Source of the DNA: Streptosporangium lutulentum
Lineage (GTDB): Bacteria > Actinomycetota > Actinomycetes > Streptosporangiales > Streptosporangiaceae
Direction: 5' to 3'
Assembly (NCBI RefSeq): GCF_030811455.1
Contig: NZ_JAUSQU010000001.1
Coordinates: 8,680,001 to 8,744,000 of the forward strand
DNA length: 64,000 nucleotides
This document shows positions 1 through 64,000 of the stretch, in pieces (position 1 is the stretch's first letter; every line of letters starts with the position of its first letter). The translations under genes and the position numbers were made by a program. The notes beneath the pieces were generated by a model. The model was not told the origin of the DNA, ran no database searches, and worked only from the letters and a program-made list of their open reading frames with translations.

Positions 1-344
1 GGACCGTCCCGCACGTGCAGACAGGCCGATTCTCCCGTCTGATCACGCAGTCGCCGGAGCACCGGACGGGTGAGCCGCACGAGGTCCAGGCCGAAGGTTC
101 CGGGAGCCGCCCACCGCACCAGAGCGAGACCGATGCGGTAGGTGTCCTCGTGGCGGTCCAGGAATCCCTCCCGCAGCAGGCTGTTCACCAGCCGCTGGCA
201 GGTGCTGGAGGGCAGGCCCGTGGCCCGGGTGATCTGCTGAAGAGTCAGCTCGGGCCGCTCGACGGCGAAGCACTCCAGGATCTGGCGGATCTTGTGGAGA
301 ACCAGCACCGACGCCGTGCCCGCTTCGTCGCTCCTGCTGCTCAT
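1..344 (-). CDS. IclR-family transcriptional regulator (N-terminal part, runs off the window)
   Basis: Read on the minus strand from the ATG at 344, this frame stays open to the window edge. It encodes a short lead, an IclR-type winged helix at about residues 15-75 (LTLQQITRATGLPSSTCQRL as recognition region, then LVNSLLREGFLDRH), and the start of the ligand-binding part (LTRPVLRRLRDQTGESACL). IclR proteins are one-component regulators that bind a metabolite through the C-terminal domain, which is outside the window. The gene follows the HMG-CoA-lyase-like gene on the same strand after 50 bp, so it is probably the last cistron of that operon and its local regulator. Family call is secure; ligand unknown. 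Confidence 0.88.
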   Translation of the reverse strand, partial: MSSRSDEAGTASVLVLHKIRQILECFAVERPELTLQQITRATGLPSSTCQRLVNSLLREGFLDRHEDTYRIGLALVRWAAPGTFGLDLVRLTRPVLRRLRDQTGESACLHVRDG

Positions 345-394
345 CACCCGTGTCTTTCTGACCGTACGGGCCGCCCGCGAAGGCGTGCCGTACG

Positions 395-1336
395 TCAATT
401 CGAGGTGGTCGTACACAGCAAGGCTACCGGCGCGGCCGGCACGGCGGAGAGAGCGGAGTCGAGCCTGCGGCCCAGCAGCGACCGCAGGTCGTTCCGGAGA
501 GCGACGAGTTTCCCGGTGTCGATCCCGGTGGCGACCCCCACGTGATGGAAAAGGTTGACCAGATCGTCGGTGGCGATGTTCCCGGCCGCGCCGGGGGCGA
601 ACGGGCAGCCGCCGACTCCGCCCAGCGAGGCGTCGAAGCGGCGGATGCCCAGCAGGAGCGCCTCCCAGGCGTTCGCCGAGGCCATTCCGTAGGTGTTGTG
701 CAGGTGCAACCCGAGGGGCAGCCCCGGAAGCGCCGAGCGCACGGCGGAGACCGTTCGTCGGATGTGCCGGGGACTGGCCGCGCCGATCGTGTCGGCGAGG
801 TGGAGCACCTCGATGCCGAACCCGGTCAGCTCCCGGGCCACGTTCACCACCGTGTCGGGGCTGGTCTCGCCGTCGAAAGGGCACACGAACGCCGTGGCGA
901 CGGTGGCTTCGATCCCTACCCGCGCCTGTGTCAGCAGCTCCGCGGCGGGGCGCAGCCGGGCGAGGGCCGCCTGCGTGGACACCCCGGCGTTGGCCTGGCT
1001 GTGGCCGTCGCTCGCCGAGACGACGAGCCGGACGTGACGGGCTCCGGCCGCCACCGCACGGCGCGCTCCCCGCTCGTTGAAGACCAGGGTGTGCAGCGCC
1101 ACCGGCTCTCCGGGCCGCAACTCGCGGACCAGCCGATCGGTGTCCGCCATCTGCGGCACCCTTTCCGGGTGCACGAACGAGCCGATCTCCAGTGAGGTCA
1201 GCCCGGCGTCCACCAGCCCGTCGGCCAGCCGGATCTTGTCGTCGGTCGAGATGATCGTCGGCTCTATCTGAAAGCCGTCACGGAGCAGAACCTCGGTGAT
1301 CAGGGCCTGATCGACCGTCTTCGCCACGTCACTCAC
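395..1336 (-). CDS. HMG-CoA lyase-like aldolase (DRE-TIM superfamily)
   Basis: A 313-residue TIM-barrel protein, the usual length for hydroxymethylglutaryl-CoA lyases. It begins with the conserved LLRDGFQ, which supplies the Arg-Asp pair of the DRE-TIM family. It has the metal-binding histidine segment LHLHNTYGMA and the family's catalytic cysteine loop GGVGGCPFAPGAAGN near residue 235. Such enzymes split 3-hydroxy-3-methylglutaryl-CoA, or related branched hydroxyacyl-CoAs, into acetyl-CoA and a keto acid. The GTG start at 1336 directly abuts the TGA of the upstream CoA-transferase gene, with GGGAG about nine bases before it, so the two are translationally linked. Paired with a CoA transferase and facing an organic-acid permease, it probably cleaves an activated branched hydroxy acid; the exact substrate is not visible. 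Confidence 0.85.
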   Translation of the reverse strand: MSDVAKTVDQALITEVLLRDGFQIEPTIISTDDKIRLADGLVDAGLTSLEIGSFVHPERVPQMADTDRLVRELRPGEPVALHTLVFNERGARRAVAAGARHVRLVVSASDGHSQANAGVSTQAALARLRPAAELLTQARVGIEATVATAFVCPFDGETSPDTVVNVARELTGFGIEVLHLADTIGAASPRHIRRTVSAVRSALPGLPLGLHLHNTYGMASANAWEALLLGIRRFDASLGGVGGCPFAPGAAGNIATDDLVNLFHHVGVATGIDTGKLVALRNDLRSLLGRRLDSALSAVPAAPVALLCTTTSN

Positions 1337-2566
1337 TCAGATCACTCCCAGGTTCCGCAGTTTCCCGCGGTGTGCCTCGTCCGTCCCCACTTCGGCCAGT
1401 ACCTCGTCGGTGTGCTCACCCAGCTCCGGCCCGAGCCACCGGACACGGCCGGGTTCCCGGGTGAACCTGGGCACGACGCCGGGGAAGACCACCTCCCGGT
1501 CCTGACCGGCGGCGATGGTCACCCGATGCCGCTCCAGCATGCCGCGAGCCGCGTAGTGCGGATCCTTGGCGATGTCGGCCGCGGTGAAGATGGGGGTGGA
1601 GGGAATCTGACCCTCCTCCAACCGCCGCAGCACCTCCTCGTGCGGCAGTTGGAGGGTCCAGGCCGAAACGGCGGCGTCCAGTCGCCCGGCGTGCCGTACC
1701 CGGCCGGCGTTGTCGGCGAGCCGTACGTCCTCGGCCAGTTCGGGACGGCCGATCACCCGCATCAGCCGTTTGAAGATGGAGTCCCCGTTGCCGCTGATCA
1801 CGACGTGGCGCCCGTCGCCGCACAGGTAGGTGTTGGACGGCGCGATCCCCGGCAGCGAGCCGCCGGTCCGCTCCGGCTCGATCTGGAAGGCGCTGTAGTC
1901 AGGGGTCAGCGACTCCATCAGTGAGTAGATCGTCTCGTACAGGGCGACGTCCACCACCTCTCCCTGTCCCGTGACGTCACGGCGGTGCAGGGCGGCGAGG
2001 GCTCCGATGACGGCGTACAGGCCGGATACGGAGTCGGCGAGACTGATGCCGACCCGGGTGGGGGGCCGATCGGGATAGCCGGTGAGGTTTCTGAGCCCGC
2101 CGACGGCCTCCGCCACGCCGCCGAAGCCCGGGCGGTCGCGGTATGGACCGGACTGTCCGTATCCCGAGATGCGGACCAGGATCACGCCCGGGTTCACCTC
2201 GCGCATCCGCTCGATCCCGAGCCCCCAGCGTTCGAGGGTGCCGGGCCGGAAGTTCTCCAGCACCACATCCGAACGGCGGATCAGGTCGAGGGCGACCGTA
2301 CGGCCCTCGGAGCGTTTCAGGTCCAGCGTGACGGACCGCTTGTTGCGGTTCATCACGCGGAACAGCAGGGAGGTCTCACCTTCGTGGAGCCGCCACCGGC
2401 GCAGCTCGTCTCCACCGGGAGGGCGTTCCACCTTGACGACATCCGCTCCGAAGTCCGCCATGAGGCGGCCGGCCGAGGGCGCGGCGATGAAGTTGCCCAG
2501 CTCAAGCACCCGCAGACCGCTCAGCGGCCCAGAGGCTTCCCGTCCGTTCGGACTCTGTTCGGTCAT
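1337..2566 (-). CDS. CaiB/BaiF family (class III) CoA transferase
   Basis: A 409-residue protein starting at the ATG at 2566, where the family's N-terminus begins (GPLSGLRVLELGNFIAAPSAG). An upstream in-frame extension is AT-rich promoter DNA and is rejected. Class III CoA transferases move CoA between acyl-CoA donors and carboxylic acids. Visible landmarks are the start above, the RLMADFGADVVKVERPPGGD segment, the NRNKRSVTLDLK segment, and the YGQSGPYRDRPGFGG loop followed by EAVGG. First gene of a minus-strand operon with the HMG-CoA-lyase-like gene and an IclR gene. The likely step is activation of an imported acid before cleavage; the acid is unknown. Confidence 0.88.
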   Translation of the reverse strand: MTEQSPNGREASGPLSGLRVLELGNFIAAPSAGRLMADFGADVVKVERPPGGDELRRWRLHEGETSLLFRVMNRNKRSVTLDLKRSEGRTVALDLIRRSDVVLENFRPGTLERWGLGIERMREVNPGVILVRISGYGQSGPYRDRPGFGGVAEAVGGLRNLTGYPDRPPTRVGISLADSVSGLYAVIGALAALHRRDVTGQGEVVDVALYETIYSLMESLTPDYSAFQIEPERTGGSLPGIAPSNTYLCGDGRHVVISGNGDSIFKRLMRVIGRPELAEDVRLADNAGRVRHAGRLDAAVSAWTLQLPHEEVLRRLEEGQIPSTPIFTAADIAKDPHYAARGMLERHRVTIAAGQDREVVFPGVVPRFTREPGRVRWLGPELGEHTDEVLAEVGTDEAHRGKLRNLGVI

Positions 2567-2605
2567 CACCGACCCCCAGCAACCCACATTGTGGTTTCTT
2601 ATCCC

Positions 2606-2635
2606 ATTATGAGGGTTGTCGACCGTATGGGTCAA
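2606..2635 (-). promoter_or_regulatory. Sigma-70-type promoter of the CoA transferase operon
   Basis: On the minus strand TTGACC (2635-2630) and CATAAT (2611-2606) are separated by 18 bp, in a distinctly AT-rich stretch. Transcription would begin near 2599, about 33 bp before the ATG at 2566. Prediction from sequence only. Confidence 0.6.
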
Positions 2636-2668
2636 ATTAACAGTTGAGGGCAGATTTATGCACAAATC

Positions 2669-2681
2669 GGGCAAATTGCCC
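2669..2681. promoter_or_regulatory. Candidate operator palindrome between divergent operons
   Basis: GGGCAA and TTGCCC flank a single base, a 13-bp palindrome lying between the minus-strand CoA transferase promoter and the GntP permease gene. An IclR-type regulator encoded in the operon is the natural candidate to bind here. The assignment is inference. Confidence 0.35.
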
Positions 2682-2823
2682 TTAGATTGGTCTGCAGAGG
2701 ATCCTTGACCGGCCCACTGGTCACCCTCACGATGACTTGGCATCCCACGGTTTGGTTGCGGGCCGGTTCACAGCGGCGGCGACGAGCGATCACCTTCACC
2801 GCCGTCTCCATCGAAGGAACGAG

Positions 2824-4404
2824 ATGTCAGATACCGCAGTCCTTGCCGGCACCGCGGTGGCGATCGTCGCCATCGTGGTGCTGATCGTTCGTTTCCGCGT
2901 GAACCCGGTGATCTCGCTGGTGCTCGGTTCGCTCTGCCTGGGACTGATGACCCCCCTCGGCCTGGGCAGGACCATCGAGACGATCACCAAGGGCTTCGGC
3001 GACATCATGGCCGAGGTCGGGCTTCTGATCGTCTTCGGCGTGCTGACGGGCGCGATACTGCAGGAGATGGGCGCCATCGAGCGGCTGGTCAACCGGCTGC
3101 TTCACGTCTTCGGCCCCAAACGGCTGCCGTACTCGATGTCGCTGGCCATCGGCACGCTGCTGCAGTCGATCTACCTGGACGTGCTGCTGGTGATCTCGGC
3201 CCCGTTGGCCAGATCCGCCGCGCGCCGGATCGGCCCGCTGGGCACGCCCCGGATGGCCGCCGCCATGGCCATCGGGCTCGAATGCGGCATCGTCCTCATG
3301 GTGCCGGGTGTCGGCACGCTGGCCCTGGCGGCGCTGCTGCACGTCCCGCTGGGCACGATGCTGCTCTGGGGGCTGGTACTGATCATCCCGACCGTCGTCA
3401 TCTCGGTTTCGATCATGACCTTCCTGTTCCGCCGGGGATTCTGGAACAGCGCCACCGACGAGGTCGCCGCCGTCGCCGAGGAGGCCACGGCGGAGACCCT
3501 GACCACCGTGCCGGCCACCCAGGGCGCGGGAACGGTCACCCAGACCGCGGGGACGACTGCCCAGGCCGCGGGGGCGGTCACGCAGACCACGGGGACGGCT
3601 GTCCAGGGCGCGGGGACGGTCACGCGGGCTGTGGAGGCGGCCACGCAGGCCGCGGGGACGGCGTGCCGGGCGTCCGCATGGCCGGGTGCCGCGCCGGTGA
3701 GCGGCCCGGACGTCACCGAAGGACGCGACTCCGACGACACGGCAGGCGGCGAGGCGAGTGGCCCCGGCCTGCTCGTGTGCTTCGCCCCGCTCCTCGTCGC
3801 GTTGCTGATGATCGCCGTCGGCGCCGTCACCGAGGCCGTGGGCGACAAGAGCGCGGTGCTGAAGTTTATCTCGAACCCGGTGTTCGCCATGCTGATCGGG
3901 CTCATCGGCACCTTGATCGTCGGCCGCGTCGTCGTGGGCGGGAAGCGGGTGGAGACAGCCATCGCCCACGGTTTCAGGGAGAGCGGTCAGATCCTCGCCC
4001 TGACCGCGGTCGGCGGCTCCCTGGCGGCGGTGGTCGCGGCCGGCGGCCTGGGCGACATCCTCCGCGGATACTTCACCGCCCACACCTTCCTGCCGCTGCT
4101 GCTGGTCTGGCTGGTCGCCGCGGCCCTGCACATAGCGGTCGGCTCGGTCACCATCTCGGCCATCACGGCGGCAGGCATCCTCGCCCCGGTCGCGCCCGCG
4201 CTCGGCCTCGACCCGGTGCTGATCGCACTCGCCGCGGGGACCGGCTCGCTGTTCGCCGTCCACGTCACCAGCAACACCTTCTGGCTGCTGCAGTCACTGC
4301 TGGGCCAGACCACCCGTGGCACGCTCAAGACCTGCACCCTCGCCGTTTCCGTGGCCTCGATCGTGGGCATCCTCCTGCTCCTGCCGCTCAGCCTGCTGTT
4401 CTGA
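2824..4404 (+). CDS. GntP-family organic acid/proton permease
   Basis: A 526-residue polytopic protein with roughly twelve hydrophobic segments. The ATG at 2824 is chosen because GAAGGA lies eight bases upstream and the hydrophobic N-terminus starts there. Family marks include the early ITKGFGDIMAEVGLLIVFG region and the C-terminal HVTSNTFWLL...TTRGTLKTCT, which matches the FWL...TLKTWT ending of gluconate permeases and relatives. These carry sugar acids or hydroxy acids in by proton symport. The large cytoplasmic loop (residues about 215-310) is unusual: it holds seven tandem heptads rich in Gln, Ala, Gly and Thr. Divergence from the CoA-transferase/lyase operon suggests it imports that operon's substrate. 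Not every GntP protein carries gluconate, so the substrate is left open. Confidence 0.85.
   Translation: MSDTAVLAGTAVAIVAIVVLIVRFRVNPVISLVLGSLCLGLMTPLGLGRTIETITKGFGDIMAEVGLLIVFGVLTGAILQEMGAIERLVNRLLHVFGPKRLPYSMSLAIGTLLQSIYLDVLLVISAPLARSAARRIGPLGTPRMAAAMAIGLECGIVLMVPGVGTLALAALLHVPLGTMLLWGLVLIIPTVVISVSIMTFLFRRGFWNSATDEVAAVAEEATAETLTTVPATQGAGTVTQTAGTTAQAAGAVTQTTGTAVQGAGTVTRAVEAATQAAGTACRASAWPGAAPVSGPDVTEGRDSDDTAGGEASGPGLLVCFAPLLVALLMIAVGAVTEAVGDKSAVLKFISNPVFAMLIGLIGTLIVGRVVVGGKRVETAIAHGFRESGQILALTAVGGSLAAVVAAGGLGDILRGYFTAHTFLPLLLVWLVAAALHIAVGSVTISAITAAGILAPVAPALGLDPVLIALAAGTGSLFAVHVTSNTFWLLQSLLGQTTRGTLKTCTLAVSVASIVGILLLLPLSLLF
3520..3666 (+). repeat. Seven tandem 21-bp repeats coding a heptad linker
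   Basis: Seven consecutive 21-bp units start at 3520, 3541, 3562, 3583, 3604, 3625 and 3646. They encode QGAGTVT, QTAGTTA, QAAGAVT, QTTGTAV, QGAGTVT, RAVEAAT and QAAGTAC (residues 233-281 of the permease). They sit in the central cytoplasmic loop, which is normally short in this family. Units 1 and 5 encode the same heptad, suggesting expansion by slippage or unequal crossover. Confidence 0.85.
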
Positions 4405-4508
4405 GGCAGGACGTGCGGCCTGTTGGCCGGACGTGGTCGGCGGGGCGCGCTCCGATTTCATAACCTGGGCGACGAGCGACCTCGGGATGGAGTTCTGGAT
4501 GGCGGACC

Positions 4509-6209
4509 GTGGTGGAGTTTGATTCGAGCCGCCGGCTGACGGCGGCGGAGCGGCTGGTGTGCTGGACGGTGTCGCTGCTCGCCCCGGACCTGCGGAGTGT
4601 CGCGCAGGCGGAGCTACGGGCCGAGGGCCTCGATGTGATCGGACCGCCGGCCGTGACCGCGCCGACCGATGGACTCAGCGGGCGGTTGCGGTCCGCCGCC
4701 ACGGTGCTCGACGGTGATGCCGTCCTGTCCGAGATGAGGAAGGCGGACTGGGCGGTGCTGGCCGCCGAGCATCGGCGGGAGCCCTTTGGCCGCGTGCAGC
4801 GCCGTGCCCTGATCGCGCGGCCCGACTGCCCCGACGCGCTGACCACCGCCCTGCTCACACCGTGGGACTCCTTCGTGGCCGGCCGGCTGGTGGCCCGGGG
4901 GCGAGGAGTTCCGCGGTGGACGTGGCAGGCTGCCCTGGCCCGGATCGGTGAGGTGCGCCCCTCTTTCCTGCGCCAGGTGCTCTCGGATGAGACGGTGGAG
5001 GAAATGATCCTCACCACGCCGCGTCTGGACCTGCTGGTCCGGGCCGTCGACGGCTACGACCACAACCATCACCGGGAAACGCGGGCATTCTGGGAGTGCG
5101 TGGGAGGGCTGCTGCGGCGCCGTCTCGGCGCCGATCGGTCGGGCTGGACGGCAGCCGCCGCGGCGTTGCCGTCCCACCCGGGGACGTTCGCGAACCTGCT
5201 CCGCCGGATCGGGAAGACGCCGACCCCGGTGCCGGCGGAGCAGGCGGATCTGCGGATCCTGGCCCAGGCGCCCGATGCGGTGCTGGCCGAGGTGGTCGCG
5301 CACCTTCCCGACGTGCTGCTGACCCACATGGAAAGGCGTGACCTGCACCCGCGACGGACCCGAGAGCACCTCATCTCCATGGTCCTGGACCGGTTCGTCG
5401 CGGCCGGAATACCCCCTCGCGGGCTCTTCGCCCGATGGGTCTACTACACCGTGTGGCGCACGCCTGCGGCACGGTCGTGGGCGCATGGGCTGGATCCCCT
5501 GCTGGATGAGGCCAACAAGCGTTCCGCCGCGTACGACGTGACACTGCGTCGGCTGCTCGCGGCCGGCTCACCGCCTTCAGGAGCGGCATCGGACCTGGTC
5601 GGCGCACTTCGGGCGTGCACCGATCCGATCGAGAGCGAAGCGTTGCTGACATCCGTACTCGGTGAGAACGGTTCGCCCCCCTGGCGCGAACTCATCGACA
5701 CTCACCGCGATGCGGCATTGCCGCCGCATCTCCTGTGCACCCTGGCCGCCCGTGAGGGCTTCCCCGAAACACTCGCCCGGGCGCTACCCGCCGACCTGCT
5801 CCCCCTGCTGGCCGGTCAGAGCCCGGCGGCCGCGCGCGTCGCCGTGACCGCACCGCACCGCATCTACGACTCTCAGGGGCTTTTCCACCGAATCCGCGCC
5901 GCGCGAGTCGTCACCGACGAAGAACTGCCGGCGATGAGTCGCCCCGCCAGGGAAATCCTCCGGTACGCCTCCACGCTTCCCGCCCCCACGTCCTCGTCCT
6001 CGTCCGACGGCGAGCACGGCGATGACCTCATCGATCACTGCGCTCGGCTGTTCGACACGGCCGCGCGGTCGGCGCCTGCGGGGTTCTGGCCGGCACTGCT
6101 CAAGCTACTGCCGGCGTTCGAGGGCACGCTCCCGGAACTGCTCGACGCCGCTGCCGCACCTTCTCACCCGTCCCACGCGCAACGACCGGGCGACAACGCC
6201 GACGGCTGA
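4509..6209 (+). CDS. Hypothetical protein, predicted all-helical
   Basis: A 566-residue soluble protein that I do not recognise. It has no signal peptide or membrane segment. It is rich in Leu, Ala and Arg with many short amphipathic stretches, as in alpha-helical repeat proteins, and ends in an Ala/Ser/Pro-rich tail. The start is one of two consecutive GTG codons at 4509 and 4512 and has no strong ribosome-binding site, so the N-terminus is uncertain. Codon usage is normal for the genome. It stands alone between the permease gene and a secreted nuclease gene, about 105 bp downstream of the former. No function is proposed. Confidence 0.7.
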   Translation: MVEFDSSRRLTAAERLVCWTVSLLAPDLRSVAQAELRAEGLDVIGPPAVTAPTDGLSGRLRSAATVLDGDAVLSEMRKADWAVLAAEHRREPFGRVQRRALIARPDCPDALTTALLTPWDSFVAGRLVARGRGVPRWTWQAALARIGEVRPSFLRQVLSDETVEEMILTTPRLDLLVRAVDGYDHNHHRETRAFWECVGGLLRRRLGADRSGWTAAAAALPSHPGTFANLLRRIGKTPTPVPAEQADLRILAQAPDAVLAEVVAHLPDVLLTHMERRDLHPRRTREHLISMVLDRFVAAGIPPRGLFARWVYYTVWRTPAARSWAHGLDPLLDEANKRSAAYDVTLRRLLAAGSPPSGAASDLVGALRACTDPIESEALLTSVLGENGSPPWRELIDTHRDAALPPHLLCTLAAREGFPETLARALPADLLPLLAGQSPAAARVAVTAPHRIYDSQGLFHRIRAARVVTDEELPAMSRPAREILRYASTLPAPTSSSSSDGEHGDDLIDHCARLFDTAARSAPAGFWPALLKLLPAFEGTLPELLDAAAAPSHPSHAQRPGDNADG

Positions 6210-6222
6210 CGTACTTTCTGGA

Positions 6223-6262
6223 CGTTCGGATACGCCGGTCTGAAATCACCTGGATCCGAACG
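6223..6262. other. Inverted repeat after the hypothetical gene
   Basis: Nine-base arms CGTTCGGAT (6223-6231) and ATCCGAACG (6254-6262) flank a 22-base centre, 14 bp after the stop codon. It may be a weak terminator of the preceding gene or an operator; no U-tract follows. The rest of 6263-6445 shows nothing definite apart from the ribosome-binding site of the nuclease gene. Confidence 0.35.
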
Positions 6263-6445
6263 TGCGGGCCATCGCGTCCCGGTCGTTCATGTTTGTCAGC
6301 GATCAGTCCCACCACGTTGCCGAGCTGTAGCACGTTGTTCAGGTCCCGTCCGCGCGCAGTCAAAGATCGCGGCCTAAGGTCCCCTGTTGGCCCTGCTGCG
6401 ACACCAGGTCATAGCACGCCAGCGATCCATTTGGAGGTGCGGTCT

Positions 6446-9400
6446 TTGTCTGCGCCGCTTTTCCGGCGAGTCATCATCGCCGCTTTGACGCTGTCCACGG
6501 CAGGCGTCGCCTGCTCTTCATATGCCATTCCGGCGTCCGCCGACTCGACCGGGACCGGCCTGGTCATCAGCGAAGCGTACGTCAACGGAGGCTCGTCCGG
6601 CGCGAGCTACCTTAACAAATTCGTCGAACTCTACAACCCGACGCCGAACGCCATCTCCCTCACCGGCGACACCCTCCAGTACCGCGCGCCCACGAGCACC
6701 GGGGTCCCGGGCGGTTCGCAGGTGTTCGCGCTTTCGGGAACGGTCGCAGGCCATGGCCACCTCCTCATCCAGCTGCCGGGCAACAACGCGAGCACCAACC
6801 CCGGGGCACCGCTGCCGACACCCGATCTGAGCACCGGCGGGAGCGTCAACCCGGGCGCGGGGGGCGGCACGCTGTTCATCGCGGCCAGCACCTCGGGCGT
6901 GCTTCCCACCGACAGCACGGTGATCGACAAGATCGGCTGGGGAACCAGCAACTCTCCGGAGGCGAACGCTCCGACGGGCAACTCGCTGATTCTGAGCTAC
7001 CAGCGCGACGCGGCCGGCGCGGACACGGATGACAACGCCGCCGACTTCCACGTCGCCGCTCCGACCCCCCAGAACGCTGCCTCCGACGCCGGCAACCCAG
7101 GCGACGGCACCGGGACGATCACGATCACGGACCCCGGCTCGCAGAGCGCCACGTCCGGCACGGCGATCACACCGCTCACCCTGCGCGCCTCCGGCGGCAC
7201 CGCGCCGTACACCTGGACGGCGACCGGGCTGCCCGCCGGGCTGACGCTCTCCTCGGACGGTACCGTCTCGGGCACTCCCACCTCCGCCGGTACGGCGTCG
7301 GTGACGGTGACCGCCACCGACTCGACCGGCGCGACCGGCTCGGCGACCTTCAGGTTCCAGGTCGCCGGGGACGGTTCGACCATCGTCCCGATCGCGTCGA
7401 TCCAGGGCACGAACACCGACACCTCGCCGTACAAGGGGCAGACGGTGACGACCGAGGGTGTCGTGACCGCGGTCTACGCGACCGGCGGCTTCAACGGCTT
7501 CTTCCTCGAAACCGGCGGCGCCGGGAAGCACGACAAGACGCCTGGCGCTTCCGACGCGGTGTTCGTCTTCGGCGCGGGATCGGCCGGCCAGGTCTCGATC
7601 GGCGAGAGCGTCCGGGTGACCGGCGAGGTCACGGAGTACCAGGGCGAGACCGAGATCCAGTCCCCGACGGTGACCAAGCTCGCCAAGGCGCTGCCGGCCG
7701 TCGTCTCGGGCCAGATTCCGTGGTCGGACCTGACGACCGACGCCGCGAAGGAGGCGCACGAGGGTGAGCTGATCGCGCCGCAGGGCACCTTCACGGTGTC
7801 GGACAACTACGACGCGAACTACTACGGCTCCTTCACGCTGGCCGCGGGCGAGAAGCCGCTGCGCCAGCCGACCGACGCCGGAACCGCGGGAAGCGCCGCG
7901 GCGAAGGCCGCCGCGGCCGACAACGCCGCCCGGATGGTGACGCTCGACGACGGCTCCAGCGCGAACTACAGCACCAGCGCCTCCCGCGACATTCCGCTGC
8001 CGTGGCTGACGACGACCAACCCGGTCACGGTGGGCTCGAAGGTGACCTTCCACGAGCCGGTGATCCTCGAATACCGGTTCTCGCTGTGGAACTTCCAGCC
8101 GAGGCAGCAGGTCACCGACAACGGTGCGAAGGTCGCCACCTTCAGCGACCTCCGCACCGGCAACCAGCAGCCGGCCTCCGTCGGCGGCGGCGTCCGTCTG
8201 GCCACGTTCAACGTCGAGAACTACTTCCCCATGACCGGCGAGGACTACGTCGCCAAGGGACTGGGCAAGTGCACGTACTACACGGACCGGCAGGGCAACC
8301 GGATCGCGGTCAACACGTGCACCGGCACGGACGGCGGCTCCGGCCCGCGCGGCGCGGCCGACCAGGCCAACTTCGCCCGCCAGCAGTCGAAGATCGTCAC
8401 CGGTATCAACCGGCTCGGCGCGAGCGTCGTGTCGCTGGAGGAGATCGAGAACTCGGTCAAGTTCGGTGAGCCGCGCGACACCGCGCTGGCCGGCCTGGTC
8501 GACGCGCTCAACGCGGCCGCCGGCTCGAAGGTCTGGGCCTACGCGCCCTCGCCGTCCGCCGACAAGCTGCCGCCGCTGTCCCAGCAGGACGTCATCCGTA
8601 CCGCCTTCATCTACAAGCCGGCCGACGTCGCCCTGGTCGGACCGTCGACCGTGCTGACCGGCAGCTCCGGCCCCGGCCAGCCGTTCTCGATCGCCCGTCA
8701 GCCGCTGTCCCAGGGGTTCAAGAAGGCCGGCGCCACCGACAAGGACGCGTTCCTCGTCGTGGCCAACCACCTGAAGTCGAAGGGCGCCGGCACCCCGCTC
8801 TACGACGGCGACGCCGAGGACACCTCGTCCCCGGACGTCAACCAGGGCGCGTTCAACGCGACCCGGGTCCGCCAGGCGCAGGCCGTCTCCGCGTTCGCGT
8901 CGCAGACGGCGGCCGGCCTCGGCACCGACCGGATCTTCCTGCTCGGCGACTTCAACGCCTACACGCACGAGGACCCGATGCAGGTCCTGTACACCGACGG
9001 CTACACCGACCTGGGCAGCGCGTTCGACCCGTCGGAGGCGACGTACTCCTTCAACGGCCTGCAGGGCTCGCTCGACCACGTGCTGGCCAACCCCGCCGCG
9101 AAGGCGATGGTGACCGGCGCGGACGTGTGGCAGATCAACGCGCAGGAGGCCGGGGCCTACAACTACAGCCGCTACAACTACAACGCCACCCAGCTGTTCA
9201 ACGGCACCGACCCGTTCGCGGCCTCCGACCACGACCCGGTCATCGTCGGGCTGAACCTTCCGGCCACGCCGGTCACGCCCAGCGCGCCGGCCTGGAACGC
9301 CTCGAAGGTGTACAACACCGGTGACACGGTGACCTACCAGGGCTCGACCTGGCGGGCCATGTGGTGGACGCAGAACCAGAAGCCGGGCGACCCCAACGGC

Positions 9401-9571
9401 TCATGGGAGCAGATCGAGACCGCGGCCGACGGCACCGCCGTCTGGACCGCTTCCCGGGTCTTCAACACCGGCGACGTCGTCACGTACAAGAACAAGAAGT
9501 ACAAGGCACAGTGGTGGACCCGTAACCAGGTCCCCGGCCAGCCCTTCGGCCCCTGGCAGCCCGTCGACTGA
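6446..9571 (+). CDS. Large secreted multidomain nuclease (ExeM/NucH-like) with two chitin-binding-like domains
   Basis: TTG at 6446 is taken as start because GGAGGT lies seven bases upstream and a signal peptide follows (RR, hydrophobic core, cut near IPASADS); this gives 1041 residues. Domains in order: lamin-tail domain (about 33-175), Ig-like putative-interaction repeat (about 212-300, GLPAGLTLSSDGTVSGTPTS), an OB-fold region (about 310-420), and an endonuclease/exonuclease/phosphatase catalytic domain (about 580-930). The catalytic domain shows TFNVENY, SLEEIEN, NHLKSKG, LLGDFNAYT and SDHDPVI, which supply the metal and active-site residues. Two carbohydrate-binding repeats (about 945-1041) each have the aromatic pattern AW/VW...VYNTGD...W. 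It should degrade extracellular DNA while bound to chitin-like or cell-wall glycan. A strong terminator follows. Confidence 0.9.
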   Translation: MSAPLFRRVIIAALTLSTAGVACSSYAIPASADSTGTGLVISEAYVNGGSSGASYLNKFVELYNPTPNAISLTGDTLQYRAPTSTGVPGGSQVFALSGTVAGHGHLLIQLPGNNASTNPGAPLPTPDLSTGGSVNPGAGGGTLFIAASTSGVLPTDSTVIDKIGWGTSNSPEANAPTGNSLILSYQRDAAGADTDDNAADFHVAAPTPQNAASDAGNPGDGTGTITITDPGSQSATSGTAITPLTLRASGGTAPYTWTATGLPAGLTLSSDGTVSGTPTSAGTASVTVTATDSTGATGSATFRFQVAGDGSTIVPIASIQGTNTDTSPYKGQTVTTEGVVTAVYATGGFNGFFLETGGAGKHDKTPGASDAVFVFGAGSAGQVSIGESVRVTGEVTEYQGETEIQSPTVTKLAKALPAVVSGQIPWSDLTTDAAKEAHEGELIAPQGTFTVSDNYDANYYGSFTLAAGEKPLRQPTDAGTAGSAAAKAAAADNAARMVTLDDGSSANYSTSASRDIPLPWLTTTNPVTVGSKVTFHEPVILEYRFSLWNFQPRQQVTDNGAKVATFSDLRTGNQQPASVGGGVRLATFNVENYFPMTGEDYVAKGLGKCTYYTDRQGNRIAVNTCTGTDGGSGPRGAADQANFARQQSKIVTGINRLGASVVSLEEIENSVKFGEPRDTALAGLVDALNAAAGSKVWAYAPSPSADKLPPLSQQDVIRTAFIYKPADVALVGPSTVLTGSSGPGQPFSIARQPLSQGFKKAGATDKDAFLVVANHLKSKGAGTPLYDGDAEDTSSPDVNQGAFNATRVRQAQAVSAFASQTAAGLGTDRIFLLGDFNAYTHEDPMQVLYTDGYTDLGSAFDPSEATYSFNGLQGSLDHVLANPAAKAMVTGADVWQINAQEAGAYNYSRYNYNATQLFNGTDPFAASDHDPVIVGLNLPATPVTPSAPAWNASKVYNTGDTVTYQGSTWRAMWWTQNQKPGDPNGSWEQIETAADGTAVWTASRVFNTGDVVTYKNKKYKAQWWTRNQVPGQPFGPWQPVD

Positions 9572-9590
9572 CCAGAGACCGAATGAAGAT

Positions 9591-9624
9591 GGGGCCGCCT
9601 TCGACACAGATCGAAGGCGGCCCC
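9591..9624 (+). terminator. Intrinsic terminator of the nuclease gene
   Basis: A perfect 14-bp stem (9591-9604 with 9611-9624) closes a CACAGA loop and is followed by CTTCG. It lies 19 bp after the nuclease stop codon. Confidence 0.85.
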
Positions 9625-9669
9625 TTCGCGTACCGGACTGACCGTGAACACCTGCTGTGGAAATCAGGT

Positions 9670-9701
9670 CGCCCGGGCCAACTCCAGAGTTGGCCCGGGC
9701 G
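9670..9701 (-). terminator. Hairpin terminator between convergent genes
   Basis: Fifteen-base complementary arms (9670-9684 and 9687-9701) form a near-perfect stem-loop just beyond the 3' end of the minus-strand membrane-protein gene, which stops at 9723. With the hairpin at 9591 it insulates two convergent genes and could act in both directions. Confidence 0.75.
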
Positions 9702-9722
9702 GTACCGGTGGACGCGCTTCGC

Positions 9723-10352
9723 TCAGGTCGTGGCGACGGCACGCGCGCCCTCGGTGGAGTGCGGCGCGGCCGCACCGCGGATATCCCGTCGAGCAACCGG
9801 GCGGTCCTTGCGGAAGTAGGCGCGGGCGGACGGGAGCAGGAGCAGGACGATGACCGCGATCGAGACCAGCGGCGTGAAGATGAGACGGCCGTCGGAGACG
9901 GCCGGCAGCCAGGCCGGGTAGGCGCGGTCGCCGGCGTCGAGGATGGCCTGGGCGTCGGCGCCGCTGCCGAGTATGGACTGGAGGTACGCCACCTTGGAGG
10001 TCTGGCTGATGAAGATGAAGACATCGAGGGCCAGGAAGATCGGCTGGATGATCAGGGTGAGGATCCGGCCGGAGCGCTTGCCCGCGAGGTTGCGCCAGGC
10101 CAGGATCGCGGCGATCACGGCGGTGCCGACGGGCAGCACCAGCGCGTAGCCGCCCTCGTCGAAGTGGAGGTTGTTCTCGGCCAGGAGAGAGGGCGACAGG
10201 CCCTGCCTGGCGAGCTCGGCCTCGGCCGCGGCTTGGACGTCGGCGCCGAAGATGAGCCCGGCGACCGGAGCGATCAGGAAGGCCAGGGCGAACAGCAGCT
10301 GGAGCATGCCGGCGACGGTGACGGTACGGGGGCGGGTCTTGGTGATTTCCAT
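9723..10352 (-). CDS. Hypothetical four-helix membrane protein
   Basis: A 209-residue protein with four predicted membrane helices at about residues 13-35, 68-85, 100-118 and 160-178. A 30-residue extracytoplasmic loop follows helix 1 and a basic, Ala-rich tail ends the protein. I do not recognise a named family. The start ATG at 10352 has no Shine-Dalgarno sequence. The predicted -10 element ends only six bases upstream, so the mRNA is probably leaderless. Its promoter carries the same heptad array as the DrrAB-type exporter promoter, which suggests control by the divergently encoded AfsR/SARP protein and a shared role with the exporter. Confidence 0.7.
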   Translation of the reverse strand: MEITKTRPRTVTVAGMLQLLFALAFLIAPVAGLIFGADVQAAAEAELARQGLSPSLLAENNLHFDEGGYALVLPVGTAVIAAILAWRNLAGKRSGRILTLIIQPIFLALDVFIFISQTSKVAYLQSILGSGADAQAILDAGDRAYPAWLPAVSDGRLIFTPLVSIAVIVLLLLPSARAYFRKDRPVARRDIRGAAAPHSTEGARAVATT

Positions 10353-10357
10353 GCCAC

Positions 10358-10423
10358 AGACGATCGCGCCCTCCGCTGACAGGGCGCTTCCACCGGGCTG
10401 ATCCGGGCTGATCCGCGCTGACA
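10358..10423 (-). promoter_or_regulatory. SARP-type operator array and promoter, membrane-protein side
   Basis: Five 7-bp direct repeats lie at 10375 (GCTGACA), 10386 (GCTTCCA), 10397 (GCTGATC), 10407 (GCTGATC) and 10417 (GCTGACA), spaced 11, 11, 10 and 10 bp. Read on the minus strand, the last repeat is followed by 10 bp and then ATCGTCT (10364-10358), a likely -10 region just before the ATG at 10352. Helically phased heptads next to a -10 box are the known layout of AfsR/SARP binding sites. The same arrangement recurs at 15328-15383. Confidence 0.7.
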
Positions 10424-10465
10424 GGGGCGGTGAGCCGTCAGCCGGGCGTCTGGGAAGCTGATCAG

Positions 10466-13400
10466 GTGCGAATTGTGGTGCTTGGTCCGGTCAAGGCATA
10501 TTCGGGAGACGCCGAACCCGTCGAGATCAGCGGTACGCGGTTGCGTATGCTGCTGGCCAGGCTCGTCATGGATCCGGGCCGCCCCGTTTCGGCCGAGACC
10601 CTGATCGACGACCTTTGGGGCGAGCAGGCACCCGCGGGAGCGGCCAGTGCGCTGCAGGGACTGGTGTCCCGGTTGCGCAAGGTCCTGCGTACGGCGGCGA
10701 CCTTGGACCTGGTGGCCGGCGGCTACCGGCTGTCGGTGAACGCCGAGGACGTGGACGCCTGCCAGTTCGAGGAGCTGGCCGCCCGAGGGCGGCGGGACCT
10801 GGCCGCGGGCAGGCACAAGGAGGCGGCCGCGACGCTCGGCGCGGCGCTCGGCCTGTGGCAGGGCGAGGCCCTGGCCGACGTGCTGGAAGCGCCGTTCGCC
10901 GACCACGTCGCCACCAGGCTGAACAACCTGCGCGCCGCGGCCGCCGAAGACCGCCTCGACGCCGAGCTGCACCTGGGCAGGCATGCCGAGGCGCTGACCG
11001 ACCTGGAGTCGTCGGCCGCCCGCAATCCGCTGAGCGAGCGGCTGGCCGGGCTGCGGATGCGCGCCCTGGCCGCGGCCGGCCGCCAGGGGGACGCCCTGGC
11101 GGTGTACGAGGAGATCCGGGGCAGACTCGGCGACGAGCTCGGCGTCGATCCCGCGCCCGCGTTGCAGGAGATCCACCTCGCGCTGCTGCGCGGCGAGATG
11201 GAGCGGCCCATGACCCGGGCGGAGGCCGCGCCGAGCCGCCTGCCCGCCCAGCTCACCAGTTTCGTGGGCAGGGAGGCGGAGCTGGCGCGGCTGGCCGGAC
11301 TGCTGTCCACCGGCCGCCTGGTCACCATCGTCGGCCCCGGCGGCGCGGGCAAGACCCGGCTGTCACTGGAGGCCGTGGCCAGGGATCCGGCCTACCGGCT
11401 CGGCCGCGTGTGGTTCGTCTCGCTGGCCGGCGTGAGCGTGCCCGACCAGCTCGCCGACGCGGTGCTGGGAGCACTCAAATCCTCCGACGGCCGCCTGTAC
11501 GAGGCCGGCAGGTCCGCGCCGCTCGACCGGGTGAGCGAGCTGCTCGACGTCGGCGACGCCGTACTGCTGCTGGACAACTGCGAGCACCTGGTGGAGGCCG
11601 CCGCCGAGCTGGCCGACCAGTTGCTGGTACGGCTGCCGCAGCTCAGGGTCCTCGCCACCAGCCGGGAACCGCTGGCGATCACCGGTGAGGCGCTGTGTCA
11701 CCTGGGTTCGCTGGAGGTGCCGAGAGACTCGGCGGAGGCGGCCGAGGCGGAGGCCGTACGCCTCTTCGTCGACAGGGCGGTGAGTGTCCGGCCGGGATTC
11801 GCTTTAGAGGAATCCACGGTCGAGGCCGTGGTGGAGATCTGCTGGCGGCTGGACGGCATGCCGCTGGCGCTGGAGCTGGCGGCGGCCAAGCTGCGCTCGA
11901 TGAGCGTGGACCAGATCGTCCGCCGCCTGGATGACCGGTTCCGGCTGCTCACCTCGGGCAGCAGGTCCGCGCTGCCGCGCCAGCGCACCCTTCTCGCGAT
12001 GGTCGAGTGGAGCTGGGACCTGCTGGAGGAGCCGGAACGAGCGCTGTCGAGGCGCCTGGCGGCCTTCCCCGGCGGGGCGACCCTGCCCGCGCTGGAAGCC
12101 GTCTGCCCTGATGCGTCGCTGCCGGCCGGCGACATCGTCTACGTGCTCGGTTCTCTGGTCGAGAAGTCCATCGTCCACCAGTCCGGCGACCGGTACCGGA
12201 TGCTGGAGACGATCCGCGCCTACGCGTCGGGCAGGCTCGCCGAGTCCGATGACGACATCGGCGGGCCGTTCTCCGGCTACTTCCTCGCACTGGCCGAGGA
12301 GCACGAGCCGCTGCTGCGGACCAGGGACCAGCTGGCGGCGATCGCCGTCTTCGACGCCGAGTACGACAACCTGGTGCACGCGCTGCGCCAGGCGGTGGAC
12401 GTCGGCGACGAGGCGACGGCCTCCCGGTTCGTCGGCGCGATGTTCTGGTACTGGGGCGTCAGCGGCATGAGCACCCAGTTCGAAACCTACCTCCGGTACG
12501 GCGGAGTGCTACCCGGGCAGGCCAGGGCGGCCTTCGGCGTGGTGAGGGCGAGCATGGACGCCGACTCGGCCGGCGCGCGGGAGTTCCATCCGGCCAGGCC
12601 GCTGATGCGGATGGCGCAGCTGGCCTTCCCCGCCGAGGAGTCCAGCCTGGAGGAGGCGCTGGCCTCGCCCGACCCCTGGGTGCGGGCCGGCGCGCACTGG
12701 GCCGAGGATTTCCTCCTGACCGAGCAGGGCGATCTGAGCTCCGGGGCCTCCTCCCGGGAGGCGGCACTGCGCGGCTTCGAGGAGGTAGGCGATCGCTGGG
12801 GCCTGGTGATCAGTCTGCTGCCGCTGGGCCGCGACCACTCCTTACGCGGCGAGTACGGCCAGGCCATCGCCACCTTCGAGCGTGCCGTGGCTCTCAGCTC
12901 CGAGCTGGGCGCCGAGGACTACCTCTACCTCAGCCGGGCCAGACTCGCCCGCGAACGCAGGCGCAGCGGCGACCTGGACGGCGCGCTGCGCGACATCCAG
13001 GCGGCGCACCGCCGGGCCAGGGAGCGTGGCCACCGCCGTATGGAGGTGAACATCCTGGTCGGCCTGGCCAACGTCCACCGCCTCTCCGGCGACCTGGTGC
13101 GGGCCGACCAGATCCTGGACGACCTGGAGGCCCTGGTCCAGCGCCGCGCCATCCCCGAAGAACTGGCCGGAGACCTGATCGTGAGCACCCGCCTGGAGAA
13201 CCGGCTCATGGAGGGCGACGCCGTGCAGGCAAGGAAGCTGATGCCGGACGCCGTCGGCTCCCTGATCACCCAGGGCTACAGCGCCGGCCTGGCCTGGGCC
13301 GCCGAACTGCTGGCCGGGTTGCGGGCGCTGGAGGACGACCCGTCGGGCGCGGCCACCGCGCTCGGCATGAGCCAGGTGATCCGCGGCGAGTTCGACCACG

Positions 13401-13543
13401 GCGAGCCCGAGCTGCGCGCCCTGGTCGAGCGGCTCACCGCGCGACTGGGTGAAGACGGCTACGCCCAGGCGTATCACCTGGGCGCGGAGACGCCGCGTAA
13501 GGACGCGATCGACCGGCTGGCCGGTCACGTCCTGGCGGGCTAG
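10466..13543 (+). CDS. AfsR/SARP-family transcriptional activator with NB-ARC ATPase and TPR region
   Basis: A 1025-residue large SARP. GTG at 10466 is chosen because the DNA-binding domain starts there (RIVVLGPVKAYSG) with GGAAG nine bases upstream. Domains: OmpR-type winged helix (about 1-85), bacterial transcriptional activation domain (about 90-240), NB-ARC-type ATPase from about 270 with P-loop GPGGAGKT (near 290) and Walker B VLLLDNCEH (near 366), then a TPR-like helical C-terminus. Large SARPs oligomerise with ATP and activate promoters bearing helically phased heptads. It is divergent from the membrane-protein gene and convergent with the exporter genes; its TAG interlocks with the permease stop across the palindrome CTAG. 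The two flanking promoters with heptad arrays are its probable targets. Confidence 0.9.
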   Translation: MRIVVLGPVKAYSGDAEPVEISGTRLRMLLARLVMDPGRPVSAETLIDDLWGEQAPAGAASALQGLVSRLRKVLRTAATLDLVAGGYRLSVNAEDVDACQFEELAARGRRDLAAGRHKEAAATLGAALGLWQGEALADVLEAPFADHVATRLNNLRAAAAEDRLDAELHLGRHAEALTDLESSAARNPLSERLAGLRMRALAAAGRQGDALAVYEEIRGRLGDELGVDPAPALQEIHLALLRGEMERPMTRAEAAPSRLPAQLTSFVGREAELARLAGLLSTGRLVTIVGPGGAGKTRLSLEAVARDPAYRLGRVWFVSLAGVSVPDQLADAVLGALKSSDGRLYEAGRSAPLDRVSELLDVGDAVLLLDNCEHLVEAAAELADQLLVRLPQLRVLATSREPLAITGEALCHLGSLEVPRDSAEAAEAEAVRLFVDRAVSVRPGFALEESTVEAVVEICWRLDGMPLALELAAAKLRSMSVDQIVRRLDDRFRLLTSGSRSALPRQRTLLAMVEWSWDLLEEPERALSRRLAAFPGGATLPALEAVCPDASLPAGDIVYVLGSLVEKSIVHQSGDRYRMLETIRAYASGRLAESDDDIGGPFSGYFLALAEEHEPLLRTRDQLAAIAVFDAEYDNLVHALRQAVDVGDEATASRFVGAMFWYWGVSGMSTQFETYLRYGGVLPGQARAAFGVVRASMDADSAGAREFHPARPLMRMAQLAFPAEESSLEEALASPDPWVRAGAHWAEDFLLTEQGDLSSGASSREAALRGFEEVGDRWGLVISLLPLGRDHSLRGEYGQAIATFERAVALSSELGAEDYLYLSRARLARERRRSGDLDGALRDIQAAHRRARERGHRRMEVNILVGLANVHRLSGDLVRADQILDDLEALVQRRAIPEELAGDLIVSTRLENRLMEGDAVQARKLMPDAVGSLITQGYSAGLAWAAELLAGLRALEDDPSGAATALGMSQVIRGEFDHGEPELRALVERLTARLGEDGYAQAYHLGAETPRKDAIDRLAGHVLAG

Positions 13544-14340
13544 GCGGCGTTCTTGCGGTAGGCCCGCATGGCCAGGGGGAAGAAGATCACGATCGCACCG
13601 GCCATCCAGGCCAGGCCGCCCAGCAGAGGCCCGGCGACCGCGCCGCCGTTCAGCAGACCGCGCATGGCGTCGGACATCAGGCTGACCGGGTTGACGTCGG
13701 ACCAGACCCGCAGCCAGCCGGGCATGGTCTGGGTCGGGATGAACACATTGCTGGCGAAGGTGAGCGGCAGGATCAGGATGGTCGTCAGGCCGGTCACCGA
13801 CCCGGGCGTCTTGACCAGCATGCCGATGTAGACCGACAGCCAGGAGAAGCTCAGCCCGAAGGCCAGCAGCAGCCCCACACCCGCCAGAGCGGCGACCGGG
13901 CCGGTCTGGATGCGATAGCCCATGACCACCGCCAGGCCCAGGAGGACGGCCAGCGACACCACGTAACGCACGAGGTCGGCCAGTACGGCGCCGATCAGCG
14001 GCGCGGAGCGCGCGACCGGCATGCTGCGGAAGCGGTCGAAGACCCCGGTGCTCGTGTCGGCGTTGAGCGAGACGCCGATGCCGACACTGGCCTGCAAGAC
14101 CGTCATCACCATGATGCCGGGCACGATCGCCTGCACGTAGCCGTCGAGGTCGCCGCCCGCGATCGCGCCGCCGAACAGGTAGACGAACATCAGCAGGAAC
14201 ACCACCGGCGTCAGGATGACGTCCACGAGCTGCACGGGGGACTTGCGCAGCTTGGCGACACCGCGTCCGGCCAGGGCCAGGCTGTGTCGGACGGCCTGCG
14301 CAGGGCTCACCTGGATCGGGGCGAAACCGGTCGTGCTCAT
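13540..14340 (-). CDS. ABC-2 type permease, DrrB-like
   Basis: A 266-residue integral membrane protein with six predicted helices and the ABC-2 signature region (the VNPVSLMSDAMRGLLNGG stretch near residue 225). It is the membrane half of a daunorubicin-resistance-type exporter. Its ATG overlaps the stop codon of the upstream ATPase gene (ATGA, 14340-14337), so the pair is translationally coupled. Its own stop overlaps the SARP gene stop. DrrAB-type exporters remove hydrophobic drugs or lipids; the cargo is not visible here. Confidence 0.9.
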   Translation of the reverse strand: MSTTGFAPIQVSPAQAVRHSLALAGRGVAKLRKSPVQLVDVILTPVVFLLMFVYLFGGAIAGGDLDGYVQAIVPGIMVMTVLQASVGIGVSLNADTSTGVFDRFRSMPVARSAPLIGAVLADLVRYVVSLAVLLGLAVVMGYRIQTGPVAALAGVGLLLAFGLSFSWLSVYIGMLVKTPGSVTGLTTILILPLTFASNVFIPTQTMPGWLRVWSDVNPVSLMSDAMRGLLNGGAVAGPLLGGLAWMAGAIVIFFPLAMRAYRKNAA

Positions 14341-15290
14341 GCTGCGTTCCTCTCGGTGGCGGCGTTGTGTCCGGTGAGCGCCAGGAAGACCTCGTCCAGG
14401 CTGGGCAGGCGCAGGCCCAGCTCGTCGGTGGGGATGCCGGACAGGTCGAGTCTTCTGGCCAGGGCGGAGACCAGCAGGGGATCGGCGGCCGGCGCACTCA
14501 GCAGGCCGGTGTTCTCATCGCGGTTCGGTGTGCTGCCGGTGAGCTCGGCCAGGATGCGGCCGACCGCGTCCATGTCGGTGGCCAGGGTCGGGCGTACGTG
14601 CATGATCTGCCCGCCGATCTGGCGCTTCAGCTCGCCCGGCCGCCCTTCGGCGACCACCTTGCCGCGGTCGATCACGGTGATCCGGTCGGCGAGCTGGTCG
14701 GCCTCCTCCAGGTACTGCGTGGTGAGCAGGACCGTGGTGCCATCGGACACCAGGGCGCGCACCACGTCCCAGAGCCCGTTGCGGGTGTGCGGGTCCAGGC
14801 CGGTGGTCGGCTCGTCCAGGAACAGGATCCGTGGACGTCCGACCAGGCTCGCCGCCAGGTCCAGCCTGCGCCGCATGCCGCCGGAGAAGCTGCTGATCGG
14901 CCGGCCGGCGGCTTCGGTGAGCTCGAAGCGCTCCAGCAGTTCGGCGGCCCGCGCCTTGGCCTCACGCTTGGACAGGTTGAGCAGGCGGCCCAGCAGGATC
15001 AAATTCTCGAGGCCGGACAGGCCCTCGTCCACCGAGGCGTACTGCCCGGTGAGGCCGATGAGGCCGCGTACCCGCACCGGGTCCCGCACCACGTCGTGGC
15101 CGCCGACCACGGCCCGGCCGCCGTCGGGCCGCATCAGTGTCGCCAGGATCCGCACGGCGGTGGTCTTGCCGGCCCCGTTCGGTCCGAGCACCGCCACCAC
15201 CCTGCCCGCCTGGACCTCCAGATCGACCCCGTCCAGCGCAACCATGTCGCCGTACCGTTTGACCAGCCCTTCGGCTCGAATCGCTTCCAT
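14337..15290 (-). CDS. ABC transporter ATP-binding protein, DrrA-like
   Basis: A 317-residue ATPase. The ATG at 15290 is chosen because AGGAGAGG lies just upstream and the domain begins there (MEAIRAEGLVKRYGD). It shows Walker A GPNGAGKTT, signature SSFSGGMRRRLDLA, Walker B ILFLDEPTTGLDP, and the drug-exporter C-terminal extension ending in SLDEVFLALTGH, which is typical of DrrA. First gene of a two-gene operon with the permease. The predicted start of transcription is about 30 bp upstream, directly below a SARP-type heptad array. Confidence 0.93.
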   Translation of the reverse strand: MEAIRAEGLVKRYGDMVALDGVDLEVQAGRVVAVLGPNGAGKTTAVRILATLMRPDGGRAVVGGHDVVRDPVRVRGLIGLTGQYASVDEGLSGLENLILLGRLLNLSKREAKARAAELLERFELTEAAGRPISSFSGGMRRRLDLAASLVGRPRILFLDEPTTGLDPHTRNGLWDVVRALVSDGTTVLLTTQYLEEADQLADRITVIDRGKVVAEGRPGELKRQIGGQIMHVRPTLATDMDAVGRILAELTGSTPNRDENTGLLSAPAADPLLVSALARRLDLSGIPTDELGLRLPSLDEVFLALTGHNAATERNAA

Positions 15291-15327
15291 AGCCTCTCCT
15301 CGTCGCCCTTGTCGCTCCCGATGGGGA

Positions 15328-15383
15328 AGACGATGCCGGAGGCCGCTGACACGTGGCTCACAGCGCGCTAACACCGGCTGACA
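15328..15383 (-). promoter_or_regulatory. SARP-type operator array and promoter, exporter operon
   Basis: Four direct repeats lie at 15345 (GCTGACA), 15356 (GCTCACA), 15367 (GCTAACA) and 15377 (GCTGACA), spaced 11, 11 and 10 bp. On the minus strand the last repeat is followed by exactly 10 bp and then ATCGTCT (15334-15328), identical in sequence and spacing to the element at 10358-10423. The ATPase start codon is 38 bp further on. Confidence 0.72.
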
Positions 15384-15462
15384 GCCGCGCGCGGGTCGGA
15401 CTCCGGAGCACATGCGCCATCCTGAGACACGCACATCCCATCGCCCGCTGGAGGAGTCACCG

Positions 15463-15810
15463 ATGTCAGTACGTCGAATCGTCCCCAACATTGAGTCCGA
15501 AGCCCTGGAGGAGAGCGCGGAGTTCTACGGCCTCCTGGGCCTGGAGGAGGTCATGAACCACGGCTGGATCATGACCCTCGCCTCTCCGTCCGCTCCCACG
15601 GTGCAGGTCAGCGTCATGACCGGCGACAAGACGGCACCCGTCACCTCGGACATGAGCATCGAGGTGGATGATGTGGACGCCGCCTATGCGGCCATGTGCG
15701 ACAGCGGTGCCGAGATCGTGCATCCGTTGCAGGACGAGGAGTGGGGCGTCCGCCGGTTCTTCGTCCGCGACCCGAACGGCCGTGTGGTCAACGTCCTGGG
15801 GCACCGCTGA
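15463..15810 (+). CDS. VOC-superfamily (glyoxalase/bleomycin-resistance-like) protein
   Basis: A 115-residue single VOC module. The ATG at 15463 has GGAGGAG about nine bases upstream, and the fold starts at once (VRRIVPNIESEALEESAEFY). The C-terminal half shows the typical FFVRDPNGRVVNVLGH ending with the family's metal-ligand region. Single-module VOC proteins act as dimers, sequestering or modifying small molecules. It is divergent from the exporter operon and may share its heptad-array region, so a role in the same resistance response is plausible but unproven. Confidence 0.8.
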   Translation: MSVRRIVPNIESEALEESAEFYGLLGLEEVMNHGWIMTLASPSAPTVQVSVMTGDKTAPVTSDMSIEVDDVDAAYAAMCDSGAEIVHPLQDEEWGVRRFFVRDPNGRVVNVLGHR

Positions 15811-16066
15811 CCTCGGAGATTCGATGACGGCGGTAGCGGTCGATGTACGGCACGGACACCGAGAGGCTGTTCGTGCCGCACGAGCTCGGGCTCGGTGACC
15901 CCGGGTGAGCCCAGCCGGTTTCAGTCGCGAGGTGTTCGGGGTCGTCCCCGTACGCACGCTCAACGGCTGTCGGGCCCACGTGCCGCAGAAGGCCGAGCCG
16001 GGGATGAAGAGCCGCCGGCTCGGCAAGAACAAGCAGGCCGAAGATCAGTCCGCCTTGTGAGAATAT
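15811..16066. other. Intergenic stretch without a recognisable gene
   Basis: This 256-bp gap holds no reading frame with convincing family features on either strand and no clear terminator. Short frames here look like antisense noise. The promoter of the IclR pair probably lies near its right end, around the AT-richer bases before 16067. Confidence 0.4.
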
Positions 16067-16846
16067 GTGGTCATGGAGGCCGTTGACCGCCCAGGGCTGG
16101 AAATCATCTGGAAGGCCGATTCGCTCGTGCGCGTGCTCAGCCGCGACGGTGAGTCCACCGTCGCGCAGCTTGCCGAGGCCGTGAACGAGCCGTTGAGCTC
16201 CACCTACCGTTTGCTCGCCGACCTCAAGCAGATCGGCTGGGTGGAGCGGGGCTCCAAGCGCGGTCTCTACCGGCTCGGCCTCTTCTTCGTGCGTATCGGC
16301 GGGCTGGCGGAGGAGTTCGTCGACGTCCGCGAACGCGCCATCCCCCATCTTCGCGAGCTGCGCGCCGAGATAGGCGCGACGGCATACCTTTGCGTGCGCC
16401 GCGGCCTGACAGGGGTGTGTATAGAGCGACTCGAGGGTCCTGATGTCCGCGCCCTCAACTTCCGGGTCGGCGACTCCCTCATGCTCAACGTCGGGGGAGC
16501 ACCGAAGGCGCTGCTGGCCCACCTGCCGCTTGAGGAGCGGCTTTTTGTCAAAGCCGGACTCGCGGCGTTTCCCGGCGGGCCGCGGGGACCGCTCGGCAGG
16601 GATCTCGAGGACGAGATCGAACAGATCCGGGCCCGCGGTTGGGCGGAGTCCGACGGCGACGTGACGGTCGGGATCGCCGCGATCGGCGCGCCGGTCTTCA
16701 ACCACCGGGGCGAGATCGAGGCCGCGGTGTCCATCGGCGGGCTCCGCTCCCGGGTGCTCGATGTGCCAGAGAACGGGCCTCGCGTCGCCGCCTGTGCGGC
16801 AGCGGTCAGTCGATCGCTCGGCTTCGGCAGCGAGGAGGTCGTGTGA
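16067..16846 (+). CDS. IclR-family transcriptional regulator (first of a tandem pair)
   Basis: About 259 residues with the full two-domain IclR layout. A winged helix at about 15-75 (VAQLAEAVNEPLSSTYRLLA) precedes a GAF-like effector domain with GLTGVCIERLEGPDVRALNF, APKALLAHLP and the family ending (VTVGIAAIGAPVFNHRGEIEAAVSIGG). The start could be GTG 16067 or ATG 16073; neither has a strong ribosome-binding site. It overlaps the next IclR gene by a GTGA. Two IclR proteins made from one transcript suggest a heteromer or control of two effectors for the catabolic genes downstream. Confidence 0.9.
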   Translation: MVMEAVDRPGLEIIWKADSLVRVLSRDGESTVAQLAEAVNEPLSSTYRLLADLKQIGWVERGSKRGLYRLGLFFVRIGGLAEEFVDVRERAIPHLRELRAEIGATAYLCVRRGLTGVCIERLEGPDVRALNFRVGDSLMLNVGGAPKALLAHLPLEERLFVKAGLAAFPGGPRGPLGRDLEDEIEQIRARGWAESDGDVTVGIAAIGAPVFNHRGEIEAAVSIGGLRSRVLDVPENGPRVAACAAAVSRSLGFGSEEVV

Positions 16847-17568
16847 GCGGGGCCGCGCCGATGCGTGTGCTGGCGAACGCGACGGAGCTCATCGAGTTGC
16901 TGGCCAGCGAGGGCGCCCTCCCGCTCGTCGACGTCGCCACTCAAATCGGGGTGCCGCGATCGAGCATCTACCGCCTCTGCGAAGGGCTCGCCGCCGTCGG
17001 GATGGTCGAGCTGCTGCCCGACTCGAGGGTGCGGCTCTCGACGCGGTGGCTCGCCCTCGCCGACGCGGCCCGCGCCGGCATGTCGGAATGGCGTGGCGCA
17101 CCGGAGGTGCTGGCGCACCTCGTCGAACGCACCGGCCAGACGGCCTTCCTCAGCGTCCCGTACGGCTCGAGCGCCCTGTGCGTCGACTGGTGTCAGGGCC
17201 GGGCGATCGACGTGCTCGCCTACCGGCCGGGAAGCACGATGCCGCTGCACGTCGGCGCGGCCGGCCGGACGTTCGCGGCATACGGGGTGTCGCTGCCCGA
17301 GGGCGAACGGCGGCGACGCACCGAAAAGACGATCATCGACTCCGACGAGCTCGCGGCCGACCGGGAGCGGATCCGGCGCGACGGCTACGCACTGTCCGAG
17401 GAGGACGTCACGGTCGGCATCGGCGCGGTCGGTGTGCCGATCCTGGCGCCCGACGGCACGCTGCGCGGCGCGCTGTCGCTCGGCGGACTCGTCGAGGACG
17501 TCCGGAAGCACCGCGACGAGTTCGTCGCGGAGCTGCGCACCGGTGTGGAGCGGCTGTCCGCAGTGTAG
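16843..17568 (+). CDS. IclR-family transcriptional regulator (second of a tandem pair)
   Basis: A 241-residue IclR protein starting at the GTG at 16843, which overlaps the previous stop, with GAGGAGG four bases before it. The winged helix (VDVATQIGVPRSSIYRLCEG) and effector domain (VTVGIGAVGVPILAPDGTLRGALSLGG) are both present. It is clearly homologous to but divergent from its neighbour, so the pair is an old duplication. Likely role: repression or activation of the transporter and dehydrogenase genes that follow. Confidence 0.9.
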   Translation: MSGAAPMRVLANATELIELLASEGALPLVDVATQIGVPRSSIYRLCEGLAAVGMVELLPDSRVRLSTRWLALADAARAGMSEWRGAPEVLAHLVERTGQTAFLSVPYGSSALCVDWCQGRAIDVLAYRPGSTMPLHVGAAGRTFAAYGVSLPEGERRRRTEKTIIDSDELAADRERIRRDGYALSEEDVTVGIGAVGVPILAPDGTLRGALSLGGLVEDVRKHRDEFVAELRTGVERLSAV

Positions 17569-17602
17569 GGGGATTCCGGTAGCTGGGCGCAGAAATTCTT
17601 GC

Positions 17603-17632
17603 TTGGCGGACGCCATGTTCATCTGCTAAGAC
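17603..17632 (+). promoter_or_regulatory. Candidate promoter with overlapping palindrome before the MHS transporter
   Basis: TTGGCG (17603-17608) and TAAGAC (17627-17632) are 18 bp apart, with a TG one base ahead of the -10. A 12-bp palindrome TGGCGGACGCCA (17604-17615) overlaps the -35, a good place for a repressor such as the upstream IclR proteins. The start codon is 98 bp beyond. Confidence 0.4.
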
Positions 17633-17729
17633 TGTGTCCCACAGCACAACCTTGCCGGAACACCGTGCGCACGTCGGTCGATTGGGGGCGTTCCGGCGGA
17701 GCCTCACGGACGAGGTCGGAGGAAGCCCT

Positions 17730-19097
17730 ATGGCTACCGCTACACCAGCAAACACCACCGCAAAAACACGCCCCGGCGCGAAGCGCTCGACCGTCGCGGC
17801 CGTCTTCGGCAACTACATCGAGTACGTCGACTTCGGCTCGTACGGCTTCATGGCCGCGATCATCGGCGCGAACTTCTTCCCAGGAGACGCCTCGGCGCAG
17901 CTGCTGTCGTCGCTCGCCGTCTTCGGCGTCACCTTCTTCTTCCGGCCCGTCGGCGGCGTCCTCTGGGGCTACGTCGGAGACCGCTACGGCCGGAAGAACG
18001 CGCTCGTCTGGGCGATCGTCCTCATGAGCCTCTCGACAGCGCTCATCGGCGTGCTGCCGAACTACACCGCGATCGGCATCGCCGCCCCGATCCTGCTCGT
18101 CCTCCTCCGTTCGCTCCAGGGCATCTCGATCGGCGGCGAGTTCGCGGGCGCCGGCACGTTCATCACCGAGACCGCACCGCCCAACCGCCGGGGCGTCTGG
18201 TCGAGCTACATCTCGGTGAGCGCCGCCCTCGGCACGCTGACCGCGAGCACGCTTGTGCTCGCCCTCACCGTCACCCTGACGTCGGCGCAGATGTCGTCGT
18301 GGGGTTGGCGCATCCCGTTCCTGCTCGCCCTGCCGATCGGCGTCGTAGCGCTCGTCATGCGGGCGAAGGCCGTGGAGACCGAGGTCTTCGTCAAGCTACG
18401 TGAGAAGGAGAAGGCGCCGGTCAACCCCTTCAAGGGCTTCGGCAAGGAGGAAGTGAAGAGCATCCTCATCGTCGCCGTCTTCGCGAGTGCGGCCGGCCTC
18501 GGCATCTACTACTTCTTCACGTACTTCAACGTTTTTCTCAGCACGACGGTCGGCCTCGGCAGCTCCACGGCGATCGGCCTCACCGCGATCGGCCTGATCC
18601 TCTACTCGCTCATGTGCCCGTTCGCCGGCCTGATCGGCGACCTCTGGGGCCGCAAGAGGCCGTTCGTCATCTCGCTCATCGTCTTGGGCCTGGTCGCGGT
18701 GCCGGTCTTCATGCTCCTCAGAGCCGGCATCGTCGCGGCCATCGCCGGCCTGATCCTCTTCGGGCTGGCGCAGTCGGTCGTCAACGTGTCGACGTCCGTC
18801 GTGCTCGCCGAGATGTTCCGGGCGCGGTCCCGCATGAGCGGTGGCGCGATCGGCCACAACATCGGCCTCGCCCTCGTCGGTGGCACCGGACCGCTCGTCG
18901 CCGCCGCCCTCGTCTCGTCGACGGGCAACCCGCTGGCCCCCGGCTTCTACCTCGGCGCGGTGGCCCTCCTGGCCGGCGTGATCACGTGGATCTTCCTGCC
19001 CGAGACGGGTAAGCGGTCGATGTTCGCCGACGAGAGTGAGTCGCTCAAGGCGCAGGAGCTCAAGCTGGACGGCTCGACGACGCCGGCTCAGGCCTGA
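17730..19097 (+). CDS. MFS transporter, metabolite:H+ symporter (MHS) type
   Basis: A 455-residue 12-helix transporter. The ATG at 17730 has GGAGGAAG seven bases upstream. The opening FGNYIEYVDFGSYGFMA matches the E-x-x-D-F-x-x-Y-G motif of MHS-type symporters (ShiA, ProP, KgtP). The loop 2-3 signature GYVGDRYGRKNAL and RSLQGISIGGEFAGAGT are present. These import organic acids or aromatic acids with protons. Heading the catabolic cluster after two IclR genes, it probably brings in the substrate that the dehydrogenases oxidise. A hairpin terminator follows at 19110. Confidence 0.88.
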   Translation: MATATPANTTAKTRPGAKRSTVAAVFGNYIEYVDFGSYGFMAAIIGANFFPGDASAQLLSSLAVFGVTFFFRPVGGVLWGYVGDRYGRKNALVWAIVLMSLSTALIGVLPNYTAIGIAAPILLVLLRSLQGISIGGEFAGAGTFITETAPPNRRGVWSSYISVSAALGTLTASTLVLALTVTLTSAQMSSWGWRIPFLLALPIGVVALVMRAKAVETEVFVKLREKEKAPVNPFKGFGKEEVKSILIVAVFASAAGLGIYYFFTYFNVFLSTTVGLGSSTAIGLTAIGLILYSLMCPFAGLIGDLWGRKRPFVISLIVLGLVAVPVFMLLRAGIVAAIAGLILFGLAQSVVNVSTSVVLAEMFRARSRMSGGAIGHNIGLALVGGTGPLVAAALVSSTGNPLAPGFYLGAVALLAGVITWIFLPETGKRSMFADESESLKAQELKLDGSTTPAQA

Positions 19098-19109
19098 GGT
19101 GTTCGCACG

Positions 19110-19149
19110 CATGGTGCCGGCTCGCCTCTTCCGGCGGGACGGCACCATG
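19110..19149 (+). terminator. Hairpin terminator after the transporter gene
   Basis: Complementary arms CATGGTGCCG (19110-19119) and CGGCACCATG (19140-19149) with further CGCC/GGCG pairing inside form a long stem 12 bp after the stop codon. No strong U-tract follows, as usual in actinomycetes. Confidence 0.65.
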
Positions 19150-19205
19150 CCGTTAGGAGTCAGGGGACGGTTCGTCCCACCGCCGACGACGAAGGACCCG
19201 GGAAC

Positions 19206-19631
19206 ATGAGTGAGACAACAGGCGGCAGTGCCTTCGAGCGCGGTGCGCGGATGCGCCGTCAGGTGCTCGGGGCGCGCCACGTCGACGCGAACGGAGGCTC
19301 CGACCCCGAGGCCATGACCCCGCTCCAGCGGATGGTCACCGAGTTCGGCTGGGGCACGGTGTGGACCCGCGAGGAGCTCGCCCCGCAGCAGCGCAGCCTT
19401 GTCACAGTGGCCATGCTCATCGCGCTCAACCGTCCGCACGAGCTGCGCCTCCACGTGAAAGGGGCGCTGCGCAACGGCCTGACGGAGGACGCCGTCCGCG
19501 AGATCGCGGTGCACGCGGTCGCGTACTGCGGGTTCCCGGCCGCGATCGACGCGAGCCGGGTGATCGAGGACGTCATCGAGCAGGTGCGCGCGGAAGCGGG
19601 CTCCGAACTCGGTGGCTCGGAACCGAGCTGA
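19206..19631 (+). CDS. Carboxymuconolactone decarboxylase-like (CMD) family protein
   Basis: A 141-residue protein of the PcaC/AhpD-like CMD fold. It has the conserved EFGWGTVWTREELAPQQRSL start and the helical HVKGALRNGLTEDAVREIAVH...YCGFPAA region of gamma-carboxymuconolactone decarboxylases. It lacks a CxxC pair, so it is not an AhpD-type peroxidase helper. The next gene encodes an alpha/beta hydrolase of the size of beta-ketoadipate enol-lactonase; PcaC and PcaD are neighbours or fused in many bacteria, so these may be paralogues working on a related ring-cleavage lactone. Substrate uncertain. Confidence 0.82.
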   Translation: MSETTGGSAFERGARMRRQVLGARHVDANGGSDPEAMTPLQRMVTEFGWGTVWTREELAPQQRSLVTVAMLIALNRPHELRLHVKGALRNGLTEDAVREIAVHAVAYCGFPAAIDASRVIEDVIEQVRAEAGSELGGSEPS

Positions 19632-19641
19632 GACGGAAATC

Positions 19642-20373
19642 ATGACGCGCCCGCATGCCGCACCGGTCGTCCTGCTGCACCCTGTCGCGCTCGACGCGCA
19701 CGTCGCCGACTGGCTTGACGTGCCCGGTCTCCAGGCCCTCTCGCTCCCCGGCACCGGCGCCCCCGGTGCCGGCGCCGCCCGACCGCCCGGGTCCCTCGTC
19801 GAGCTTGCCGACTGGGTTGCCGGACGGCTGACCCAGCCTGTCCATCTCGCCGGCTGTTCGCTCGGCGGGATGGTCGCCATGCACGTCGCGCTGCGACACC
19901 CCGGCCTCGTGCTCTCCCTCCTGGCGGCGTTCACCACCGCTCGGACCGACCGGGACGCCGTCCTGGCGAGGGCCGGGCACACGGAGCGGGTCGGCGCGCC
20001 GGCGCTCGTGAGCGAGACGCTCGAGCGGTGGTTCACCCATGAGGCACTCACGGCGACGCCACGTCCCGCGCCGATCACGTATGCCGCCGAACGCCTCCGC
20101 GCGGCCGACACCGTGGCGCTCGCCGCGACGTGGCGGGCGATCGCGGACCACGACGTGCAGGACGACCTCGGGCGTGTCGGCGTGCCGACGACGTTCGTCG
20201 CAGGCCGGCGCGACCGGTCGGTGTCGATCGAGTCCGTGCGAGCGGCGTCCTCGCAGGTGCCGGGATCCCGGCTCGTCGAGACGGACGACGCGCACATGGG
20301 CCTGCTCGAACAGCCGGGCCGGTTCTCGTCACTCGTCGGGGCCCATGTCGACTGGGCAAATAATTCTCGCTAA
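19642..20373 (+). CDS. Alpha/beta-fold hydrolase (enol-lactonase-like)
   Basis: A 243-residue alpha/beta hydrolase starting at the ATG at 19642, ten bp after the CMD stop. The nucleophile elbow is GCSLGG (serine near residue 75), the acid is probably the Asp in AGRRDRSVS, and the base His lies in DDAHMGLLEQPG. Size and partner recall 3-oxoadipate enol-lactonase (PcaD). It probably opens a lactone or hydrolyses an ester in the cluster's pathway. An AT-rich gap with a palindrome separates it from the five-gene dehydrogenase operon. Confidence 0.8.
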   Translation: MTRPHAAPVVLLHPVALDAHVADWLDVPGLQALSLPGTGAPGAGAARPPGSLVELADWVAGRLTQPVHLAGCSLGGMVAMHVALRHPGLVLSLLAAFTTARTDRDAVLARAGHTERVGAPALVSETLERWFTHEALTATPRPAPITYAAERLRAADTVALAATWRAIADHDVQDDLGRVGVPTTFVAGRRDRSVSIESVRAASSQVPGSRLVETDDAHMGLLEQPGRFSSLVGAHVDWANNSR

Positions 20374-20395
20374 ATAGACGCTTGGTCCGGCACAT

Positions 20396-20412
20396 GATAG
20401 AATTGTTTTATC
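20396..20412. promoter_or_regulatory. AT-rich imperfect palindrome before the dehydrogenase operon
   Basis: A 17-bp element with ends GATA and TATC and inner AA/TT symmetry (six of eight half-site positions paired) stands out in GC-rich DNA. It lies 38 bp before the ATG at 20451. It is a candidate operator for one of the IclR proteins. Inference only. Confidence 0.35.
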
Positions 20413-20450
20413 GTCAGTGAGCTGCTTCAGTCACTCCCAAGGGAATCCAC

Positions 20451-21329
20451 ATGTTCAGCGAAGAACCCTCCGGCCTGGTGGCGGTGACCGGTGCCACCGG
20501 CGCCCTCGGATCGCGAGTTGCTGCCCGTCTGGCCCAGCGTGGGGTGCCGATGGCCCTCGTCGCGCGCGACCCGTCCCGCCTGCCGGCGCTCGTCGGCGCG
20601 GAGCACCGCGGGCCGGCCGGCTACGGCGACGACGCCGCGATGCGGGGTGCGTTGGAGGGCGTGCGGACCCTTTTCCTCGTGTCCGGCGGCCTCTCTCCAC
20701 GCCGGTTCGAGGAGCACGCGTGCGCCATCGATGCCGCCGTGGCCTGCGGTGTGCAGTACATCGTGTACGTCTCCCTCGTCGGCGCCGCCGAGCACGCCAC
20801 CTTCGCCCACTCGCACGACCACTGGCAGACCGAGCAGTACCTCGCCGCGAGCCCCGTGCGCTGGACGGTCCTGCGCCCCTCGATCTACGCGAGCATGCTC
20901 ACGGCCCGGGCCGACGAGCAGGGCGTGATCCGAGGGCCGGCCGGCGACGGGCGGTTCGCCGCGGTCGACCACGACGACATCGCGGACGTCGCGGCGGAAG
21001 TGCTCGCGCCGGGACCGTCCGGCCCGCGCGACGTCGACGCCGCGATCCTCGAGATCACCGGGCCGGAGGCCGTCACCATGGGTGAGGCCGCCGAGCAGCT
21101 CACCCGGGCCACGGGGCGGCACTACGTGTACGAGCCCGAATCGGTCGAGGACGCCATCGCGTGGCGCAGCCGCACCGACGACCCGCACGAGGTGGAGCGC
21201 TGGATCTCGTGGTTCCAGGCGATCGCGAAGGGCGAGTTCGGCTCGCTCACCGACGTGGTCCCGGCCTTCACCGGCCACCGCGCGTCGACCGTCGCGGAGA
21301 GTGTGGCCCGCAGACAGGCACAGCGATGA
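20451..21329 (+). CDS. NmrA-type NAD(P)-binding protein (atypical SDR)
   Basis: A 292-residue Rossmann protein with the N-terminal glycine motif TGATGALG and the NmrA/HSCARG-like layout. It has no Tyr-x-x-x-Lys of classical SDRs, and its substrate half includes WTVLRPSIYASML. Such proteins are reductases (azoreductase- or quinone-reductase-like) or redox sensors. The ATG has AAGGGAA nine bases upstream. Its stop overlaps the next start (ATGA at 21326), making it the first gene of a tightly coupled five-gene operon. Confidence 0.82.
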   Translation: MFSEEPSGLVAVTGATGALGSRVAARLAQRGVPMALVARDPSRLPALVGAEHRGPAGYGDDAAMRGALEGVRTLFLVSGGLSPRRFEEHACAIDAAVACGVQYIVYVSLVGAAEHATFAHSHDHWQTEQYLAASPVRWTVLRPSIYASMLTARADEQGVIRGPAGDGRFAAVDHDDIADVAAEVLAPGPSGPRDVDAAILEITGPEAVTMGEAAEQLTRATGRHYVYEPESVEDAIAWRSRTDDPHEVERWISWFQAIAKGEFGSLTDVVPAFTGHRASTVAESVARRQAQR

Positions 21330-22306
21330 GCGCGCCAGTGGTCGGGATCGTCGGCGCCGGGAGCATCGGCCTCGCCATGGCGGTCGTCTTCGCCAAGGCG
21401 GGGAGCCGCGTTCAGGTCCACGAACCGTCGAGCGAGATGGCCGCCGGCGTGCGGTCCCGGCTCGACGAACGCCTCCGGCTCCTGCTCGAGACCGGCCTCC
21501 TGACCGAGTCGCCCGCCGACGTCGCGGCGCGGGTCTCGGTGGGGGCCGACCTCGCGGCGGCGATCGGCGACGTCGACCTCGTCTTCGAGTGCACGCCGGA
21601 GGATCTCGAGACCAAGCGCGCGGTGTTCCGGGAGATCGCCGCCGCCGCGCCACCCCACGCGATCCTCGCGTCCACGTCCTCGGCGTTCGGGGCCGGCGAG
21701 TTCGCGGACGAGCTCGCCGGGCGCGAACGCTGTCTTGTGCTGCACCCGGCCAACCCGCCCTACCTCATCCGCGTCGTGGAGGTCGTGCCCGCGCCGTTCA
21801 CGGCGGAGGACGTCGTGTCCCGCGCCACGGAGCTGTTGCGGGCGGCGCACCTCATGCCGGTGGTGCTCGGCGCGGAGGTGACGGGCTTCGTCTACAACCG
21901 TCTGCAGGGCGCCGTGCTCCGGGAGGCCTACTGCCTCGTCCGCGACGGCGTCGTCGACGTCGAGGGGCTCGACACGATCGTGCGCGAGGGCCTCGGGCTG
22001 CGCTGGACGGTCGTCGGCCCGTTCGAGACCGCCGACCTCAACACCCGCGGCGGCATCGCCGCCCACGCGGCCCGCCTCGGGCCGGCCTACGAGCGGATGG
22101 GGGCGGAGCGGGGGCAGCACGACCCGTGGACGCCCGAGCTCGTCGCGGAGGTGACCGCGCAACGCCGGGAAATCCTCCCGCTCGACGAGTGGGAGGCACG
22201 CACGATGTGGCGTGACCGGCACCTGGCCGGCTTGCGGCGCCATCTCGACCAACAGGACGAACGGCGCCTGGCGCCGGCGGAGTCGATCGGAAAGGAACTC
22301 CCATGA
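21326..22306 (+). CDS. 3-hydroxyacyl-CoA dehydrogenase-family oxidoreductase
   Basis: A 326-residue protein of the two-domain 3-hydroxyacyl-CoA dehydrogenase family. The N-terminal NAD site is VGIVGAGSIGLAMA, the catalytic serine/histidine region is STSSAFGA...HPANPPYL...VEVVPAP, and an all-alpha C-terminal domain follows. Single-function members of this length include carnitine dehydrogenase and L-gulonate 3-dehydrogenase, so the substrate need not be a CoA ester. Both ends overlap neighbours by ATGA. It probably oxidises a 3-hydroxy acid in the cluster's pathway. Confidence 0.87.
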   Translation: MSAPVVGIVGAGSIGLAMAVVFAKAGSRVQVHEPSSEMAAGVRSRLDERLRLLLETGLLTESPADVAARVSVGADLAAAIGDVDLVFECTPEDLETKRAVFREIAAAAPPHAILASTSSAFGAGEFADELAGRERCLVLHPANPPYLIRVVEVVPAPFTAEDVVSRATELLRAAHLMPVVLGAEVTGFVYNRLQGAVLREAYCLVRDGVVDVEGLDTIVREGLGLRWTVVGPFETADLNTRGGIAAHAARLGPAYERMGAERGQHDPWTPELVAEVTAQRREILPLDEWEARTMWRDRHLAGLRRHLDQQDERRLAPAESIGKELP

Positions 22307-23814
22307 GTGAAGCCACCCTGGAGGCGTCGCCCGGCGTCGGCCGGCGGACGACGCCGATCCACGGGCACGAGGTGCCCACCGGCATACACATCGGGGGCAG
22401 GTGGATCGACCTCGACGCGACGTTCGACGTGACGGACCCGGCGACGGGCTCGGCCTTCGCGGCAGTGTCCGACGCGTCCGAGGCCGAAGCCCTTCAGGCG
22501 CTTGACGCCGCGGAGAAGGCACAGCGCGCCTGGGGGTCGCTGAACCCGCGCCGGCGGGCGCGTCTGCTGCGCCACGCGCACGACCTCGTGCGCGAGCGCG
22601 CCGATGCGTTCATCGACGTCATGGTCGTCGAGAGCGGCAAGCCGCGCGCCGAGGCGGCCGCCGAGTTCGAACTGTCGATGGGCTTCTTCGAGTGGTCGAT
22701 CGAACAGATCGGCCACCTGCACGGCGACTTCGGGCCCGGCTCCAACCCCGGCTACCGCGTCGTGACGTCGCTGCAGCCCATCGGCCCCAGCCTGCTCATC
22801 ACGCCCTGGAACTTCCCGATGCTCATGGGCGCCCGTAAGATGAGCGCGGCTCTCGCGGCAGGGTGCACGCTCGTCGTGAAGTCGGCGCAGCAGACCCCGT
22901 TCACCATCGCCCTGCTGGTGCAGGCGCTGCAGGACGCCGGGGTGCCGGACGGGGTCGTCAACCTCATCCACACGATGCGTTCGGAAGCCGCCTCCACGAC
23001 CCTGCTCGCCGACCGGCGCCTCAAGAAGCTGAGCTTCACCGGCTCCACCGCGGTGGGGTCGCACCTGCTCACGCTCGCCGCACGGCACATCACGCACTCG
23101 TCGATGGAGCTCGGCGGCAACGCGCCGTTCATCGTGCTCGATGACGCGGACGTCGACCTCGCAGTGCGCGAGGCGGTCGTCTGCAAGTTCCGCAACGCAG
23201 GTCAGGCGTGCGTCGCGGCGAACCGCATCATCCTGCATCGCGACATCGCCGACGAGTTCACCGAGAAGTTCACCGCGGCGGCCGAGGCGCTCAAGATCGG
23301 CCCGGGCTTCGCCGACGGCGTGCAGATGGGACCGATGATCTCGGCCCAGCAGCGGCAGCGGATCGACCAGCTCGTGCGGGGTGCGGTCGCGGAAGGGGCG
23401 GAGCTCCTCACGGGCGGCAAGGCCGTACCCGGTGAGGGGTTCTTCTACGAGCCGACGGTGCTGCGTGGCGCCGGCCGGTCGTCGCGGCTCGCGTGCGACG
23501 AGCTGTTCGGCCCCGTCGCGATGCTCTACACGGTCGACTCGGTCGCCGAGGCGATCGACTTCGCCAACGACACCGAGTACGGCCTGTCCGCGTACCTGTT
23601 CACGCGCGACATCTCGCGTGCCATCCGCATCGGCGAAGAGCTCGAATGCGGCATGGTCGGGGTGAACCGCGGCATCATGGCGGACCCGGTGGCGCCTTTC
23701 GGCGGCACCAAGGCCTCCGGCCTGGGCCGCGAGGGCGGCGACCAGGGCGTCAAGGAATTCCTCGAAGCGCACTACATCGCGCTCACCATCGACGACGAGA
23801 GGGCGCAGTGGTGA
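22303..23814 (+). CDS. NAD(P)-dependent aldehyde dehydrogenase, succinate-semialdehyde dehydrogenase-like
   Basis: A 503-residue ALDH of normal length. Landmarks: TPWNFPM, the cofactor-proximal SFTGSTAVG, general base Glu269 in MELGGNAPF, nucleophile Cys303 in GQACVAANRI, and EELECGMVGVNRG near the end, where GabD-type enzymes have a similar GMVGVN turn. It oxidises an aldehyde to an acid. Translationally coupled on both sides, and the next gene is an iron-type alcohol dehydrogenase. The pair could turn a hydroxy acid such as 4-hydroxybutyrate into a dicarboxylate; that substrate is a hypothesis. Confidence 0.9.
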   Translation: MSEATLEASPGVGRRTTPIHGHEVPTGIHIGGRWIDLDATFDVTDPATGSAFAAVSDASEAEALQALDAAEKAQRAWGSLNPRRRARLLRHAHDLVRERADAFIDVMVVESGKPRAEAAAEFELSMGFFEWSIEQIGHLHGDFGPGSNPGYRVVTSLQPIGPSLLITPWNFPMLMGARKMSAALAAGCTLVVKSAQQTPFTIALLVQALQDAGVPDGVVNLIHTMRSEAASTTLLADRRLKKLSFTGSTAVGSHLLTLAARHITHSSMELGGNAPFIVLDDADVDLAVREAVVCKFRNAGQACVAANRIILHRDIADEFTEKFTAAAEALKIGPGFADGVQMGPMISAQQRQRIDQLVRGAVAEGAELLTGGKAVPGEGFFYEPTVLRGAGRSSRLACDELFGPVAMLYTVDSVAEAIDFANDTEYGLSAYLFTRDISRAIRIGEELECGMVGVNRGIMADPVAPFGGTKASGLGREGGDQGVKEFLEAHYIALTIDDERAQW

Positions 23815-25055
23815 TGTCCCGCAACGTCAACCTCACCGGCTTCGGGGTCGTCCGACAGCCGAAGACGATCCTGTTCGGGCCCGGCGAGCGACGCTCGATC
23901 GCCGGAACCGTCGCCGCGATCGGCAGCCGGGCGCTCATCGTCACCGATCGGCGGATGGAGCAGAGCGCCGAGTTCGCCGAAATCCTCCGGTCGCTGGCCG
24001 AGCGAGGCGCCGACGTGTCGGTCTACGCCGACGTCGAGGCCGAACTGCCGCGCACCAACGTCGAGGACCTGCTCGCCACGCAGGACGGGCGCACGTTCGA
24101 CGTCGTCGTCGGAGTCGGCGGCGGGAGCTGCCTCGACATGGCCAAGATCGCGGCGGTCATGCTCGCGCACGGCGGCTCCGTGTCCGACTACTACGGCGAG
24201 TTCAAAGTGCCCGGGCCGACCGTGCCGATCGTCACCGTGCCCACCACGGGTGGCACAGGCGCCGAGTCGACCTGCATCTCGGTCGTCTACGACCCCGACC
24301 TCGGGATGAAGGTGGGCATCGCGAGCCCGTACCTCGAGGCGACCGCCGCGGTGGTCGACCCCGTCTTCACCCTGACATGCCCGCCCGGCCTCACGGCGGC
24401 CACGGGAGCCGACGCCTTTTCGCACCTCGTCGAAGCCTTCACCGCTCGCTCGAAGAACCCCGAGCCCGGCACCCAGGACCGCTACGTCTACGTCGGCAAG
24501 AACGTCCTCACCGACGAGCACTGCCGGGTCGGCATCCGGCTGCTCGGCACCTCACTCGAGCGGGTCATGGCGGCTCCGGACGACCTTGAGGCGCGCAGCG
24601 ACACCATGCGGGCCGCGCTGCACGCGGGGCTCGCCATCAACACAACCGGCACCGCGGCCGCGCACGCACTCCAGTCGCCCATCGGGGCACTCACCCACAC
24701 TCCGCACGGGTTCGGCGTCGGCGCCCTGCTGCCGTACGTCATGCGGTTCAACCTGCCGGAGCGCATTCCGGAGTTCGCGGAGATCGGGCGGCTGCTCGGT
24801 GTGGCCGACGCCACCGCCGACGACCTCGACCAGGCCCACGCCGGCATCGAACGCGTCGACGAGATCCTGCTGGCCATCGGCGTGCCCGGCGACCTCGCGG
24901 AGCTCGGCCTCGACGCCGACGCCATTCCGAAGGTCGCAGCCCAGGCGATGCAGGCGACCCGCCTGACCGCGAACAACCCACGCGCGCTCACGACGGAGTC
25001 GATGCAGCTGATCCTCGACAAGGCCTTCAAGGGAGATCGGTCGTGGTGGTCATGA
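23814..25055 (+). CDS. Iron-containing (group III) alcohol dehydrogenase
   Basis: A 413-residue group III alcohol dehydrogenase. The start is one of GTG 23808, GTG 23811 or ATG 23814; ATG is preferred for its roughly 10-bp distance from GAGAGGG. Features: GVGGGSCLDMAK nucleotide loop, PTTGGTGAESTCISV, GADAFSHLVEAFT with a metal-binding His, and THTPHGFGVGALLPYVMRFN with another. Relatives include 4-hydroxybutyrate and hydroxyacid-oxoacid dehydrogenases. With the neighbouring ALDH it would give alcohol-to-acid oxidation. Overlaps the next gene by 13 bp. Confidence 0.9.
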   Translation: MSRNVNLTGFGVVRQPKTILFGPGERRSIAGTVAAIGSRALIVTDRRMEQSAEFAEILRSLAERGADVSVYADVEAELPRTNVEDLLATQDGRTFDVVVGVGGGSCLDMAKIAAVMLAHGGSVSDYYGEFKVPGPTVPIVTVPTTGGTGAESTCISVVYDPDLGMKVGIASPYLEATAAVVDPVFTLTCPPGLTAATGADAFSHLVEAFTARSKNPEPGTQDRYVYVGKNVLTDEHCRVGIRLLGTSLERVMAAPDDLEARSDTMRAALHAGLAINTTGTAAAHALQSPIGALTHTPHGFGVGALLPYVMRFNLPERIPEFAEIGRLLGVADATADDLDQAHAGIERVDEILLAIGVPGDLAELGLDADAIPKVAAQAMQATRLTANNPRALTTESMQLILDKAFKGDRSWWS

Positions 25056-25831
25056 CCGGGGCGTATGTCGACATCTTCTCCCTCGCGGGCAAGCGCGCGA
25101 TCGTCACCGGCGCCAGCAGCGGCATCGGACGGGCGATCGCCGTCGGCATCGCCGCTGCGGGCGCGAACGTCGCACTCGTGTCGCGCAGCACGGCGCAGCT
25201 AGAGGAGACCCAGACGCTCATCGCCGAGGCCGGGGGAACCTCCCATGTCGTCGCGGCCGACCTCTCGTCGACCGAAGAGGTGGTCCGGCTGACCGACGCC
25301 GCGGAGGCAGCCCTCGGCGGGCCGATCGACATCGTCGTGCACTCGGCGGGCACCCAGCACCGCGAGGCGGCCCTTACCTTCCCGCTGGACGCCTGGGAAC
25401 GGGTCCTCCAGGTCAACCTCACGGCGCCGTTCCTGCTCAGCCAGGAGATCGGCCGCCGGCAGATCGCCGCAAAACGCCCTGGGAACCACGTGTTCGTCGC
25501 CTCCCTGACGAGCATCCTCGGCCTGCCGAACCTCGTCGCCTACAACGCCGCCAAGTCGGGACTGATGGGCGTCGTGCGAGCACTCAGCCGCGAATGGGCC
25601 AGCCAGGGCATCCGGGTGAACGGCATCTCGCCCGGCTACGTCGAAACGGCGATGACAAAGGACCTCTTCGCCGACCCCGAGCGCCGGCAGAAGCTGCTCG
25701 ACCGCATCCCGACGGGACGGTTCGGCACAACCGAGGAGCTCGTGGCGCCGACCGTCTTCCTGGCCTCGAACGCGTCGGCCTACATGACCGGTCAGCTGCT
25801 CATCATCGACGGGGGATGGGCCGGAGCATGA
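25043..25831 (+). CDS. Classical short-chain dehydrogenase/reductase
   Basis: A 262-residue classical SDR with TGASSGIGRA cofactor loop, VHSAGTQ (NAG-type motif), catalytic Ser in SLTSI, YNAAK, and the C-terminal GGWAGA ending. GTG at 25043 is favoured because AGGGAGA lies eight bases upstream; an ATG at 25052 overlaps the previous stop. Its closest look is to 2-deoxy-gluconate or keto-deoxy-gluconate dehydrogenases (KduD-like). It is the last gene of the operon; an inverted repeat at 25842 may end transcription. Confidence 0.88.
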   Translation: MVVMTGAYVDIFSLAGKRAIVTGASSGIGRAIAVGIAAAGANVALVSRSTAQLEETQTLIAEAGGTSHVVAADLSSTEEVVRLTDAAEAALGGPIDIVVHSAGTQHREAALTFPLDAWERVLQVNLTAPFLLSQEIGRRQIAAKRPGNHVFVASLTSILGLPNLVAYNAAKSGLMGVVRALSREWASQGIRVNGISPGYVETAMTKDLFADPERRQKLLDRIPTGRFGTTEELVAPTVFLASNASAYMTGQLLIIDGGWAGA

Positions 25832-25841
25832 GCGAGGCCGG

Positions 25842-25870
25842 CGCGTATGCCTGTGGTGTGCCCATACGCG
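25842..25870 (+). terminator. Inverted repeat ending the catabolic operon
   Basis: Eight-base arms CGCGTATG (25842-25849) and CATACGCG (25863-25870) enclose a 13-base centre, ten bp after the SDR stop. It is a probable weak terminator. Confidence 0.5.
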
Positions 25871-25935
25871 TCCACGACGGTTGACCTGCGGTTCGTCCTC
25901 GCTCCTGCTGTACCTGATCTTCGTCCGGGTTGTGG

Positions 25936-27286
25936 CAGGGCCGAAGCGTTCTCATGTTGTGAGACCGAGTAGCTGAAGGCCGTCCGTGGGGTGGCTGCGG
26001 TAGTGGTCGATGGCGGCGGCGATGTTGGTCCAGCCGATCAAGCGGGCCAGGCCGATGGCCAGGTTACGCAGGCTCGCCATGACCCGTGGGGCGGTGCCGG
26101 TCCGAACGCGTGAGGCGTCTTCGCGGTAGGTGACGTCGCGGATGTGGTGCAGGGCCTCGATACTCCAGTGGCCGCGGATCAGTGTGGCGAGGTGGGCGTG
26201 GGTGACGCGGCCGGGCGGCAGGCTGGTGATCGCGTAGATCGTGACGATGGTGGTTTTGCCGGTGCGGCGGTCGGTGCGGCGGCGTTTGACCTGGATGGCC
26301 TGGGCGGCGTGGGGGAAGGGCAGGCCGGGCCGGACGGTGCAGATCTTCAGGCGGCGGATCTCGCGGCGGCCGTGGCCGCGGGTATCGGTGCGGTCGTTGA
26401 GCAGGGCGTGGCGCCAGGGCAGAGCCTTGAGCCGGCGGTGCAAGGTGGGCTGGTTGCCTTTGACGATGAATAGGTAATGGCCGCCGGAGTCGATGATCTG
26501 GCGGGCATGGGCGTGCTGGGTATGCAGGGCGTCGGCGGTGACTACCACGTCGGACAGGTCCAGGCCGGACAGCAGGGGCGCAACTGCAGGGATCTCGTTG
26601 CTCTTGGCGGTGACCTGGCGTTGGGCGACGACGGTCTGGGTGTCGTGGCGCAAGGCGGCCAGCAGGTGCACCGTGCCGTTGGCGGTGCGACTGCCGCGTA
26701 GGGTCTTGCCGTCGATGGCCAGGCCGGTCAGCGGTGGTCGGCTTTCGGGGTGGTCGGTGGCGGGCGGGCCGTCGGCGGCGAGGGTGGCCAGGTAGGTGCC
26801 GGTCGCGGTGTCGAAGGCGTCGCCGTCCAGGCGGGCGAGTAGTCGCCGCAGGGTGCTGGCGGCCAGGCGAACGGTGCCGGGGAGCCCGGCACGAGACAGG
26901 ATGTCCGGGTCGTATCCGTGGATGGATCTGTTGATCGCCGCTATGGAGGTGGCTCCGCTGAGTACGGCGAGCAGGGTTAGGGCCAGCAGTGGGCCGAGTC
27001 GGTAGCGACGTCCGCGGTGGCTGCGTGGGTCGGGCAGGGTGCCCAGTACCTCGGCCAGCGCGGGCAGATCGGTCGATGGGTCGAAAGCGGGGACGTGCTC
27101 CAAGTGGCGGGCGAGCACGTTGATCGGGAATGATGGCACGCGAACGCGGCCCCTGTTCTTGATCGACTGGCTAGACACCGACGATCATCAGGGGTCGCGT
27201 TTGTCATCTCCGCATCGGGGTGGCCTCTACTGCCAGCCCGCTGCAGGGCTGCGACCGTCTCAGCAGCCGAGAACGCCTCAGCCTTG
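25936..27286 (-). mobile_element. ISAs1-family insertion sequence
   Basis: A 1351-bp element bounded by imperfect 18-bp terminal inverted repeats: CAGGGCCGAAGCGTTCTC (25936-25953) and the reverse complement of CAAGGCTGAGGCGTTCTC (27269-27286), 15 of 18 matching. The left repeat overlaps the transposase stop codon. No target-site duplication is evident in the flanks, so the insertion may be old or one side rearranged. It separates the catabolic operon from the caspase system. Confidence 0.75.
25952..27178 (-). CDS. ISAs1-family transposase
   Basis: A 408-residue, apparently intact DDE transposase. The N-terminal [12 protein letters not shown] segment is typical of the ISAs1/H-repeat family. 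Catalytic segments are [22 protein letters not shown] and [22 protein letters not shown], in the right order and spacing. Start GTG at 27178; a shorter start inside is possible. Full length with no stop or frameshift, so the element may still be mobile. Confidence 0.92.
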
Positions 27287-27466
27287 ATCGGACATGGCTC
27301 TACTCAGGTAATCATTTCAGGCAACATGTCGACGAAGGCGGAGTGCACTAATCCTCGTCGGAGGACGACAACTCGAGTGCCATGGCGGCCAGCGGTAGGT
27401 CGGCGGCGGCCGGTAGCAGCTTGGAACTGAAGTTGACCCGAACCGGTGAACAACTGCATCGGCAGG

Positions 27467-29461
27467 TCAAATCTGCCTGACGACGAAGTTGTCGAACTCC
27501 GCCTCCACCGAAGACGTCTGGTCACCAGTCGCGACCAGAAGGGCGACGGTGCCGATTGGGAGCGGGTCATCCCTGTCGGTCGCCTCGAACATCTGACCAT
27601 TCACCCAGAGAATGAGGCGCACGGCCTGTTGGTCATCGCCGATGCACGCCGCTTGGAGCTTGATCGTTCCGGCCAGGGGCTTGGTGAGCTCACTTTCGGT
27701 GAGGACCTTCAGGGTCTTGTAGTAAGGGTCATGGTCAACAAGCTTGCCAATATGGACATATTTACCCCATATCGCGAATGCGTAGCCATTGCTGTTTTTC
27801 CGGTCCGCGTGGCACGCGATGCCATAACCGAAGTCGTGACCGCTCGCTGCGACAAAGCGCACATCGACATCGATCCTGAGGCTCGGCGGGGCGTGAGGAT
27901 ACACCTTGGTTTCCTTTACCGGCAAGCTGTATCCATGAGCGTTGGTTGCGTTCAGGGAAAGGCGGTACGCACCGTTCTTATATTCACCAACGCGTTGTCC
28001 GGCCTCGTTCTCCCATTCGTGCGCCGATGTCGTGAAGTCGTCTCGGAAGATGGTCTTCCCGGTTGGCGGGGGCGCCGTGACAGACGTTCCCGTCGACGGA
28101 GGCGTCGTGTCCCAGTCGGCGGGGAGGGCACTGATCAGGATCAGGATCAGTGCCACGCCGGATCCGATCCCGGTGAAGATCCATGTCCTGGCGGAGAGAC
28201 GGCGGTCGCGCCGGCGCGGCGGTTCGCCCGGGTCCGGATCGGGTCGAGATCGCCCGGGTACCGATGAACCTCCCGGAGGGAGCCCCGGCGTACGAGGCGC
28301 GCCCATGCTCTCACGTCCTCCCTCTGCCTCAGGCGCCCTCATCGTGCGCGGGTCCGAGGTTTTCTCCGGTGGCCTAGTTTCGGAGTCCGTGATCGGCGTG
28401 GCGTCGACGGACGCGGACGGCTCCAGCCTGGGCGGCACCGGACCCGCCGGTCGCGCCTCGATGCCAAGCACCGCCCTGGCGGCGGCCGCGACGATGCGGC
28501 TGTCGTCGTCGGCGAGGCGTTGTAGGTTCAGTCGGGCAGACAGCGCCAACCCGGGGTGGTCGCCGGCCATCAGGCGCTGCAGCTCCTTGACCACCGCGCC
28601 TCGGATGCTGGCGAGCGGGTGGTCGATCGCCTGTCGCAGCTCGGGTGGCAGCTGCACGGGCGTGGTGACGGGACGGCCACGACGGGCGATCCTCAGATCC
28701 CCCTGCACGCCGAAGGTCCACTTCCCCGGTGTCTGGTGCGGGGTGGCCTCCCGTACCTTGTCGAAGATGTAGTCGTACAACTCGTCCAGAGTTACCCAGC
28801 CGTCCTGGTCACGGTCTGCCTCGCCGCTGGTCAGTCCCTCTACCAGGGCGCCGGTGAACACCGAGGGCGCCACGTCAAAGGCGCCAAGAGGCTGGTCTCC
28901 CTCGAAGGCGTACTCCATCGCGCTGGACGCGGTGATCACCGCTCGGCCCCGGCCACCGAACTGCTCCCCAATGCCCACTGTCGTGTCCGCCCGAGCCGTC
29001 ATGCCACGTTCGAACGCCCCCGCGTAGCAGCAGTCCAGCAACAACACGATGCGCCGGGATCGGCTGCGGTTCATCAACCGATTGACGAAATCCGCCGCGA
29101 CCGCGGTGGCACTCAGCCGACTCAGTTTGGTGTTGACGGTGGCGAAGTACAGGTCGCCGCTCTCGTCCTTGACCCCGTGACAGGAGAAGTGCACCAACAG
29201 CAGATCATTAGGACTACGGTCGGCGAAAAACTCCTCGACCGCCTCGCTGATCACGTATGCGGGCTCGTTGAGCATCGTCCGCACGTCGAACCCGCCGATC
29301 TGAGGATCGCGCAGCACTCCGGCGAGCGCCTCGGCATCGTGAGCCGGGGCTCGCAGCCGCCGCAGCCCCGGATCCTGGTAGTCGTAGCCGGCCACGATCA
29401 GGGCACTGCGCCGCCCGGTCGCCGGAGGTTCACCGCTGTGCACGGCGACGCAGCCACTCAT
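27467..29461 (-). CDS. Membrane-anchored caspase-family protease with EF-hand loop and external beta-sandwich domain
   Basis: A 664-residue protein. The caspase-like (C14) domain spans about 18-265, with catalytic His95 in HFSCHG and Cys145 in DCCYAG. At 216-227 the twelve-residue loop DRDQDGWVTLDE is a canonical EF-hand calcium site within the protease part. A helical region (275-335), a Pro/Arg-rich disordered linker (340-425) and one membrane helix (427-446) follow. The C-terminal domain (470-664) is predicted to be a concanavalin/laminin-G-like beta-sandwich. Positive charges before the helix put the caspase inside and the sandwich outside. The upstream EACC1-like gene overlaps it by 32 bp. 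Bacterial caspases paired with EACC1 are proposed conflict effectors that act by self-killing proteolysis. Confidence 0.85.
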   Translation of the reverse strand: MSGCVAVHSGEPPATGRRSALIVAGYDYQDPGLRRLRAPAHDAEALAGVLRDPQIGGFDVRTMLNEPAYVISEAVEEFFADRSPNDLLLVHFSCHGVKDESGDLYFATVNTKLSRLSATAVAADFVNRLMNRSRSRRIVLLLDCCYAGAFERGMTARADTTVGIGEQFGGRGRAVITASSAMEYAFEGDQPLGAFDVAPSVFTGALVEGLTSGEADRDQDGWVTLDELYDYIFDKVREATPHQTPGKWTFGVQGDLRIARRGRPVTTPVQLPPELRQAIDHPLASIRGAVVKELQRLMAGDHPGLALSARLNLQRLADDDSRIVAAAARAVLGIEARPAGPVPPRLEPSASVDATPITDSETRPPEKTSDPRTMRAPEAEGGRESMGAPRTPGLPPGGSSVPGRSRPDPDPGEPPRRRDRRLSARTWIFTGIGSGVALILILISALPADWDTTPPSTGTSVTAPPPTGKTIFRDDFTTSAHEWENEAGQRVGEYKNGAYRLSLNATNAHGYSLPVKETKVYPHAPPSLRIDVDVRFVAASGHDFGYGIACHADRKNSNGYAFAIWGKYVHIGKLVDHDPYYKTLKVLTESELTKPLAGTIKLQAACIGDDQQAVRLILWVNGQMFEATDRDDPLPIGTVALLVATGDQTSSVEAEFDNFVVRQI

Positions 29462-29810
29462 CGATGAACCGCTGTTGCTGCCGCGACGACAGGCCGGTCA
29501 GTTCAAGAACATCGCCGTCGACCTCGACCTTGACCGCCCGCTGTCCACGACTCTCAAGCCAGGCGCCGACGGCGGCCACGACCGATGCGAGCAGCTCCGG
29601 CGTCGCGATCGTCGCCACGAGCGCGCCGAGCACCACCAGGTCAGCTCCTTTGGTGCCTGTTGGCGAGTTCCCGGTCCGCAAGGGCGTGACGGAGTCGACA
29701 TCGAGACTGAGCAGCTCCCGGCGGAGCCCAGCGGTCAGCTCATCCAGCTCTTTCGGGTCGGCCCTCTCGTCACTGACTCGAAGCGTCAGCCGAATTGTCG
29801 CGTTTGTCAT
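29430..29810 (-). CDS. EACC1-like effector-associated constant component
   Basis: A 126-residue protein starting at the ATG at 29810, with AAGGGG eight bases upstream. It has an N-terminal beta-rich part (ATIRLTLRVSDERADPKELDEL), a central hydrophobic segment (DLVVLGALVATIATPELLASVV), an amphipathic helix with AWLESRGQRAVKVEVDGDVLEL, and a basic tail. This order matches my recollection of EACC1, the constant small partner found beside variable effectors such as caspases in actinobacterial conflict systems. I could not align it, so the family name rests on pattern and context. It is translated first and overlaps the caspase gene, as expected for a control or adaptor subunit. Confidence 0.68.
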   Translation of the reverse strand: MTNATIRLTLRVSDERADPKELDELTAGLRRELLSLDVDSVTPLRTGNSPTGTKGADLVVLGALVATIATPELLASVVAAVGAWLESRGQRAVKVEVDGDVLELTGLSSRQQQRFIDEWLRRRAQR

Positions 29811-29920
29811 CAGCCGACCCCTTATCCGGATATGAGCGCTAAATAGCATGACGACGTCAAGAACATGCTAAGACCGCGTCCACATAACTGGAAGGGATTA
29901 AGCCCCAATGAGGTCTTCTC

Positions 29921-30508
29921 GTGCGCCCAGCAGAACTGGAGGTGAAGCCGTGACATAGCGGCTGATCTGCATGTTCGTAAGCTCGCCGTCGCTTGCCGGT
30001 GAAAGTCCGGTCCGGGTAGCTGCCAGGAGGCCCGGTAGCAGGCTGGCGGCTTCGTCTGGAAACGGGCGGGGTCGAAGCCCAGCGTCAAAAGCCCTTAAGG
30101 GGGAGCGACGATGCGGTCCGTAGCATGACGCGAAGCCTGCGGCGTCGTTACTCATCCGTCCCTCGGGGCGGGATAAGGGAGAGCCGAGCCCCTCGAGATC
30201 GGGGTGAAGGCCATGGAAGCGGCGAAGAGCCTGGAAATTGCAGCCGCGAAGAACTCCCCGGCGTATGGGGCGCGGAACGCATCGATAGTGACGGCGGGAA
30301 CTGGGGAGGCCCTCCCCGGCCCGGTGACCTGCGGAAAGTGTTACCGGAGCGTGGCGTCCTATAACCGGTCAACGCCGGGAAGTGGATTGCTGGCCGGGTG
30401 GGCGTCGGAGGCGGCCGTAGTACTGCTTGAGCCGACCGGACAACACAACCGGCGGTGAGGGAAGGGCCGCTACTTCGTCGATGCACATTGAGGTGGAGGA
30501 GGGGCTCG
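29921..30508 (+). ncRNA. Group II intron 5' ribozyme (domains I-IV start)
   Basis: Begins GTGCGCCCAG, continues through GC-rich paired segments with no coding frame of quality, including GGTGAAAGTCCGG and an internal guanosine-rich region, and ends in a polypurine ribosome-binding site (GGAGGAGGGG, about 30495-30504) before the GTG at 30509. Assigned from the intron boundary consensus, the matching domain V at the far end and the reverse-transcriptase gene. Individual subdomains were not folded. Confidence 0.7.
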
Positions 30509-30553
30509 GTGAGTGCCGTTTTGGCTATTCCCGCCGCCGTGGGGCCGCGTGTT
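30509..30553 (+). pseudogene. Severed first 15 codons of the intron reverse transcriptase
   Basis: GTG at 30509, with an ideal ribosome-binding site, opens a frame reading (M)SAVLAIPAAVGPRV up to the IS21-family left end. Joined across the element, using one copy of the GTGTT duplication, it runs in frame into VPREPVRALQHV of the reverse transcriptase at 33056. This is the original N-terminus. Confidence 0.8.
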
Positions 30554-30667
30554 TGTCCGTGGCCATGTAAAAGTCCCCACAGGTGGCCAGTTCGAGGTCA
30601 CCACTGATGGCCGATTTAGGTCCCCGCTTCTCGTTCGCGTGTCGTCGGGAGGTGTGTGCCCTGAGCG

Positions 30668-32212
30668 GTGATCGTGACGGTGTCAGCCAGTCACGAGATC
30701 ACCGCTCAGGGGGTCTGTTCGGCCATGAAATCTTCGGGGGAAGTCATGGACATCATCGCCGCCTACCGCGAGGTAGGCACCTATCGCGGGGCCGCGCAGA
30801 TATGCGGCACCACGCACAAGACCGTCAGACGCATCATCGAGCGCTCCCTGACCGGCAACAAGCCGACCTGCCGCAAACGCCGTGAACACAACTTCGACGC
30901 GGTCACCGAACTGGTAGCCGGCAAGGTGCAGGCCACCGCGGGGAAGATCTCGGCCAAGCGGCTGCTGCCGCTGGCCCAGGCCGCCGGGTATACCGGATCG
31001 GCGCGTAACCTGCGGCGTCTGGTCGCATCAGCGAAGAAGACCTGGCGGCGCGATCACCATCGCGGGCGGCGTCCGGCGATCTGGACGCCGGGCGAGATGC
31101 TGGTCATCGACTGGGGGGACGCCGGCGGTGGGTTGCACGTGTTCTGCGCGGTGCTGGCCTGGTCCAGGATCCGGTTCGTGCGCTTCGCCGACAACCAGCG
31201 GGCCGCCACCACCCTGGCCATGCTGGCTGAATGCTTCGAAGAACTCGGCGGGGTGCCCAAAGCGGTGCTGGCCGATCGGATGGGCTGCCTGAAGGGCGGC
31301 GTGGTCGCCAACAAGGTCATCCCGACCGCCGATTACGTCCGCTTGGCGACGCACTACGCCTTTCGGCCGGACTGGTGCGAGGCCGCTGATCCCGAATCGA
31401 AGGGGATCGTGGAGAACCTGGTCGGCTATGCCAAGCGTGACCTGATTGCACCGCACGCCCCGTTCGATGATCTGACGGCGGCCAACGTCGCGGCGCGGCA
31501 GTGGTGCGCCGAGGTCAACGCGGTGCCGCACTCGGAGATCTGCGCGATCCCGGTCGAGCGACTGGCCGCTGAGCGCGAGTTGCTGAGCGCGCTGCCGTCG
31601 CTGCGGCCCGCGATCGGCAAGGCGCCGGCCACCCGCAAGGTCGACAAACTCTCATGCGTGCGCTTCGGCTCGGCCCGCTACTCGGTGCCGACCCGGCTGA
31701 TCGGCGCCGCCGTCGCCGTCGTGGAGGCCGACGGGCGGCTGCTGGTCTCGGACCTGGCCACCGGTGAGATCGTCGCCGAGCACGTCCCGGTCGCTCCCGG
31801 CGAGGCAGCGGTCACCGACGCACACTACGGCGGTCCCCGGCCCGCACCACGCCGCCCCGCCCGGCCCAGGACCGAGGCGGAGAAGACCTTCCTGGGACTC
31901 GGCCCGGTCGCGGAGGCGTTCTTGGCAGCCTCGGCCGCCTCCGGCAACACCCGCCTGGCCGCTGACTTGGAGGAGCTGGCCGCACTGCGTGCCGCGCACG
32001 GCGAAGCGGCCCTGCTGTCGGCGCTGGAGCGCGCAGTCGCTTTTCGCCGCTGGCGGGCCGAGGACGTGCGCTCGATCTTGGCCGCTGGAGCCGGAACCGC
32101 GCAGCCCTGCCCGGCCGGAGAGGCCCTCGTTTTGGAGCTGCCGCAGGTGCCGACCCGGCCGCTGTCGGCCTATACCCTCGACAAGCTCAACCAGATCGGG
32201 CAGGTGTCATGA
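30668..32212 (+). CDS. istA: IS21-family transposase IstA
   Basis: Up to 514 residues, intact. It has an N-terminal helix-turn-helix, then the DDE core in segments MLVIDWGDAGGG, KAVLADRMGCLKGG and DPESKGIVENLVGYAKRDL, and a beta-rich C-terminus. The longest frame starts at GTG 30668, but ATG 30725 or 30746 (the latter with GGGGAAG) are more credible starts. IstA cuts and joins the element ends; IstB assists. Stop overlaps the istB start (ATGA at 32209). Confidence 0.93.
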   Translation: MIVTVSASHEITAQGVCSAMKSSGEVMDIIAAYREVGTYRGAAQICGTTHKTVRRIIERSLTGNKPTCRKRREHNFDAVTELVAGKVQATAGKISAKRLLPLAQAAGYTGSARNLRRLVASAKKTWRRDHHRGRRPAIWTPGEMLVIDWGDAGGGLHVFCAVLAWSRIRFVRFADNQRAATTLAMLAECFEELGGVPKAVLADRMGCLKGGVVANKVIPTADYVRLATHYAFRPDWCEAADPESKGIVENLVGYAKRDLIAPHAPFDDLTAANVAARQWCAEVNAVPHSEICAIPVERLAAERELLSALPSLRPAIGKAPATRKVDKLSCVRFGSARYSVPTRLIGAAVAVVEADGRLLVSDLATGEIVAEHVPVAPGEAAVTDAHYGGPRPAPRRPARPRTEAEKTFLGLGPVAEAFLAASAASGNTRLAADLEELAALRAAHGEAALLSALERAVAFRRWRAEDVRSILAAGAGTAQPCPAGEALVLELPQVPTRPLSAYTLDKLNQIGQVS

Positions 32213-32988
32213 CCGCGCCCGCTCTTCCGCCACTGGCCGCCGACCTCGATGGCGGGCTGCGCCGTCTGAAGCTGTCAACGATCCGGGCTCTGGCACCGGA
32301 GCTGCTCCTCACTGCCCGCACGCAACGGTGGAACCCCGAGGAGTTCCTGCGCACGCTCATCGATGCCGAGCTGGCTGCTCGGGATGCCTCCAACGCCCGA
32401 ATGAGGATGAAGGCCGCCGCGTTCCCGGTCATCAAGACGATCGAGGAGTTCGACGTCGCCGCCTCCTCGATCCCCCGGGCAACGTTCGACTACCTGGCCT
32501 CGCTGGAGTGGGTTCGAGCGGCGGAGAACTACTGCGCGGTCGGGCCGGCCGGCACCGGCAAGTCCCACAGCCTCATCGCGTTCGGCGTCGCCGCTATCCA
32601 GGCCGGTTACAAGGTCCGTTATTTCACCGCCGCCGAGCTGGTCGAGACGCTCTATCGGGGTCTGGCCGACAACTCCGTCGGCCGCGTGATCGAGAATCTA
32701 CTGCGCGCCGATCTGGTCGTCATCGACGAGGTGGGATTCGCTCCGCTGGACGATACCGGCACCCAGTTACTGTTTCGGTTCGTCGCCGCCGCCTATGAGC
32801 GCCGCGCGCTCGGGATCGGCTCGCACTGGCCTTTCGATCAGTGGGGGCGTTTCCTGCCCGAGCACACCACCGCGGTCAGCCTGCTGGATCGGCTCCTACA
32901 CCACAGCATCGTCGTGGTCACCGAGGGCGAGTCCTTCCGCATGCGACAGGCCCGCATCCGAGGCCCAGGACGACCCACCATGAAGTAG
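32209..32988 (+). CDS. istB: IS21-family helper ATPase IstB
   Basis: A 259-residue AAA+ ATPase, intact, with P-loop VGPAGTGKSHSL, Walker B LVVIDEVGF and the C-terminal LLDRLLHHSIVVVTEGESFRM typical of IstB. It selects targets and activates IstA. Its ATG overlaps the istA stop, and the right end of the element follows 65 bp after its stop. Confidence 0.93.
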   Translation: MTAPALPPLAADLDGGLRRLKLSTIRALAPELLLTARTQRWNPEEFLRTLIDAELAARDASNARMRMKAAAFPVIKTIEEFDVAASSIPRATFDYLASLEWVRAAENYCAVGPAGTGKSHSLIAFGVAAIQAGYKVRYFTAAELVETLYRGLADNSVGRVIENLLRADLVVIDEVGFAPLDDTGTQLLFRFVAAAYERRALGIGSHWPFDQWGRFLPEHTTAVSLLDRLLHHSIVVVTEGESFRMRQARIRGPGRPTMK

Positions 32989-33016
32989 TCAACTACGAAG
33001 AGCTGGGGACTTTTTC

Positions 33017-34393
33017 TTGGCCACCAGCGGCGACACGCACCTGGCCATTGACAGTGTTCCGCGTGAACCGGTCCGCGCCTTGCAGCATGTGCTCTACCGG
33101 GCGGCCAAGGCCGATCCCGGACGTCGGTTCCACGCGCTCATGGACAAGGTCTATCGCAGAGATGTTCTGGAGCGCGGGTGGACCATGGTGCGCAACAACA
33201 ACGGCGCACCGGGCATCGACGCGACCACGTTGGCCGACATTGAGGAGTACGGGATCATCCGGCTCCTCGATGAGCTGGCCGCCGAACTGAGGGAGGGCCG
33301 GTATCGACCATTGCCCGCGCGCCGGGTGATGATCCCCAAGCCTGGGGCGAAGGGCGAATACCGGCCGTTGTCGATTCCCGCTGTTCGGGACCGGGTCGTG
33401 CAGGCCGCCGTGAAGATCGTGTTCGAACCGGTCTTCGAGGCGGACATGGCTGATTGCTCGTTCGGGTTTCGCCCGAAGCGCTCAGCGCACGACGCTCTGC
33501 AAGTGCTCATTGAGGAGCAGGCGCGGGGCCGCCGGTGGGTGGTCGAGACGGACATCGCCAACTGCTTTTCGGCGATTGGTCACGATGAGTTGATGCGTGC
33601 GATCGAGGAACGCGTCTGCGATCAGTCGCTCCTGAAGCTCCTGCGGGTGATCCTGCGCGCCGGGGTGATGGAGGACGGACAGATCCGGCGAGAGGTCACC
33701 GGCACGCCACAGGGCGGTGTGGTTTCACCCGTCTTGTGTAACGTCTACCTGCACCGATTGGATCGGGCGTGGGATGAGGCGGACGGCGTGTTGGCCCGCT
33801 ATGCCGACGATGCGATCGTGATGTGCTGGTCCCGCGGTCAAGCCGAGCGGGCCCTGGCTCGCTTGACGGAGCTGCTGGCGGCACTCGGCTTGGAGCCGAA
33901 GGCCGCCAAGACCCGCATCGTGCATCTGGAGGTCGGTGGGGAAGGCCTGGACTTCCTGGGCTTTCACCACCGGCTGGTGCGCTCACGCGGGTTCAACGGG
34001 AAACGGCCGTTCGTTTTCCTCGCTCGCTGGCCCTCAGACAGGGCGATGCAACACGCCCGCGACCGGATTCGTGACCTCACGGACGGCCGCAGGCTGTTGC
34101 TTCGCACCGAAGCGATCATCGAGGAGGTCAACCTGTTCCTACGGGGGTGGGCTGGCTATTTTCGGTACGGGCATTCTGCCCGGCGCTTCAGCAAGATCAG
34201 AGATTTCGCGTGGATGCGTCTGACGCTGTTCCTCAGCCGAAAACACCGGCGCAGCCGGAGCTACGGCCGAGGCGTGCTGAAACGCGCTCCAGGTGATCTC
34301 GGCTTGATCAGCCTGTATGGAATCGTCGTCGCGCCCAGGGCGGGCAAGCCCTGGCGGGAGAGACCGAATGCCGGCGGTGAACGACGTCGGTGA
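33017..34393 (+). CDS. ltrA: Group II intron reverse transcriptase/maturase, with a start now supplied by the IS
   Basis: The present frame opens at a TTG (33017) inside the IS21-family right end, with GGGGA seven bases before it, and enters the original gene at 33056. The first 13 residues (MATSGDTHLAIDS) replace the original 14. The rest is a complete maturase: RT motifs including FGFRPKRSAHDAL, TDIANCFSAI, TPQGGVVSP and the catalytic YADD in RYADDAIV, then a maturase X/GIIM region (FLRGWAGYFRYG). No HNH endonuclease domain is seen. Its TGA overlaps domain V by two bases. It would assist splicing and reverse-splice the intron into DNA, if expressed from the new start. Confidence 0.88.
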   Translation: MATSGDTHLAIDSVPREPVRALQHVLYRAAKADPGRRFHALMDKVYRRDVLERGWTMVRNNNGAPGIDATTLADIEEYGIIRLLDELAAELREGRYRPLPARRVMIPKPGAKGEYRPLSIPAVRDRVVQAAVKIVFEPVFEADMADCSFGFRPKRSAHDALQVLIEEQARGRRWVVETDIANCFSAIGHDELMRAIEERVCDQSLLKLLRVILRAGVMEDGQIRREVTGTPQGGVVSPVLCNVYLHRLDRAWDEADGVLARYADDAIVMCWSRGQAERALARLTELLAALGLEPKAAKTRIVHLEVGGEGLDFLGFHHRLVRSRGFNGKRPFVFLARWPSDRAMQHARDRIRDLTDGRRLLLRTEAIIEEVNLFLRGWAGYFRYGHSARRFSKIRDFAWMRLTLFLSRKHRRSRSYGRGVLKRAPGDLGLISLYGIVVAPRAGKPWRERPNAGGERRR

Positions 34394-34471
34394 GCCGTGT
34401 GCGGGAGAACCGCATGCACGGATCGAGGTGGCGGGGGTTGGAAACGGAGCGAAGAACCTGGTCACGGCCAC
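34392..34471 (+). ncRNA. Group II intron domains V and VI
   Basis: Domain V at 34392-34424 begins GAGCCGTGTGCGG, has a GAGA tetraloop and closes with CCGCATGCACGG. It carries the AGC catalytic triad and a two-base bulge, the hallmark of group II ribozymes. A second helix from about 34428 (GTGGC with GCCAC, inner GGGTT with AACCT) is the probable branch-point domain VI. Confidence 0.82.
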
Positions 34472-34546
34472 TGGGGTGGCACACCCGTCCGGGAAACCGG
34501 CGGAAGGAAGGCCCCAGGTCCTACCGTCAGGAGAAGCCACCGCGCC

Positions 34547-35453
34547 AGCCCCCGACCCTACAACGACTTTTAAATGAGTCTGCCGTGCTCGAAATGGGTG
34601 AGGACAAGTGCGGCGCGGGCGATGTCACCGATCTTGCTGGGGCTGGCGGTGATGCGCTGCAGGGTGCGCCAGCGTTGCGTGAGGAGAGCGAAGCCGCGTT
34701 CGCCCAGGCAGCGCAGCGCGCGCAGCAGCATGTTGCGGGTGCGGGTGTCGACATCGAGGACGTTGCCGTCGGTGGGTTGCCGGACGGGGATGCACAAGCC
34801 GATGCCGGCGCCGTCGTAGCCAGGGTCGGCCAGGACGGACAGGCCACGGGCGCAGGAGGGATACAGGGTTGGCAGGACGTGGATGCGGGCGGCGGTGATG
34901 TCATGGATCGATCCGGGCTCGACGTCGGAGACCCACAACGGCATGCCATCGGGGGCGAACAGCGCTTGGATGTTGCCGCCGTGGTGGTGGGCCTTTCCCG
35001 AATACCACAGGTCGATGCTTTCGCCTTTGACGCTGGTGGTCTTCTCGCGGCATCGGTCGGTGGCGATGACGGTGCCGTCCAAGATCAGATGGGGTAGTTC
35101 GTGGGCATGGGCGTGGCGCAGGCACTGGTGCAGGTCGGGTGCCTGATCGGCCAGGATCTCGATGGCCTCGTCCAGGTAGCGGTAGGCGGTGGCCCGGGAG
35201 ACGCGGTGATCGCGGCCGAGTTTGGGGATGTCGCGCTCGCCGCGAAACCAGCGCAGCACCATGACCGCCTGCCGGAACGGGGTCAACGCCCGGCTGCCAG
35301 TGGGGGTGTCGCGCAGTCGGCGTTCGTCGTGCAGGAGTCGGGCGAGGTAGCGAACGAGTGCGCGGGAGACGTCGAGCGTGGCACGATGAGCAATCACGTG
35401 GAGCCTTCCGGCGGTTGAGAATTCTTGTGGTGAGAGCTCTTCTACCGGGGGCT
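34547..35453 (-). mobile_element. IS5-type insertion sequence (boundaries approximate)
   Basis: A transposase gene flanked by short inverted ends AGCCCCCG (34547-34554) and CGGGGGCT (35446-35453), giving about 907 bp. The match is only eight bases and no target duplication was found, so the limits may be off by tens of bases. It inserted into the 5' part of the NucA/NucB-type nuclease gene. Confidence 0.5.
34570..35397 (-). CDS. IS5-family transposase (DDE_Tnp_4 type)
   Basis: A 275-residue DDE transposase, intact from the GTG at 35397 (GGAAGG six bases upstream). An upstream in-frame extension to 35529 crosses the element end and is rejected. It has an N-terminal helix-turn-helix (RDHRVSRATAYRYLDEAIEI) and catalytic segments HLILDGTVIATDR, VLADPGYDGAG and a C-terminal region with CLGERGFALLTQRW containing the glutamate. 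Normal length for this group. Confidence 0.88.
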   Translation of the reverse strand: MIAHRATLDVSRALVRYLARLLHDERRLRDTPTGSRALTPFRQAVMVLRWFRGERDIPKLGRDHRVSRATAYRYLDEAIEILADQAPDLHQCLRHAHAHELPHLILDGTVIATDRCREKTTSVKGESIDLWYSGKAHHHGGNIQALFAPDGMPLWVSDVEPGSIHDITAARIHVLPTLYPSCARGLSVLADPGYDGAGIGLCIPVRQPTDGNVLDVDTRTRNMLLRALRCLGERGFALLTQRWRTLQRITASPSKIGDIARAALVLTHFEHGRLI

Positions 35454-36521
35454 CCACGTCTGTTTCCGGCCTTCGGCGTCTCCTCCCGAAAGGTCCGGAA
35501 CGTCGGCATCGGCGTCCAAAAAATCCCAATCGCCCGAACTATTTCGCTGAGATCACCTCAGTATCGTGGCCTGATCAAGAAAGGCGAGGTGGTCGGCGTC
35601 AACTACTACAGGATCACCACGAATCAGAACAGCCGCGATTTTACAACCCAACACCACGTGACCATTGTGTCTTCTGAGGGAACTCTGCAGGATGCCGAGG
35701 TCTCGGTGAGCACTGTAGTCCAGAATGCCGATGATCCTGATGTAACCAATTGCGTCGGCCTCCCGCCAAGCGGGGACCAAATAACTGGATTTCACCGGCT
35801 GAGCGAATGGAAGCAGGTAGCCGGCCGAGAATGGCATAACACCAAGCAGACGAGGAGCTCCAGAAAGGAGGGCGTGGACCAGGAGGGGTCATGCACGATG
35901 ACCCCCAACGTATGGGTTTATTTCCCTTCCCCTAGCGGAGGGAAATACGCCCTCAGTGTGACGTCCAATCCCCGGACAGTGCGTTGTGACTCCTCGCCTC
36001 TCCTTAAATGGTACAAAAACGGCGGATGCGTGGTCATGCGCGGTGTTACAGCCCTCTCCATGGCCTATAGCGACGAGATAATAAATCCAGATACAGGCGT
36101 CCGGACGAGCTTCCCGGAAGTGAACGATCATATCTGGCTGGCCCTTGAGCATCCATATCTCACCAAGCCGGGAAGGAAATCCTATTACGACCTCGATCCC
36201 GATGCCAAAGACATTCCGGGGAACTGGGGAGACTGGCTGAGTAGAGCCAAGTATCGGCCTACTCCCGGGGGGAGCCGGGGACTCGCTAGCTCGGCGTGCA
36301 AAATTGAATACTCTGCCGCTCAGCGAGAGGGTAAGCAATGCGATGAGTTTCCCTTCGCCAGCCTGGAGCAGGGAGCGGATAACGCTAAACCAAAGAACAA
36401 TTACTCCGTTATGCCGGTCATGCCGGCCCAGAATGAGGCTCATGGGATAGCGATTGCTGCGTGGTGCAAGAACAACCGGATAATTCGGAGCGATAAGTTC
36501 TGGATTCAGATGCTCGACTAG
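35454..36521 (+). pseudogene. 5'-truncated NucA/NucB-type deoxyribonuclease
   Basis: The frame runs open from inside the IS5-type element to 36521 and lacks its own start and any signal peptide. Its C-terminal part carries the NucA/NucB-type motif QCDEFPFASLEQGAD and ends with NNRIIRSDKFWIQM, as in secreted actinobacterial DNases of this family. The upstream part (about 270 residues) is Ser/Thr/Asp-rich and beta-like, as in export or delivery regions. GC content is visibly lower than in the chromosomal genes, suggesting transfer. The next gene may encode its inhibitor. As it stands the enzyme could be made only from an internal start and would not be exported. Confidence 0.75.
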
Positions 36522-36606
36522 ACTCACCCGTAATCTCTGGCGCGGGCCGGCGAACGGCCCGCGCCAGATCCGGCTCTTGTCCTGTTCACGGAAAGGCTCG
36601 ACCGCT

Positions 36607-37095
36607 GTGGCAATCCTTCTCGCCAGCGCTCTCGACTCAATCACCATCCATATAGGTAATCGCTTCCTTGTGACGGAGGTGACGGATGGTGAACCCACCG
36701 GAACGCCCTCACCTGGTGACGTCCTGCCCAGGCAGCAACCGATGATCTCAGCTGGACCGAACGGCGTGGACATCACCAGCGACTCCCCGAGCGACGCTGT
36801 AATCCACGTCAGGTTCGAGCTCTGGGACGAGGCACCGGAGCGGTTTACCGCCTGGACCCAGATGTGGGAGGGGGAGCTCTATCTCGGTTCCGGAACCATC
36901 GGCCTTGTCCAACATTTTTCCGAAGACTGGGATGAGTACCTTCAGCTCGACACCGGCGTGAAAGAGAGCTCCTGGTCCACTCGCGTGCAGACTAGGAAAT
37001 TGACAAACACCGAAGAGCCCGACTTCCCTCCCGACATCATCTACGTCGAGCTCTATCGGGTGCAACTGTGGCCGTCGGCAGCTAAAAGCCAGTGA
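36607..37095 (+). CDS. Possible DNase inhibitor (ComJ/Nin-like) next to the NucA/NucB-type gene
   Basis: A 162-residue protein from the GTG at 36607, with GGAAAGG ten bases upstream. It is acidic, predicted mostly beta (ITIHIGNRFLVTEV, GVDITSDSPSDAVIHVRFEL, TWSTRVQ-like strands), without signal peptide or membrane helix. In Bacillus subtilis, NucA is held by the small beta protein Nin (ComJ). The order of strands and the location directly after a NucA/NucB gene suggest the same role here. Sequence similarity by eye is weak, so this is a hypothesis; a generic immunity protein is the alternative. Confidence 0.5.
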   Translation: MAILLASALDSITIHIGNRFLVTEVTDGEPTGTPSPGDVLPRQQPMISAGPNGVDITSDSPSDAVIHVRFELWDEAPERFTAWTQMWEGELYLGSGTIGLVQHFSEDWDEYLQLDTGVKESSWSTRVQTRKLTNTEEPDFPPDIIYVELYRVQLWPSAAKSQ

Positions 37096-37171
37096 AGCCA
37101 TAGTGATTCAGTCACCTGGTTCACGCTGCGGACACGGTGGATCTCCTTGGCGATGATCGCCCGAGGGATGA
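37053..37171 (-). pseudogene. Severed 3' end of the gene interrupted by the second IS21-family element
   Basis: Reading minus from the target duplication GATGA, the frame gives IPRAIIAKEIHRVRSVNQVT and continues to a TAG at 37053, overlapping the end of the convergent inhibitor-like gene. Joined to 43670-43993 it continues GYEVF and completes the small protein that starts at 43993. Confidence 0.6.
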
Positions 37172-37240
37172 TGTCAACGACGTCTGAATCCTGACCCCCT
37201 ATCGTCGTCTGAAAATTGACCCCTCTCGCGTATTTGATCG

Positions 37241-37399
37241 TTACTGGTCGTTGCTGGGATCGGCCGCGGGCACGCGGCCAAGGTCACGGTTTTTGAGACG
37301 GTAGCTGTCTCCCTTCAAACTGATGACTTCGGCGTGGTGAACCAGCCGGTCGATCATGGCGGCGGCCACAACATCGTCGCCGAACACCTCCCCCCAGCG
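37241..37399 (-). pseudogene. istB: 3' fragment of istB
   Basis: Minus-strand reading from 37399 gives RWGEVFGDDVVAAAMIDRL, then HHAEVISLKGDSYRL and a stop at 37241, the standard IstB C-terminus. It continues exactly from SNKPFG at 41700. In between lies the recombinase transposon. An open frame extends into that transposon but has no meaning there. Confidence 0.88.
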
Positions 37400-37420
37400 A
37401 TCTGGGGCTCGTACTTGTTC

Positions 37421-37453
37421 GGTTCCCGGGATCTCGGCTGGTTCCTGGGATCT
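37421..37453. repeat. Direct repeats at the left end of the transposon
   Basis: GGTTCCCGGGATCT (37421-37434) and GGTTCCTGGGATCT (37440-37453) are 13 of 14 identical, 19 bp apart. Their place 20-50 bp inside the end fits arm-type binding sites for the recombinases. Inference. Confidence 0.45.
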
Positions 37454-37537
37454 TTCGTTCTTTCTCGTTTCACCGATTGTCAAGGCGTAGACACGTTATG
37501 TTAGGTGCTGCCTTAATCCTTTAGGTGCGAGGAAGGT

Positions 37538-38608
37538 GTGCCGGTGGTGCGGTCGCGATTACAGATCGTCCAGGGCGGTGGCGTCCCGCAGGAGCCGGTC
37601 ACCACGGACCCGTGGCAGTTCCAGGCCGAGTGCGTCGAGGCGTTCGTGGCCTCGTGGACAGCCCGCGGGTTCAGCCCGGTGACGATCGACAACGACACCG
37701 GCCTACTGGAGCGGACCCTGACCGCCCTGGGGCGTCTGGCCTGGGAGGTGGCTCCTGAAGACATCGACCGAATCGTCGGGGACCTGGCGGTGGCGGGCCG
37801 GGCGACCTCCACCCGCCGCGATTACGTGCAGATCTTCAAAGGGTTCCATCGGTTCCTGCAGGCTCGTAAGGCGGCCCAGATCGAGGCGGCCTTCGGGGTC
37901 CGCTTGGTCTGCCCGGTTGATGAGTTCAACGCCTCCCGCCATGTCGGCGACGATTCCCCGGCCCAGCTGCCGCCGCCGACCCCGGAGCGGGTGACGGAGT
38001 TCTTCGACTTCCTCAAGGTTCGGATCGCCTCCGCCCGCAAGTACGCGCCCGCGGCGCGGGACTACGCGCTGTTTCGAACGCTGTATCACGCCGGTCTGCG
38101 CTCGGAGGAGTGCGCGCTGCTGGATCGAGCCGATGTGCATTTCGGCCGGGGTCCGTTCGGCAAGCTGCATGTCCGTTTCGGCAAGGGCGCCCGCACCTCT
38201 GGGCCCCGGCCTCGCTGGGTGCCGATGCTCGATCACCTGGACCTGGTGCTGCGCTGGTTCCTGGACGATGTGCGCGGCAAGTTTCCCGACTCGCCGGTGC
38301 TGTTCGCCGACGAGTCCGGCGGCAGTCTGCATCCGGGAACCATCCGTAACCGGCTGCGTTATCTGATGGAGCTGGAGGGCCGTCCGGCCGCCGAGCGGTT
38401 CAGTCCGCATGCGCTGCGGCGGGCGTGCGCGACGCACAACTACGAACGCGGCGTCGACCTGGTGGCCATCCAGCAGTTGCTCGGGCATTGGACGGTCAGC
38501 TCGACGATGCGCTATGTCCGGCCCTCGGTCACGTTCATCGAGGACGCCTATCGACGCGCGGTGGCCGGCACGCTGAGCGAACTGACCCGAGAGGACCCCT
38601 CGCCATGA
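37538..38608 (+). CDS. Tyrosine recombinase/integrase, first transposition gene
   Basis: About 350 residues. It has a SAM-like N-terminal DNA-binding region and a catalytic domain with Arg in HAGLRSEECALLD, the HxxR box in SPHALRRACATH, LLGHW, and nucleophile Tyr in TMRYVRPS. The frame opens at GTG 37538, but GAGGAAGG lies immediately before it, so GTG 37544 or 37547 is a better start. Its stop overlaps the next ATG (ATGA, 38605). The arrangement with a small gene and a larger recombinase matches TnpA/TnpB-type elements. Confidence 0.88.
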   Translation: MPVVRSRLQIVQGGGVPQEPVTTDPWQFQAECVEAFVASWTARGFSPVTIDNDTGLLERTLTALGRLAWEVAPEDIDRIVGDLAVAGRATSTRRDYVQIFKGFHRFLQARKAAQIEAAFGVRLVCPVDEFNASRHVGDDSPAQLPPPTPERVTEFFDFLKVRIASARKYAPAARDYALFRTLYHAGLRSEECALLDRADVHFGRGPFGKLHVRFGKGARTSGPRPRWVPMLDHLDLVLRWFLDDVRGKFPDSPVLFADESGGSLHPGTIRNRLRYLMELEGRPAAERFSPHALRRACATHNYERGVDLVAIQQLLGHWTVSSTMRYVRPSVTFIEDAYRRAVAGTLSELTREDPSP

Positions 38609-38919
38609 AGATTCGCTGGAAGCTGCGGATGGCCGCGGCCCAGCGCGAGGTGTGGACCGGTGCCCAGCTGCGGCGGCTGCTGGCCGAAAAGGCCGGGTTG
38701 GAGCTGTCAGCGGCATCGGTATCAGTGTTGCTCACCAAGGAACCCGCCCAGATGAAGCTGTCCACCCTCGCGGCGTTGTGCACCGCGCTGGAGTGCACCC
38801 CCAACGACCTGTTCGAGGTGGACACCACACCCGTCGAGCGGCCCGCGCCGACGCCGCGGGTGACGGTCGACCAGCCGAAGAGCGCCTCCTTTGGTGGTCG
38901 GTCGATGCCGCCGGTGTGA
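38605..38919 (+). CDS. Small XRE-type DNA-binding protein of the transposon
   Basis: A 104-residue protein with a helix-turn-helix of the XRE kind (TGAQLRRLLAEKAGLELSAA followed by MKLSTLAALCTALECTPNDLF) and a short basic tail. Start and stop both overlap neighbouring recombinase genes (ATGA and GTGA), so it is made with them. It probably helps the recombinases bind the ends or represses the operon. Confidence 0.75.
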   Translation: MKIRWKLRMAAAQREVWTGAQLRRLLAEKAGLELSAASVSVLLTKEPAQMKLSTLAALCTALECTPNDLFEVDTTPVERPAPTPRVTVDQPKSASFGGRSMPPV

Positions 38920-40582
38920 CCGGGGAAAGGCGAACGTGGGCGATGGGCAAACGACAACGAGATTGCATCGGCTGCGGTGGTCCGGTCGGCCTTCACGATC
39001 CCGATCGGCAGCACTGCAGCCGGTGCCGGCGCCGACTGACCGAGGAGGCGGCGAAGGACCCCTGCCCGGGATGCGGCAAACAGCGCATCTTGCAGGCCGA
39101 CACCGGAGTGTGCATCCGCTGCTCACGAGCGTGCACCAGGTGCGGGCATCCGGTGCGGGCCCAAGAGGCGACTCTGTGTCGCGACTGCCGGCGCCGAGCC
39201 GATCGGCAGGCCGATCAGTGCCCGTGTCCGCGTTGCGGCCGGCCCGGCTATCTGCGCCAGGACACCGGCTGGTGCGGTCACTGCTCGCGCGTGCGGCAGT
39301 CCAAACAGCCGCCGCGCGCCTGCGCCGGATGCGGCCAGGTCCGCCCTCATGCCGGGCTGGGACTGTGTTCGCCCTGCTGGCAACGTCATCCCGACCGGCC
39401 CTTCATCGCCGGCGACAACCTCATCGCTCGCCTGACCGAGCCGCCGCCTTGGCTCGGCGACCTCATCGCGCAGCTGGCCGCCCGCTATAGCGTCGGACGT
39501 GCCTGCACCATGATCAGCGGCCTCGGTCGACTGCTGGAAGACGAGCACCCCAACTACCCGCAGGCCCTGCTGGAGCGCGCCCGCCGCCCTGGACGCTCCA
39601 TGGGATCTCTCGCCCGCCTCCTGGAGAACTACTTCACCGAGCACGGGCTGGCGCTGCCAGTCGATCAGGCAGCAAGGCTGGCCGAGGGACGGCGCAGGCG
39701 CCGTATCGACGCAACTCCTGCGCCGCTGCGCCCGGCGGTGGAGTCCTTCGCCGCCTTCCTGCTGCGCTCACGCGAACGAGCCCGCAGGGCCGGGACTCTG
39801 CCCCGCAGCGACACCACCATCGACGCGGTGCTCTCGACCGTGCGTGATCTGGCCAGATTCCTGAACAACGAGCGGGGCAAGCAGGATTGGGCTCTGGCCG
39901 ACGTGCACGACATCGACGCGTTCTTGGCCGTGCTGCCCAAAGGCCGGGCGCGACGGCTGACCATCGTCGGGCAGTTCTTCCGCTTCGCCAAAACCCACAA
40001 GATCGTGCTCGTCGACCCCGCTCGTGGCCTGTCGGCCAAGGCACCGAAGGGTTTCACCGGCCAGACCCTCACACTGGGCCGGCAGCGTATGCTGTTTCGC
40101 CGATGGACCACCGACCCGGCGGTCCACCCGCACGAGGCCCTGATGGGAATCCTCGCCCTACTGCACGGAGCCTCCAGCAACGAGGTCCGCCACCTGCAAA
40201 TCGCCGCCATCGATTCCGCCGCCCGGACGATCCGCCTTGGACAGCGACCCCACCCGGTGCCGATGGACCCGCCAGCTGGACAATTCTGCAACGCTGCCTG
40301 ACACACCGCGAGACTCAGCGCACCAATAACCCCCACGTGATGGTCACCAAGGGCACCAAGGCCGGGCGCGCCCCGGCGTCCACCGCCTATGTCAGCCACG
40401 TCCTGGACCTGTGCGGTGTCCCGCCCCGGATGCTCCGCAGCACTCGACTGGTCGACCTGGTCAACACGATGGACCCCAAACTCGTGGCGGCCGCCTTTGG
40501 CATGAACCCCGAAGGCGCCATGATCTACCTCGCAGATCACATCGACGACGGGAGACTGCCAACCAAGTTGTGGCCTGGGTGA
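38916..40582 (+). pseudogene. Large tyrosine recombinase with zinc-ribbon N-terminus, frameshifted
   Basis: Starts at the GTG at 38916 overlapping the previous stop. The N-terminal 150 residues contain many CxxC pairs (CIGCGG, CPGCGK, CIRC, CTRCG, CPRCG, CAGCG, CSPC), several zinc ribbons. The recombinase domain begins near residue 230, with the catalytic Arg region LLHGASSNEVRHLQ. The frame then stops at 40301, while the remaining catalytic end (NPHVMVTKGTKAG, LRSTRLVDLV, MIYLADHID) lies in another frame up to 40582. One base lost near 40265-40275 explains this. It may be inactivation, sequencing error or programmed frameshifting. Confidence 0.75.
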
Positions 40583-40687
40583 AATCTGACGTCGCCGCTC
40601 AGGCTTCGATCGGCTCTCGTCGGCGTTGGTGGTCAGGTTTGTCACATGGCTGATGCGATGGACGAGCGGCGAAAACAGCGCATCCGC

Positions 40688-40927
40688 TTATCGTTTCTCC
40701 TCGGGGTGATAGCCCAGCAGGTCACCTGGTTGGCAGTTGAGGACTTTGCAGATCTTGGTCAGCGTGGTGAACCGGATGGCCTTGGCCCGGTCGTTCTTCA
40801 GGATGGACAAATTGACGACGGTCACCCCAACCCGGTTGGCCAGTTCGGTGAGAGTCATGCCGCGTTCTTCCAGGAGCCGGTCGAGGTGGACGGTGATGGC
40901 ATGGGCGTCCATCTCAGCGGATGACAT
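40688..40927 (-). CDS. XRE-family regulator (YozG-like)
   Basis: A 79-residue Cro/C1-type helix-turn-helix protein (LEERGMTLTELANRVGVTVVNLSILKN region), about the size of YozG. Its ATG overlaps the stop of the upstream DUF2975-like gene by one base (TGATG). Such pairs are common, and the regulator probably represses its own operon through the AT-rich repeats at 41560-41612. It is cargo of the transposon. Confidence 0.85.
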   Translation of the reverse strand: MSSAEMDAHAITVHLDRLLEERGMTLTELANRVGVTVVNLSILKNDRAKAIRFTTLTKICKVLNCQPGDLLGYHPEEKR

Positions 40928-41544
40928 CAGACGGTTCCTGCCAGGTCCTCACGCATCCGCACTCCATCGCGCAGGATGCCCACCAGCGCCAGCAGCCCAA
41001 GCGCGACGAGCGGCACGACCAGCGGGATCTCCCTTATCTGGTAGCTGGCCACCCCCATGGCCATCGTGTCCAGCAGCCTCATCATCGCGAAGTTCTCAAT
41101 CTGGGGAGCCAGGAGACCACCGACCAGCAGCCACCAGCCCAAGAAACGCACACGACGCGCGACCTGCGGCATGTAGACACCGCCGCGAGCGCGCCACATC
41201 AGCCGCCATATCAGGAAAAACGCGCCGACGGCCACCACGAAGCCCGGGAAGGTGGTCAGGGCCTGCCAGAGGTACTGGCCGGCGTCAGGGGAACCGTCGA
41301 TGTATTCGAGGCCATTCGCCGAGGCCATGACGCCTGGCCGGGCCATCTGCGTGTACGCCGGGTGATCGAGACGGATCCCGTAGCCATTGGGCGACTGGGC
41401 CACCACGAGGTCGTAGGTCAAGCCGAAGAAACCGGCCCGGGAGTAGAGCACCATGCCGGTGATCACCCCGGTCACCAGGATGAGGACCGCGAGGACCGTG
41501 GGTTGGCGCGCCACTCGTCCGATCGTGCTGTGCTGCGTTGCCAT
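40927..41544 (-). CDS. DUF2975-like membrane protein
   Basis: A 205-residue protein from the ATG at 41544 (GGAG nine bases upstream). It has four predicted membrane helices at about 15-37, 92-112, 130-150 and 168-188, with a long extracytoplasmic loop after the first. This and the following small XRE gene match the DUF2975/YozG arrangement. Function is unknown. It is the only non-transposition cargo with its regulator in the element. Confidence 0.75.
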   Translation of the reverse strand: MATQHSTIGRVARQPTVLAVLILVTGVITGMVLYSRAGFFGLTYDLVVAQSPNGYGIRLDHPAYTQMARPGVMASANGLEYIDGSPDAGQYLWQALTTFPGFVVAVGAFFLIWRLMWRARGGVYMPQVARRVRFLGWWLLVGGLLAPQIENFAMMRLLDTMAMGVASYQIREIPLVVPLVALGLLALVGILRDGVRMREDLAGTV

Positions 41545-41559
41545 CAGGCCACTCCAAGG

Positions 41560-41612
41560 CATATCGTTTTTCGATGGTATCGATAAACGTATCCATTGAT
41601 AGTCGATATGGC
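41560..41612 (-). promoter_or_regulatory. AT-rich control region of the XRE/DUF2975 operon
   Basis: Strikingly AT-rich for this genome. It holds the palindrome TATCGATA and repeated ATCGAT/ATCG...CGAT half-sites (for example ATCG-TTTTT-CGAT at 41563-41575), just upstream of the DUF2975-like gene. It is a likely promoter and autoregulatory operator. Confidence 0.5.
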
Positions 41613-41699
41613 AAGCGAGCCCCAGTCGACGGGACGTCCCAGCGAACCCGTGAGGTTTCGGCACTACCTGACGCAGGTTCACGCGAACATGTGCGCTTT

Positions 41700-42359
41700 C
41701 CCGAAAGGTTTGTTGCTGGTGACGATCAGGCTCGCCCGCTCATAGCGGCTGGAGACCAGCTGGAAGAACAGATTGGCCGCCTCCGGTTCGAAGGGGATGT
41801 AGCCGACCTCGTCCACGATCAGCACCGGGATCCGCGACAACTTGATGAGTTCGCCCTGCAGCGTGCCGGCGGCATGAGCATCGGCCAGCCGGGCCACCCA
41901 CTGGGCAGCGGTGGCGAAAGCGACCCGGTGACCGGCCTGACACGCCCGGATCCCCAACCCGATGGACAGATGGGTCTTGCCGGTGCCGGGCGGGCCGAGA
42001 AAGACCACGTTGTCCTTGGCGGTGACGAAGTCCAGCGCGCCCAGATGCGCGATGACCTCACGCTTGAGAGAGCGCTGGTGGTCGTAGTCGAAGTCCTCCA
42101 ACGCCTTGCGGGCCGGAAAGCGGGCGAAGCGGATCCGGGCCTCGCCGCCGTGTGATTCCCGGGCGGCGACCTCGCGTTGCAGGCAGGCGGCCAAGAACTC
42201 CTCATGCGTCCAGGACTCGGCCCTGGCCCGCTCGGCCAGCCGATCGATGGAGGCCGCCAGGGATGGGGCCTTGAGCACCCGGGTCAGATAGGCCAGCTCG
42301 GCCGCGACGTTGCGACCGCTGGTCGTGGTGGTGGTGTTCGTGCCGGTCGCGGCCATCAC
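41700..42359 (-). pseudogene. istB: 5' part of istB, cut by the transposon
   Basis: Codes the first 220 residues of an IstB ATPase with P-loop FLGPPGTGKTHLS and Walker B LIVDEVGYIPF, ending at SNKPFG where the transposon begins; a few alien residues and a stop follow at 41679. The missing end is at 37241-37399. The ATG overlaps the istA stop. Confidence 0.9.
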
Positions 42360-43597
42360 GCCACCCCCTCGATGCCGAGCAGCGCGTCGTAGTCACTCAG
42401 CCGGCGCTGCTCGACCTCAACCTCAGCCGGGGCCTCGGCTTTGGCCGGGGTCGTGGCGGTGCGCAGGCAGGTGCGGCGCATCGCGGCGGCCACCTGCGCA
42501 TGTAGCGCATCGGTGATGGTCTGGTGCGGCGCCCAGCACCGCCGGTGGCGGGCCACCACCTGCCCGCCGCAGGTCACCGTGACCTCCTCCAAGTCGGCGA
42601 CCACCTCCACCAGACGGCCGATCACCGAGGGGTGGACCGAGTAGTCACACGAGGCGATCCGCACATAGTGATCACGTGCCAGCCGGGTTGAGGTGCGCCA
42701 GCCCACGGTCGGCGCGATGGGCGGCAACGCCACCATCGCCGCCAGATCGGCGTGCAGCCGATCCAGCGGACGGCACTGGATACGCCGGTGATGGCGGCTG
42801 TTGGCCCGGGGCAGCCAGGCGGCCAGCTGGGCGTTGAAGTCCTGCGGCGAAGCAAAATCGCGGCCGGGCAGAAACGAGGTCTCCAGATAGCCGTTGGCCC
42901 GCTCGACCAGCCCCTTGGCCTCGGGATCACCCGGACGGCACTGCGCGATGCGCACCCCCAGCGCTCCGCGAAAAGCGTGGGCGTCCGCGGTGAGCTGCGG
43001 TTTGCCGCCCCGCCACTGGCCGATCGCGGACTCGTTGTCCCACACCAGCGTCTTGGGCACCGCGCCCAGCTCCGACAACAAAGCCCAGTGCCCGGCGAAC
43101 AGATCTCCCGCGGTGCGCGAAGGCAGCATCCGGGCCATCATCCACCGTGAGTATCCGCTGACGATGACCAGCACCGGCGGGCTGGCCAGATGTCCGGCTC
43201 CCACCGGCACTTTCACCGGCGGGAACCACAGATCGCATTGGGCCAGCTCGCCGGCTTGATAGGTGGTCCGCGACGCCGGATCGACCGGCTGGAACTGCGG
43301 CCGCAGCATACGGATCCGGTCTTTGAGGACCGTGAGCGAGCGCTCCCAGCCGATCCGCTCGGCGATCACCGTCGCGGGCATGGTCGGGAACTCCGCCAGC
43401 AGAGCCCGGATCCGCGGTTCGGCCGCGTCCACGATCGATCCCTTGCCCACCCGCTCATATGCTGGCGGTGCATCGGCCGCCAGCGCCCGTTTCACGGTGT
43501 TCTTCGAGATGCCCATGCGCCGAGCGATCGCCTTGATCGGCATTGCCTCGGCTCGATGCAACCGGCGGATCTCCGCCCAGTCCTCCACCTTGATCAC
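42356..43597 (-). CDS. istA: IS21-family transposase IstA (second element)
   Basis: A 413-residue IstA, intact. It has a helix-turn-helix (AIARRMGISKNTVKRALA) and DDE segments AGELAQCDLWFPP, KTLVWDNESAIG and DPEAKGLVERANGYLETSF. The frame starts at GTG 43597, but GTG 43588 has the better ribosome-binding site spacing (GGAGG about eight bases upstream). With its istB destroyed, this element would need a helper to move. It is only distantly similar to the first IstA in this window. Confidence 0.92.
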   Translation of the reverse strand: MIKVEDWAEIRRLHRAEAMPIKAIARRMGISKNTVKRALAADAPPAYERVGKGSIVDAAEPRIRALLAEFPTMPATVIAERIGWERSLTVLKDRIRMLRPQFQPVDPASRTTYQAGELAQCDLWFPPVKVPVGAGHLASPPVLVIVSGYSRWMMARMLPSRTAGDLFAGHWALLSELGAVPKTLVWDNESAIGQWRGGKPQLTADAHAFRGALGVRIAQCRPGDPEAKGLVERANGYLETSFLPGRDFASPQDFNAQLAAWLPRANSRHHRRIQCRPLDRLHADLAAMVALPPIAPTVGWRTSTRLARDHYVRIASCDYSVHPSVIGRLVEVVADLEEVTVTCGGQVVARHRRCWAPHQTITDALHAQVAAAMRRTCLRTATTPAKAEAPAEVEVEQRRLSDYDALLGIEGVA

Positions 43598-43687
43598 CCT
43601 CCAGAGTGACTACAAGGGGGGTCAATTTTCGGCCGTCGCCACGGGGTCAGTTTTCACCCGTCGTCGACAGATGAAGACCTCATAACC

Positions 43688-43993
43688 TCAGGCGTCTTCG
43701 CATTCGGCGATCAGGGCCGCGGCTTCGGTGCTGGAAAGCTCCGCATGAGCCCGCCCATAGTGGCCGACGAACACCGGCTCGTCGTCGGGCACCCGGAAGT
43801 CGACGGCGGTCAACGTACGCTGGCCGCTGCGCTTCAGCTCGCGGGCCCACTGGTGGGTGAGCTGGTAGGAGGGCAGGATGGGCAGGCAGAACAATCCCGG
43901 CAGGCCTTCATGGTTGCGGCTCTGTGTGCGGATGCCGGCTCGCCGCACCGAGCGGATGTTTTTCGCTGCCGTGAGATGAACGAACAAGGTCAT
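43688..43993 (-). pseudogene. Small conserved protein, truncated by a stop and by the IS21-family element
   Basis: Starts MTLFVHLTAAKNIRSVRRAG and reaches a TGA at 43688. Beyond the stop the frame continues GYEVFI into the element's target duplication and then IPRAIIAKEIHRVR at 37171, forming a sensible C-terminus. The TGA may be a CGA that mutated. I recognise it only as a short actinobacterial protein with the GLFCLPILPSYQLTHQW centre; an ADP-ribosyltransferase-like fold is possible but not shown. Confidence 0.6.
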
Positions 43994-44527
43994 GGGGCGC
44001 GACTTCCGGGGTATGACGCCTCGCCTGCCAGGAGCACCCGACCCCTTCCAGGAAGATCAGCCAGAGCGTAACCGGCAGCCTAACCCGGAAGATGAATACG
44101 ACAAACAGCTTTTCCCAGCAGGAAAGATGCCTCGCTCGATGTGCGGCAGCGCCGTACCGGCTAGGGAGTGCCCAATCCGTAACCGCGTCGATCGATCCAT
44201 CGGCAGCGAGTCGACCTCGTCACGGGGTAACCAGCAGACTTCGCGGAATTTCGTCGCTCGGTGTCGGCTCACCGCTGACAGGCCGACCACAGGGCACGAT
44301 AGGGATTTCCTGGCGTGTACAGAGGATCAGACGCCGGGGGATCTCAGCCGGTCGATCACCAACGCGACCCCATGCATCACCGCGGCCGTGCGCACCGTAC
44401 AAGCCGCGCTGGAACGGTAGGTCTTCCGGCGCGGCTGCGAATCCGGGCGCCGTCTACTTGCTCCCGTGGCGCTGTGCGTCCTTGCCGGCATCGGCAACCC
44501 CGGCGGTCATGGGGCAGAAGGATCGTC
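43994..44527. other. Degraded stretch with a Nudix relic
   Basis: No intact gene. The minus strand contains a decayed Nudix C-terminus (44135-44290, separate entry). The rest shows only short frames without family features. DUF4240 gene signals begin near 44519. Confidence 0.5.
44135..44290 (-). pseudogene. Remnant of a Nudix hydrolase 3' end
   Basis: Minus-strand frames give VSGEPTPSDE, then after a frameshift FREVCWLPRDEVDSLPMDRS and RLRIGHSLAGTALPHI. This is the same C-terminal sequence type as the Nudix gene at 45948-46476 (GEPTPSDES, MDRSMRLRVGH, GMALPYIG). The N-terminal Nudix box is absent. Confidence 0.6.
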
Positions 44528-45127
44528 GTGGCTAGAGTGACCGGCGTGAAGATCGATGTCTGGTGGGACCTCATCGAGCAGGCCCGGGGTGCGGTCGGTG
44601 ACCGTGCCGACGACCGGGACTCGCCGGACGACCCGTTGGTGGCGGTGCTGACCGACCTGCTGTCCGAGCTGGAGGCCGCCGAGATCATCGCGTTCGAGCA
44701 GCTCTTGATCCGGGTGTGTGACTCCGCCTACCTGCGGCCGCTGTGGAATGCGGCGCAGCTCATCGAGGGCGGGTGCGGCGACGATGGCTTCATGGACTTC
44801 CGCGGTGGGCTGGCGCTGCTGGGGCGTACGGCGTTCACCCGGGCCGTCGCCGATCCCGACTCGCTTGCCGAGTTGCCCGTCGTCGTGCGGATGGGCTGTG
44901 AGGGGAAGGGGTGGATCGGTTGTGAGGGCATGTCGTATGCGCCGCGGGAGGCGTACGAACGAGTGCAGGGGGAGACGGATTCCTTCGATGCGGTGATGGA
45001 GGCCACGGTGCCCGGGATGGAGCGGCCCGACCGCCCGACCGGTGAGAACTGGGACGTGGATGATGCGGAGGAGACCCGCCGTCGCCTTCCCCGCCTCGCC
45101 GCTCTTTTCCTCGGTCAGGGGAACTGA
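44528..45127 (+). CDS. DUF4240-domain protein
   Basis: A 199-residue cytoplasmic protein. GTG at 44528 is taken as start because GAAGGA lies five bases upstream. It begins the DUF4240 pattern with WWDLIEQARG, followed by ADDRDSPDDPLVAVLTDLL and ELEAAEIIAFEQLL, and contains GCGDDGFMDFRGGLALLGR, all typical of this family. Function is unknown; related proteins occur near toxin and conflict loci in actinomycetes. It is isolated between relics, apparently intact. Confidence 0.8.
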   Translation: MARVTGVKIDVWWDLIEQARGAVGDRADDRDSPDDPLVAVLTDLLSELEAAEIIAFEQLLIRVCDSAYLRPLWNAAQLIEGGCGDDGFMDFRGGLALLGRTAFTRAVADPDSLAELPVVVRMGCEGKGWIGCEGMSYAPREAYERVQGETDSFDAVMEATVPGMERPDRPTGENWDVDDAEETRRRLPRLAALFLGQGN

Positions 45128-45335
45128 GGAAGCGGATATGCGGCGTGTGGCGGAATCATCCAGTGCGGTGATCACGTACGTCCGCCGGGTTCGGCGATTG
45201 GCGACTTCAGATGGCAACTGAGGCAGGGCAGCGACCGAAAAACCAGTCAAGGGGCAGTGGCTTGTTCTGGTCAGAGAGGGTTATGGCGACGATCGGCGCC
45301 ATTCGGCTCACCGGGATTTCAGGAAAGGATCCAGC

Positions 45336-45731
45336 TCACCACCCGAACGGGAACAGGTGATGGCCGGATTCAACGAATGAATAGTCCCGAGATTCGCTGA
45401 CCAGGCCATCTGGGTTGAATCGCAACATTGTGCAGCCGGAGATGGTCAGCGGGCCGCTGTCATAGCGCGACAGCGCCCAGTACTCGACCGCTGCCTGGCC
45501 ACCCTCGACCACGGGCTCGGCGAAACGGGCCCGTGTCGGCTCAACCTCCGATGCGAACGCGTCCTGCAGGTATTTTCTGAGCCCGTCACGTCCCCGGTGA
45601 GGGGCGCCGAAGGGTGTCGACCAGTGAACGCCGTCTTCGGCCTGACAAGCAACGATGGCTTCGGTGTCCTGTTCTTCCCACGCTGCGGCCCACGTGTGTG
45701 CCCAACGTAGCGCGGCTTCGCGAACGTCCAT
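45336..45731 (-). CDS. SnoaL/NTF2-like protein
   Basis: A 131-residue cone-shaped NTF2-fold protein from the ATG at 45731 (GGAGGA upstream). It has the opening LRWAHTWAAAWEEQDTEAIV, VHWSTPFGAPHRGRDGLRKY and the end strand YSFVESGHHLFPFGW. SnoaL-like proteins are cyclases, isomerases or ligand binders; nothing here tells which. The promoter is probably in the AT-richer stretch 45740-45800. Confidence 0.82.
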   Translation of the reverse strand: MDVREAALRWAHTWAAAWEEQDTEAIVACQAEDGVHWSTPFGAPHRGRDGLRKYLQDAFASEVEPTRARFAEPVVEGGQAAVEYWALSRYDSGPLTISGCTMLRFNPDGLVSESRDYSFVESGHHLFPFGW

Positions 45732-45947
45732 CACAGTCCTCCGAGATTGGTGATCCCCTACGGTCCGATGCGGACATTACAACCCCGCTCGGACATTTCA
45801 TGGAGGAAGTGGAGAACGTCGGATGCTCACATCCCCGAGATCAGGGCAAAGAAGATGGCGGCCATGGGTGTCGGCGACCTGGAAGTTATGGCTGCTGAAA
45901 CCAACGACTTCTCGGGAGGGCACAATGACGTCGATTCAGGGCGAAAG

Positions 45948-46476
45948 CTAACCGATGTACGGCAGCGCCATGCCGTCGAGGACATGTCCGACCCGCAACC
46001 GCATCGATCGATCCATCGGTAGGGCGTGGGGCATCCACTGGACTTTCCGGGACTCATCGCTCGGCGTCGGTTCACCAAAGACGGCCTGGCCGGTGAGCAC
46101 ACTGGACTTTCCGGGACTCATCGCTCGGCGTCGGTTCACCAAAGACGGCCTGGCCGGTGAGCACGATGGAGAACTCTTGCCGGGCCTCGCCGTTGGAGGT
46201 GTAGAGGATCACGTGCTTGGGGTCGGTGTAGGTGCCGATCAGGCCGGTGATCTCGCACCGGATCCCGGTCTCCTCCAATGTCTCCCGGATCGCCGCCTGC
46301 GGCAGGGACTCGCCGGGGTCGATCGCGTCACCGGGGACGGCCCAGTTGTCGTTGTCGGAGCGGCGGATCATCAGGATGTCCCCGGCGTCGTTGGTGACCA
46401 CGACGTTCACGGAAGGGACGAGGCTGTTGGGCGCGGGCGCCCTGGGGTCGTCGTAGAAGTCGAGCCGGCGGGCCAT
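45948..46476 (-). pseudogene. Nudix hydrolase broken by a 64-bp tandem duplication
   Basis: Starts at the ATG at 46476 and shows a full Nudix box (GDAIDPGESLPQAAIRETLEETG). The current frame ends at 46072 with CAHRPGRLW, because a 64-bp segment is present twice (46036-46163). Removing one copy restores KVQWMPHALPMDRSMRLRVGH and the ending GMALPYIG, stop at 45948. So the gene was intact until a recent slippage or unequal exchange. Nudix enzymes hydrolyse nucleoside diphosphates linked to other groups; substrate unknown. Confidence 0.85.
46036..46163. repeat. Exact 64-bp tandem duplication
   Basis: 46036-46099 and 46100-46163 are identical, both starting CACTGGACTTTCCGGG. Because 64 is not a multiple of three, it shifts the frame of the Nudix gene. 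Confidence 0.92.
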
Positions 46477-46624
46477 GGATCAGGACTCTACCGGCGTGGC
46501 TGCGGCCCGGACGCCGCTTTCAAGCAGGTCAGAACGTGTCATGGCTAAGTTGCTCTTCCAGAGTTTTGCTACTCATGACGACACCCTCTGGTTCCCACCG
46601 AGTATTCAGTGCCTCTTCGAAAAG

Positions 46625-46909
46625 TCATTCGCCGATGTCGCGCAAGATGTCCATGGCGCAGAGCACGTCGGTGACCACGTGATCCGCGGAGTGCTCATGA
46701 TCGGGCCAGGTGCCGCGGTCGATCCAGACCGTTCGTAGACCGGCTGTCTGTCCTCCGCCGATGTCCGCAAAGAGGTGGTCGCCGATCATCCAGCCCCCGT
46801 CGGCGAGACTCGCGCCGCACTGCTTGGCGGCGATCTCGAACAGACCTGTCTCGGGCTTGCGGATGCCCTCGACCTCGGAGAGCGCATAGGCGTCCACCGC
46901 TTCAGCCAA
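46625..46909 (-). pseudogene. C-terminal half of a HAD-superfamily hydrolase
   Basis: Codes 94 residues with EVEGIRKPETGLFEIAA (motif III lysine) and GGWMIGDHLFADIGGGQTAG (motif IV acidic residues), typical of HAD phosphatases. The N-terminal half with the nucleophilic DxD is absent: upstream sequence (46910-47000) degenerates and runs into the tRNA-Arg region. Probably a truncated, inactive gene. Confidence 0.7.
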
Positions 46910-47072
46910 CCCCGTGCGCTGGATCGCCTCGCCTTGTCCCGCCCCGACGCGCTGTGACCTGTGGAATCACTCCAAGATCCATCCCACAGTCGCTGACATA
47001 CGGCTGCATAAGGCTGAATGACAGCGGGACAGCCATGCCCAGGTCAGGGGCATATTGGCTGGTTAGAAGAGT

Positions 47073-47145
47073 GCCCCCGGCATGATTCGAACATGCGACA
47101 CCCGCTTTAGGAGAGCGGTGCTCTATCCCCTGAGCTACGGAGGCA
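47073..47145 (-). tRNA. tRNA-Arg (anticodon CCT)
   Basis: On the minus strand the cloverleaf starts GCCTCCG at 47145, with D-loop AGCTCAGGGGATAGAGC, anticodon stem CCGCT/AGCGG around loop CTCCTAA (anticodon CCT, reading AGG), T-loop GTTCGAATC and acceptor CGGGGGC plus discriminator A at 47073. CCA is not encoded. It borders the accessory region. Confidence 0.93.
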
Positions 47146-47297
47146 GGGACTCCCTGTAAGAGTAGCGAAAGTGAGGAGTAGATGCGCGCTCGGAGGGGCT
47201 CTGGGGGAGAACTGCGAGTTATCCGTTCGCTGAGCTGGGGTAAAAGGGGCGGCAAGTGGCCGGGGGCCGAGGATGGGCGTGGCTAACGTCACGCTTC

Positions 47298-48056
47298 GTG
47301 ATCCAAAAGCAGCGGAAGCGGATTCGGGGGCGTCACGGTCTGCGGCCGTTGGTGCTGTGCGGGGCCATGCTGGCACCTGCGCTCCTGGCCGGGGGTCTCC
47401 TGGTGGCCGATCTTACCGGCTATGAGGCGGCTGTCCGGATGGCTGTCGCCGATGCGGGATCCGATGTGGAATCCTCTGGCGCGAGTTCGGGTGAGAACTC
47501 CGGTGTGGAATTCCCCACTGCGGGGCCTGGCGCGAAATCTGAGGTGAGATCTTCCGGCACGGGGCCGGGGACGAACCCCTCCGCTGCGAAGTCCTCCGGT
47601 GCGGAGTTCGGTGTGAGTTCTCGAGGGAATCCGGGGCCTCGGGGGAGTGTGGTGGTCATGCTGCCAGTCGTCGCCGAGCCTGCGCGGGGTGTCGTCTTCG
47701 AGCCGAGGGTGCTGCCGCCTCCGCCCCGCCCGTATCCGACGTATGAGGGTTGGATACTCCCGGTCGCGACGAATGCGCGTCACTCGACCTCCCGTGCCGT
47801 CCCTGTTGAGGGCCGTCCGGTGGTGCGGAAGGCGGTGCCTCGGACTCCCGTGAAACCTCCGGCACCCCCGGTCAGGCGAATGCCTCAGGCGGAGCGGGCC
47901 AAAGGCGAGGAGCGGGCGAAGGGTAAGGAGCGGTCGCAGGGCGAGGAACGGGCGAATGACGGGGAGCCGGTGAGGGACGAGGAGCCGTGTGCGGAGGAGT
48001 GGCGGGAGACGTGGCTCTGGGAAGTGTGTAAGGAGCATTTACGACAAGAGGCATGA
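47298..48056 (+). CDS. Hypothetical low-complexity membrane-anchored protein
   Basis: About 252 residues from the GTG at 47298 (no clear ribosome-binding site; an upstream start at 47256 is possible). A basic N-terminus and one hydrophobic helix (about residues 15-37) are followed by a Ser/Gly-rich region and a Pro-rich region with EPRVLPPPPRPYPTYEGW. A strongly charged stretch with repeated ERAKGEERAKG units follows, and the end contains two cysteines. I do not recognise a family. It may be an envelope protein with its tail outside; the coding status is supported by codon bias. Confidence 0.5.
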   Translation: MIQKQRKRIRGRHGLRPLVLCGAMLAPALLAGGLLVADLTGYEAAVRMAVADAGSDVESSGASSGENSGVEFPTAGPGAKSEVRSSGTGPGTNPSAAKSSGAEFGVSSRGNPGPRGSVVVMLPVVAEPARGVVFEPRVLPPPPRPYPTYEGWILPVATNARHSTSRAVPVEGRPVVRKAVPRTPVKPPAPPVRRMPQAERAKGEERAKGKERSQGEERANDGEPVRDEEPCAEEWRETWLWEVCKEHLRQEA

Positions 48057-48184
48057 GTCGCCCGTTGTCAAATTGGGGTGTTCGGTGCATACCGGTCGCG
48101 AGGAGTCTGGCCCGGACACTCGGAGAGCTGTAGTAGCGTGCGTGCCTGACCCAGGTCACGAGTTCGCAAACGGAGGGGTCGAAC

Positions 48185-49294
48185 GTGCCACCTCGTCGAT
48201 CAGCGGGTCTGATCGCCGTCGTCGCGACGATGACTTCCCTTTTGCCGGGAGCCGCTGCCGCGCAGCAGGCGCCGGCGAAGGCCCAGGCTGTCGCCGTTCT
48301 TGAGTCGGTGAATTTCACGGAGTCGCTCCGTGAGCCGGTGAACCTCACCGAGCTGCGCCGCGACGCGGAAAAGGCATCCAAGGAGCTTGAGTCCGCGACG
48401 AGGGCGCTGGAGCAGCGACGAGCCAAGATCGCGGCTTCGCAGAAGGAGCTCAAGGCCAAGCTGAGCCAGTTGCAGGCCGCGGAGAAGGCCTTCGCCCAGG
48501 TACGGCAGCCGCTCTCCGACCTGGTTGAGCTGCTCTACCAGCAGCCCGTCGGCGGGGACGTGTCCGGCTTCCTGTCCGGCACCTCCGACGAGGGCACCCT
48601 GCAGGCCATAGCCAGCACCACCCAGCTCGTGGCCCAGCGAAACCTGGTCCTTGAGGACAGCAGCCGGCTTCAGGCCGAGCAGGAGCGGCTGGCGGGCGAG
48701 GCGCAGGAACTGCGGGCGAACAGCCTCCTCTCGGAGGCGCAGATGGGCGCCGAGATCAAGACGCTCCAGGAGCGTTCTCAGAAGATCGTTAAGTCGCTGT
48801 CGCAGGCGCTGGTCAAGCTGGGCGTCAAGATTGACAAGTCGGGCAAGCCCGCGGCCGGGTGTGACCCGACCAGGGCGACGACGATGGAGGAGTTCGCCAA
48901 CGGGCTGATCCCGAAGGCGTATCTCTGCCCGCTCCAGCAGCGGGGCGAGGAACTGAGGGGGGACGCGGCGCTCGCGTTCATCAGCCTCAACGAGGCTTAC
49001 CGGAAGCGCTTCGGCAAGCCCATGTGCGTGACGGACAGTTATCGGAGCCTGGCCGAGCAGCAGTCGGTCTACTACACCCGCCCGGGTCTGGCCGCGGTGC
49101 CCGGCCGGAGCAATCACGGTCTGGGGCTTGCCGTCGACCTGTGTGGAGGCGTGGAGCGCTTTCGATCGGTCGAGTTCAACTGGCTGGAGGCCAACGGCAA
49201 GGCTTTTGGTTGGATTCACCCCGCCTGGGCCTACAGCAGTCCCTTCGAGCCCTGGCACTGGGAGTACGACGTCAAGCTCGGGTCTCTGCTGTAG
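48185..49294 (+). CDS. Secreted D-alanyl-D-alanine carboxypeptidase, VanY-like (M15) with coiled-coil N-terminus
   Basis: A 369-residue exported protein from the GTG at 48185 (GGAGGGG ten bases upstream). Signal peptide about 1-26; two coiled-coil segments at about 55-110 and 155-205; M15B peptidase domain from about 235. Zinc ligands are in SNHGLGLAVDLCGG (His and Asp) and EPWHWEYD (His), and a catalytic Glu lies nearby. It trims the terminal D-Ala of peptidoglycan stems. The coiled coil resembles that of cell-wall hydrolases such as RipA/PcsB-type proteins and may keep the enzyme controlled or placed at the septum. Confidence 0.9.
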   Translation: MPPRRSAGLIAVVATMTSLLPGAAAAQQAPAKAQAVAVLESVNFTESLREPVNLTELRRDAEKASKELESATRALEQRRAKIAASQKELKAKLSQLQAAEKAFAQVRQPLSDLVELLYQQPVGGDVSGFLSGTSDEGTLQAIASTTQLVAQRNLVLEDSSRLQAEQERLAGEAQELRANSLLSEAQMGAEIKTLQERSQKIVKSLSQALVKLGVKIDKSGKPAAGCDPTRATTMEEFANGLIPKAYLCPLQQRGEELRGDAALAFISLNEAYRKRFGKPMCVTDSYRSLAEQQSVYYTRPGLAAVPGRSNHGLGLAVDLCGGVERFRSVEFNWLEANGKAFGWIHPAWAYSSPFEPWHWEYDVKLGSLL

Positions 49295-49325
49295 AGGCGT
49301 CCTCAGGGCTGTGAGGGCGGCTCCC

Positions 49326-49730
49326 TCAGACGAGCGGCATCACCTGGGCGGTGCACTGGAAGCAGCGGGCGGCGGCCTTGGGGATCTCCGAGAGGCACTC
49401 CGGGCACTCCCGGTGGGTGATCTCCTCCTGCTTGACGAACCGGGCGGAGAGCTTTTCGTAGGGGGTGAGGACGAAGAAGTAGATGACGGCCGCCACCATC
49501 AGAAAAGCGATCACAGCATTGAGGAAGACGCCGTACCTGATCTCGCTGGCGCCGATCGTCAAAGTCAGAGCGGAGAAGTCGGGCTGCCCTCCGATCGCGG
49601 CGATCAGCGGGGTGAGGACGTCCTTGACGAACGAGCTCACGATGGCGGTGAACGCCGTGCCGACCACCACCGCGATGGCGAGCTCCAGCACGTTTCCGCG
49701 CATCAGAAACTTCTTGAATCCACTCAGCAT
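49326..49730 (-). CDS. mscL: Large-conductance mechanosensitive channel MscL with C-terminal zinc ribbon
   Basis: A 134-residue MscL from the ATG at 49730 (AGGAG upstream). It has the conserved start GFKKFLMRGNVLELAIAVVVG, first pore helix, and second helix NAVIAFLMVAAVIYFFVL. The C-terminus departs from the E. coli type: it carries two CxxC pairs (CPECLSEIPKAAARCFQCTA), likely a small zinc ribbon in the cytoplasmic bundle. MscL opens under extreme membrane tension to release solutes. Transcribed in the same direction as mtnP and the SAF gene. Confidence 0.94.
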   Translation of the reverse strand: MLSGFKKFLMRGNVLELAIAVVVGTAFTAIVSSFVKDVLTPLIAAIGGQPDFSALTLTIGASEIRYGVFLNAVIAFLMVAAVIYFFVLTPYEKLSARFVKQEEITHRECPECLSEIPKAAARCFQCTAQVMPLV

Positions 49731-49811
49731 GTCGGCTCCTTGGCGCATGTTTCCGGCCACCGTTCGGTGTCCGATACGGCGAAGATCTTAGAGCTCTCCG
49801 GTGGCCTGGAA

Positions 49812-50417
49812 TCACCGTGCGCGCGACCCGATGGTGACGGAGAGCCGTCCACCGGCCTGGGCGGAGGCCAGTTCGATCGCCTGGTCCGAGGTGGTGGCCA
49901 GCACGACGAGCGCGCCCCGGTCCGACTCGTCGTCGGGGGTGGCCAGGACCGTGACGTCTTCGGCCACGATCTTCGCGGGGGCGGAGCCGTCCCAGGTGGA
50001 GGGGGCGGCGAGCACGTCCACGACGTCACCGGGGGACAGCAGGCGCGCGGTCTCGGGATCGGCGACACGGACGGGGGTGGCGACCGTTCCCCGGCCGTGG
50101 GTGGCGAGCAGGCTCGGACCGAGCAGGCGGACGTCGGTCAGGGGCTCTCCCCGGCGCATGGGACCCGCCAGGACCCTCCCGGCGATCGGCGCACCGGGTT
50201 TCAGGGCGCCGTCGGGGACCGTGTCGGGCCGCAGGGCCACCGGTTTCAGGTCCGCCGCGTTCAGCACGCCACCGGGGAGGTCTCTGGCGGCGGCCAGAAC
50301 GGTCACCGACGCGGTGTCCGGCTGTAGTGCGATCACGGCGCACGCCATGGCCAGGGCGGCGACGGCCGTGGCGATGAGGCGGTGGCGGCGGCCGAGAAGG
50401 CGGCGTAGGGCGCGCAT
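49812..50417 (-). CDS. SAF-domain membrane protein (CpaB/RcpC-like)
   Basis: A 201-residue protein from the ATG at 50417 (GGAG six bases upstream). It has a basic N-terminus, one membrane helix (about 15-33), and a SAF domain (about 38-105: VTVLAAARDLPGGVLNAADL...PMRRGEPLTDVRLL), then a second beta-rich region. SAF domains occur in Flp-pilus assembly proteins CpaB/RcpC. No other pilus genes are near. In actinomycetes a protein of this kind often sits beside mtnP and mscL, so pilus function is uncertain. Confidence 0.82.
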   Translation of the reverse strand: MRALRRLLGRRHRLIATAVAALAMACAVIALQPDTASVTVLAAARDLPGGVLNAADLKPVALRPDTVPDGALKPGAPIAGRVLAGPMRRGEPLTDVRLLGPSLLATHGRGTVATPVRVADPETARLLSPGDVVDVLAAPSTWDGSAPAKIVAEDVTVLATPDDESDRGALVVLATTSDQAIELASAQAGGRLSVTIGSRAR

Positions 50418-50580
50418 GGCTGACTCCAGGGAAGTGGGAGCCGGGCGGCGCGGGGCCCGTGGTGGGACGCCTGCCCTGTGGGGCCGGCGTGGAAGGCGGT
50501 GGAAGGCGAAGGCGGACAGAGCGGGCCTGGGGGAGGCACGGTGCAAGGCGCCCTCCGTGCGGGGGAGGGCCCGGCGGGTG

Positions 50581-51390
50581 CTATTCGGGCAGGTCGAAGG
50601 GGAGCGTGAGCCCGTCCAGGGCAGTGGCGCACAGGCAGGTGCGCTCCTGGGGAAGGGCGGTGACGACGTCGGTGACGAGGGAACGCATGCGGGCGACGTT
50701 GGTGGCGAAGAAGGCGAGGACCTCTTCGTGGGTGACCCCCTCGCCCGCCTCGACTCCGGCGTCGTGGTCGGTGACCAGGGAGAGCGAGGTGTAGCAGAGG
50801 GCGAGCTCGCGGGCGAGGATCGACTCGGGATAGCCCGTCATGCCGACGATCGACCAGCCGTTGGCGGTGAACCAGCGCGATTCGGCGCGAGTGGAGAAGC
50901 GAGGGCCCTCGATGACCACCAGGGTGCCGTCGTCGACCAGGTCCCAGCCGGCGGACCGGGCGGTCGAGATGGCCGCCGCGCGGCCGGAGGGGCAGTAGGG
51001 GTCGGCGAAGGAGACGTGGACGACCCCTCCGGCGTCGTAGTAGGTCTGCGCGCGGCTGGAGGTGCGGTCGACGATCTGGTCGGGGACGACCAGGGCGCCG
51101 GGGCCGATCTCGGGGCGCAGGGAGCCGACCGCGCTGGGGGCGAGGACCTGGCGTACGCCGAGGGAGCGCAGTGCCCACAGATTGGCCCGGTAGGGGATGC
51201 GGTGGGGCGGGAAGCGGTGGTCGCGACCGTGGCGGGGCACGAACGCCACCGAGCGCGAGCCGATCCGGCCCACGGTGATGACGTCGCTGGGCGGGCCGTA
51301 CGGTGTGGTGACCTTGACTTCTTCGGCATCGTCGAGCAGGGAGTACAAGCCCGAGCCGCCGATGACCCCGATATCCGCGCGAGTGACCAT
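50581..51390 (-). CDS. mtnP: S-methyl-5'-thioadenosine phosphorylase
   Basis: A 269-residue trimeric-type nucleoside phosphorylase from the ATG at 51390. It has GVIGGSGLYSL, the phosphate-binding PRHGRDHRFPPHRIPYRANL, SAVGSLRPEIGPGALVVPDQ and the base-site segment GMTGYPESILARELALCY. It cleaves methylthioadenosine (or related purine nucleosides) with phosphate in methionine salvage and purine recovery. MTA versus inosine/guanosine preference cannot be settled by eye, though the local gene order favours mtnP. A long upstream in-frame extension runs through repeat DNA and is rejected. Confidence 0.88.
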   Translation of the reverse strand: MVTRADIGVIGGSGLYSLLDDAEEVKVTTPYGPPSDVITVGRIGSRSVAFVPRHGRDHRFPPHRIPYRANLWALRSLGVRQVLAPSAVGSLRPEIGPGALVVPDQIVDRTSSRAQTYYDAGGVVHVSFADPYCPSGRAAAISTARSAGWDLVDDGTLVVIEGPRFSTRAESRWFTANGWSIVGMTGYPESILARELALCYTSLSLVTDHDAGVEAGEGVTHEEVLAFFATNVARMRSLVTDVVTALPQERTCLCATALDGLTLPFDLPE

Positions 51391-51496
51391 GGCGCAGAGG
51401 CTATCGTCACGGGCGGGCTTGCCAGGAGTCCGGTGGGCGCCCTGTGGACGACGGGGCGGGCCCTGTGGATAACCGCGTTCCCGGATCCGGCCGTTC

Positions 51497-51585
51497 GATC
51501 CGCCGTACGGAGCCCCGTCGATCCGCCGTACCGAGCCGTGCCGATCCGCCGTACGGGACCGTGCCGATTCGCCGATCCGCCGTAC
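51497..51585. repeat. Tandem repeat with GATCCGCCGTAC core
   Basis: The 12-mer GATCCGCCGTAC occurs at 51497, 51520, 51543 and 51574 (23, 23 and 31 bp apart), with partial copies (CCCGCCGTAC) further right to about 51660. It lies upstream of mtnP, between it and the FmdB-type gene. Read on the minus strand it could encode Tyr/Gly/Pro-rich repeats, but no start or frame conservation supports a gene. Confidence 0.8.
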
Positions 51586-51861
51586 GAAGACCTGTCGTAG
51601 GGCGGCCCGCCGTACGGAGATCTGTCGTGGGGGAATCCGGCGTAGGGCGGCCCGCCGTACACCGCTTGGGGTGCGGTCGTGAATGCCGGTACGGCCTTCT
51701 GGCCTCGGCCGTACCGTGGATGCCGGGCGCGGTCCCCTGGGGTCTCGACCACGGGGCAGGATCGCTGCCCTCTGAACCTTGCCCATCGGACCACCGAGCT
51801 CCCCGGGAATGCAGGCCTGGGCCGCGGAAGGGCCGGCGGTGACCCGTTCGGGGGGCTGGAC

Positions 51862-52221
51862 TCAGGAGGCCGCGGCCGCCGAGCCGCTCGTGGCCTTCGT
51901 CTTCGCGGGGGCGGAGTCCTTCGACGACGAACCCGACGAGGACGACGACGAACTCGATGAGTCCGACGAACTCGAAGAGTTCGAGGAGTCCGAGGAACCC
52001 GACGTCGACGTCGACGCCGCGGAACTCACCGTGCTGGACGAGGAAGACCGGCTGTCGGTCCGGTAGAAACCCGATCCCTTGAAGACGATGCCGACCGCGG
52101 AGAACACCTTGCGCAGCTCGCCCGCACAGCTCGGGCACTCGGTGAGCGCGTCGTCGGAGAATTTCTGGACGATGTCGAACTGGTTACTGCATGCATTGCA
52201 GGCGTACTGGTAGGTGGGCAC
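51862..52221 (-). CDS. FmdB-family zinc-ribbon protein with serine-rich tail
   Basis: A 119-residue protein. The FmdB zinc ribbon occupies residues 1-50 (MPTYQYACNAC, CPSCAG, then FKGSGFYRTD). The remaining 65 residues are mostly Ser with Asp, Thr and Ala, low complexity, ending in KTKATSGSAAAAS. FmdB-type proteins are thought to be regulatory; the tail is probably disordered and may vary in length. First gene upstream of mtnP on the same strand. Confidence 0.88.
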   Translation of the reverse strand: MPTYQYACNACSNQFDIVQKFSDDALTECPSCAGELRKVFSAVGIVFKGSGFYRTDSRSSSSSTVSSAASTSTSGSSDSSNSSSSSDSSSSSSSSSGSSSKDSAPAKTKATSGSAAAAS

Positions 52222-52784
52222 GCGCTCCTCCTCATATGGTTCGCGCCGATTGGCACTCTAGTGGCGCGACTGCTAATGGTACGCAGCCGACAAGCTTAAA
52301 CGCGAGTCGGAGCCCGCGCATTCCGGATGCGAAGTCCGCACGTTCCGGGGCGGAAGGCGCGAGTTCCGATGCCGAAACCTACGCGTTCCTGGGGCGGAAG
52401 CCCGTATGTTCCGTGGAACTCGCGTGTTCCGGCGGCGAGGCCCGCGTGTTCCCGGGGGTGGAGGTTCGCGTGTTCCGGGGGTGAAGTCCGCGCGCTCCCG
52501 GGGCGGAATTCCTCCCGGGTGAAACGCGCGCGTTCGGGAGCGGAGCCCGTGCTTTCAGGGGTTCGCGTGCTCCAAGGGGCTCACGTGTTCCAGGGGGCCG
52601 CGTGTTCCAAGAGTCCGGACCTTCCAAAAATCCGGACCTTCCAAGGGGCCGAGCGTTCCAAGGGTCCGGGCGTCTCAAGGGCCTGCGTGTCCCAAGGTCC
52701 GGGCGTTCCAGGGGCCGGGGCTTTCAGGGGTCCGCGTGCCTCAGGAGTCCGCGTGCTCCAGGGGGTCACGCGTCCGACTCGAAG
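52222..52784. repeat. Intergenic minisatellite of CGTGTTCCAGGGG-like units
   Basis: A 560-bp gap without a credible gene. From about 52330 it consists of degenerate units related to CGCGTGTTCC-GGGG. From about 52555 to 52770 the units settle to roughly 18 bp (for example TCCGCGTGCTCCAGGGGG). Units vary in sequence, so this is an old, drifting tandem array. Open frames through it on both strands are by-products of the repeat. Confidence 0.7.
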
Positions 52785-54290
52785 TCAGGCGCCGACCTCG
52801 CCGAACCAGCCCGCGAGCTTGCCCTTGCGGCTGATCGCGCGCATCCGTCGCTCGACGACCTCCCTGCAGGCGGCGGCGGTCACGATCAGGAGCTGGTCGT
52901 CGACCCTGATCCTCGTGGAGTCGGAGGGAACGAACGTCCGGCCGTCCCTGACGATCAATGTCACCTGCGCGTCCGCCGGAAGCCTCAGCTCGAAGATCTC
53001 CACGCCGTGCAGCTTGGAGGTCGGCGGCACCCTGACCTGCAGCAGGTCGGCGTTGAGCTCTTCCAGCGGGGCCGACTCCACCTCAAGGTCGCGAGCCTCG
53101 TCGGGCGTGGTGAGACCGAGTTTCTTCGCCACGAACGGCAGCGTCGGTCCCTGCACCAGGGTGTAGACGACGACGATCACGAAGACCTCGTTGAACACGA
53201 ACTTGGCGGTGCCGTCGTCGACCGAGGTGGCGGCCCAGGGGATGGTGGCGAGCACGATCGGCACCGCGCCCCGCAGTCCGGCCCACGACAGGAAGGCCTG
53301 TTCGCGCCATTTCAGCCGATCGAGCCGCGCCAGCCGTACCAGAAGGGCGGAGATCATGATCGACAGCGGCCGGGCCACCACGACCAGGATCAGCCCGGCC
53401 ACCAGGCCGGGGACGATCGCGGACGGCATCTCCGAAGGGCTGGCCAGCATCCCGAGCATGACGAACAGGCCGATCTGGGCCAGCCAGGCCACACCTTCGG
53501 CGAAGCCCCGGGAGGCCGCCCGGTGCGGCATCCGGGAGTTGCCCATGACCAGGGACGCCAGGTAGATCGCGAGGAAGCCGCTGCCGTGCAGGAGCACGGC
53601 TCCCGCGTAGGCGACGAACGCGAGCGCGAGCACGGCGATCGGGTACAGGCCGGAGATCGGCAGTGCGATACGGCGCAGCGCGTAGGCGCCGAGAGGCGCG
53701 ACCGCCAGGCCGACGACGGTGCCCACGACCAGCTCGGAGAGCACCTCGAACAGCGCGCCTCCCAGACTGGGCGAGGCGCTGGCGCTCAGCAGCACGACGG
53801 CGATGACCGTCGGAGCGTCGTTGAGGCCGGACTCGGCCTCCAGGATGCCCGCGAGGCGCGAGGGAAGGGGCAATCGCCGCAGGACGGAGAAGACGGCGGC
53901 GGCGTCGGTGGAGGCGAGGACCGCGCCGAGCAGGAGCGAGGTGCGCATGTCCATGCCGAGGATCAGGTGCACCGGGATCGCGACGGCCGCGATGCTCACG
54001 CCGACACCGACGGTGGCCAGCACCAGCGCCGTGGGGATGGAGCCCTTGACATGACTCCAGGTGGTGGTCAGACCGCCTTCGGCCAGGATGATCGCCAGCG
54101 CGATCAGGCCCGCCTGCTGGGCGAGCTCCGGGTTCTCGAACTGCAGTCCGAGCCCGGACTCGCCGATGAGCACGCCGAGGCCCAGGAAGATCAGAAGGCT
54201 CGGAAGGCCGCTCCGATGGGCGACCCGCACCGCGACGATGGCCGCGATGACGACCCCCGCACCGAGAAGTAGCCAGACGTCCAACTTCAT
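52785..54290 (-). CDS. Potassium/proton antiporter (CPA1 type) with C-terminal TrkA-C domain
   Basis: A 501-residue transporter from the ATG at 54290; the much longer upstream frame runs antisense through galU and is rejected. It has about twelve membrane helices with FLGLGVLIGESGLG and the ion-binding STDAAAVFSVLRR...ESGLNDAPTVI segment of CPA1 antiporters. It ends with a cytoplasmic RCK-C/TrkA-C domain (EIFELRLPADAQVTLIVRDG...). This architecture (NhaP2/CvrA-like) exchanges K+ for protons under nucleotide or osmotic control. Confidence 0.92.
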   Translation of the reverse strand: MKLDVWLLLGAGVVIAAIVAVRVAHRSGLPSLLIFLGLGVLIGESGLGLQFENPELAQQAGLIALAIILAEGGLTTTWSHVKGSIPTALVLATVGVGVSIAAVAIPVHLILGMDMRTSLLLGAVLASTDAAAVFSVLRRLPLPSRLAGILEAESGLNDAPTVIAVVLLSASASPSLGGALFEVLSELVVGTVVGLAVAPLGAYALRRIALPISGLYPIAVLALAFVAYAGAVLLHGSGFLAIYLASLVMGNSRMPHRAASRGFAEGVAWLAQIGLFVMLGMLASPSEMPSAIVPGLVAGLILVVVARPLSIMISALLVRLARLDRLKWREQAFLSWAGLRGAVPIVLATIPWAATSVDDGTAKFVFNEVFVIVVVYTLVQGPTLPFVAKKLGLTTPDEARDLEVESAPLEELNADLLQVRVPPTSKLHGVEIFELRLPADAQVTLIVRDGRTFVPSDSTRIRVDDQLLIVTAAACREVVERRMRAISRKGKLAGWFGEVGA

Positions 54291-54397
54291 CTGGCCCCCC
54301 TCTCCGACTCCGGGGACCATTGTGTCGCACTCGGTTGAGCCTTCATGCACACCCGGTGGCGGTCCGGGCCCGGCCTTCCGGGCCGGATCGGCGACCG

Positions 54398-54979
54398 CTA
54401 CACGCGCTTCGCGGCGATCTGGATGATCCCTCCGGGCGTGGCCGCGTAGCGGACCGGACGGTCGTGGGGCTCGGCGGGAACGTCGTCGAGCACCTCTCCC
54501 TCGTGCAGCAGGGCCACCGTCGGGACGTTCGGCCCGACCCTCGCGAGCGCCCGGTCGTAGGAACCGCCCCCGCGGCCGAGCCGTACCCCGGTGGACCTGT
54601 CGACGGCCAGGGCGGGCACGATCACCAGGGCGGCGGTCCTGATCGTGTCGACGCCGCGCCGGGTGTCCACCGGCTCCATGATCCCGTGACGGCCCGCGGC
54701 GAGGGTGTCCGGCCCGTCGTACACCGCCCAGTCGAGATCGTTGTCCTCTCTGAGCACCGGCAGGATGACGGTCGCGCCGTGCTTCCACAGGGCGAAGACC
54801 AGCCCGTGCGTCGCCGGCTCCGTCCCGATCGACCAGTAGCACGCGACCAGCCCGGCCATCTGGACCCACGGCTGGTCCAGCAGGGACTCCCTGATCCCGA
54901 CGGAGGCCGCATGCCGTTCCTCCTCGGGGATCGAGGCGCGTGCCGCCTCGATGGCGGAGCGTAACTTCAGCTTGTCCAC
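54398..54979 (-). CDS. 5-formyltetrahydrofolate cyclo-ligase
   Basis: A 193-residue enzyme from the GTG at 54979 (GGAGGGAT before it). It shows the family's GRGGGSYDRAL loop near the C-terminus, and the N-terminal KLKLRSAIEAARASI. It converts 5-formyl-THF to 5,10-methenyl-THF with ATP. It is divergent from galU with only 25 bp between start codons, the usual arrangement in actinomycetes. Confidence 0.92.
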   Translation of the reverse strand: MDKLKLRSAIEAARASIPEEERHAASVGIRESLLDQPWVQMAGLVACYWSIGTEPATHGLVFALWKHGATVILPVLREDNDLDWAVYDGPDTLAAGRHGIMEPVDTRRGVDTIRTAALVIVPALAVDRSTGVRLGRGGGSYDRALARVGPNVPTVALLHEGEVLDDVPAEPHDRPVRYAATPGGIIQIAAKRV

Positions 54980-55004
54980 AGATCCCTCCACTATGGTTTT
55001 GGGC

Positions 55005-55904
55005 ATGGCCGACTTCGATGCTGTGACGAAAGCAGTTGTTCCCGCGGCGGGTTTGGGCACCCGCTTTCTTCCGGCGACCAAGGCGACCCCCAAGGAGATG
55101 TTGCCGATCGTCGACAAGCCCGCCATCCAGTATGTCGTCGAGGAGGCGGTCTCCGCCGGGCTGCTCGACGTCCTCATGGTCACAGGCAAGAACAAGCGTT
55201 CCATAGAAGACCACTTCGACCGCGCGGTCGAGCTTGAGGAGGCCCTGGAGGCCAAGGGGGACGGCGACGGCCTCTCCCAGGTGCGCGAGCCCGCCGACCT
55301 GGCGACCCTCCACTACGTACGGCAGGGCGCGCCGCGGGGCCTCGGTCACGCCGTGCTCTGCGCCAAACAGCACGTGGGCGACCACGCGTTCGCCTGCCTG
55401 CTCGGCGACGACCTGATCGACCACCGCGACGAGCTCCTCAAGCGCATGATCGAGGTGCGCGGCGCCTACGGCGGCAGCGTGATCGCTCTCATGGAGGTGC
55501 CGAGGGAACAGGTCTCCCTGTACGGCTGCGCCGCCATCGAGCCCACCGCCGAGGACGACGTGGTCCGGGTGACCGACCTGGTGGAGAAGCCCTCGCCGGA
55601 GGAGGCCCCGTCCAACTGGGCCGTCATCGGCCGCTATGTCATCGACCCGGCCGTGTTCGAGGTCCTGGAGAACACCCCGCCGGGCCGCGGCAACGAGATC
55701 CAGCTCACCGACGCGCTGCGCACCCTGGCCGGGCGCGGCACCGACCAGGGCGGTCCCGTCCACGGGGTGCTGTTCCGCGGACGCCGCTACGACACCGGCA
55801 ACAAGCTCGACTACCTGCGCACGGTGGTCCAGTTCGCTTCGGAGCGCCCCGACCTGGCGCCCGAGTTCATGCCTTGGCTGAAGGAGTTCCTGGCTTCCCG
55901 ATGA
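55005..55904 (+). CDS. galU: UTP-glucose-1-phosphate uridylyltransferase
   Basis: A 299-residue nucleotidyltransferase. The ATG at 55005 is preferred, with an alternative ATG 12 bp upstream; either way the leader is very short and the mRNA may be leaderless. It has AVVPAAGLGTRFLPATKATPKE, IVDKPAIQYVVEEA, GDDLIDH and LVEKPSPEEAPSN. It makes UDP-glucose for wall glycans and trehalose. Its stop overlaps the next start (ATGA at 55901). Confidence 0.95.
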   Translation: MADFDAVTKAVVPAAGLGTRFLPATKATPKEMLPIVDKPAIQYVVEEAVSAGLLDVLMVTGKNKRSIEDHFDRAVELEEALEAKGDGDGLSQVREPADLATLHYVRQGAPRGLGHAVLCAKQHVGDHAFACLLGDDLIDHRDELLKRMIEVRGAYGGSVIALMEVPREQVSLYGCAAIEPTAEDDVVRVTDLVEKPSPEEAPSNWAVIGRYVIDPAVFEVLENTPPGRGNEIQLTDALRTLAGRGTDQGGPVHGVLFRGRRYDTGNKLDYLRTVVQFASERPDLAPEFMPWLKEFLASR

Positions 55905-57115
55905 GCCCGACAAGCCGGACGAACCCATTGAGATCGGTCGACGAGCACCTCGCCGGCATCCTGAGCACCGTGCGGGTGCTCGCCCCGCTCGAACTCGAGC
56001 TTGAGCAGGCGCTGGGCACCACGCTGGCCGAGGAGGTCCTCTCTCCCATCCCGCTGCCGCCGTTCGACAACTCGGCCATGGACGGCTACGCCGTACGGGC
56101 CGAGGACGTGAAGCAGGCCCCGGTGACGCTGCCGGTGATAGACGACGTCGCCGCCGGAGACGGCCGGATGCTCGTCATCGGCCCCGGCATGGTCACGCGG
56201 ATCATGACCGGTGCCCCGCTGCCGGTGGGCGCCGACGCCGTGGTCCCGGTCGAGTGGACCGACGGAGGCACGGCGCGGGTCACGATCACGCGTCCGGTCG
56301 AGGAGGGGAACGCGATCCGCAGGGCGGGGGAGGACGTCCACGCCGGTGACGTCGTGCTGCCCGCCGGGACCTCCATCGGTCCCGCGCAGCTGGGCGTCCT
56401 GGCCGGGGTCGGCCGCCGCCGGGTGCTGGTACGGCCCCGGCCCCGGGTCGTGGTGATATCCACGGGGGCCGAGCTCGTCGAGCCCGGCACGCCTCTGGGC
56501 ACGGGCCAGATCTGGGAGTCCAACAGCTACGCCCTGATCGCCGCCGTCCGTGAGGCCGGGGGCCAGGGATACCGGGCGGGGATCGTGGCCGACGACGCCA
56601 CCCGGTTCCTCGACCAGCTCGACGCGCAGCTCCTGAGGGCCGACGTCGTGATCACCAGCGGCGGGGTCTCGATGGGGGCCTACGAGCCGGTCAAGGAGGC
56701 GCTCGGACCCCTGGGCACGGTCCGTTTCGACCGCGTCGCCATGCAGCCGGGCATGCCCCAGGGCTTCGGGGTGGTGGGCGAGGACCGGATTCCGCTCTTC
56801 GCGCTGCCGGGCAACCCCGTGTCGTCCTTCGTGTCGTTCATGGTCTTCGTCCGGCCCGCGCTGCGGAAGATGCGCGGTCTGCCCGCGGAACCCACGCCGA
56901 CCATACGGGCGGTGACCACGGCCGCGCTCCGCTCGCCCCAGGGCAAGCGGTCGCACCTGCGCGGAGTGCTGTCCGCCGACGGCACCGTCGCCCCGGTGCA
57001 GAGGCAGGGCTCCCACCAGTTCGCCGCTCTGGCCGCGGCCAACGCCCTGGTCGTGGTCCCCGAGGAGGTCACCGAACTGCCCGAGGGGACGACCGTGGAG
57101 GTCATCCCGCTGTGA
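55901..57115 (+). CDS. glp: Gephyrin-like MoeA homologue (Glp)
   Basis: A 404-residue MoeA-fold protein with PPFDNSAMDGYAV, the MoeA metal-insertion region (GAPLPVGADAVVPVE), the MPT-binding GGVSMGAYEPVK and LPGNPVSSFVSF. The fold is that of molybdopterin molybdotransferase. In Corynebacterium and Mycobacterium the copy next to galU, rimJ and glpR is Glp, a gephyrin-like protein recruited to the divisome. The same neighbourhood is present here, so this copy may act in division as well as or instead of cofactor synthesis. moaC and moaB follow directly, which keeps a cofactor role possible. Confidence 0.88.
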   Translation: MSPTSRTNPLRSVDEHLAGILSTVRVLAPLELELEQALGTTLAEEVLSPIPLPPFDNSAMDGYAVRAEDVKQAPVTLPVIDDVAAGDGRMLVIGPGMVTRIMTGAPLPVGADAVVPVEWTDGGTARVTITRPVEEGNAIRRAGEDVHAGDVVLPAGTSIGPAQLGVLAGVGRRRVLVRPRPRVVVISTGAELVEPGTPLGTGQIWESNSYALIAAVREAGGQGYRAGIVADDATRFLDQLDAQLLRADVVITSGGVSMGAYEPVKEALGPLGTVRFDRVAMQPGMPQGFGVVGEDRIPLFALPGNPVSSFVSFMVFVRPALRKMRGLPAEPTPTIRAVTTAALRSPQGKRSHLRGVLSADGTVAPVQRQGSHQFAALAAANALVVVPEEVTELPEGTTVEVIPL

Positions 57116-57141
57116 GCGAGGGAGATGAGGAAGGAGCCCGC

Positions 57142-57612
57142 GTGAGCGGATTCACACACATCGACGAGACCGGCGCGGCGCGCATGGTGGACGTCTCGGC
57201 CAAGGACGTCTCGGTCCGTACGGCGCGCGCCACCGGCAGGGTGCTGCTGTCCGCCGAGGCCGTGGCCCTGCTGCGGTCGGGGGACATCCCCAAGGGGGAC
57301 GCGATCGGGACCGCGCGGATCGCCGGCATCATGGGCGCCAAGCGGACCCCCGACCTGATCCCGCTCTGTCACCCCATCGCGCTGCACGGGGTGAAGGTCG
57401 AGCTGGTCGTGGTCGACGAAGGCGTGGAGATCGCCGCCCTGGTCAGGACGGCCGATCGGACCGGGGTCGAGATGGAGGCGCTGACCTCCGTCTCGGTCGC
57501 CGCGCTCGCGTTGATCGACATGGTCAAGGCGGTGGATCCGGCGGCTGTGATCACTGACGTCAGGGTCGAGGAGAAGACCGGCGGCAAGACGGGGGTCTGG
57601 ACCCGCCCGTAA
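57142..57612 (+). CDS. moaC: Cyclic pyranopterin monophosphate synthase MoaC
   Basis: A 156-residue MoaC from the GTG at 57142 (GGAAGGAG five bases upstream; the frame extends to 57112). Conserved FTHIDETGAARMVDVSAK, IAGIMGAKRTPDLIPLCHPI and EMEALTSVSVAALALIDMVKA are present with the catalytic Lys and His residues. It converts the MoaA product to cyclic pyranopterin monophosphate. Confidence 0.95.
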   Translation: MSGFTHIDETGAARMVDVSAKDVSVRTARATGRVLLSAEAVALLRSGDIPKGDAIGTARIAGIMGAKRTPDLIPLCHPIALHGVKVELVVVDEGVEIAALVRTADRTGVEMEALTSVSVAALALIDMVKAVDPAAVITDVRVEEKTGGKTGVWTRP

Positions 57613-57637
57613 CCGCCGCAATCAGAAGGATGTCCGT

Positions 57638-58111
57638 ATGAGAGCTTTGGTGATCACCGCGTCCAACCGGGCCTCCGCCGGTGTATACGAAGACAAATCC
57701 GGGAAACTGCTGGCCGAACTTCTGGCGAGCGCCGGATGCGAGGTGGAGGGTCCGCGGGTGGTCCCCGACGGGGATCCGGTGGAGACGGCGCTGTGGGCCG
57801 GGGTGGCCGAGGGGTACGACGTGATCGTCACCACCGGCGGCACCGGGCTGAGCCCGACGGACCTCACCCCGGAGATGACCGCGCGGGTGATCGACAAGGA
57901 GATCCCCGGCATCGCCGAGGCCATTCGCCAGGCGAACCGCGACAAGGTGCCCACCTCGATCCTGTCCCGCGGGCTCGCAGGTCAGACGGGCAACACGCTG
58001 ATCGTCAACCTGCCGGGTTCCTCGGGAGGGGTACGCGACGGGATGGCCGTGCTCTCGCCCGTCCTCCGGCACGCCGTGGACCAGATCCGCGGGGGAGACC
58101 ATCCCCGCTGA
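57638..58111 (+). CDS. moaB: Molybdenum cofactor protein MoaB/MogA
   Basis: A 157-residue MPT adenylyltransferase-like protein with TASNRASAGVYEDKSG, VIVTTGGTGLSPTDLTPE and LPGSSGGVRDGMAVL, the pterin-binding loops of the MoaB/MogA family. AGAAGGAT lies about six bases before the ATG. Third gene of the cluster after moaC; activates molybdopterin by adenylation. Confidence 0.93.
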   Translation: MRALVITASNRASAGVYEDKSGKLLAELLASAGCEVEGPRVVPDGDPVETALWAGVAEGYDVIVTTGGTGLSPTDLTPEMTARVIDKEIPGIAEAIRQANRDKVPTSILSRGLAGQTGNTLIVNLPGSSGGVRDGMAVLSPVLRHAVDQIRGGDHPR

Positions 58112-58261
58112 GACGCCTCGCCGATCCCGTCCCCGGCGAGACGCTGTGCCGGACTCGTCCGGGGGCGAGGACCGCTCCCGCCGATTCCGCCCGGTGCGAG
58201 AGGGGTAACACTCGCCGATACGCCTCGCCGACTCCGTGGCACACCGAGGCGACTTGGGGGG

Positions 58262-58918
58262 ATGATGGAGGATGTGGATCGACTTCGTGGCTGGCCGGTG
58301 ACCCTGACGGAAGGCCCGGTGGGACTTCGGCCGCTGCGGCTGCGAGACGTGCGCGTCTGGCGGGACTCGCGGCTGCGCAACGCAAACTGGCTCCGACCCT
58401 GGGAGCCGAGCAACCCCGAGACCCCCCTGTTCAGGACCGGGCTCGGCCCCTACATCTCGATGGCCGGAACCCTTCGCAGGGAGGCCAGGCAGGGGCTCGC
58501 GCTGCCCTGGGTCGTCACCTACGAGGGCGCCTTCGCCGGACAGCTCACCGTGGGCGCCATCGTCTGGGGCTCGGCCAGGTCGGCCCAGATCGGTTACTGG
58601 GTGGACGGCGCCCTGGCGGGGAGGGGGATCACCCCCACCGCGGTGGCCATGGCGGTCGACCACTGCTTCTTCACCACCGGGCTGCACCGCGTCGAGGCCA
58701 ACATCCGGCCGGAGAACCACGCGAGCCGCAGAGTCGTCGAGAAACTCGGCTTCCGGGAGGAAGGCATCAGACGCCGGCAGCTGCACATCGACGGCGCCTG
58801 GCGCGATCACATCTGCTACGCGCTCACGGTCGAGGACGCCCCACGAGGGCTGCTGGTGCAGTGGCGGAGAGCCCGCGAAGCGGCCTCCCACGGCGGGGCT
58901 CCCCACGAAGAGGTTTGA
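58262..58918 (+). CDS. rimJ: GNAT acetyltransferase, RimJ-like
   Basis: A 218-residue GNAT protein of the RimJ/RimL group (VGLRPLRLRDVRVWRDSRL, GYWVDGALAGRGITPTAVAM, HRVEANIRPENHASRRVVEK). It acetylates N-terminal amino groups, classically of ribosomal protein S5. Same position as rimJ (Rv0995 type) between moeA/glp and glpR in mycobacteria. GGGGG precedes the ATG; an ATG three bases on is an alternative. Confidence 0.88.
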   Translation: MMEDVDRLRGWPVTLTEGPVGLRPLRLRDVRVWRDSRLRNANWLRPWEPSNPETPLFRTGLGPYISMAGTLRREARQGLALPWVVTYEGAFAGQLTVGAIVWGSARSAQIGYWVDGALAGRGITPTAVAMAVDHCFFTTGLHRVEANIRPENHASRRVVEKLGFREEGIRRRQLHIDGAWRDHICYALTVEDAPRGLLVQWRRAREAASHGGAPHEEV

Positions 58919-59042
58919 AGATCTGGCGACACACCGCATCGAATGCTCGTCAAATAGTGACACGCGGTCTTACGGTGCGTGACATGAGCACATTGAGGAC
59001 GCCGGGAGACCATGGGCGTCTTCATGCTGCCCGGAGGTGGCC

Positions 59043-59780
59043 GTGAGCGGCAGTGTTTTCCTATATCTGGCCATTGTCGTCATGTGGCTGTGCGTGCTCG
59101 TGCCCATGTGGCTGCGCCGGGACAAGGCCGTCATGGCCGACGCGCACGAGAGCGCCGAGCCGTACGGGCCCGATGAGCAGGCGGTCGACGACGAGTCCGC
59201 CGACGCTATGGCCGACACCGTGTCCGTACCCATGCCCTCCTCTGAGACGGCCCAGGCCGAGTTCCGGTCTGAGTCCTGGTCCGAGCCGGAATCCCGCCCC
59301 GAAGCCGAAGGTGAAGCCGAGGCCGGGTCCGACACCCGGTCCGAGCCGCTGCCCGGACGATCCCCGGGCGGGCAGCCTACAGCCAGAAAGTCCGTTGAGC
59401 GTCGTCGCGCCATGAACCGCCGCCGGGCGCTGCAGGTGGCCAAGCGCCGGCGGCTGACGTTCTGGTGCACGCTGCTGCTTCTCGCCTCCGTGGTGACGGC
59501 CGCTGTCCAGGTGATCCCCTGGTGGGGTGTGGCGCCCTCTGTGGTCCTTCTGGGCGCCTATCTCGCGGTCTTGCGGGTGTCGGTCCAGATCGATGCCGAA
59601 CGGCGGAGAGCCGCCGCTGAGGCCCGTGCGAAGCAGGCCAAGCGCGCCCGCAGGCGGGCCGTCGAACTGGCCGAGCTGGAGGCCCGTCACCCCGTGGCGG
59701 AGATCATCGATCTGGCCGCCCACCGCGACGAGCTGTTCGATCAGTACGCCGAGATGCCCCGCCGCGCGGTCGGGGACTGA
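59043..59780 (+). CDS. glpR: GlpR-like membrane protein of the Glp locus
   Basis: A 245-residue protein from the GTG at 59043 (GGAGG five bases upstream). One helix at the very N-terminus (FLYLAIVVMWLCVLVPMWL), an acidic disordered cytoplasmic region (residues about 25-115), a basic stretch with RRRALQVAKRRR, then two close helices (about 136-175) and a charged coiled-coil tail. This layout and gene order match GlpR, the membrane partner that binds Glp and links it to FtsZ in Corynebacterium. Assigned from architecture and context. Confidence 0.75.
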   Translation: MSGSVFLYLAIVVMWLCVLVPMWLRRDKAVMADAHESAEPYGPDEQAVDDESADAMADTVSVPMPSSETAQAEFRSESWSEPESRPEAEGEAEAGSDTRSEPLPGRSPGGQPTARKSVERRRAMNRRRALQVAKRRRLTFWCTLLLLASVVTAAVQVIPWWGVAPSVVLLGAYLAVLRVSVQIDAERRRAAAEARAKQAKRARRRAVELAELEARHPVAEIIDLAAHRDELFDQYAEMPRRAVGD

Positions 59781-59838
59781 CGGCAGGTGCCGGATGGCGC
59801 GAGCGCCTCCGGAAGTTTGCTAATCTAGTCCTCGTCTT

Positions 59839-59915
59839 GGGGATGTAGCGCAGTCCGGTAGCGCACTTCGTTCGCATCGAAGGGGTCAGGGGTTCGAATC
59901 CCCTCATCTCCACCA
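59839..59915 (+). tRNA. tRNA-Ala (anticodon CGC)
   Basis: Cloverleaf from GGGGATG (59839) with D-arm GCGCAGTCCGGTAGCGC, anticodon stem CTTCG/CGAAG around TTCGCAT (anticodon CGC, reading GCG), T-arm GGTTCGAATCC, acceptor CATCTCC, discriminator A and encoded CCA ending at 59915. A hairpin terminator follows. Sequence just after it is duplicated near 62.6 kb. Confidence 0.93.
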
Positions 59916-59952
59916 GGGGCCGTCCTTGAGTTAGCTCAAGAACGGTTGACGA

Positions 59953-59984
59953 GATCCCGTCCGATCGCTTGATCGGGCGGGATT
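59953..59984 (+). terminator. Terminator after tRNA-Ala
   Basis: GATCCCGTCCGATC (59953-59966), loop GCTT and GATCGGGCGGGATT (59971-59984), with one G-T pair, form a 14-bp stem ending in TT. A close relative lies at 62612-62644. Confidence 0.8.
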
Positions 59985-60265
59985 TCATCGTTTCCGAGGT
60001 CCTGTGGCCGCTGGGCGGGCTGATTTCGGCTCGTGCGGGGCTACGGCGGAGGGCGCTGGTGGTGGTGGACCGCTGTGAGCGCGTGTGGGACCGGCCGGCG
60101 GGCGTGCGAAACCCAACGGTCGTCGTGGTGGTGTGCGGTTGGTGGCGGGACGGATCACTCGCGAGGCGACGGTCTGCTGTCGGCCTCGGGCGGGGCAGGG
60201 TCGTGCCCGTCAGGCGTTGTCGTGTCCTGGGATGCGGGCTCCTCGGTGTGATCGTGGGCTTGCCG
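59985..60265. other. Non-coding stretch between tRNA-Ala and mobile relics
   Basis: GC-rich DNA with no gene that I can support on either strand. Short frames show no motifs. It is probably debris of insertions next to the tRNA. Confidence 0.4.
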
Positions 60266-60430
60266 TCAGCTGAGCAGGATGTGCTGGTTGGCCAGACAGA
60301 CCATGAGCGCGGTCAGCAGCGTTTGGGCCACGCGGCCGTGCGCGAGCCGGTTCATGGGGTCGCCGACATCGATGTGGTGGCCTTTGACCCTGCCGTTGAC
60401 GCCTTCGGTGTTGGCACGGACGGGCTTGTA
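60266..60430 (-). pseudogene. C-terminal relic of a DDE transposase
   Basis: The minus strand reads YKPVRANTEGVNGRVKGHH, then GDPMNRLAHGRVAQTLLTAL and ends NQHILLS at 60266. The N-T-E-G turn and the terminal helix resemble transposase ends. The rest of the gene is missing. Confidence 0.5.
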
Positions 60431-60831
60431 GGTTCCGATTCAGGTGGGGCTGAGGTAGGGCATTCGACCACGCGGCCGGTCATCTGGTGAATCTTGACCT
60501 TGTGGCGTAGTTCCAGGAACGCAAAGAACGTCTTCACCGCCTGAGCCCGCGCCAGCCGGGTACCCCTCGCGGTGGAGCACAGCACCTTGCCGGAGTACGC
60601 ATCGGCGTCGGCGGGCTCCATCTCCCACAGCGGCCGGCCGAACCAGGCCCGCGCCTGCTCCAGGTGCAGCACGTCGGAGGAGATCGTCCCGTCCGACAGC
60701 CCTGCCGCCGCCCGGGCCGGCACGTCGATCTCCAGCGCCTCCAGGTCCTCAGTGGTGGCCGGGGCACGCGCCACCCGAAGATCCTTCACCACCGCCAGCG
60801 CCAACTCAGGCCACCTCGCCTTCACCATCAC
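60431..60831 (-). pseudogene. N-terminal relic of a tyrosine integrase
   Basis: From the ATG at 60831 the frame gives a core-binding domain ending in RLARAQAVKTFFAFLELRHK and VKIHQMTGRVVECP, as in phage-type integrases. It then loses homology and runs into the transposase relic. The catalytic domain is absent. Next to a tRNA gene this is what remains of an integrated element. Confidence 0.65.
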
Positions 60832-61090
60832 AGCAAGACGAACGCCCAGGGCGACAGACCTTCAGAATCCCCGAAGTCTCATCAACATCCGAAGAAGCCG
60901 GAGTATCAGCAGATAAGCCCCAGATCCTGCGGCTAAGGAGACCTGAGAAGCCAGGAGGAACTCAAGGGTTGTTAGTTACTCATGCCACAACTTCCGCAAC
61001 GAAGCCAGAGCCATGCCCGGGTTCACGCCCCAGCCGCCTTGCACCGGATCCCCACATCAACGACGCGCCCGGCACATACCGGCGGGCGAG

Positions 61091-62278
61091 TCAGCCGATC
61101 ACCACGTCGTCGCCGGTGCCCACGCCGATCCCGGCCAGTCCGTCGCGCATCCATCGCGGGGTGATGTCGTCCTCGAAGCGGTGCCGGTCGACGATGCGTC
61201 CCGTGCGGGCGTCGAGCTTGACGAGCGTCGTCGCGTCCTCGGCGACGTAGGCGTCCACGCCGTCCGTCAGCACGGTGTGGTCCCTGGTGCCGCCCAGGGC
61301 GCGGCGCCAGGCGACCTGGCCGTCGGCGATACGGTAGGCGGCCACCGCGGTCTTCGAACGTACGGTCACCAGCTCGTCCGACACCCCCATCGCTTCCCCG
61401 TAGGAGCTGTCTTTGAGCCCCGCCGACGAGGCGCGCCAGAGGACCTTCCCGTCGTGAACTCTGCGGACGACCAGAGCACCGTTGTTGTCCACCGACGCCA
61501 GGCGATCGGCACCGAGCGCACGCGCGTCCCATAGCTCTCCACCGTCGAACCCCCACAGCCGCCTGCCGTCCGCGGCGCTGAGCGCGACGTTCGGCTCCTC
61601 GCCCGCGCAGTGCCGGAAGGCGAGCACGGTCTCGCCCGCGCTGCGGACATCGAGGCCGGATTTTTCTGTAGGGCAGGAAGCGGACGAGTCAGGCGGGTTG
61701 GACCAGCGGATCGCCCCCGTGCGGCCGTCCAGCACGTCGAGCCGGCCGTCGTGCAGGACCACCACGAGGGGAACGGAGCCGTCCATGGACACGGAGATCT
61801 CCCAGGCCGCCGCCCATTCCTCGTCGTAGGCCCGGTTGGCCTCGTGGGCCGGGCCTGGCGGCAGGTCGGCCTGCCAGACGATGCGGCCGTCCGGTACGTC
61901 GATGAGGCTGACCCGGCCATCGCGCCAGATGGCCGCGATCCGGCGATCGTCCACCCGGACGGGCTCCAACGAGTCGTCGGCCCAGCCGTTCTCGTACAGC
62001 CAGGCCGTGGATCCGTCCGTGATCCGCTCTGCGACCAGTCTCTCGGTACGCAGGCCCCGCCGCCGGTCCACCGCCACGTCACCGTAGACCTCGGCCGCGA
62101 AGGGAGCCCTACCGAGGACGTCGATCCCTGGCGTCCCCCACCCCGCCGGACGCCAGGGATAGGAGGAGTTCCCCATTCGCGTCATGGTCTCGCCGGGCCA
62201 GCCGACGAGGCCGAGCAGCAGCAGGATGCCGATGACGGCGCATGACATGATCTGGATCAACCGCATAAGGCCTAGCAT
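61091..62278 (-). CDS. Membrane-anchored PQQ-like beta-propeller protein
   Basis: A 395-residue protein. An N-terminal helix (about 5-27) anchors it outside the membrane. Repeats of the PQQ/WD40-like beta-propeller follow, each with a DG-R-W type turn (DVPDGRIVWQADL, DGRTGAIRWSN, AADGRRLWGFDGG, HDGKVLWRASS, IADGQVAWRRALGG, DARTGRIVDRH). Such propellers serve as binding or assembly platforms rather than quinone enzymes when the ligand residues are absent. ATG 62278 or 62266 may be the start. Neighbours are mobile relics, so no operon partner is available. Confidence 0.75.
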   Translation of the reverse strand: MLGLMRLIQIMSCAVIGILLLLGLVGWPGETMTRMGNSSYPWRPAGWGTPGIDVLGRAPFAAEVYGDVAVDRRRGLRTERLVAERITDGSTAWLYENGWADDSLEPVRVDDRRIAAIWRDGRVSLIDVPDGRIVWQADLPPGPAHEANRAYDEEWAAAWEISVSMDGSVPLVVVLHDGRLDVLDGRTGAIRWSNPPDSSASCPTEKSGLDVRSAGETVLAFRHCAGEEPNVALSAADGRRLWGFDGGELWDARALGADRLASVDNNGALVVRRVHDGKVLWRASSAGLKDSSYGEAMGVSDELVTVRSKTAVAAYRIADGQVAWRRALGGTRDHTVLTDGVDAYVAEDATTLVKLDARTGRIVDRHRFEDDITPRWMRDGLAGIGVGTGDDVVIG

Positions 62279-62611
62279 GGCCCTTCAATGCGATGAATGC
62301 GGCAAAAGCGAAGTCCGTTCGAAAACCTGCTGACTTGCGGGAACCTCATTTACACCAAATTCCGTTCCGCATCCCTCTGCCCCCGGAGTCCCTGCTGTGG
62401 ACCCGCGCCCCCACGGCCATCGGCGTCCTCGTCGGCCGCGGAACCGACGATCGAGCCTGCTGCGTCGAGACGAGCCCCCCATCCAACCTGGGCAACGATC
62501 ATGTCGGTCTCGGGAAGCGATCTTCAGGCCCCTACTGCATCCCAGGTCACACCCACTCGTGAACATCACCACCAGGGGCCGTTCTTGAAACGGCCGGACT
62601 GAGGTTGACGG
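62279..62611. other. Intergenic region upstream of the propeller gene
   Basis: It holds the promoter side of the minus-strand propeller gene and, at its right end, the duplicated post-tRNA sequence. No gene is supported. Confidence 0.4.
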
Positions 62612-62655
62612 GATCCCGTCTGATCATCGTGATCGGGCGGGATCTTGTCGTTTCA
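62570..62655 (+). repeat. Degenerate copy of the sequence following tRNA-Ala
   Basis: CACCAGGGGCCGTTCTTGA and then GGTTGACGGGATCCCGTC through GATCGGGCGGGAT and TCGTTTC parallel 59911-59994 (CACCAGGGGCCGTCCTTGA, GGTTGACGAGATCCCGTC, and so on). Only the last few tRNA bases are included. It could be a decayed attachment-site copy of an element once integrated at the tRNA. Confidence 0.6.
62612..62644 (+). terminator. Hairpin terminator in the duplicated segment
   Basis: GATCCCGTCTGATCA (62612-62626), loop TCG and TGATCGGGCGGGATC (62630-62644), 15-bp stem with two G-T pairs. It is the counterpart of 59953-59984. Confidence 0.7.
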
Positions 62656-62748
62656 GGGGTTTCCGAATCGGGTTCGTCCTGGTTTGGGGGCCGCGGAGCA
62701 GGTGTCCGGGAAGGCCCGGGTGATGTCAGGCGGGTCTGTCCAGTAAAC

Positions 62749-63680
62749 GGCTCTGTCGCAGATTCGGTGGTGACGGAACGTCTCATTGCGCCACGCTGAG
62801 TCATGCATAGTGTCGAGGAACTCGTGAATGTGATGTTTTCGGGGTTATCGCCGCTGATCGTGGAGGACGTGGCGGATAAGGGCGAGCAGCTCCAGGTGCG
62901 GGCACGTACCCCGGAGGGACCGGTCTCCTGCTCGAAGTGCGGCGCCGAGACAGCACGGGCGCACGGCTATCACGACAGGACCGTTGCCGATGCCCCGGTC
63001 GACGCCCGCCACGTGCTCGTGGTGGTGCGAATTCGCCGCCTGGTCCGCCCGACACGCGGCTGCCGCCAGACCTTCCGCGAACAGCTGCCCGGCGTGCTGG
63101 AACGCTACCAACGCCGCACACCCCGCCTGGTCTGCCAGATCGGCGCTGTGGTCCGCGAACTGGCCGGACGTGCCGGCGAGCGGGTCTTATCCGCGCTGGC
63201 CGTTCGCCTGTCGCGGCATACCGCCCTGTGCCTCCTGCTGCGCCTGTCCCTGCCACCGCCACGCGTACCTCGGGTGTTGGGGGTGGATGACTTCGCCCTG
63301 CGCCGACGCCACCGCTAAGCCACCGTGCTGATCGACGCCGAGACCCGCCGGCGCATCGACGTCCTGCCCGACCGCACCGCCGACACGCTGGAAGCCTGGC
63401 TGCGCGCCCATCCCGGAGTGAAGATCGTGTGCCGAGACGGCTCGGGCGCCTACGCCGAAGCCATCCGCCGCGCGCTGCCACACGCCATCCAGGTTGGTGA
63501 CCGCTGGCACCTATGGCACAACCTCGGCCAGGCCGTCGCCAAGGCGGTCGCCGCGCACAGTGCCTGCTGGGCCAAGGCCGGACCGCTGCTGCAGGACGGC
63601 CAGCGCGCGCAGACCATCCGCGAGCGCTGGCACCAGGTCCACGACCTGCTCGGCAAGAACGTCGGCCTGCTGGAATGCGC
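62749..63680 (+). mobile_element. Truncated ISL3-family element
   Basis: The left end is probably at GGCTCTGTCGCAGATTCGG (62749). The transposase gene follows and ends abruptly near 63680, where unrelated coding sequence begins, so the right half is missing. Confidence 0.55.
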
Positions 63681-63705
63681 ACGCCGGCGCTGCTCGTCCA
63701 GGTGA
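62803..63705 (+). pseudogene. ISL3-family transposase, nonsense-mutated and truncated
   Basis: Starts at ATG 62803. It has the N-terminal zinc finger (CSKCGAETARAHGYHDRTV region) and HTH, then VLGVDDFALRRRHR. A TAA at 63316 stands where relatives have tyrosine. The frame resumes with [21 protein letters not shown], then [19 protein letters not shown] and [11 protein letters not shown]. After about 63680 similarity stops. Not functional. Confidence 0.85.
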
Positions 63706-64000
63706 TCGACCCGGCGGGCAAGCCGCTGCGGGCCGAGGCCGAGATCGAGCACGACCCGGCCGCGACCGGGCAGGGCAGTGGCCAGATCTGGGTCGGTGGC
63801 GCCGACAACGTCCCGGCCGGCACCCAGGCGAGCATCGCCGTCGCGGCGGACACGCTGACCGACGGCTGGAAGGTGCGCTGGCGGGCCCGCGCGGTCTCGG
63901 CCACCGCCGCCTCGGCCTGGTCGGACTGGCAGCAGGTCACCGTGGACGTCACCCAGCCGGGCGAGGAACCCCTGGCCCAAACCACCGGGCCGGTGATCCG
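63675..64000 (+). CDS. Fragment of a large secreted repeat protein (runs off the window)
   Basis: A frame open to the window edge (ATG at 63675 is fortuitous or a new start after the IS junction). It reads [20 protein letters not shown], then [30 protein letters not shown] and [10 protein letters not shown], a fibronectin-like module typical of big exported DNRLRE/RHS-type proteins of actinomycetes. Its 5' part was lost where the ISL3 fragment joins. Family identity beyond the module is uncertain. Confidence 0.55.

Follow-up and report, generated by a model that had tools for sequence, protein, structure and literature searches.

A large SARP of the probable STAND type encoded in the genome of Streptosporangium lutulentum very probably activates, in the fashion of AfsR, a drrAB exporter operon with a predicted leader and a predicted leaderless gene for a small 4-TM membrane protein, and is not autoregulated via the same sites. 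The genes lie in a 64,000-nucleotide stretch (contig NZ_JAUSQU010000001.1, positions 8,680,001 to 8,744,000; hereafter the window), in which two arrays of phased heptads are placed upstream of the 4-TM gene and of drrA (Table 1). At drrA and 4-TM promoters of relatives, arrays of this kind are conserved in place and spacing; SARP promoters lack them, as do distant 4-TM homologues. This pattern supports the SARP regulon proposed in an earlier sequence-only reading of this DNA.

Table 1. Genes and predicted regulatory elements at the SARP–exporter locus (window coordinates).
Feature	Position	Strand	Details
Small 4-TM membrane protein, 209 aa	9723..10352	-	divergent from SARP; predicted leaderless
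-10-like hexamer GATCGT (4-TM gene)	10360..10365	-	9 nt past proximal heptad; 7 nt before ATG at 10352
Predicted SARP operator of 4-TM gene (array 1, SARP/4-TM intergenic)	10375..10423	-	five heptads, steps 11,11,10,10; matrix score 26.3; read on + strand: GCTGACA 10375, GCTTCCA 10386, GCTGATC 10397, GCTGATC 10407, GCTGACA 10417
Large SARP, 1025 aa, GTG start	10466..13543	+	OmpR-type DNA-binding domain, BTAD, STAND-like ATPase, TPR-like C-terminal half
DrrB-type ABC-2 permease	13540..14340	-	Pfam ABC2_membrane 1.8e-26, above cut-off
DrrA-type ABC ATPase, first gene of exporter operon	14337..15290	-	TIGR01188 drrA 348.9 bits, above cut-off 312.45
-10-like hexamer CATCGT (drrA)	15330..15335	-	9 nt past proximal heptad
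Predicted SARP operator of drrAB (array 2, upstream of drrA)	15345..15383	-	four heptads, steps 11,11,10; matrix score 39.8; read on + strand: GCTGACA 15345, GCTCACA 15356, GCTAACA 15367, GCTGACA 15377

The SARP and the exporter genes

The N-terminal OmpR-type DNA-binding domain and the BTAD of the SARP matched Pfam Trans_reg_C (8.5e-8) and BTAD (6e-39), both above cut-off. The central region matched AAA_16 at the cut-off (1.4e-7) and AAA_22 just above it, with an NB-ARC match (3.4e-4, 20.4 bits) below the cut-off of 23.5, and the TPR assignment has only the NCBIfam matches HaaT and FxSxx_TPR, both far below cut-off. An in-frame GTG at 10430 is a possible alternative start. Identification of the protein as AfsR proper was rejected, the score against NCBIfam AfsR (NF053617) being 201.8 bits for an equivalog cut-off of 1430; AfsR provides the closest solved structures (8k60, 8jke and 8hvr), and EmbR (2fez) is a further relative in the PDB. 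The permease scored below cut-off against both TIGR00025 of the DrrB family (2.1e-23; 83.1 bits, cut-off 146.9) and TIGR01247 (73.3 bits, cut-off 223.05).

Architecture and rarity of the heptad arrays

Direct reading of the sequence confirmed that both promoters carry four or five GCTGACA-like heptads 10–11 bp apart, and that in each the heptad nearest the gene is a perfect GCTGACA followed, after 10 bp on the minus strand, by ATCGTCT, as had been claimed. On the forward strand the corresponding AGACGAT (10358–10364 and 15328–15334) stands 10 nt before the first GCTGACA. Counted away from drrA, the heptads of the drrAB operator read TGTCAGC, TGTGAGC, TGTTAGC and TGTCAGC; in array 1 the proximal TGTCAGC is perfect and the three middle heptads are weak (5/7 matches each). 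In known SARP promoters, according to excerpts of PMC10936776, the repeats are 11 or 22 bp apart and 8 bp from the -10, which is CACTGT in afsS. Both arrays agree with this layout, with steps of 11,11,10(,10) and a gap of 9 nt between TGTCAGC and the -10-like hexamer. The gap becomes 8 nt if the repeat is extended by one 3' base; the mix of 10-bp and 11-bp steps is less common, but operators with either step are bound by PimR (PMC5930380, excerpt). Hexamers at the corresponding -10 position in relatives include CATCGT, CAGAGT, CAGTGT, CACTGT (in L070) and similar sequences. The transcription start of drrA is predicted near 15323; the resulting leader, some 33 nt long, would include GAGGAGAGG.

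The agreement of the two promoters had been judged unlikely to arise by chance, and the genome-wide counts bear this out. The exact element AGACGAT-N10-GCTGACA occurs exactly twice in the 10,639,158-base genome, both times at these arrays; the four-heptad phased pattern with up to three mismatches likewise occurs twice in the whole genome, both here, with two matches in the window vs none in 100 shuffles. In 21.2 million strand-bases simulated with a first-order Markov model, no site reached the score of the weaker array. Allowing the exact element up to two mismatches gave 70 genomic matches vs 12 for the reversed pattern, and such loose matches are therefore uninformative.

Conservation at drrA promoters

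The exact element was found in 5 of 200 family genomes, S. lutulentum included. None of its six foreign matches had an array, their best matrix scores (-1.4 to 12.8) being at background level, so that it was rejected as a family-wide marker. The phased array held up, being present upstream of drrA beside 20 of 29 SARP relatives with at least 50% identity. The conservation of the element lies in the matrix and not in the exact letters. When a matrix trained only on these 20 foreign drrA promoters was used to score the window, it ranked the drrA array first and the 4-TM array second (scores in Table 1), with the next unrelated site at 6.8. The top-ranking array lay at drrA in 42 of 80 SARP loci, and the SARP–exporter layout is shared by Nonomuraea, Streptosporangium, Actinomadura, Streptomyces and Amycolatopsis. 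For four relatives (L068, L080, L082 and L094; 52–65% identity) the stretch examined yielded no array that outscored the simulation, and three of 22 distant drrA promoters (8.3, 9.8 and 11.6) fell short of the highest score among 20 control regions (13.4).

The 4-TM gene follows the SARP and not the exporter

The 4-TM protein had no Pfam or NCBIfam match at E≤0.001, and family members are annotated only as hypothetical or uncharacterized in the sources consulted. Its AlphaFold2 model (mean pLDDT 88.5) consists of four long helices and had no PDB match at E≤0.001, so that no function follows from structure. All seven intact relatives found (at least 64% identity) carry an array at the promoter (scores 14.4–24.9), with the ATG 29 nt after the start of the last, proximal heptad. 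Six of the seven adjoin a SARP in divergent, co-directional or convergent layouts, and since the 29-nt spacing is kept in all three, the array follows the 4-TM gene. The promoters of L259–L261 are weak (14.4–16.4, vs the control maximum of 13.4), and the array was absent from 12 distant homologues (promoter scores -9.6 to 0.3). Transcription from a leaderless start, also proposed previously, is still a prediction; it is supported by the constant spacing in these relatives and by the other arrays at SARP loci, 19 of 38 of which have 28 or 29 nt between last heptad start and start codon.

No 4-TM match at E≤1e-4 was found in the 80 SARP loci, and among the six intact SARP-adjacent relatives drrAB was also present only in L263 (15 kb examined). 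A conserved DrrAB neighbourhood that includes the 4-TM gene was rejected on these counts. The array had been thought to tie the 4-TM protein to the exporter: the link to the SARP stands, and that to the exporter itself does not. In L260 just a 54-residue DrrA-like match lies at the edge of its stretch. In L262 the 4-TM gene retains its array without a SARP within about 7 kb, which would need action in trans.

That array 1 serves autoregulation of the SARP instead of the 4-TM gene is very unlikely: it does occupy the intergenic region of a divergent gene pair, at a distance of 43 to 91 bp from the SARP start, and the array of L202, a blind-search match, faces a SARP-like gene at 211 nt, but the heptads and -10 of array 1 are oriented toward the 4-TM gene, SARP promoters score at background (-3.2 in the window, at most 4.7 in 29 relatives) and in the non-divergent L257 and L259 the array stays with the 4-TM gene.

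Which regulator binds the arrays, and with what effect

Phased direct repeats are also bound by OmpR-type response regulators. It is conceivable, if improbable, that a different 11-bp-repeat regulator (PhoP-, GlnR- or MtrA-like, or another SARP) controls both genes, with the neighbouring SARP uninvolved. At the afsS promoter AfsR meets competition from PhoP (PMC10972967, excerpt), and no SARP was present in the stretch examined around the arrays of L262 and of four MMPL loci. The genome also gave 40 SARP matches (E≤0.001), some of which cover parts of the same gene; that another of these many SARPs could bind the arrays counts against the main reading. However, only two such arrays exist in 10.6 Mb, unlike a global regulon, and the array is linked to related SARPs across genera. 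When 394 genomes were searched blind with a simplified form of the array, 42 places were found vs 6 for the reversed pattern; a SARP domain was present in 15 of 40 of these regions vs 0 of 20 control regions, and drrAB lay downstream of the array in 13 of the 40.

The heptad type also tracks the recognition-helix type of the SARP, though clustered on the tree. In 88 rows (those with an array score <16 or <200 residues being left out), the first heptad base was T in 121 of 150 heptads paired with Leu at AfsR position 89, G in 54 of 72 paired with Gln, and T in 10 of 12 paired with Val; L207 and L279 are exceptions, with Gln and two T of three. The tree has 6 changes of Leu and 10 of the heptad base; its well supported branches supply one independent contrast, and for this reason a residue-89 recognition code is offered as a lead and not as a result.

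Repression of both promoters by the SARP, with release by a signal as in a TetR–exporter pair, is very unlikely. Several distant 4-TM homologues adjoin TetR-like genes with palindrome-like upstream sequences (by sequence reading), and the medium SARP Atr32 acts negatively (PMC10972967, excerpt). Nevertheless, each array is followed after 9 nt by a weak -10, the arrangement with which AfsR acts as an activator (PMC10936776, excerpt), and no good -35 was apparent on reading the sequence.

In the favoured reading, activation by the adjacent SARP, the protein would be held inactive until a signal is met. It would then occupy adjacent phased TGTCAGC heptads along a single DNA face, just upstream of the weak -10, and recruit RNA polymerase at two minus-strand promoters as AfsR does, one driving drrAB with its short leader and the other the 4-TM gene from a leaderless start, with no autoregulation through either array. 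The DrrAB exporter would presumably remove a toxic compound.

A possible wider class of SARP switches

At more distant SARPs the same layout was found at genes of the MFS, FAD-binding, acyltransferase- and beta-lactamase families, and 22 of the 40 blind-search arrays face none of the gene types named here. Large STAND-type SARPs might be stand-alone activator switches for detoxification that are widespread among actinomycetes, each with one adjacent effector, phased GTCAGC-core heptads, a fixed and often leaderless start distance and a position-89 base code, a generalization that we hold tentatively and lean slightly against. Its effectors would be a DrrAB or MFS exporter, an FAD monooxygenase, an acyltransferase- or beta-lactamase-like enzyme or the 4-TM protein, and perhaps MMPL exporters in trans. 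If true, the residue-89 code would let targets of uncharacterised SARPs be predicted. No paper on a SARP–exporter class of this type or on a TGTCAGC heptad was recognised among the open-access literature matches listed.

SARPs have been described mainly as activators of antibiotic biosynthesis; the large SARP here appears instead as a local exporter switch. The signature of phased heptads, weak -10 and fixed ATG distance is precise enough to find such loci blind, and it gives the 4-TM family a first functional handle. A compound inducing the adjacent exporter would offer a simple route to what large STAND-type SARPs sense.

Comparison with known systems

AfsR/afsS of Streptomyces coelicolor, as far as excerpts of the published descriptions go, is alike in having a large SARP (with NOD and TPR parts there, STAND-like and TPR-like regions here) and 11-bp direct repeats beside a weak -10 (CACTGT there, CATCGT here). 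It differs in the repeat, CGTT(T/C)ATCGNN compared with the heptad TGTCAGC, and in having two repeats, whereas four or five are present here with the adjacent exporter as target. DnrI of Streptomyces peucetius is a small SARP. By the title of Prija et al. 2017 (a reference in PMC10972967), DnrI binds drrAB and drrC, and to that extent SARP control of drrAB itself has precedent; DnrI, however, belongs to the daunorubicin cluster, whereas here a large STAND-type SARP is convergent to a two-gene exporter. The operators of PimR, of the SARP-LAL type, comprise three heptads with 4-nt spacers and a secondary operator with a 3-nt spacer (PMC5930380, excerpt). The resulting 11- and 10-bp steps recur in the present arrays, but the consensus (CGGCAAG), the single target pimM and the C-terminal half are different. 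TetR–exporter pairs likewise set a one-gene sensor beside its exporter, as here, but with a repressor on a palindrome, in contrast to the probable activator on phased direct repeats at this locus.

Heptad arrays and promoter architecture in the window

The sequence-only reading had described phased GCTGACA-like heptads with a regularly spaced ATCGTCT on either side of the SARP gene, and both elements were found in the sequence where it placed them. In both arrays, AGACGAT was read directly on the + strand 10 nt ahead of the first perfect GCTGACA. In minus-strand order, both promoters run from phased heptads to a perfect proximal TGTCAGC, followed after 9 nt by a -10-like hexamer, with the proximal heptad start lying 29 nt from the 4-TM ATG (10352) and 61 nt from the drrA ATG (15290), the drrA leader containing GAGGAGAGG.

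Table. Features of the SARP locus and its flanks in window coordinates
Feature	Position	Strand	Description
Large protein gene	6293-9571	+	lamin-tail, Ig-like, endonuclease/exonuclease/phosphatase and two CBM5/12 stretches
4-TM gene	9723-10352	-	209-aa membrane protein
-10-like hexamer, 4-TM gene	10365-10360	-	GATCGT, read from sequence
4-TM array	10375, 10386, 10397, 10407, 10417		GCTGACA-like heptads (+ strand reading), spacings 11, 11, 10, 10
SARP gene	10466-13543	+	Trans_reg_C, BTAD, AAA/NB-ARC-like ATPase (Pfam)
drrB	13540-14340	-	ABC-2 permease; DrrB matches sub-threshold
drrA	14337-15290	-	DrrA match above cut-off
-10-like hexamer, drrA	15335-15330	-	CATCGT, read from sequence
drrA array	15345, 15356, 15367, 15377		GCTGACA-like heptads (+ strand reading), spacings 11, 11, 10
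Glyoxalase/bleomycin-resistance-like gene	15463-15810	+	divergent from drrA; without an array pointing its way (score 3.0)

That two promoters would hardly agree by chance was borne out genome-wide, the exact composite AGACGAT-N10-GCTGACA occurring twice in the 10,639,158-base genome, both times within the window. At ≤2 mismatches it gave 70 genome matches, and its reversed counterpart 12. Four phased heptads (≤3 mismatches) occurred twice in the window vs none in 100 shuffles, and twice in the whole genome, and a stricter flexible heptad pattern matched the drrA array only. Among 200 family genomes the exact form was found in 5, this one included, and no array accompanied the six foreign exact matches, so that the exact letters are not conserved.

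Among the gene products, SARP scored far below the NCBIfam AfsR equivalog cut-off, AfsR and EmbR being the solved structures nearest to it by sequence. A cluster of several genes with matches to its central ATPase part, and none to its DNA-binding part, was seen at G000:C1:6655000-6669000 (L025, L027, L028 and L042). The 4-TM protein had no match at E≤0.001 in Pfam or NCBIfam, and its 59 related proteins are, where named, hypothetical or uncharacterized; an AlphaFold2 model from 46 sequences (mean pLDDT 88.5) had no PDB match at E≤0.001.

Conservation of the array upstream of drrA

Named genomes were scanned with SARP and the best 80 of at least 582 candidate loci were taken. Of the 80, 43 had a convergent drrA ≤4 kb downstream of SARP, and 42 of these had drrB as well (the permease match lies at a greater distance in Planotetraspora, L058), in genera such as Nonomuraea, Actinomadura, Streptomyces, Streptosporangium and Amycolatopsis. 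When arrays were ranked by a simple consensus score, the top one at a locus lay ≤200 nt upstream of drrA in 42/80 loci, and in 20 of the 29 with SARP identity ≥50%. Upstream stretches that were read directly carry phased TGTCAGC/TGTCCGC/TGTCAGC, then CATCGT, CAGAGT, CAGTGT or CACTGT. In the other nine of the 29, the best array was on the opposite strand, adjoining the drrA array, in L069 and at another gene in L076, L077, L078 and L134, while in L068, L080, L082 and L094 no array outscored simulated sequence (15-16, against maxima of 15-18 in 40 simulation runs).

A weight matrix was built from the 20 foreign drrA promoters at loci with SARP identity ≥50%, leaving the window out and with L075 entered in a shifted register. 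The drrA (39.8) and 4-TM (26.3) arrays were the two best independent sites of the 64 kb, the next unrelated site scoring 6.8; maxima over 20 control regions reached 13.4, and 21.2 million simulated strand-bases gave two sites ≥20, one ≥23 and none ≥26.3. The 22 more distant drrA promoters scored 8.3-33.3 (three <13.4), which indicates consistency and not independent proof, since these loci were preselected by consensus score.

In a blind search that made no use of SARP (three GCTGACA at 11 bp, ≤2 mismatches; 394 class genomes), 42 places were found in 34 genomes vs 6 for the reversed pattern. With the window's own drrA array and one place that overlapped another set aside, 40 regions were compared with 20 controls 100 kb away, and a SARP domain was found in 15/40 vs 0/20. 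In the array direction, drrAB lay ahead in 13 regions, MMPL-like genes in four (confirmed by Pfam for two) and an FAD-monooxygenase-like gene, by sequence resemblance, in one (L207), the other 22 arrays facing none of these; the matches are not independent, one genus (g103) giving 14/40 regions, 8/13 drrAB and 4/4 MMPL cases. The MMPL-type exporter arrays (L180, L184 and L185 near 6001-6029; L188 near 2412-2440) show conserved phased TGTCAGC, and in three of them the ATG follows the proximal heptad start by 28 nt. No SARP was found within the 6-12 kb examined, and these genes are perhaps targets in trans or of another regulator.

The array at the 4-TM gene

A 4-TM match at E≤1e-10 was found in 56 of 297 order genomes, and 20 regions were taken, eight at identity ≥64% and 12 more distant. 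In one of the eight (L264, about 5737-7003), a truncated 4-TM remnant overlaps the remains of a SARP gene; the genome that holds it also carries the intact pair L257. The seven remaining close relatives (open frames of 182-204 aa) all have the array with the ATG 29 nt after the last heptad start, in a search that permitted 28-30 nt only; unconstrained matrix maxima coincide, preceding the first aligned residue by 29 nt plus a whole number of codons. Their scores were 14.4-24.9, L259 (14.4) barely exceeding the control maximum. SARP (59-71% identity) adjoins the 4-TM gene in six, being divergent in L258, L260, L261 and L263, co-directional in L259 and convergent in L257; L263 has the complete set of 4-TM, SARP, drrB and drrA, and L262 has no SARP in its 15-kb region.

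The 12 distant homologues scored -9.6 to 0.3, and several (among L265-L276) show TTGAACTTAGTTCAA-like upstream sequences and adjoining genes that read as TetR-like. With array-level scores absent and TetR-like genes beside several, the family seems to be under another regulator type elsewhere and under SARP here.

Other candidate targets and the case against autoregulation

In 19 of the 38 loci with the best array elsewhere than at drrA, an ORF of ≥80 aa had its ATG at a distance of 28 or 29 nt from where the proximal heptad begins, compared with 503 of 64,000 random positions. Eight of these 19 genes were run against Pfam, which assigned them to MFS (three), FAD-binding (two), AAT, the acyl-CoA:6-APA acyltransferase family (two), and the beta-lactamase family (one). 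A distance of 29 nt also holds for five drrA genes, one of which has GTG as its start codon; the array of L076 is at a P450 gene whose start is uncertain. Among 20 own-genome SARP paralogue regions, an MFS gene (L277) and an FAD-binding gene (L279) have the ATG at 28 or 29 nt, both weaker cases as their array scores of 15-17 were reached by other regions too.

Autoregulation of SARP through an array was rejected: the window's SARP promoter scores -3.2, those at six 4-TM loci -9.4 to 3.9 and those of 29 relatives ≤4.7. In L202 (about 3885-3913), a blind match faces a SARP-like gene 211 nt off, and this gene, unlike that of the window, is possibly autoregulated.

Proposed mechanism and comparison with known systems

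Polymerase recruitment by SARP, activating the drrA and 4-TM promoters, would be the natural reading, as geometry and -10 type resemble those of AfsR/afsS; in the layout known for SARPs, repeats are spaced 11 or 22 bp and lie 8 bp from the -10, and the afsS -10 is CACTGT (PMC10936776). In alignment, the AfsR residue-89 position is mostly Leu in SARPs at T-first heptads and mostly Gln at G-first heptads. We infer that this residue faces the first heptad base; that it reads the base is put forward only as a hypothesis because the trait clusters phylogenetically.

The literature searched held no recognised account of a conserved stand-alone large SARP-exporter module, a 4-TM target or the fixed-distance signature. 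The SARP DnrI reportedly controls drrAB. Phased heptads, SARP control of drrAB and leaderless streptomycete genes are already known, leaderless genes being put at 22.2% in S. avermitilis (PMC8780764).
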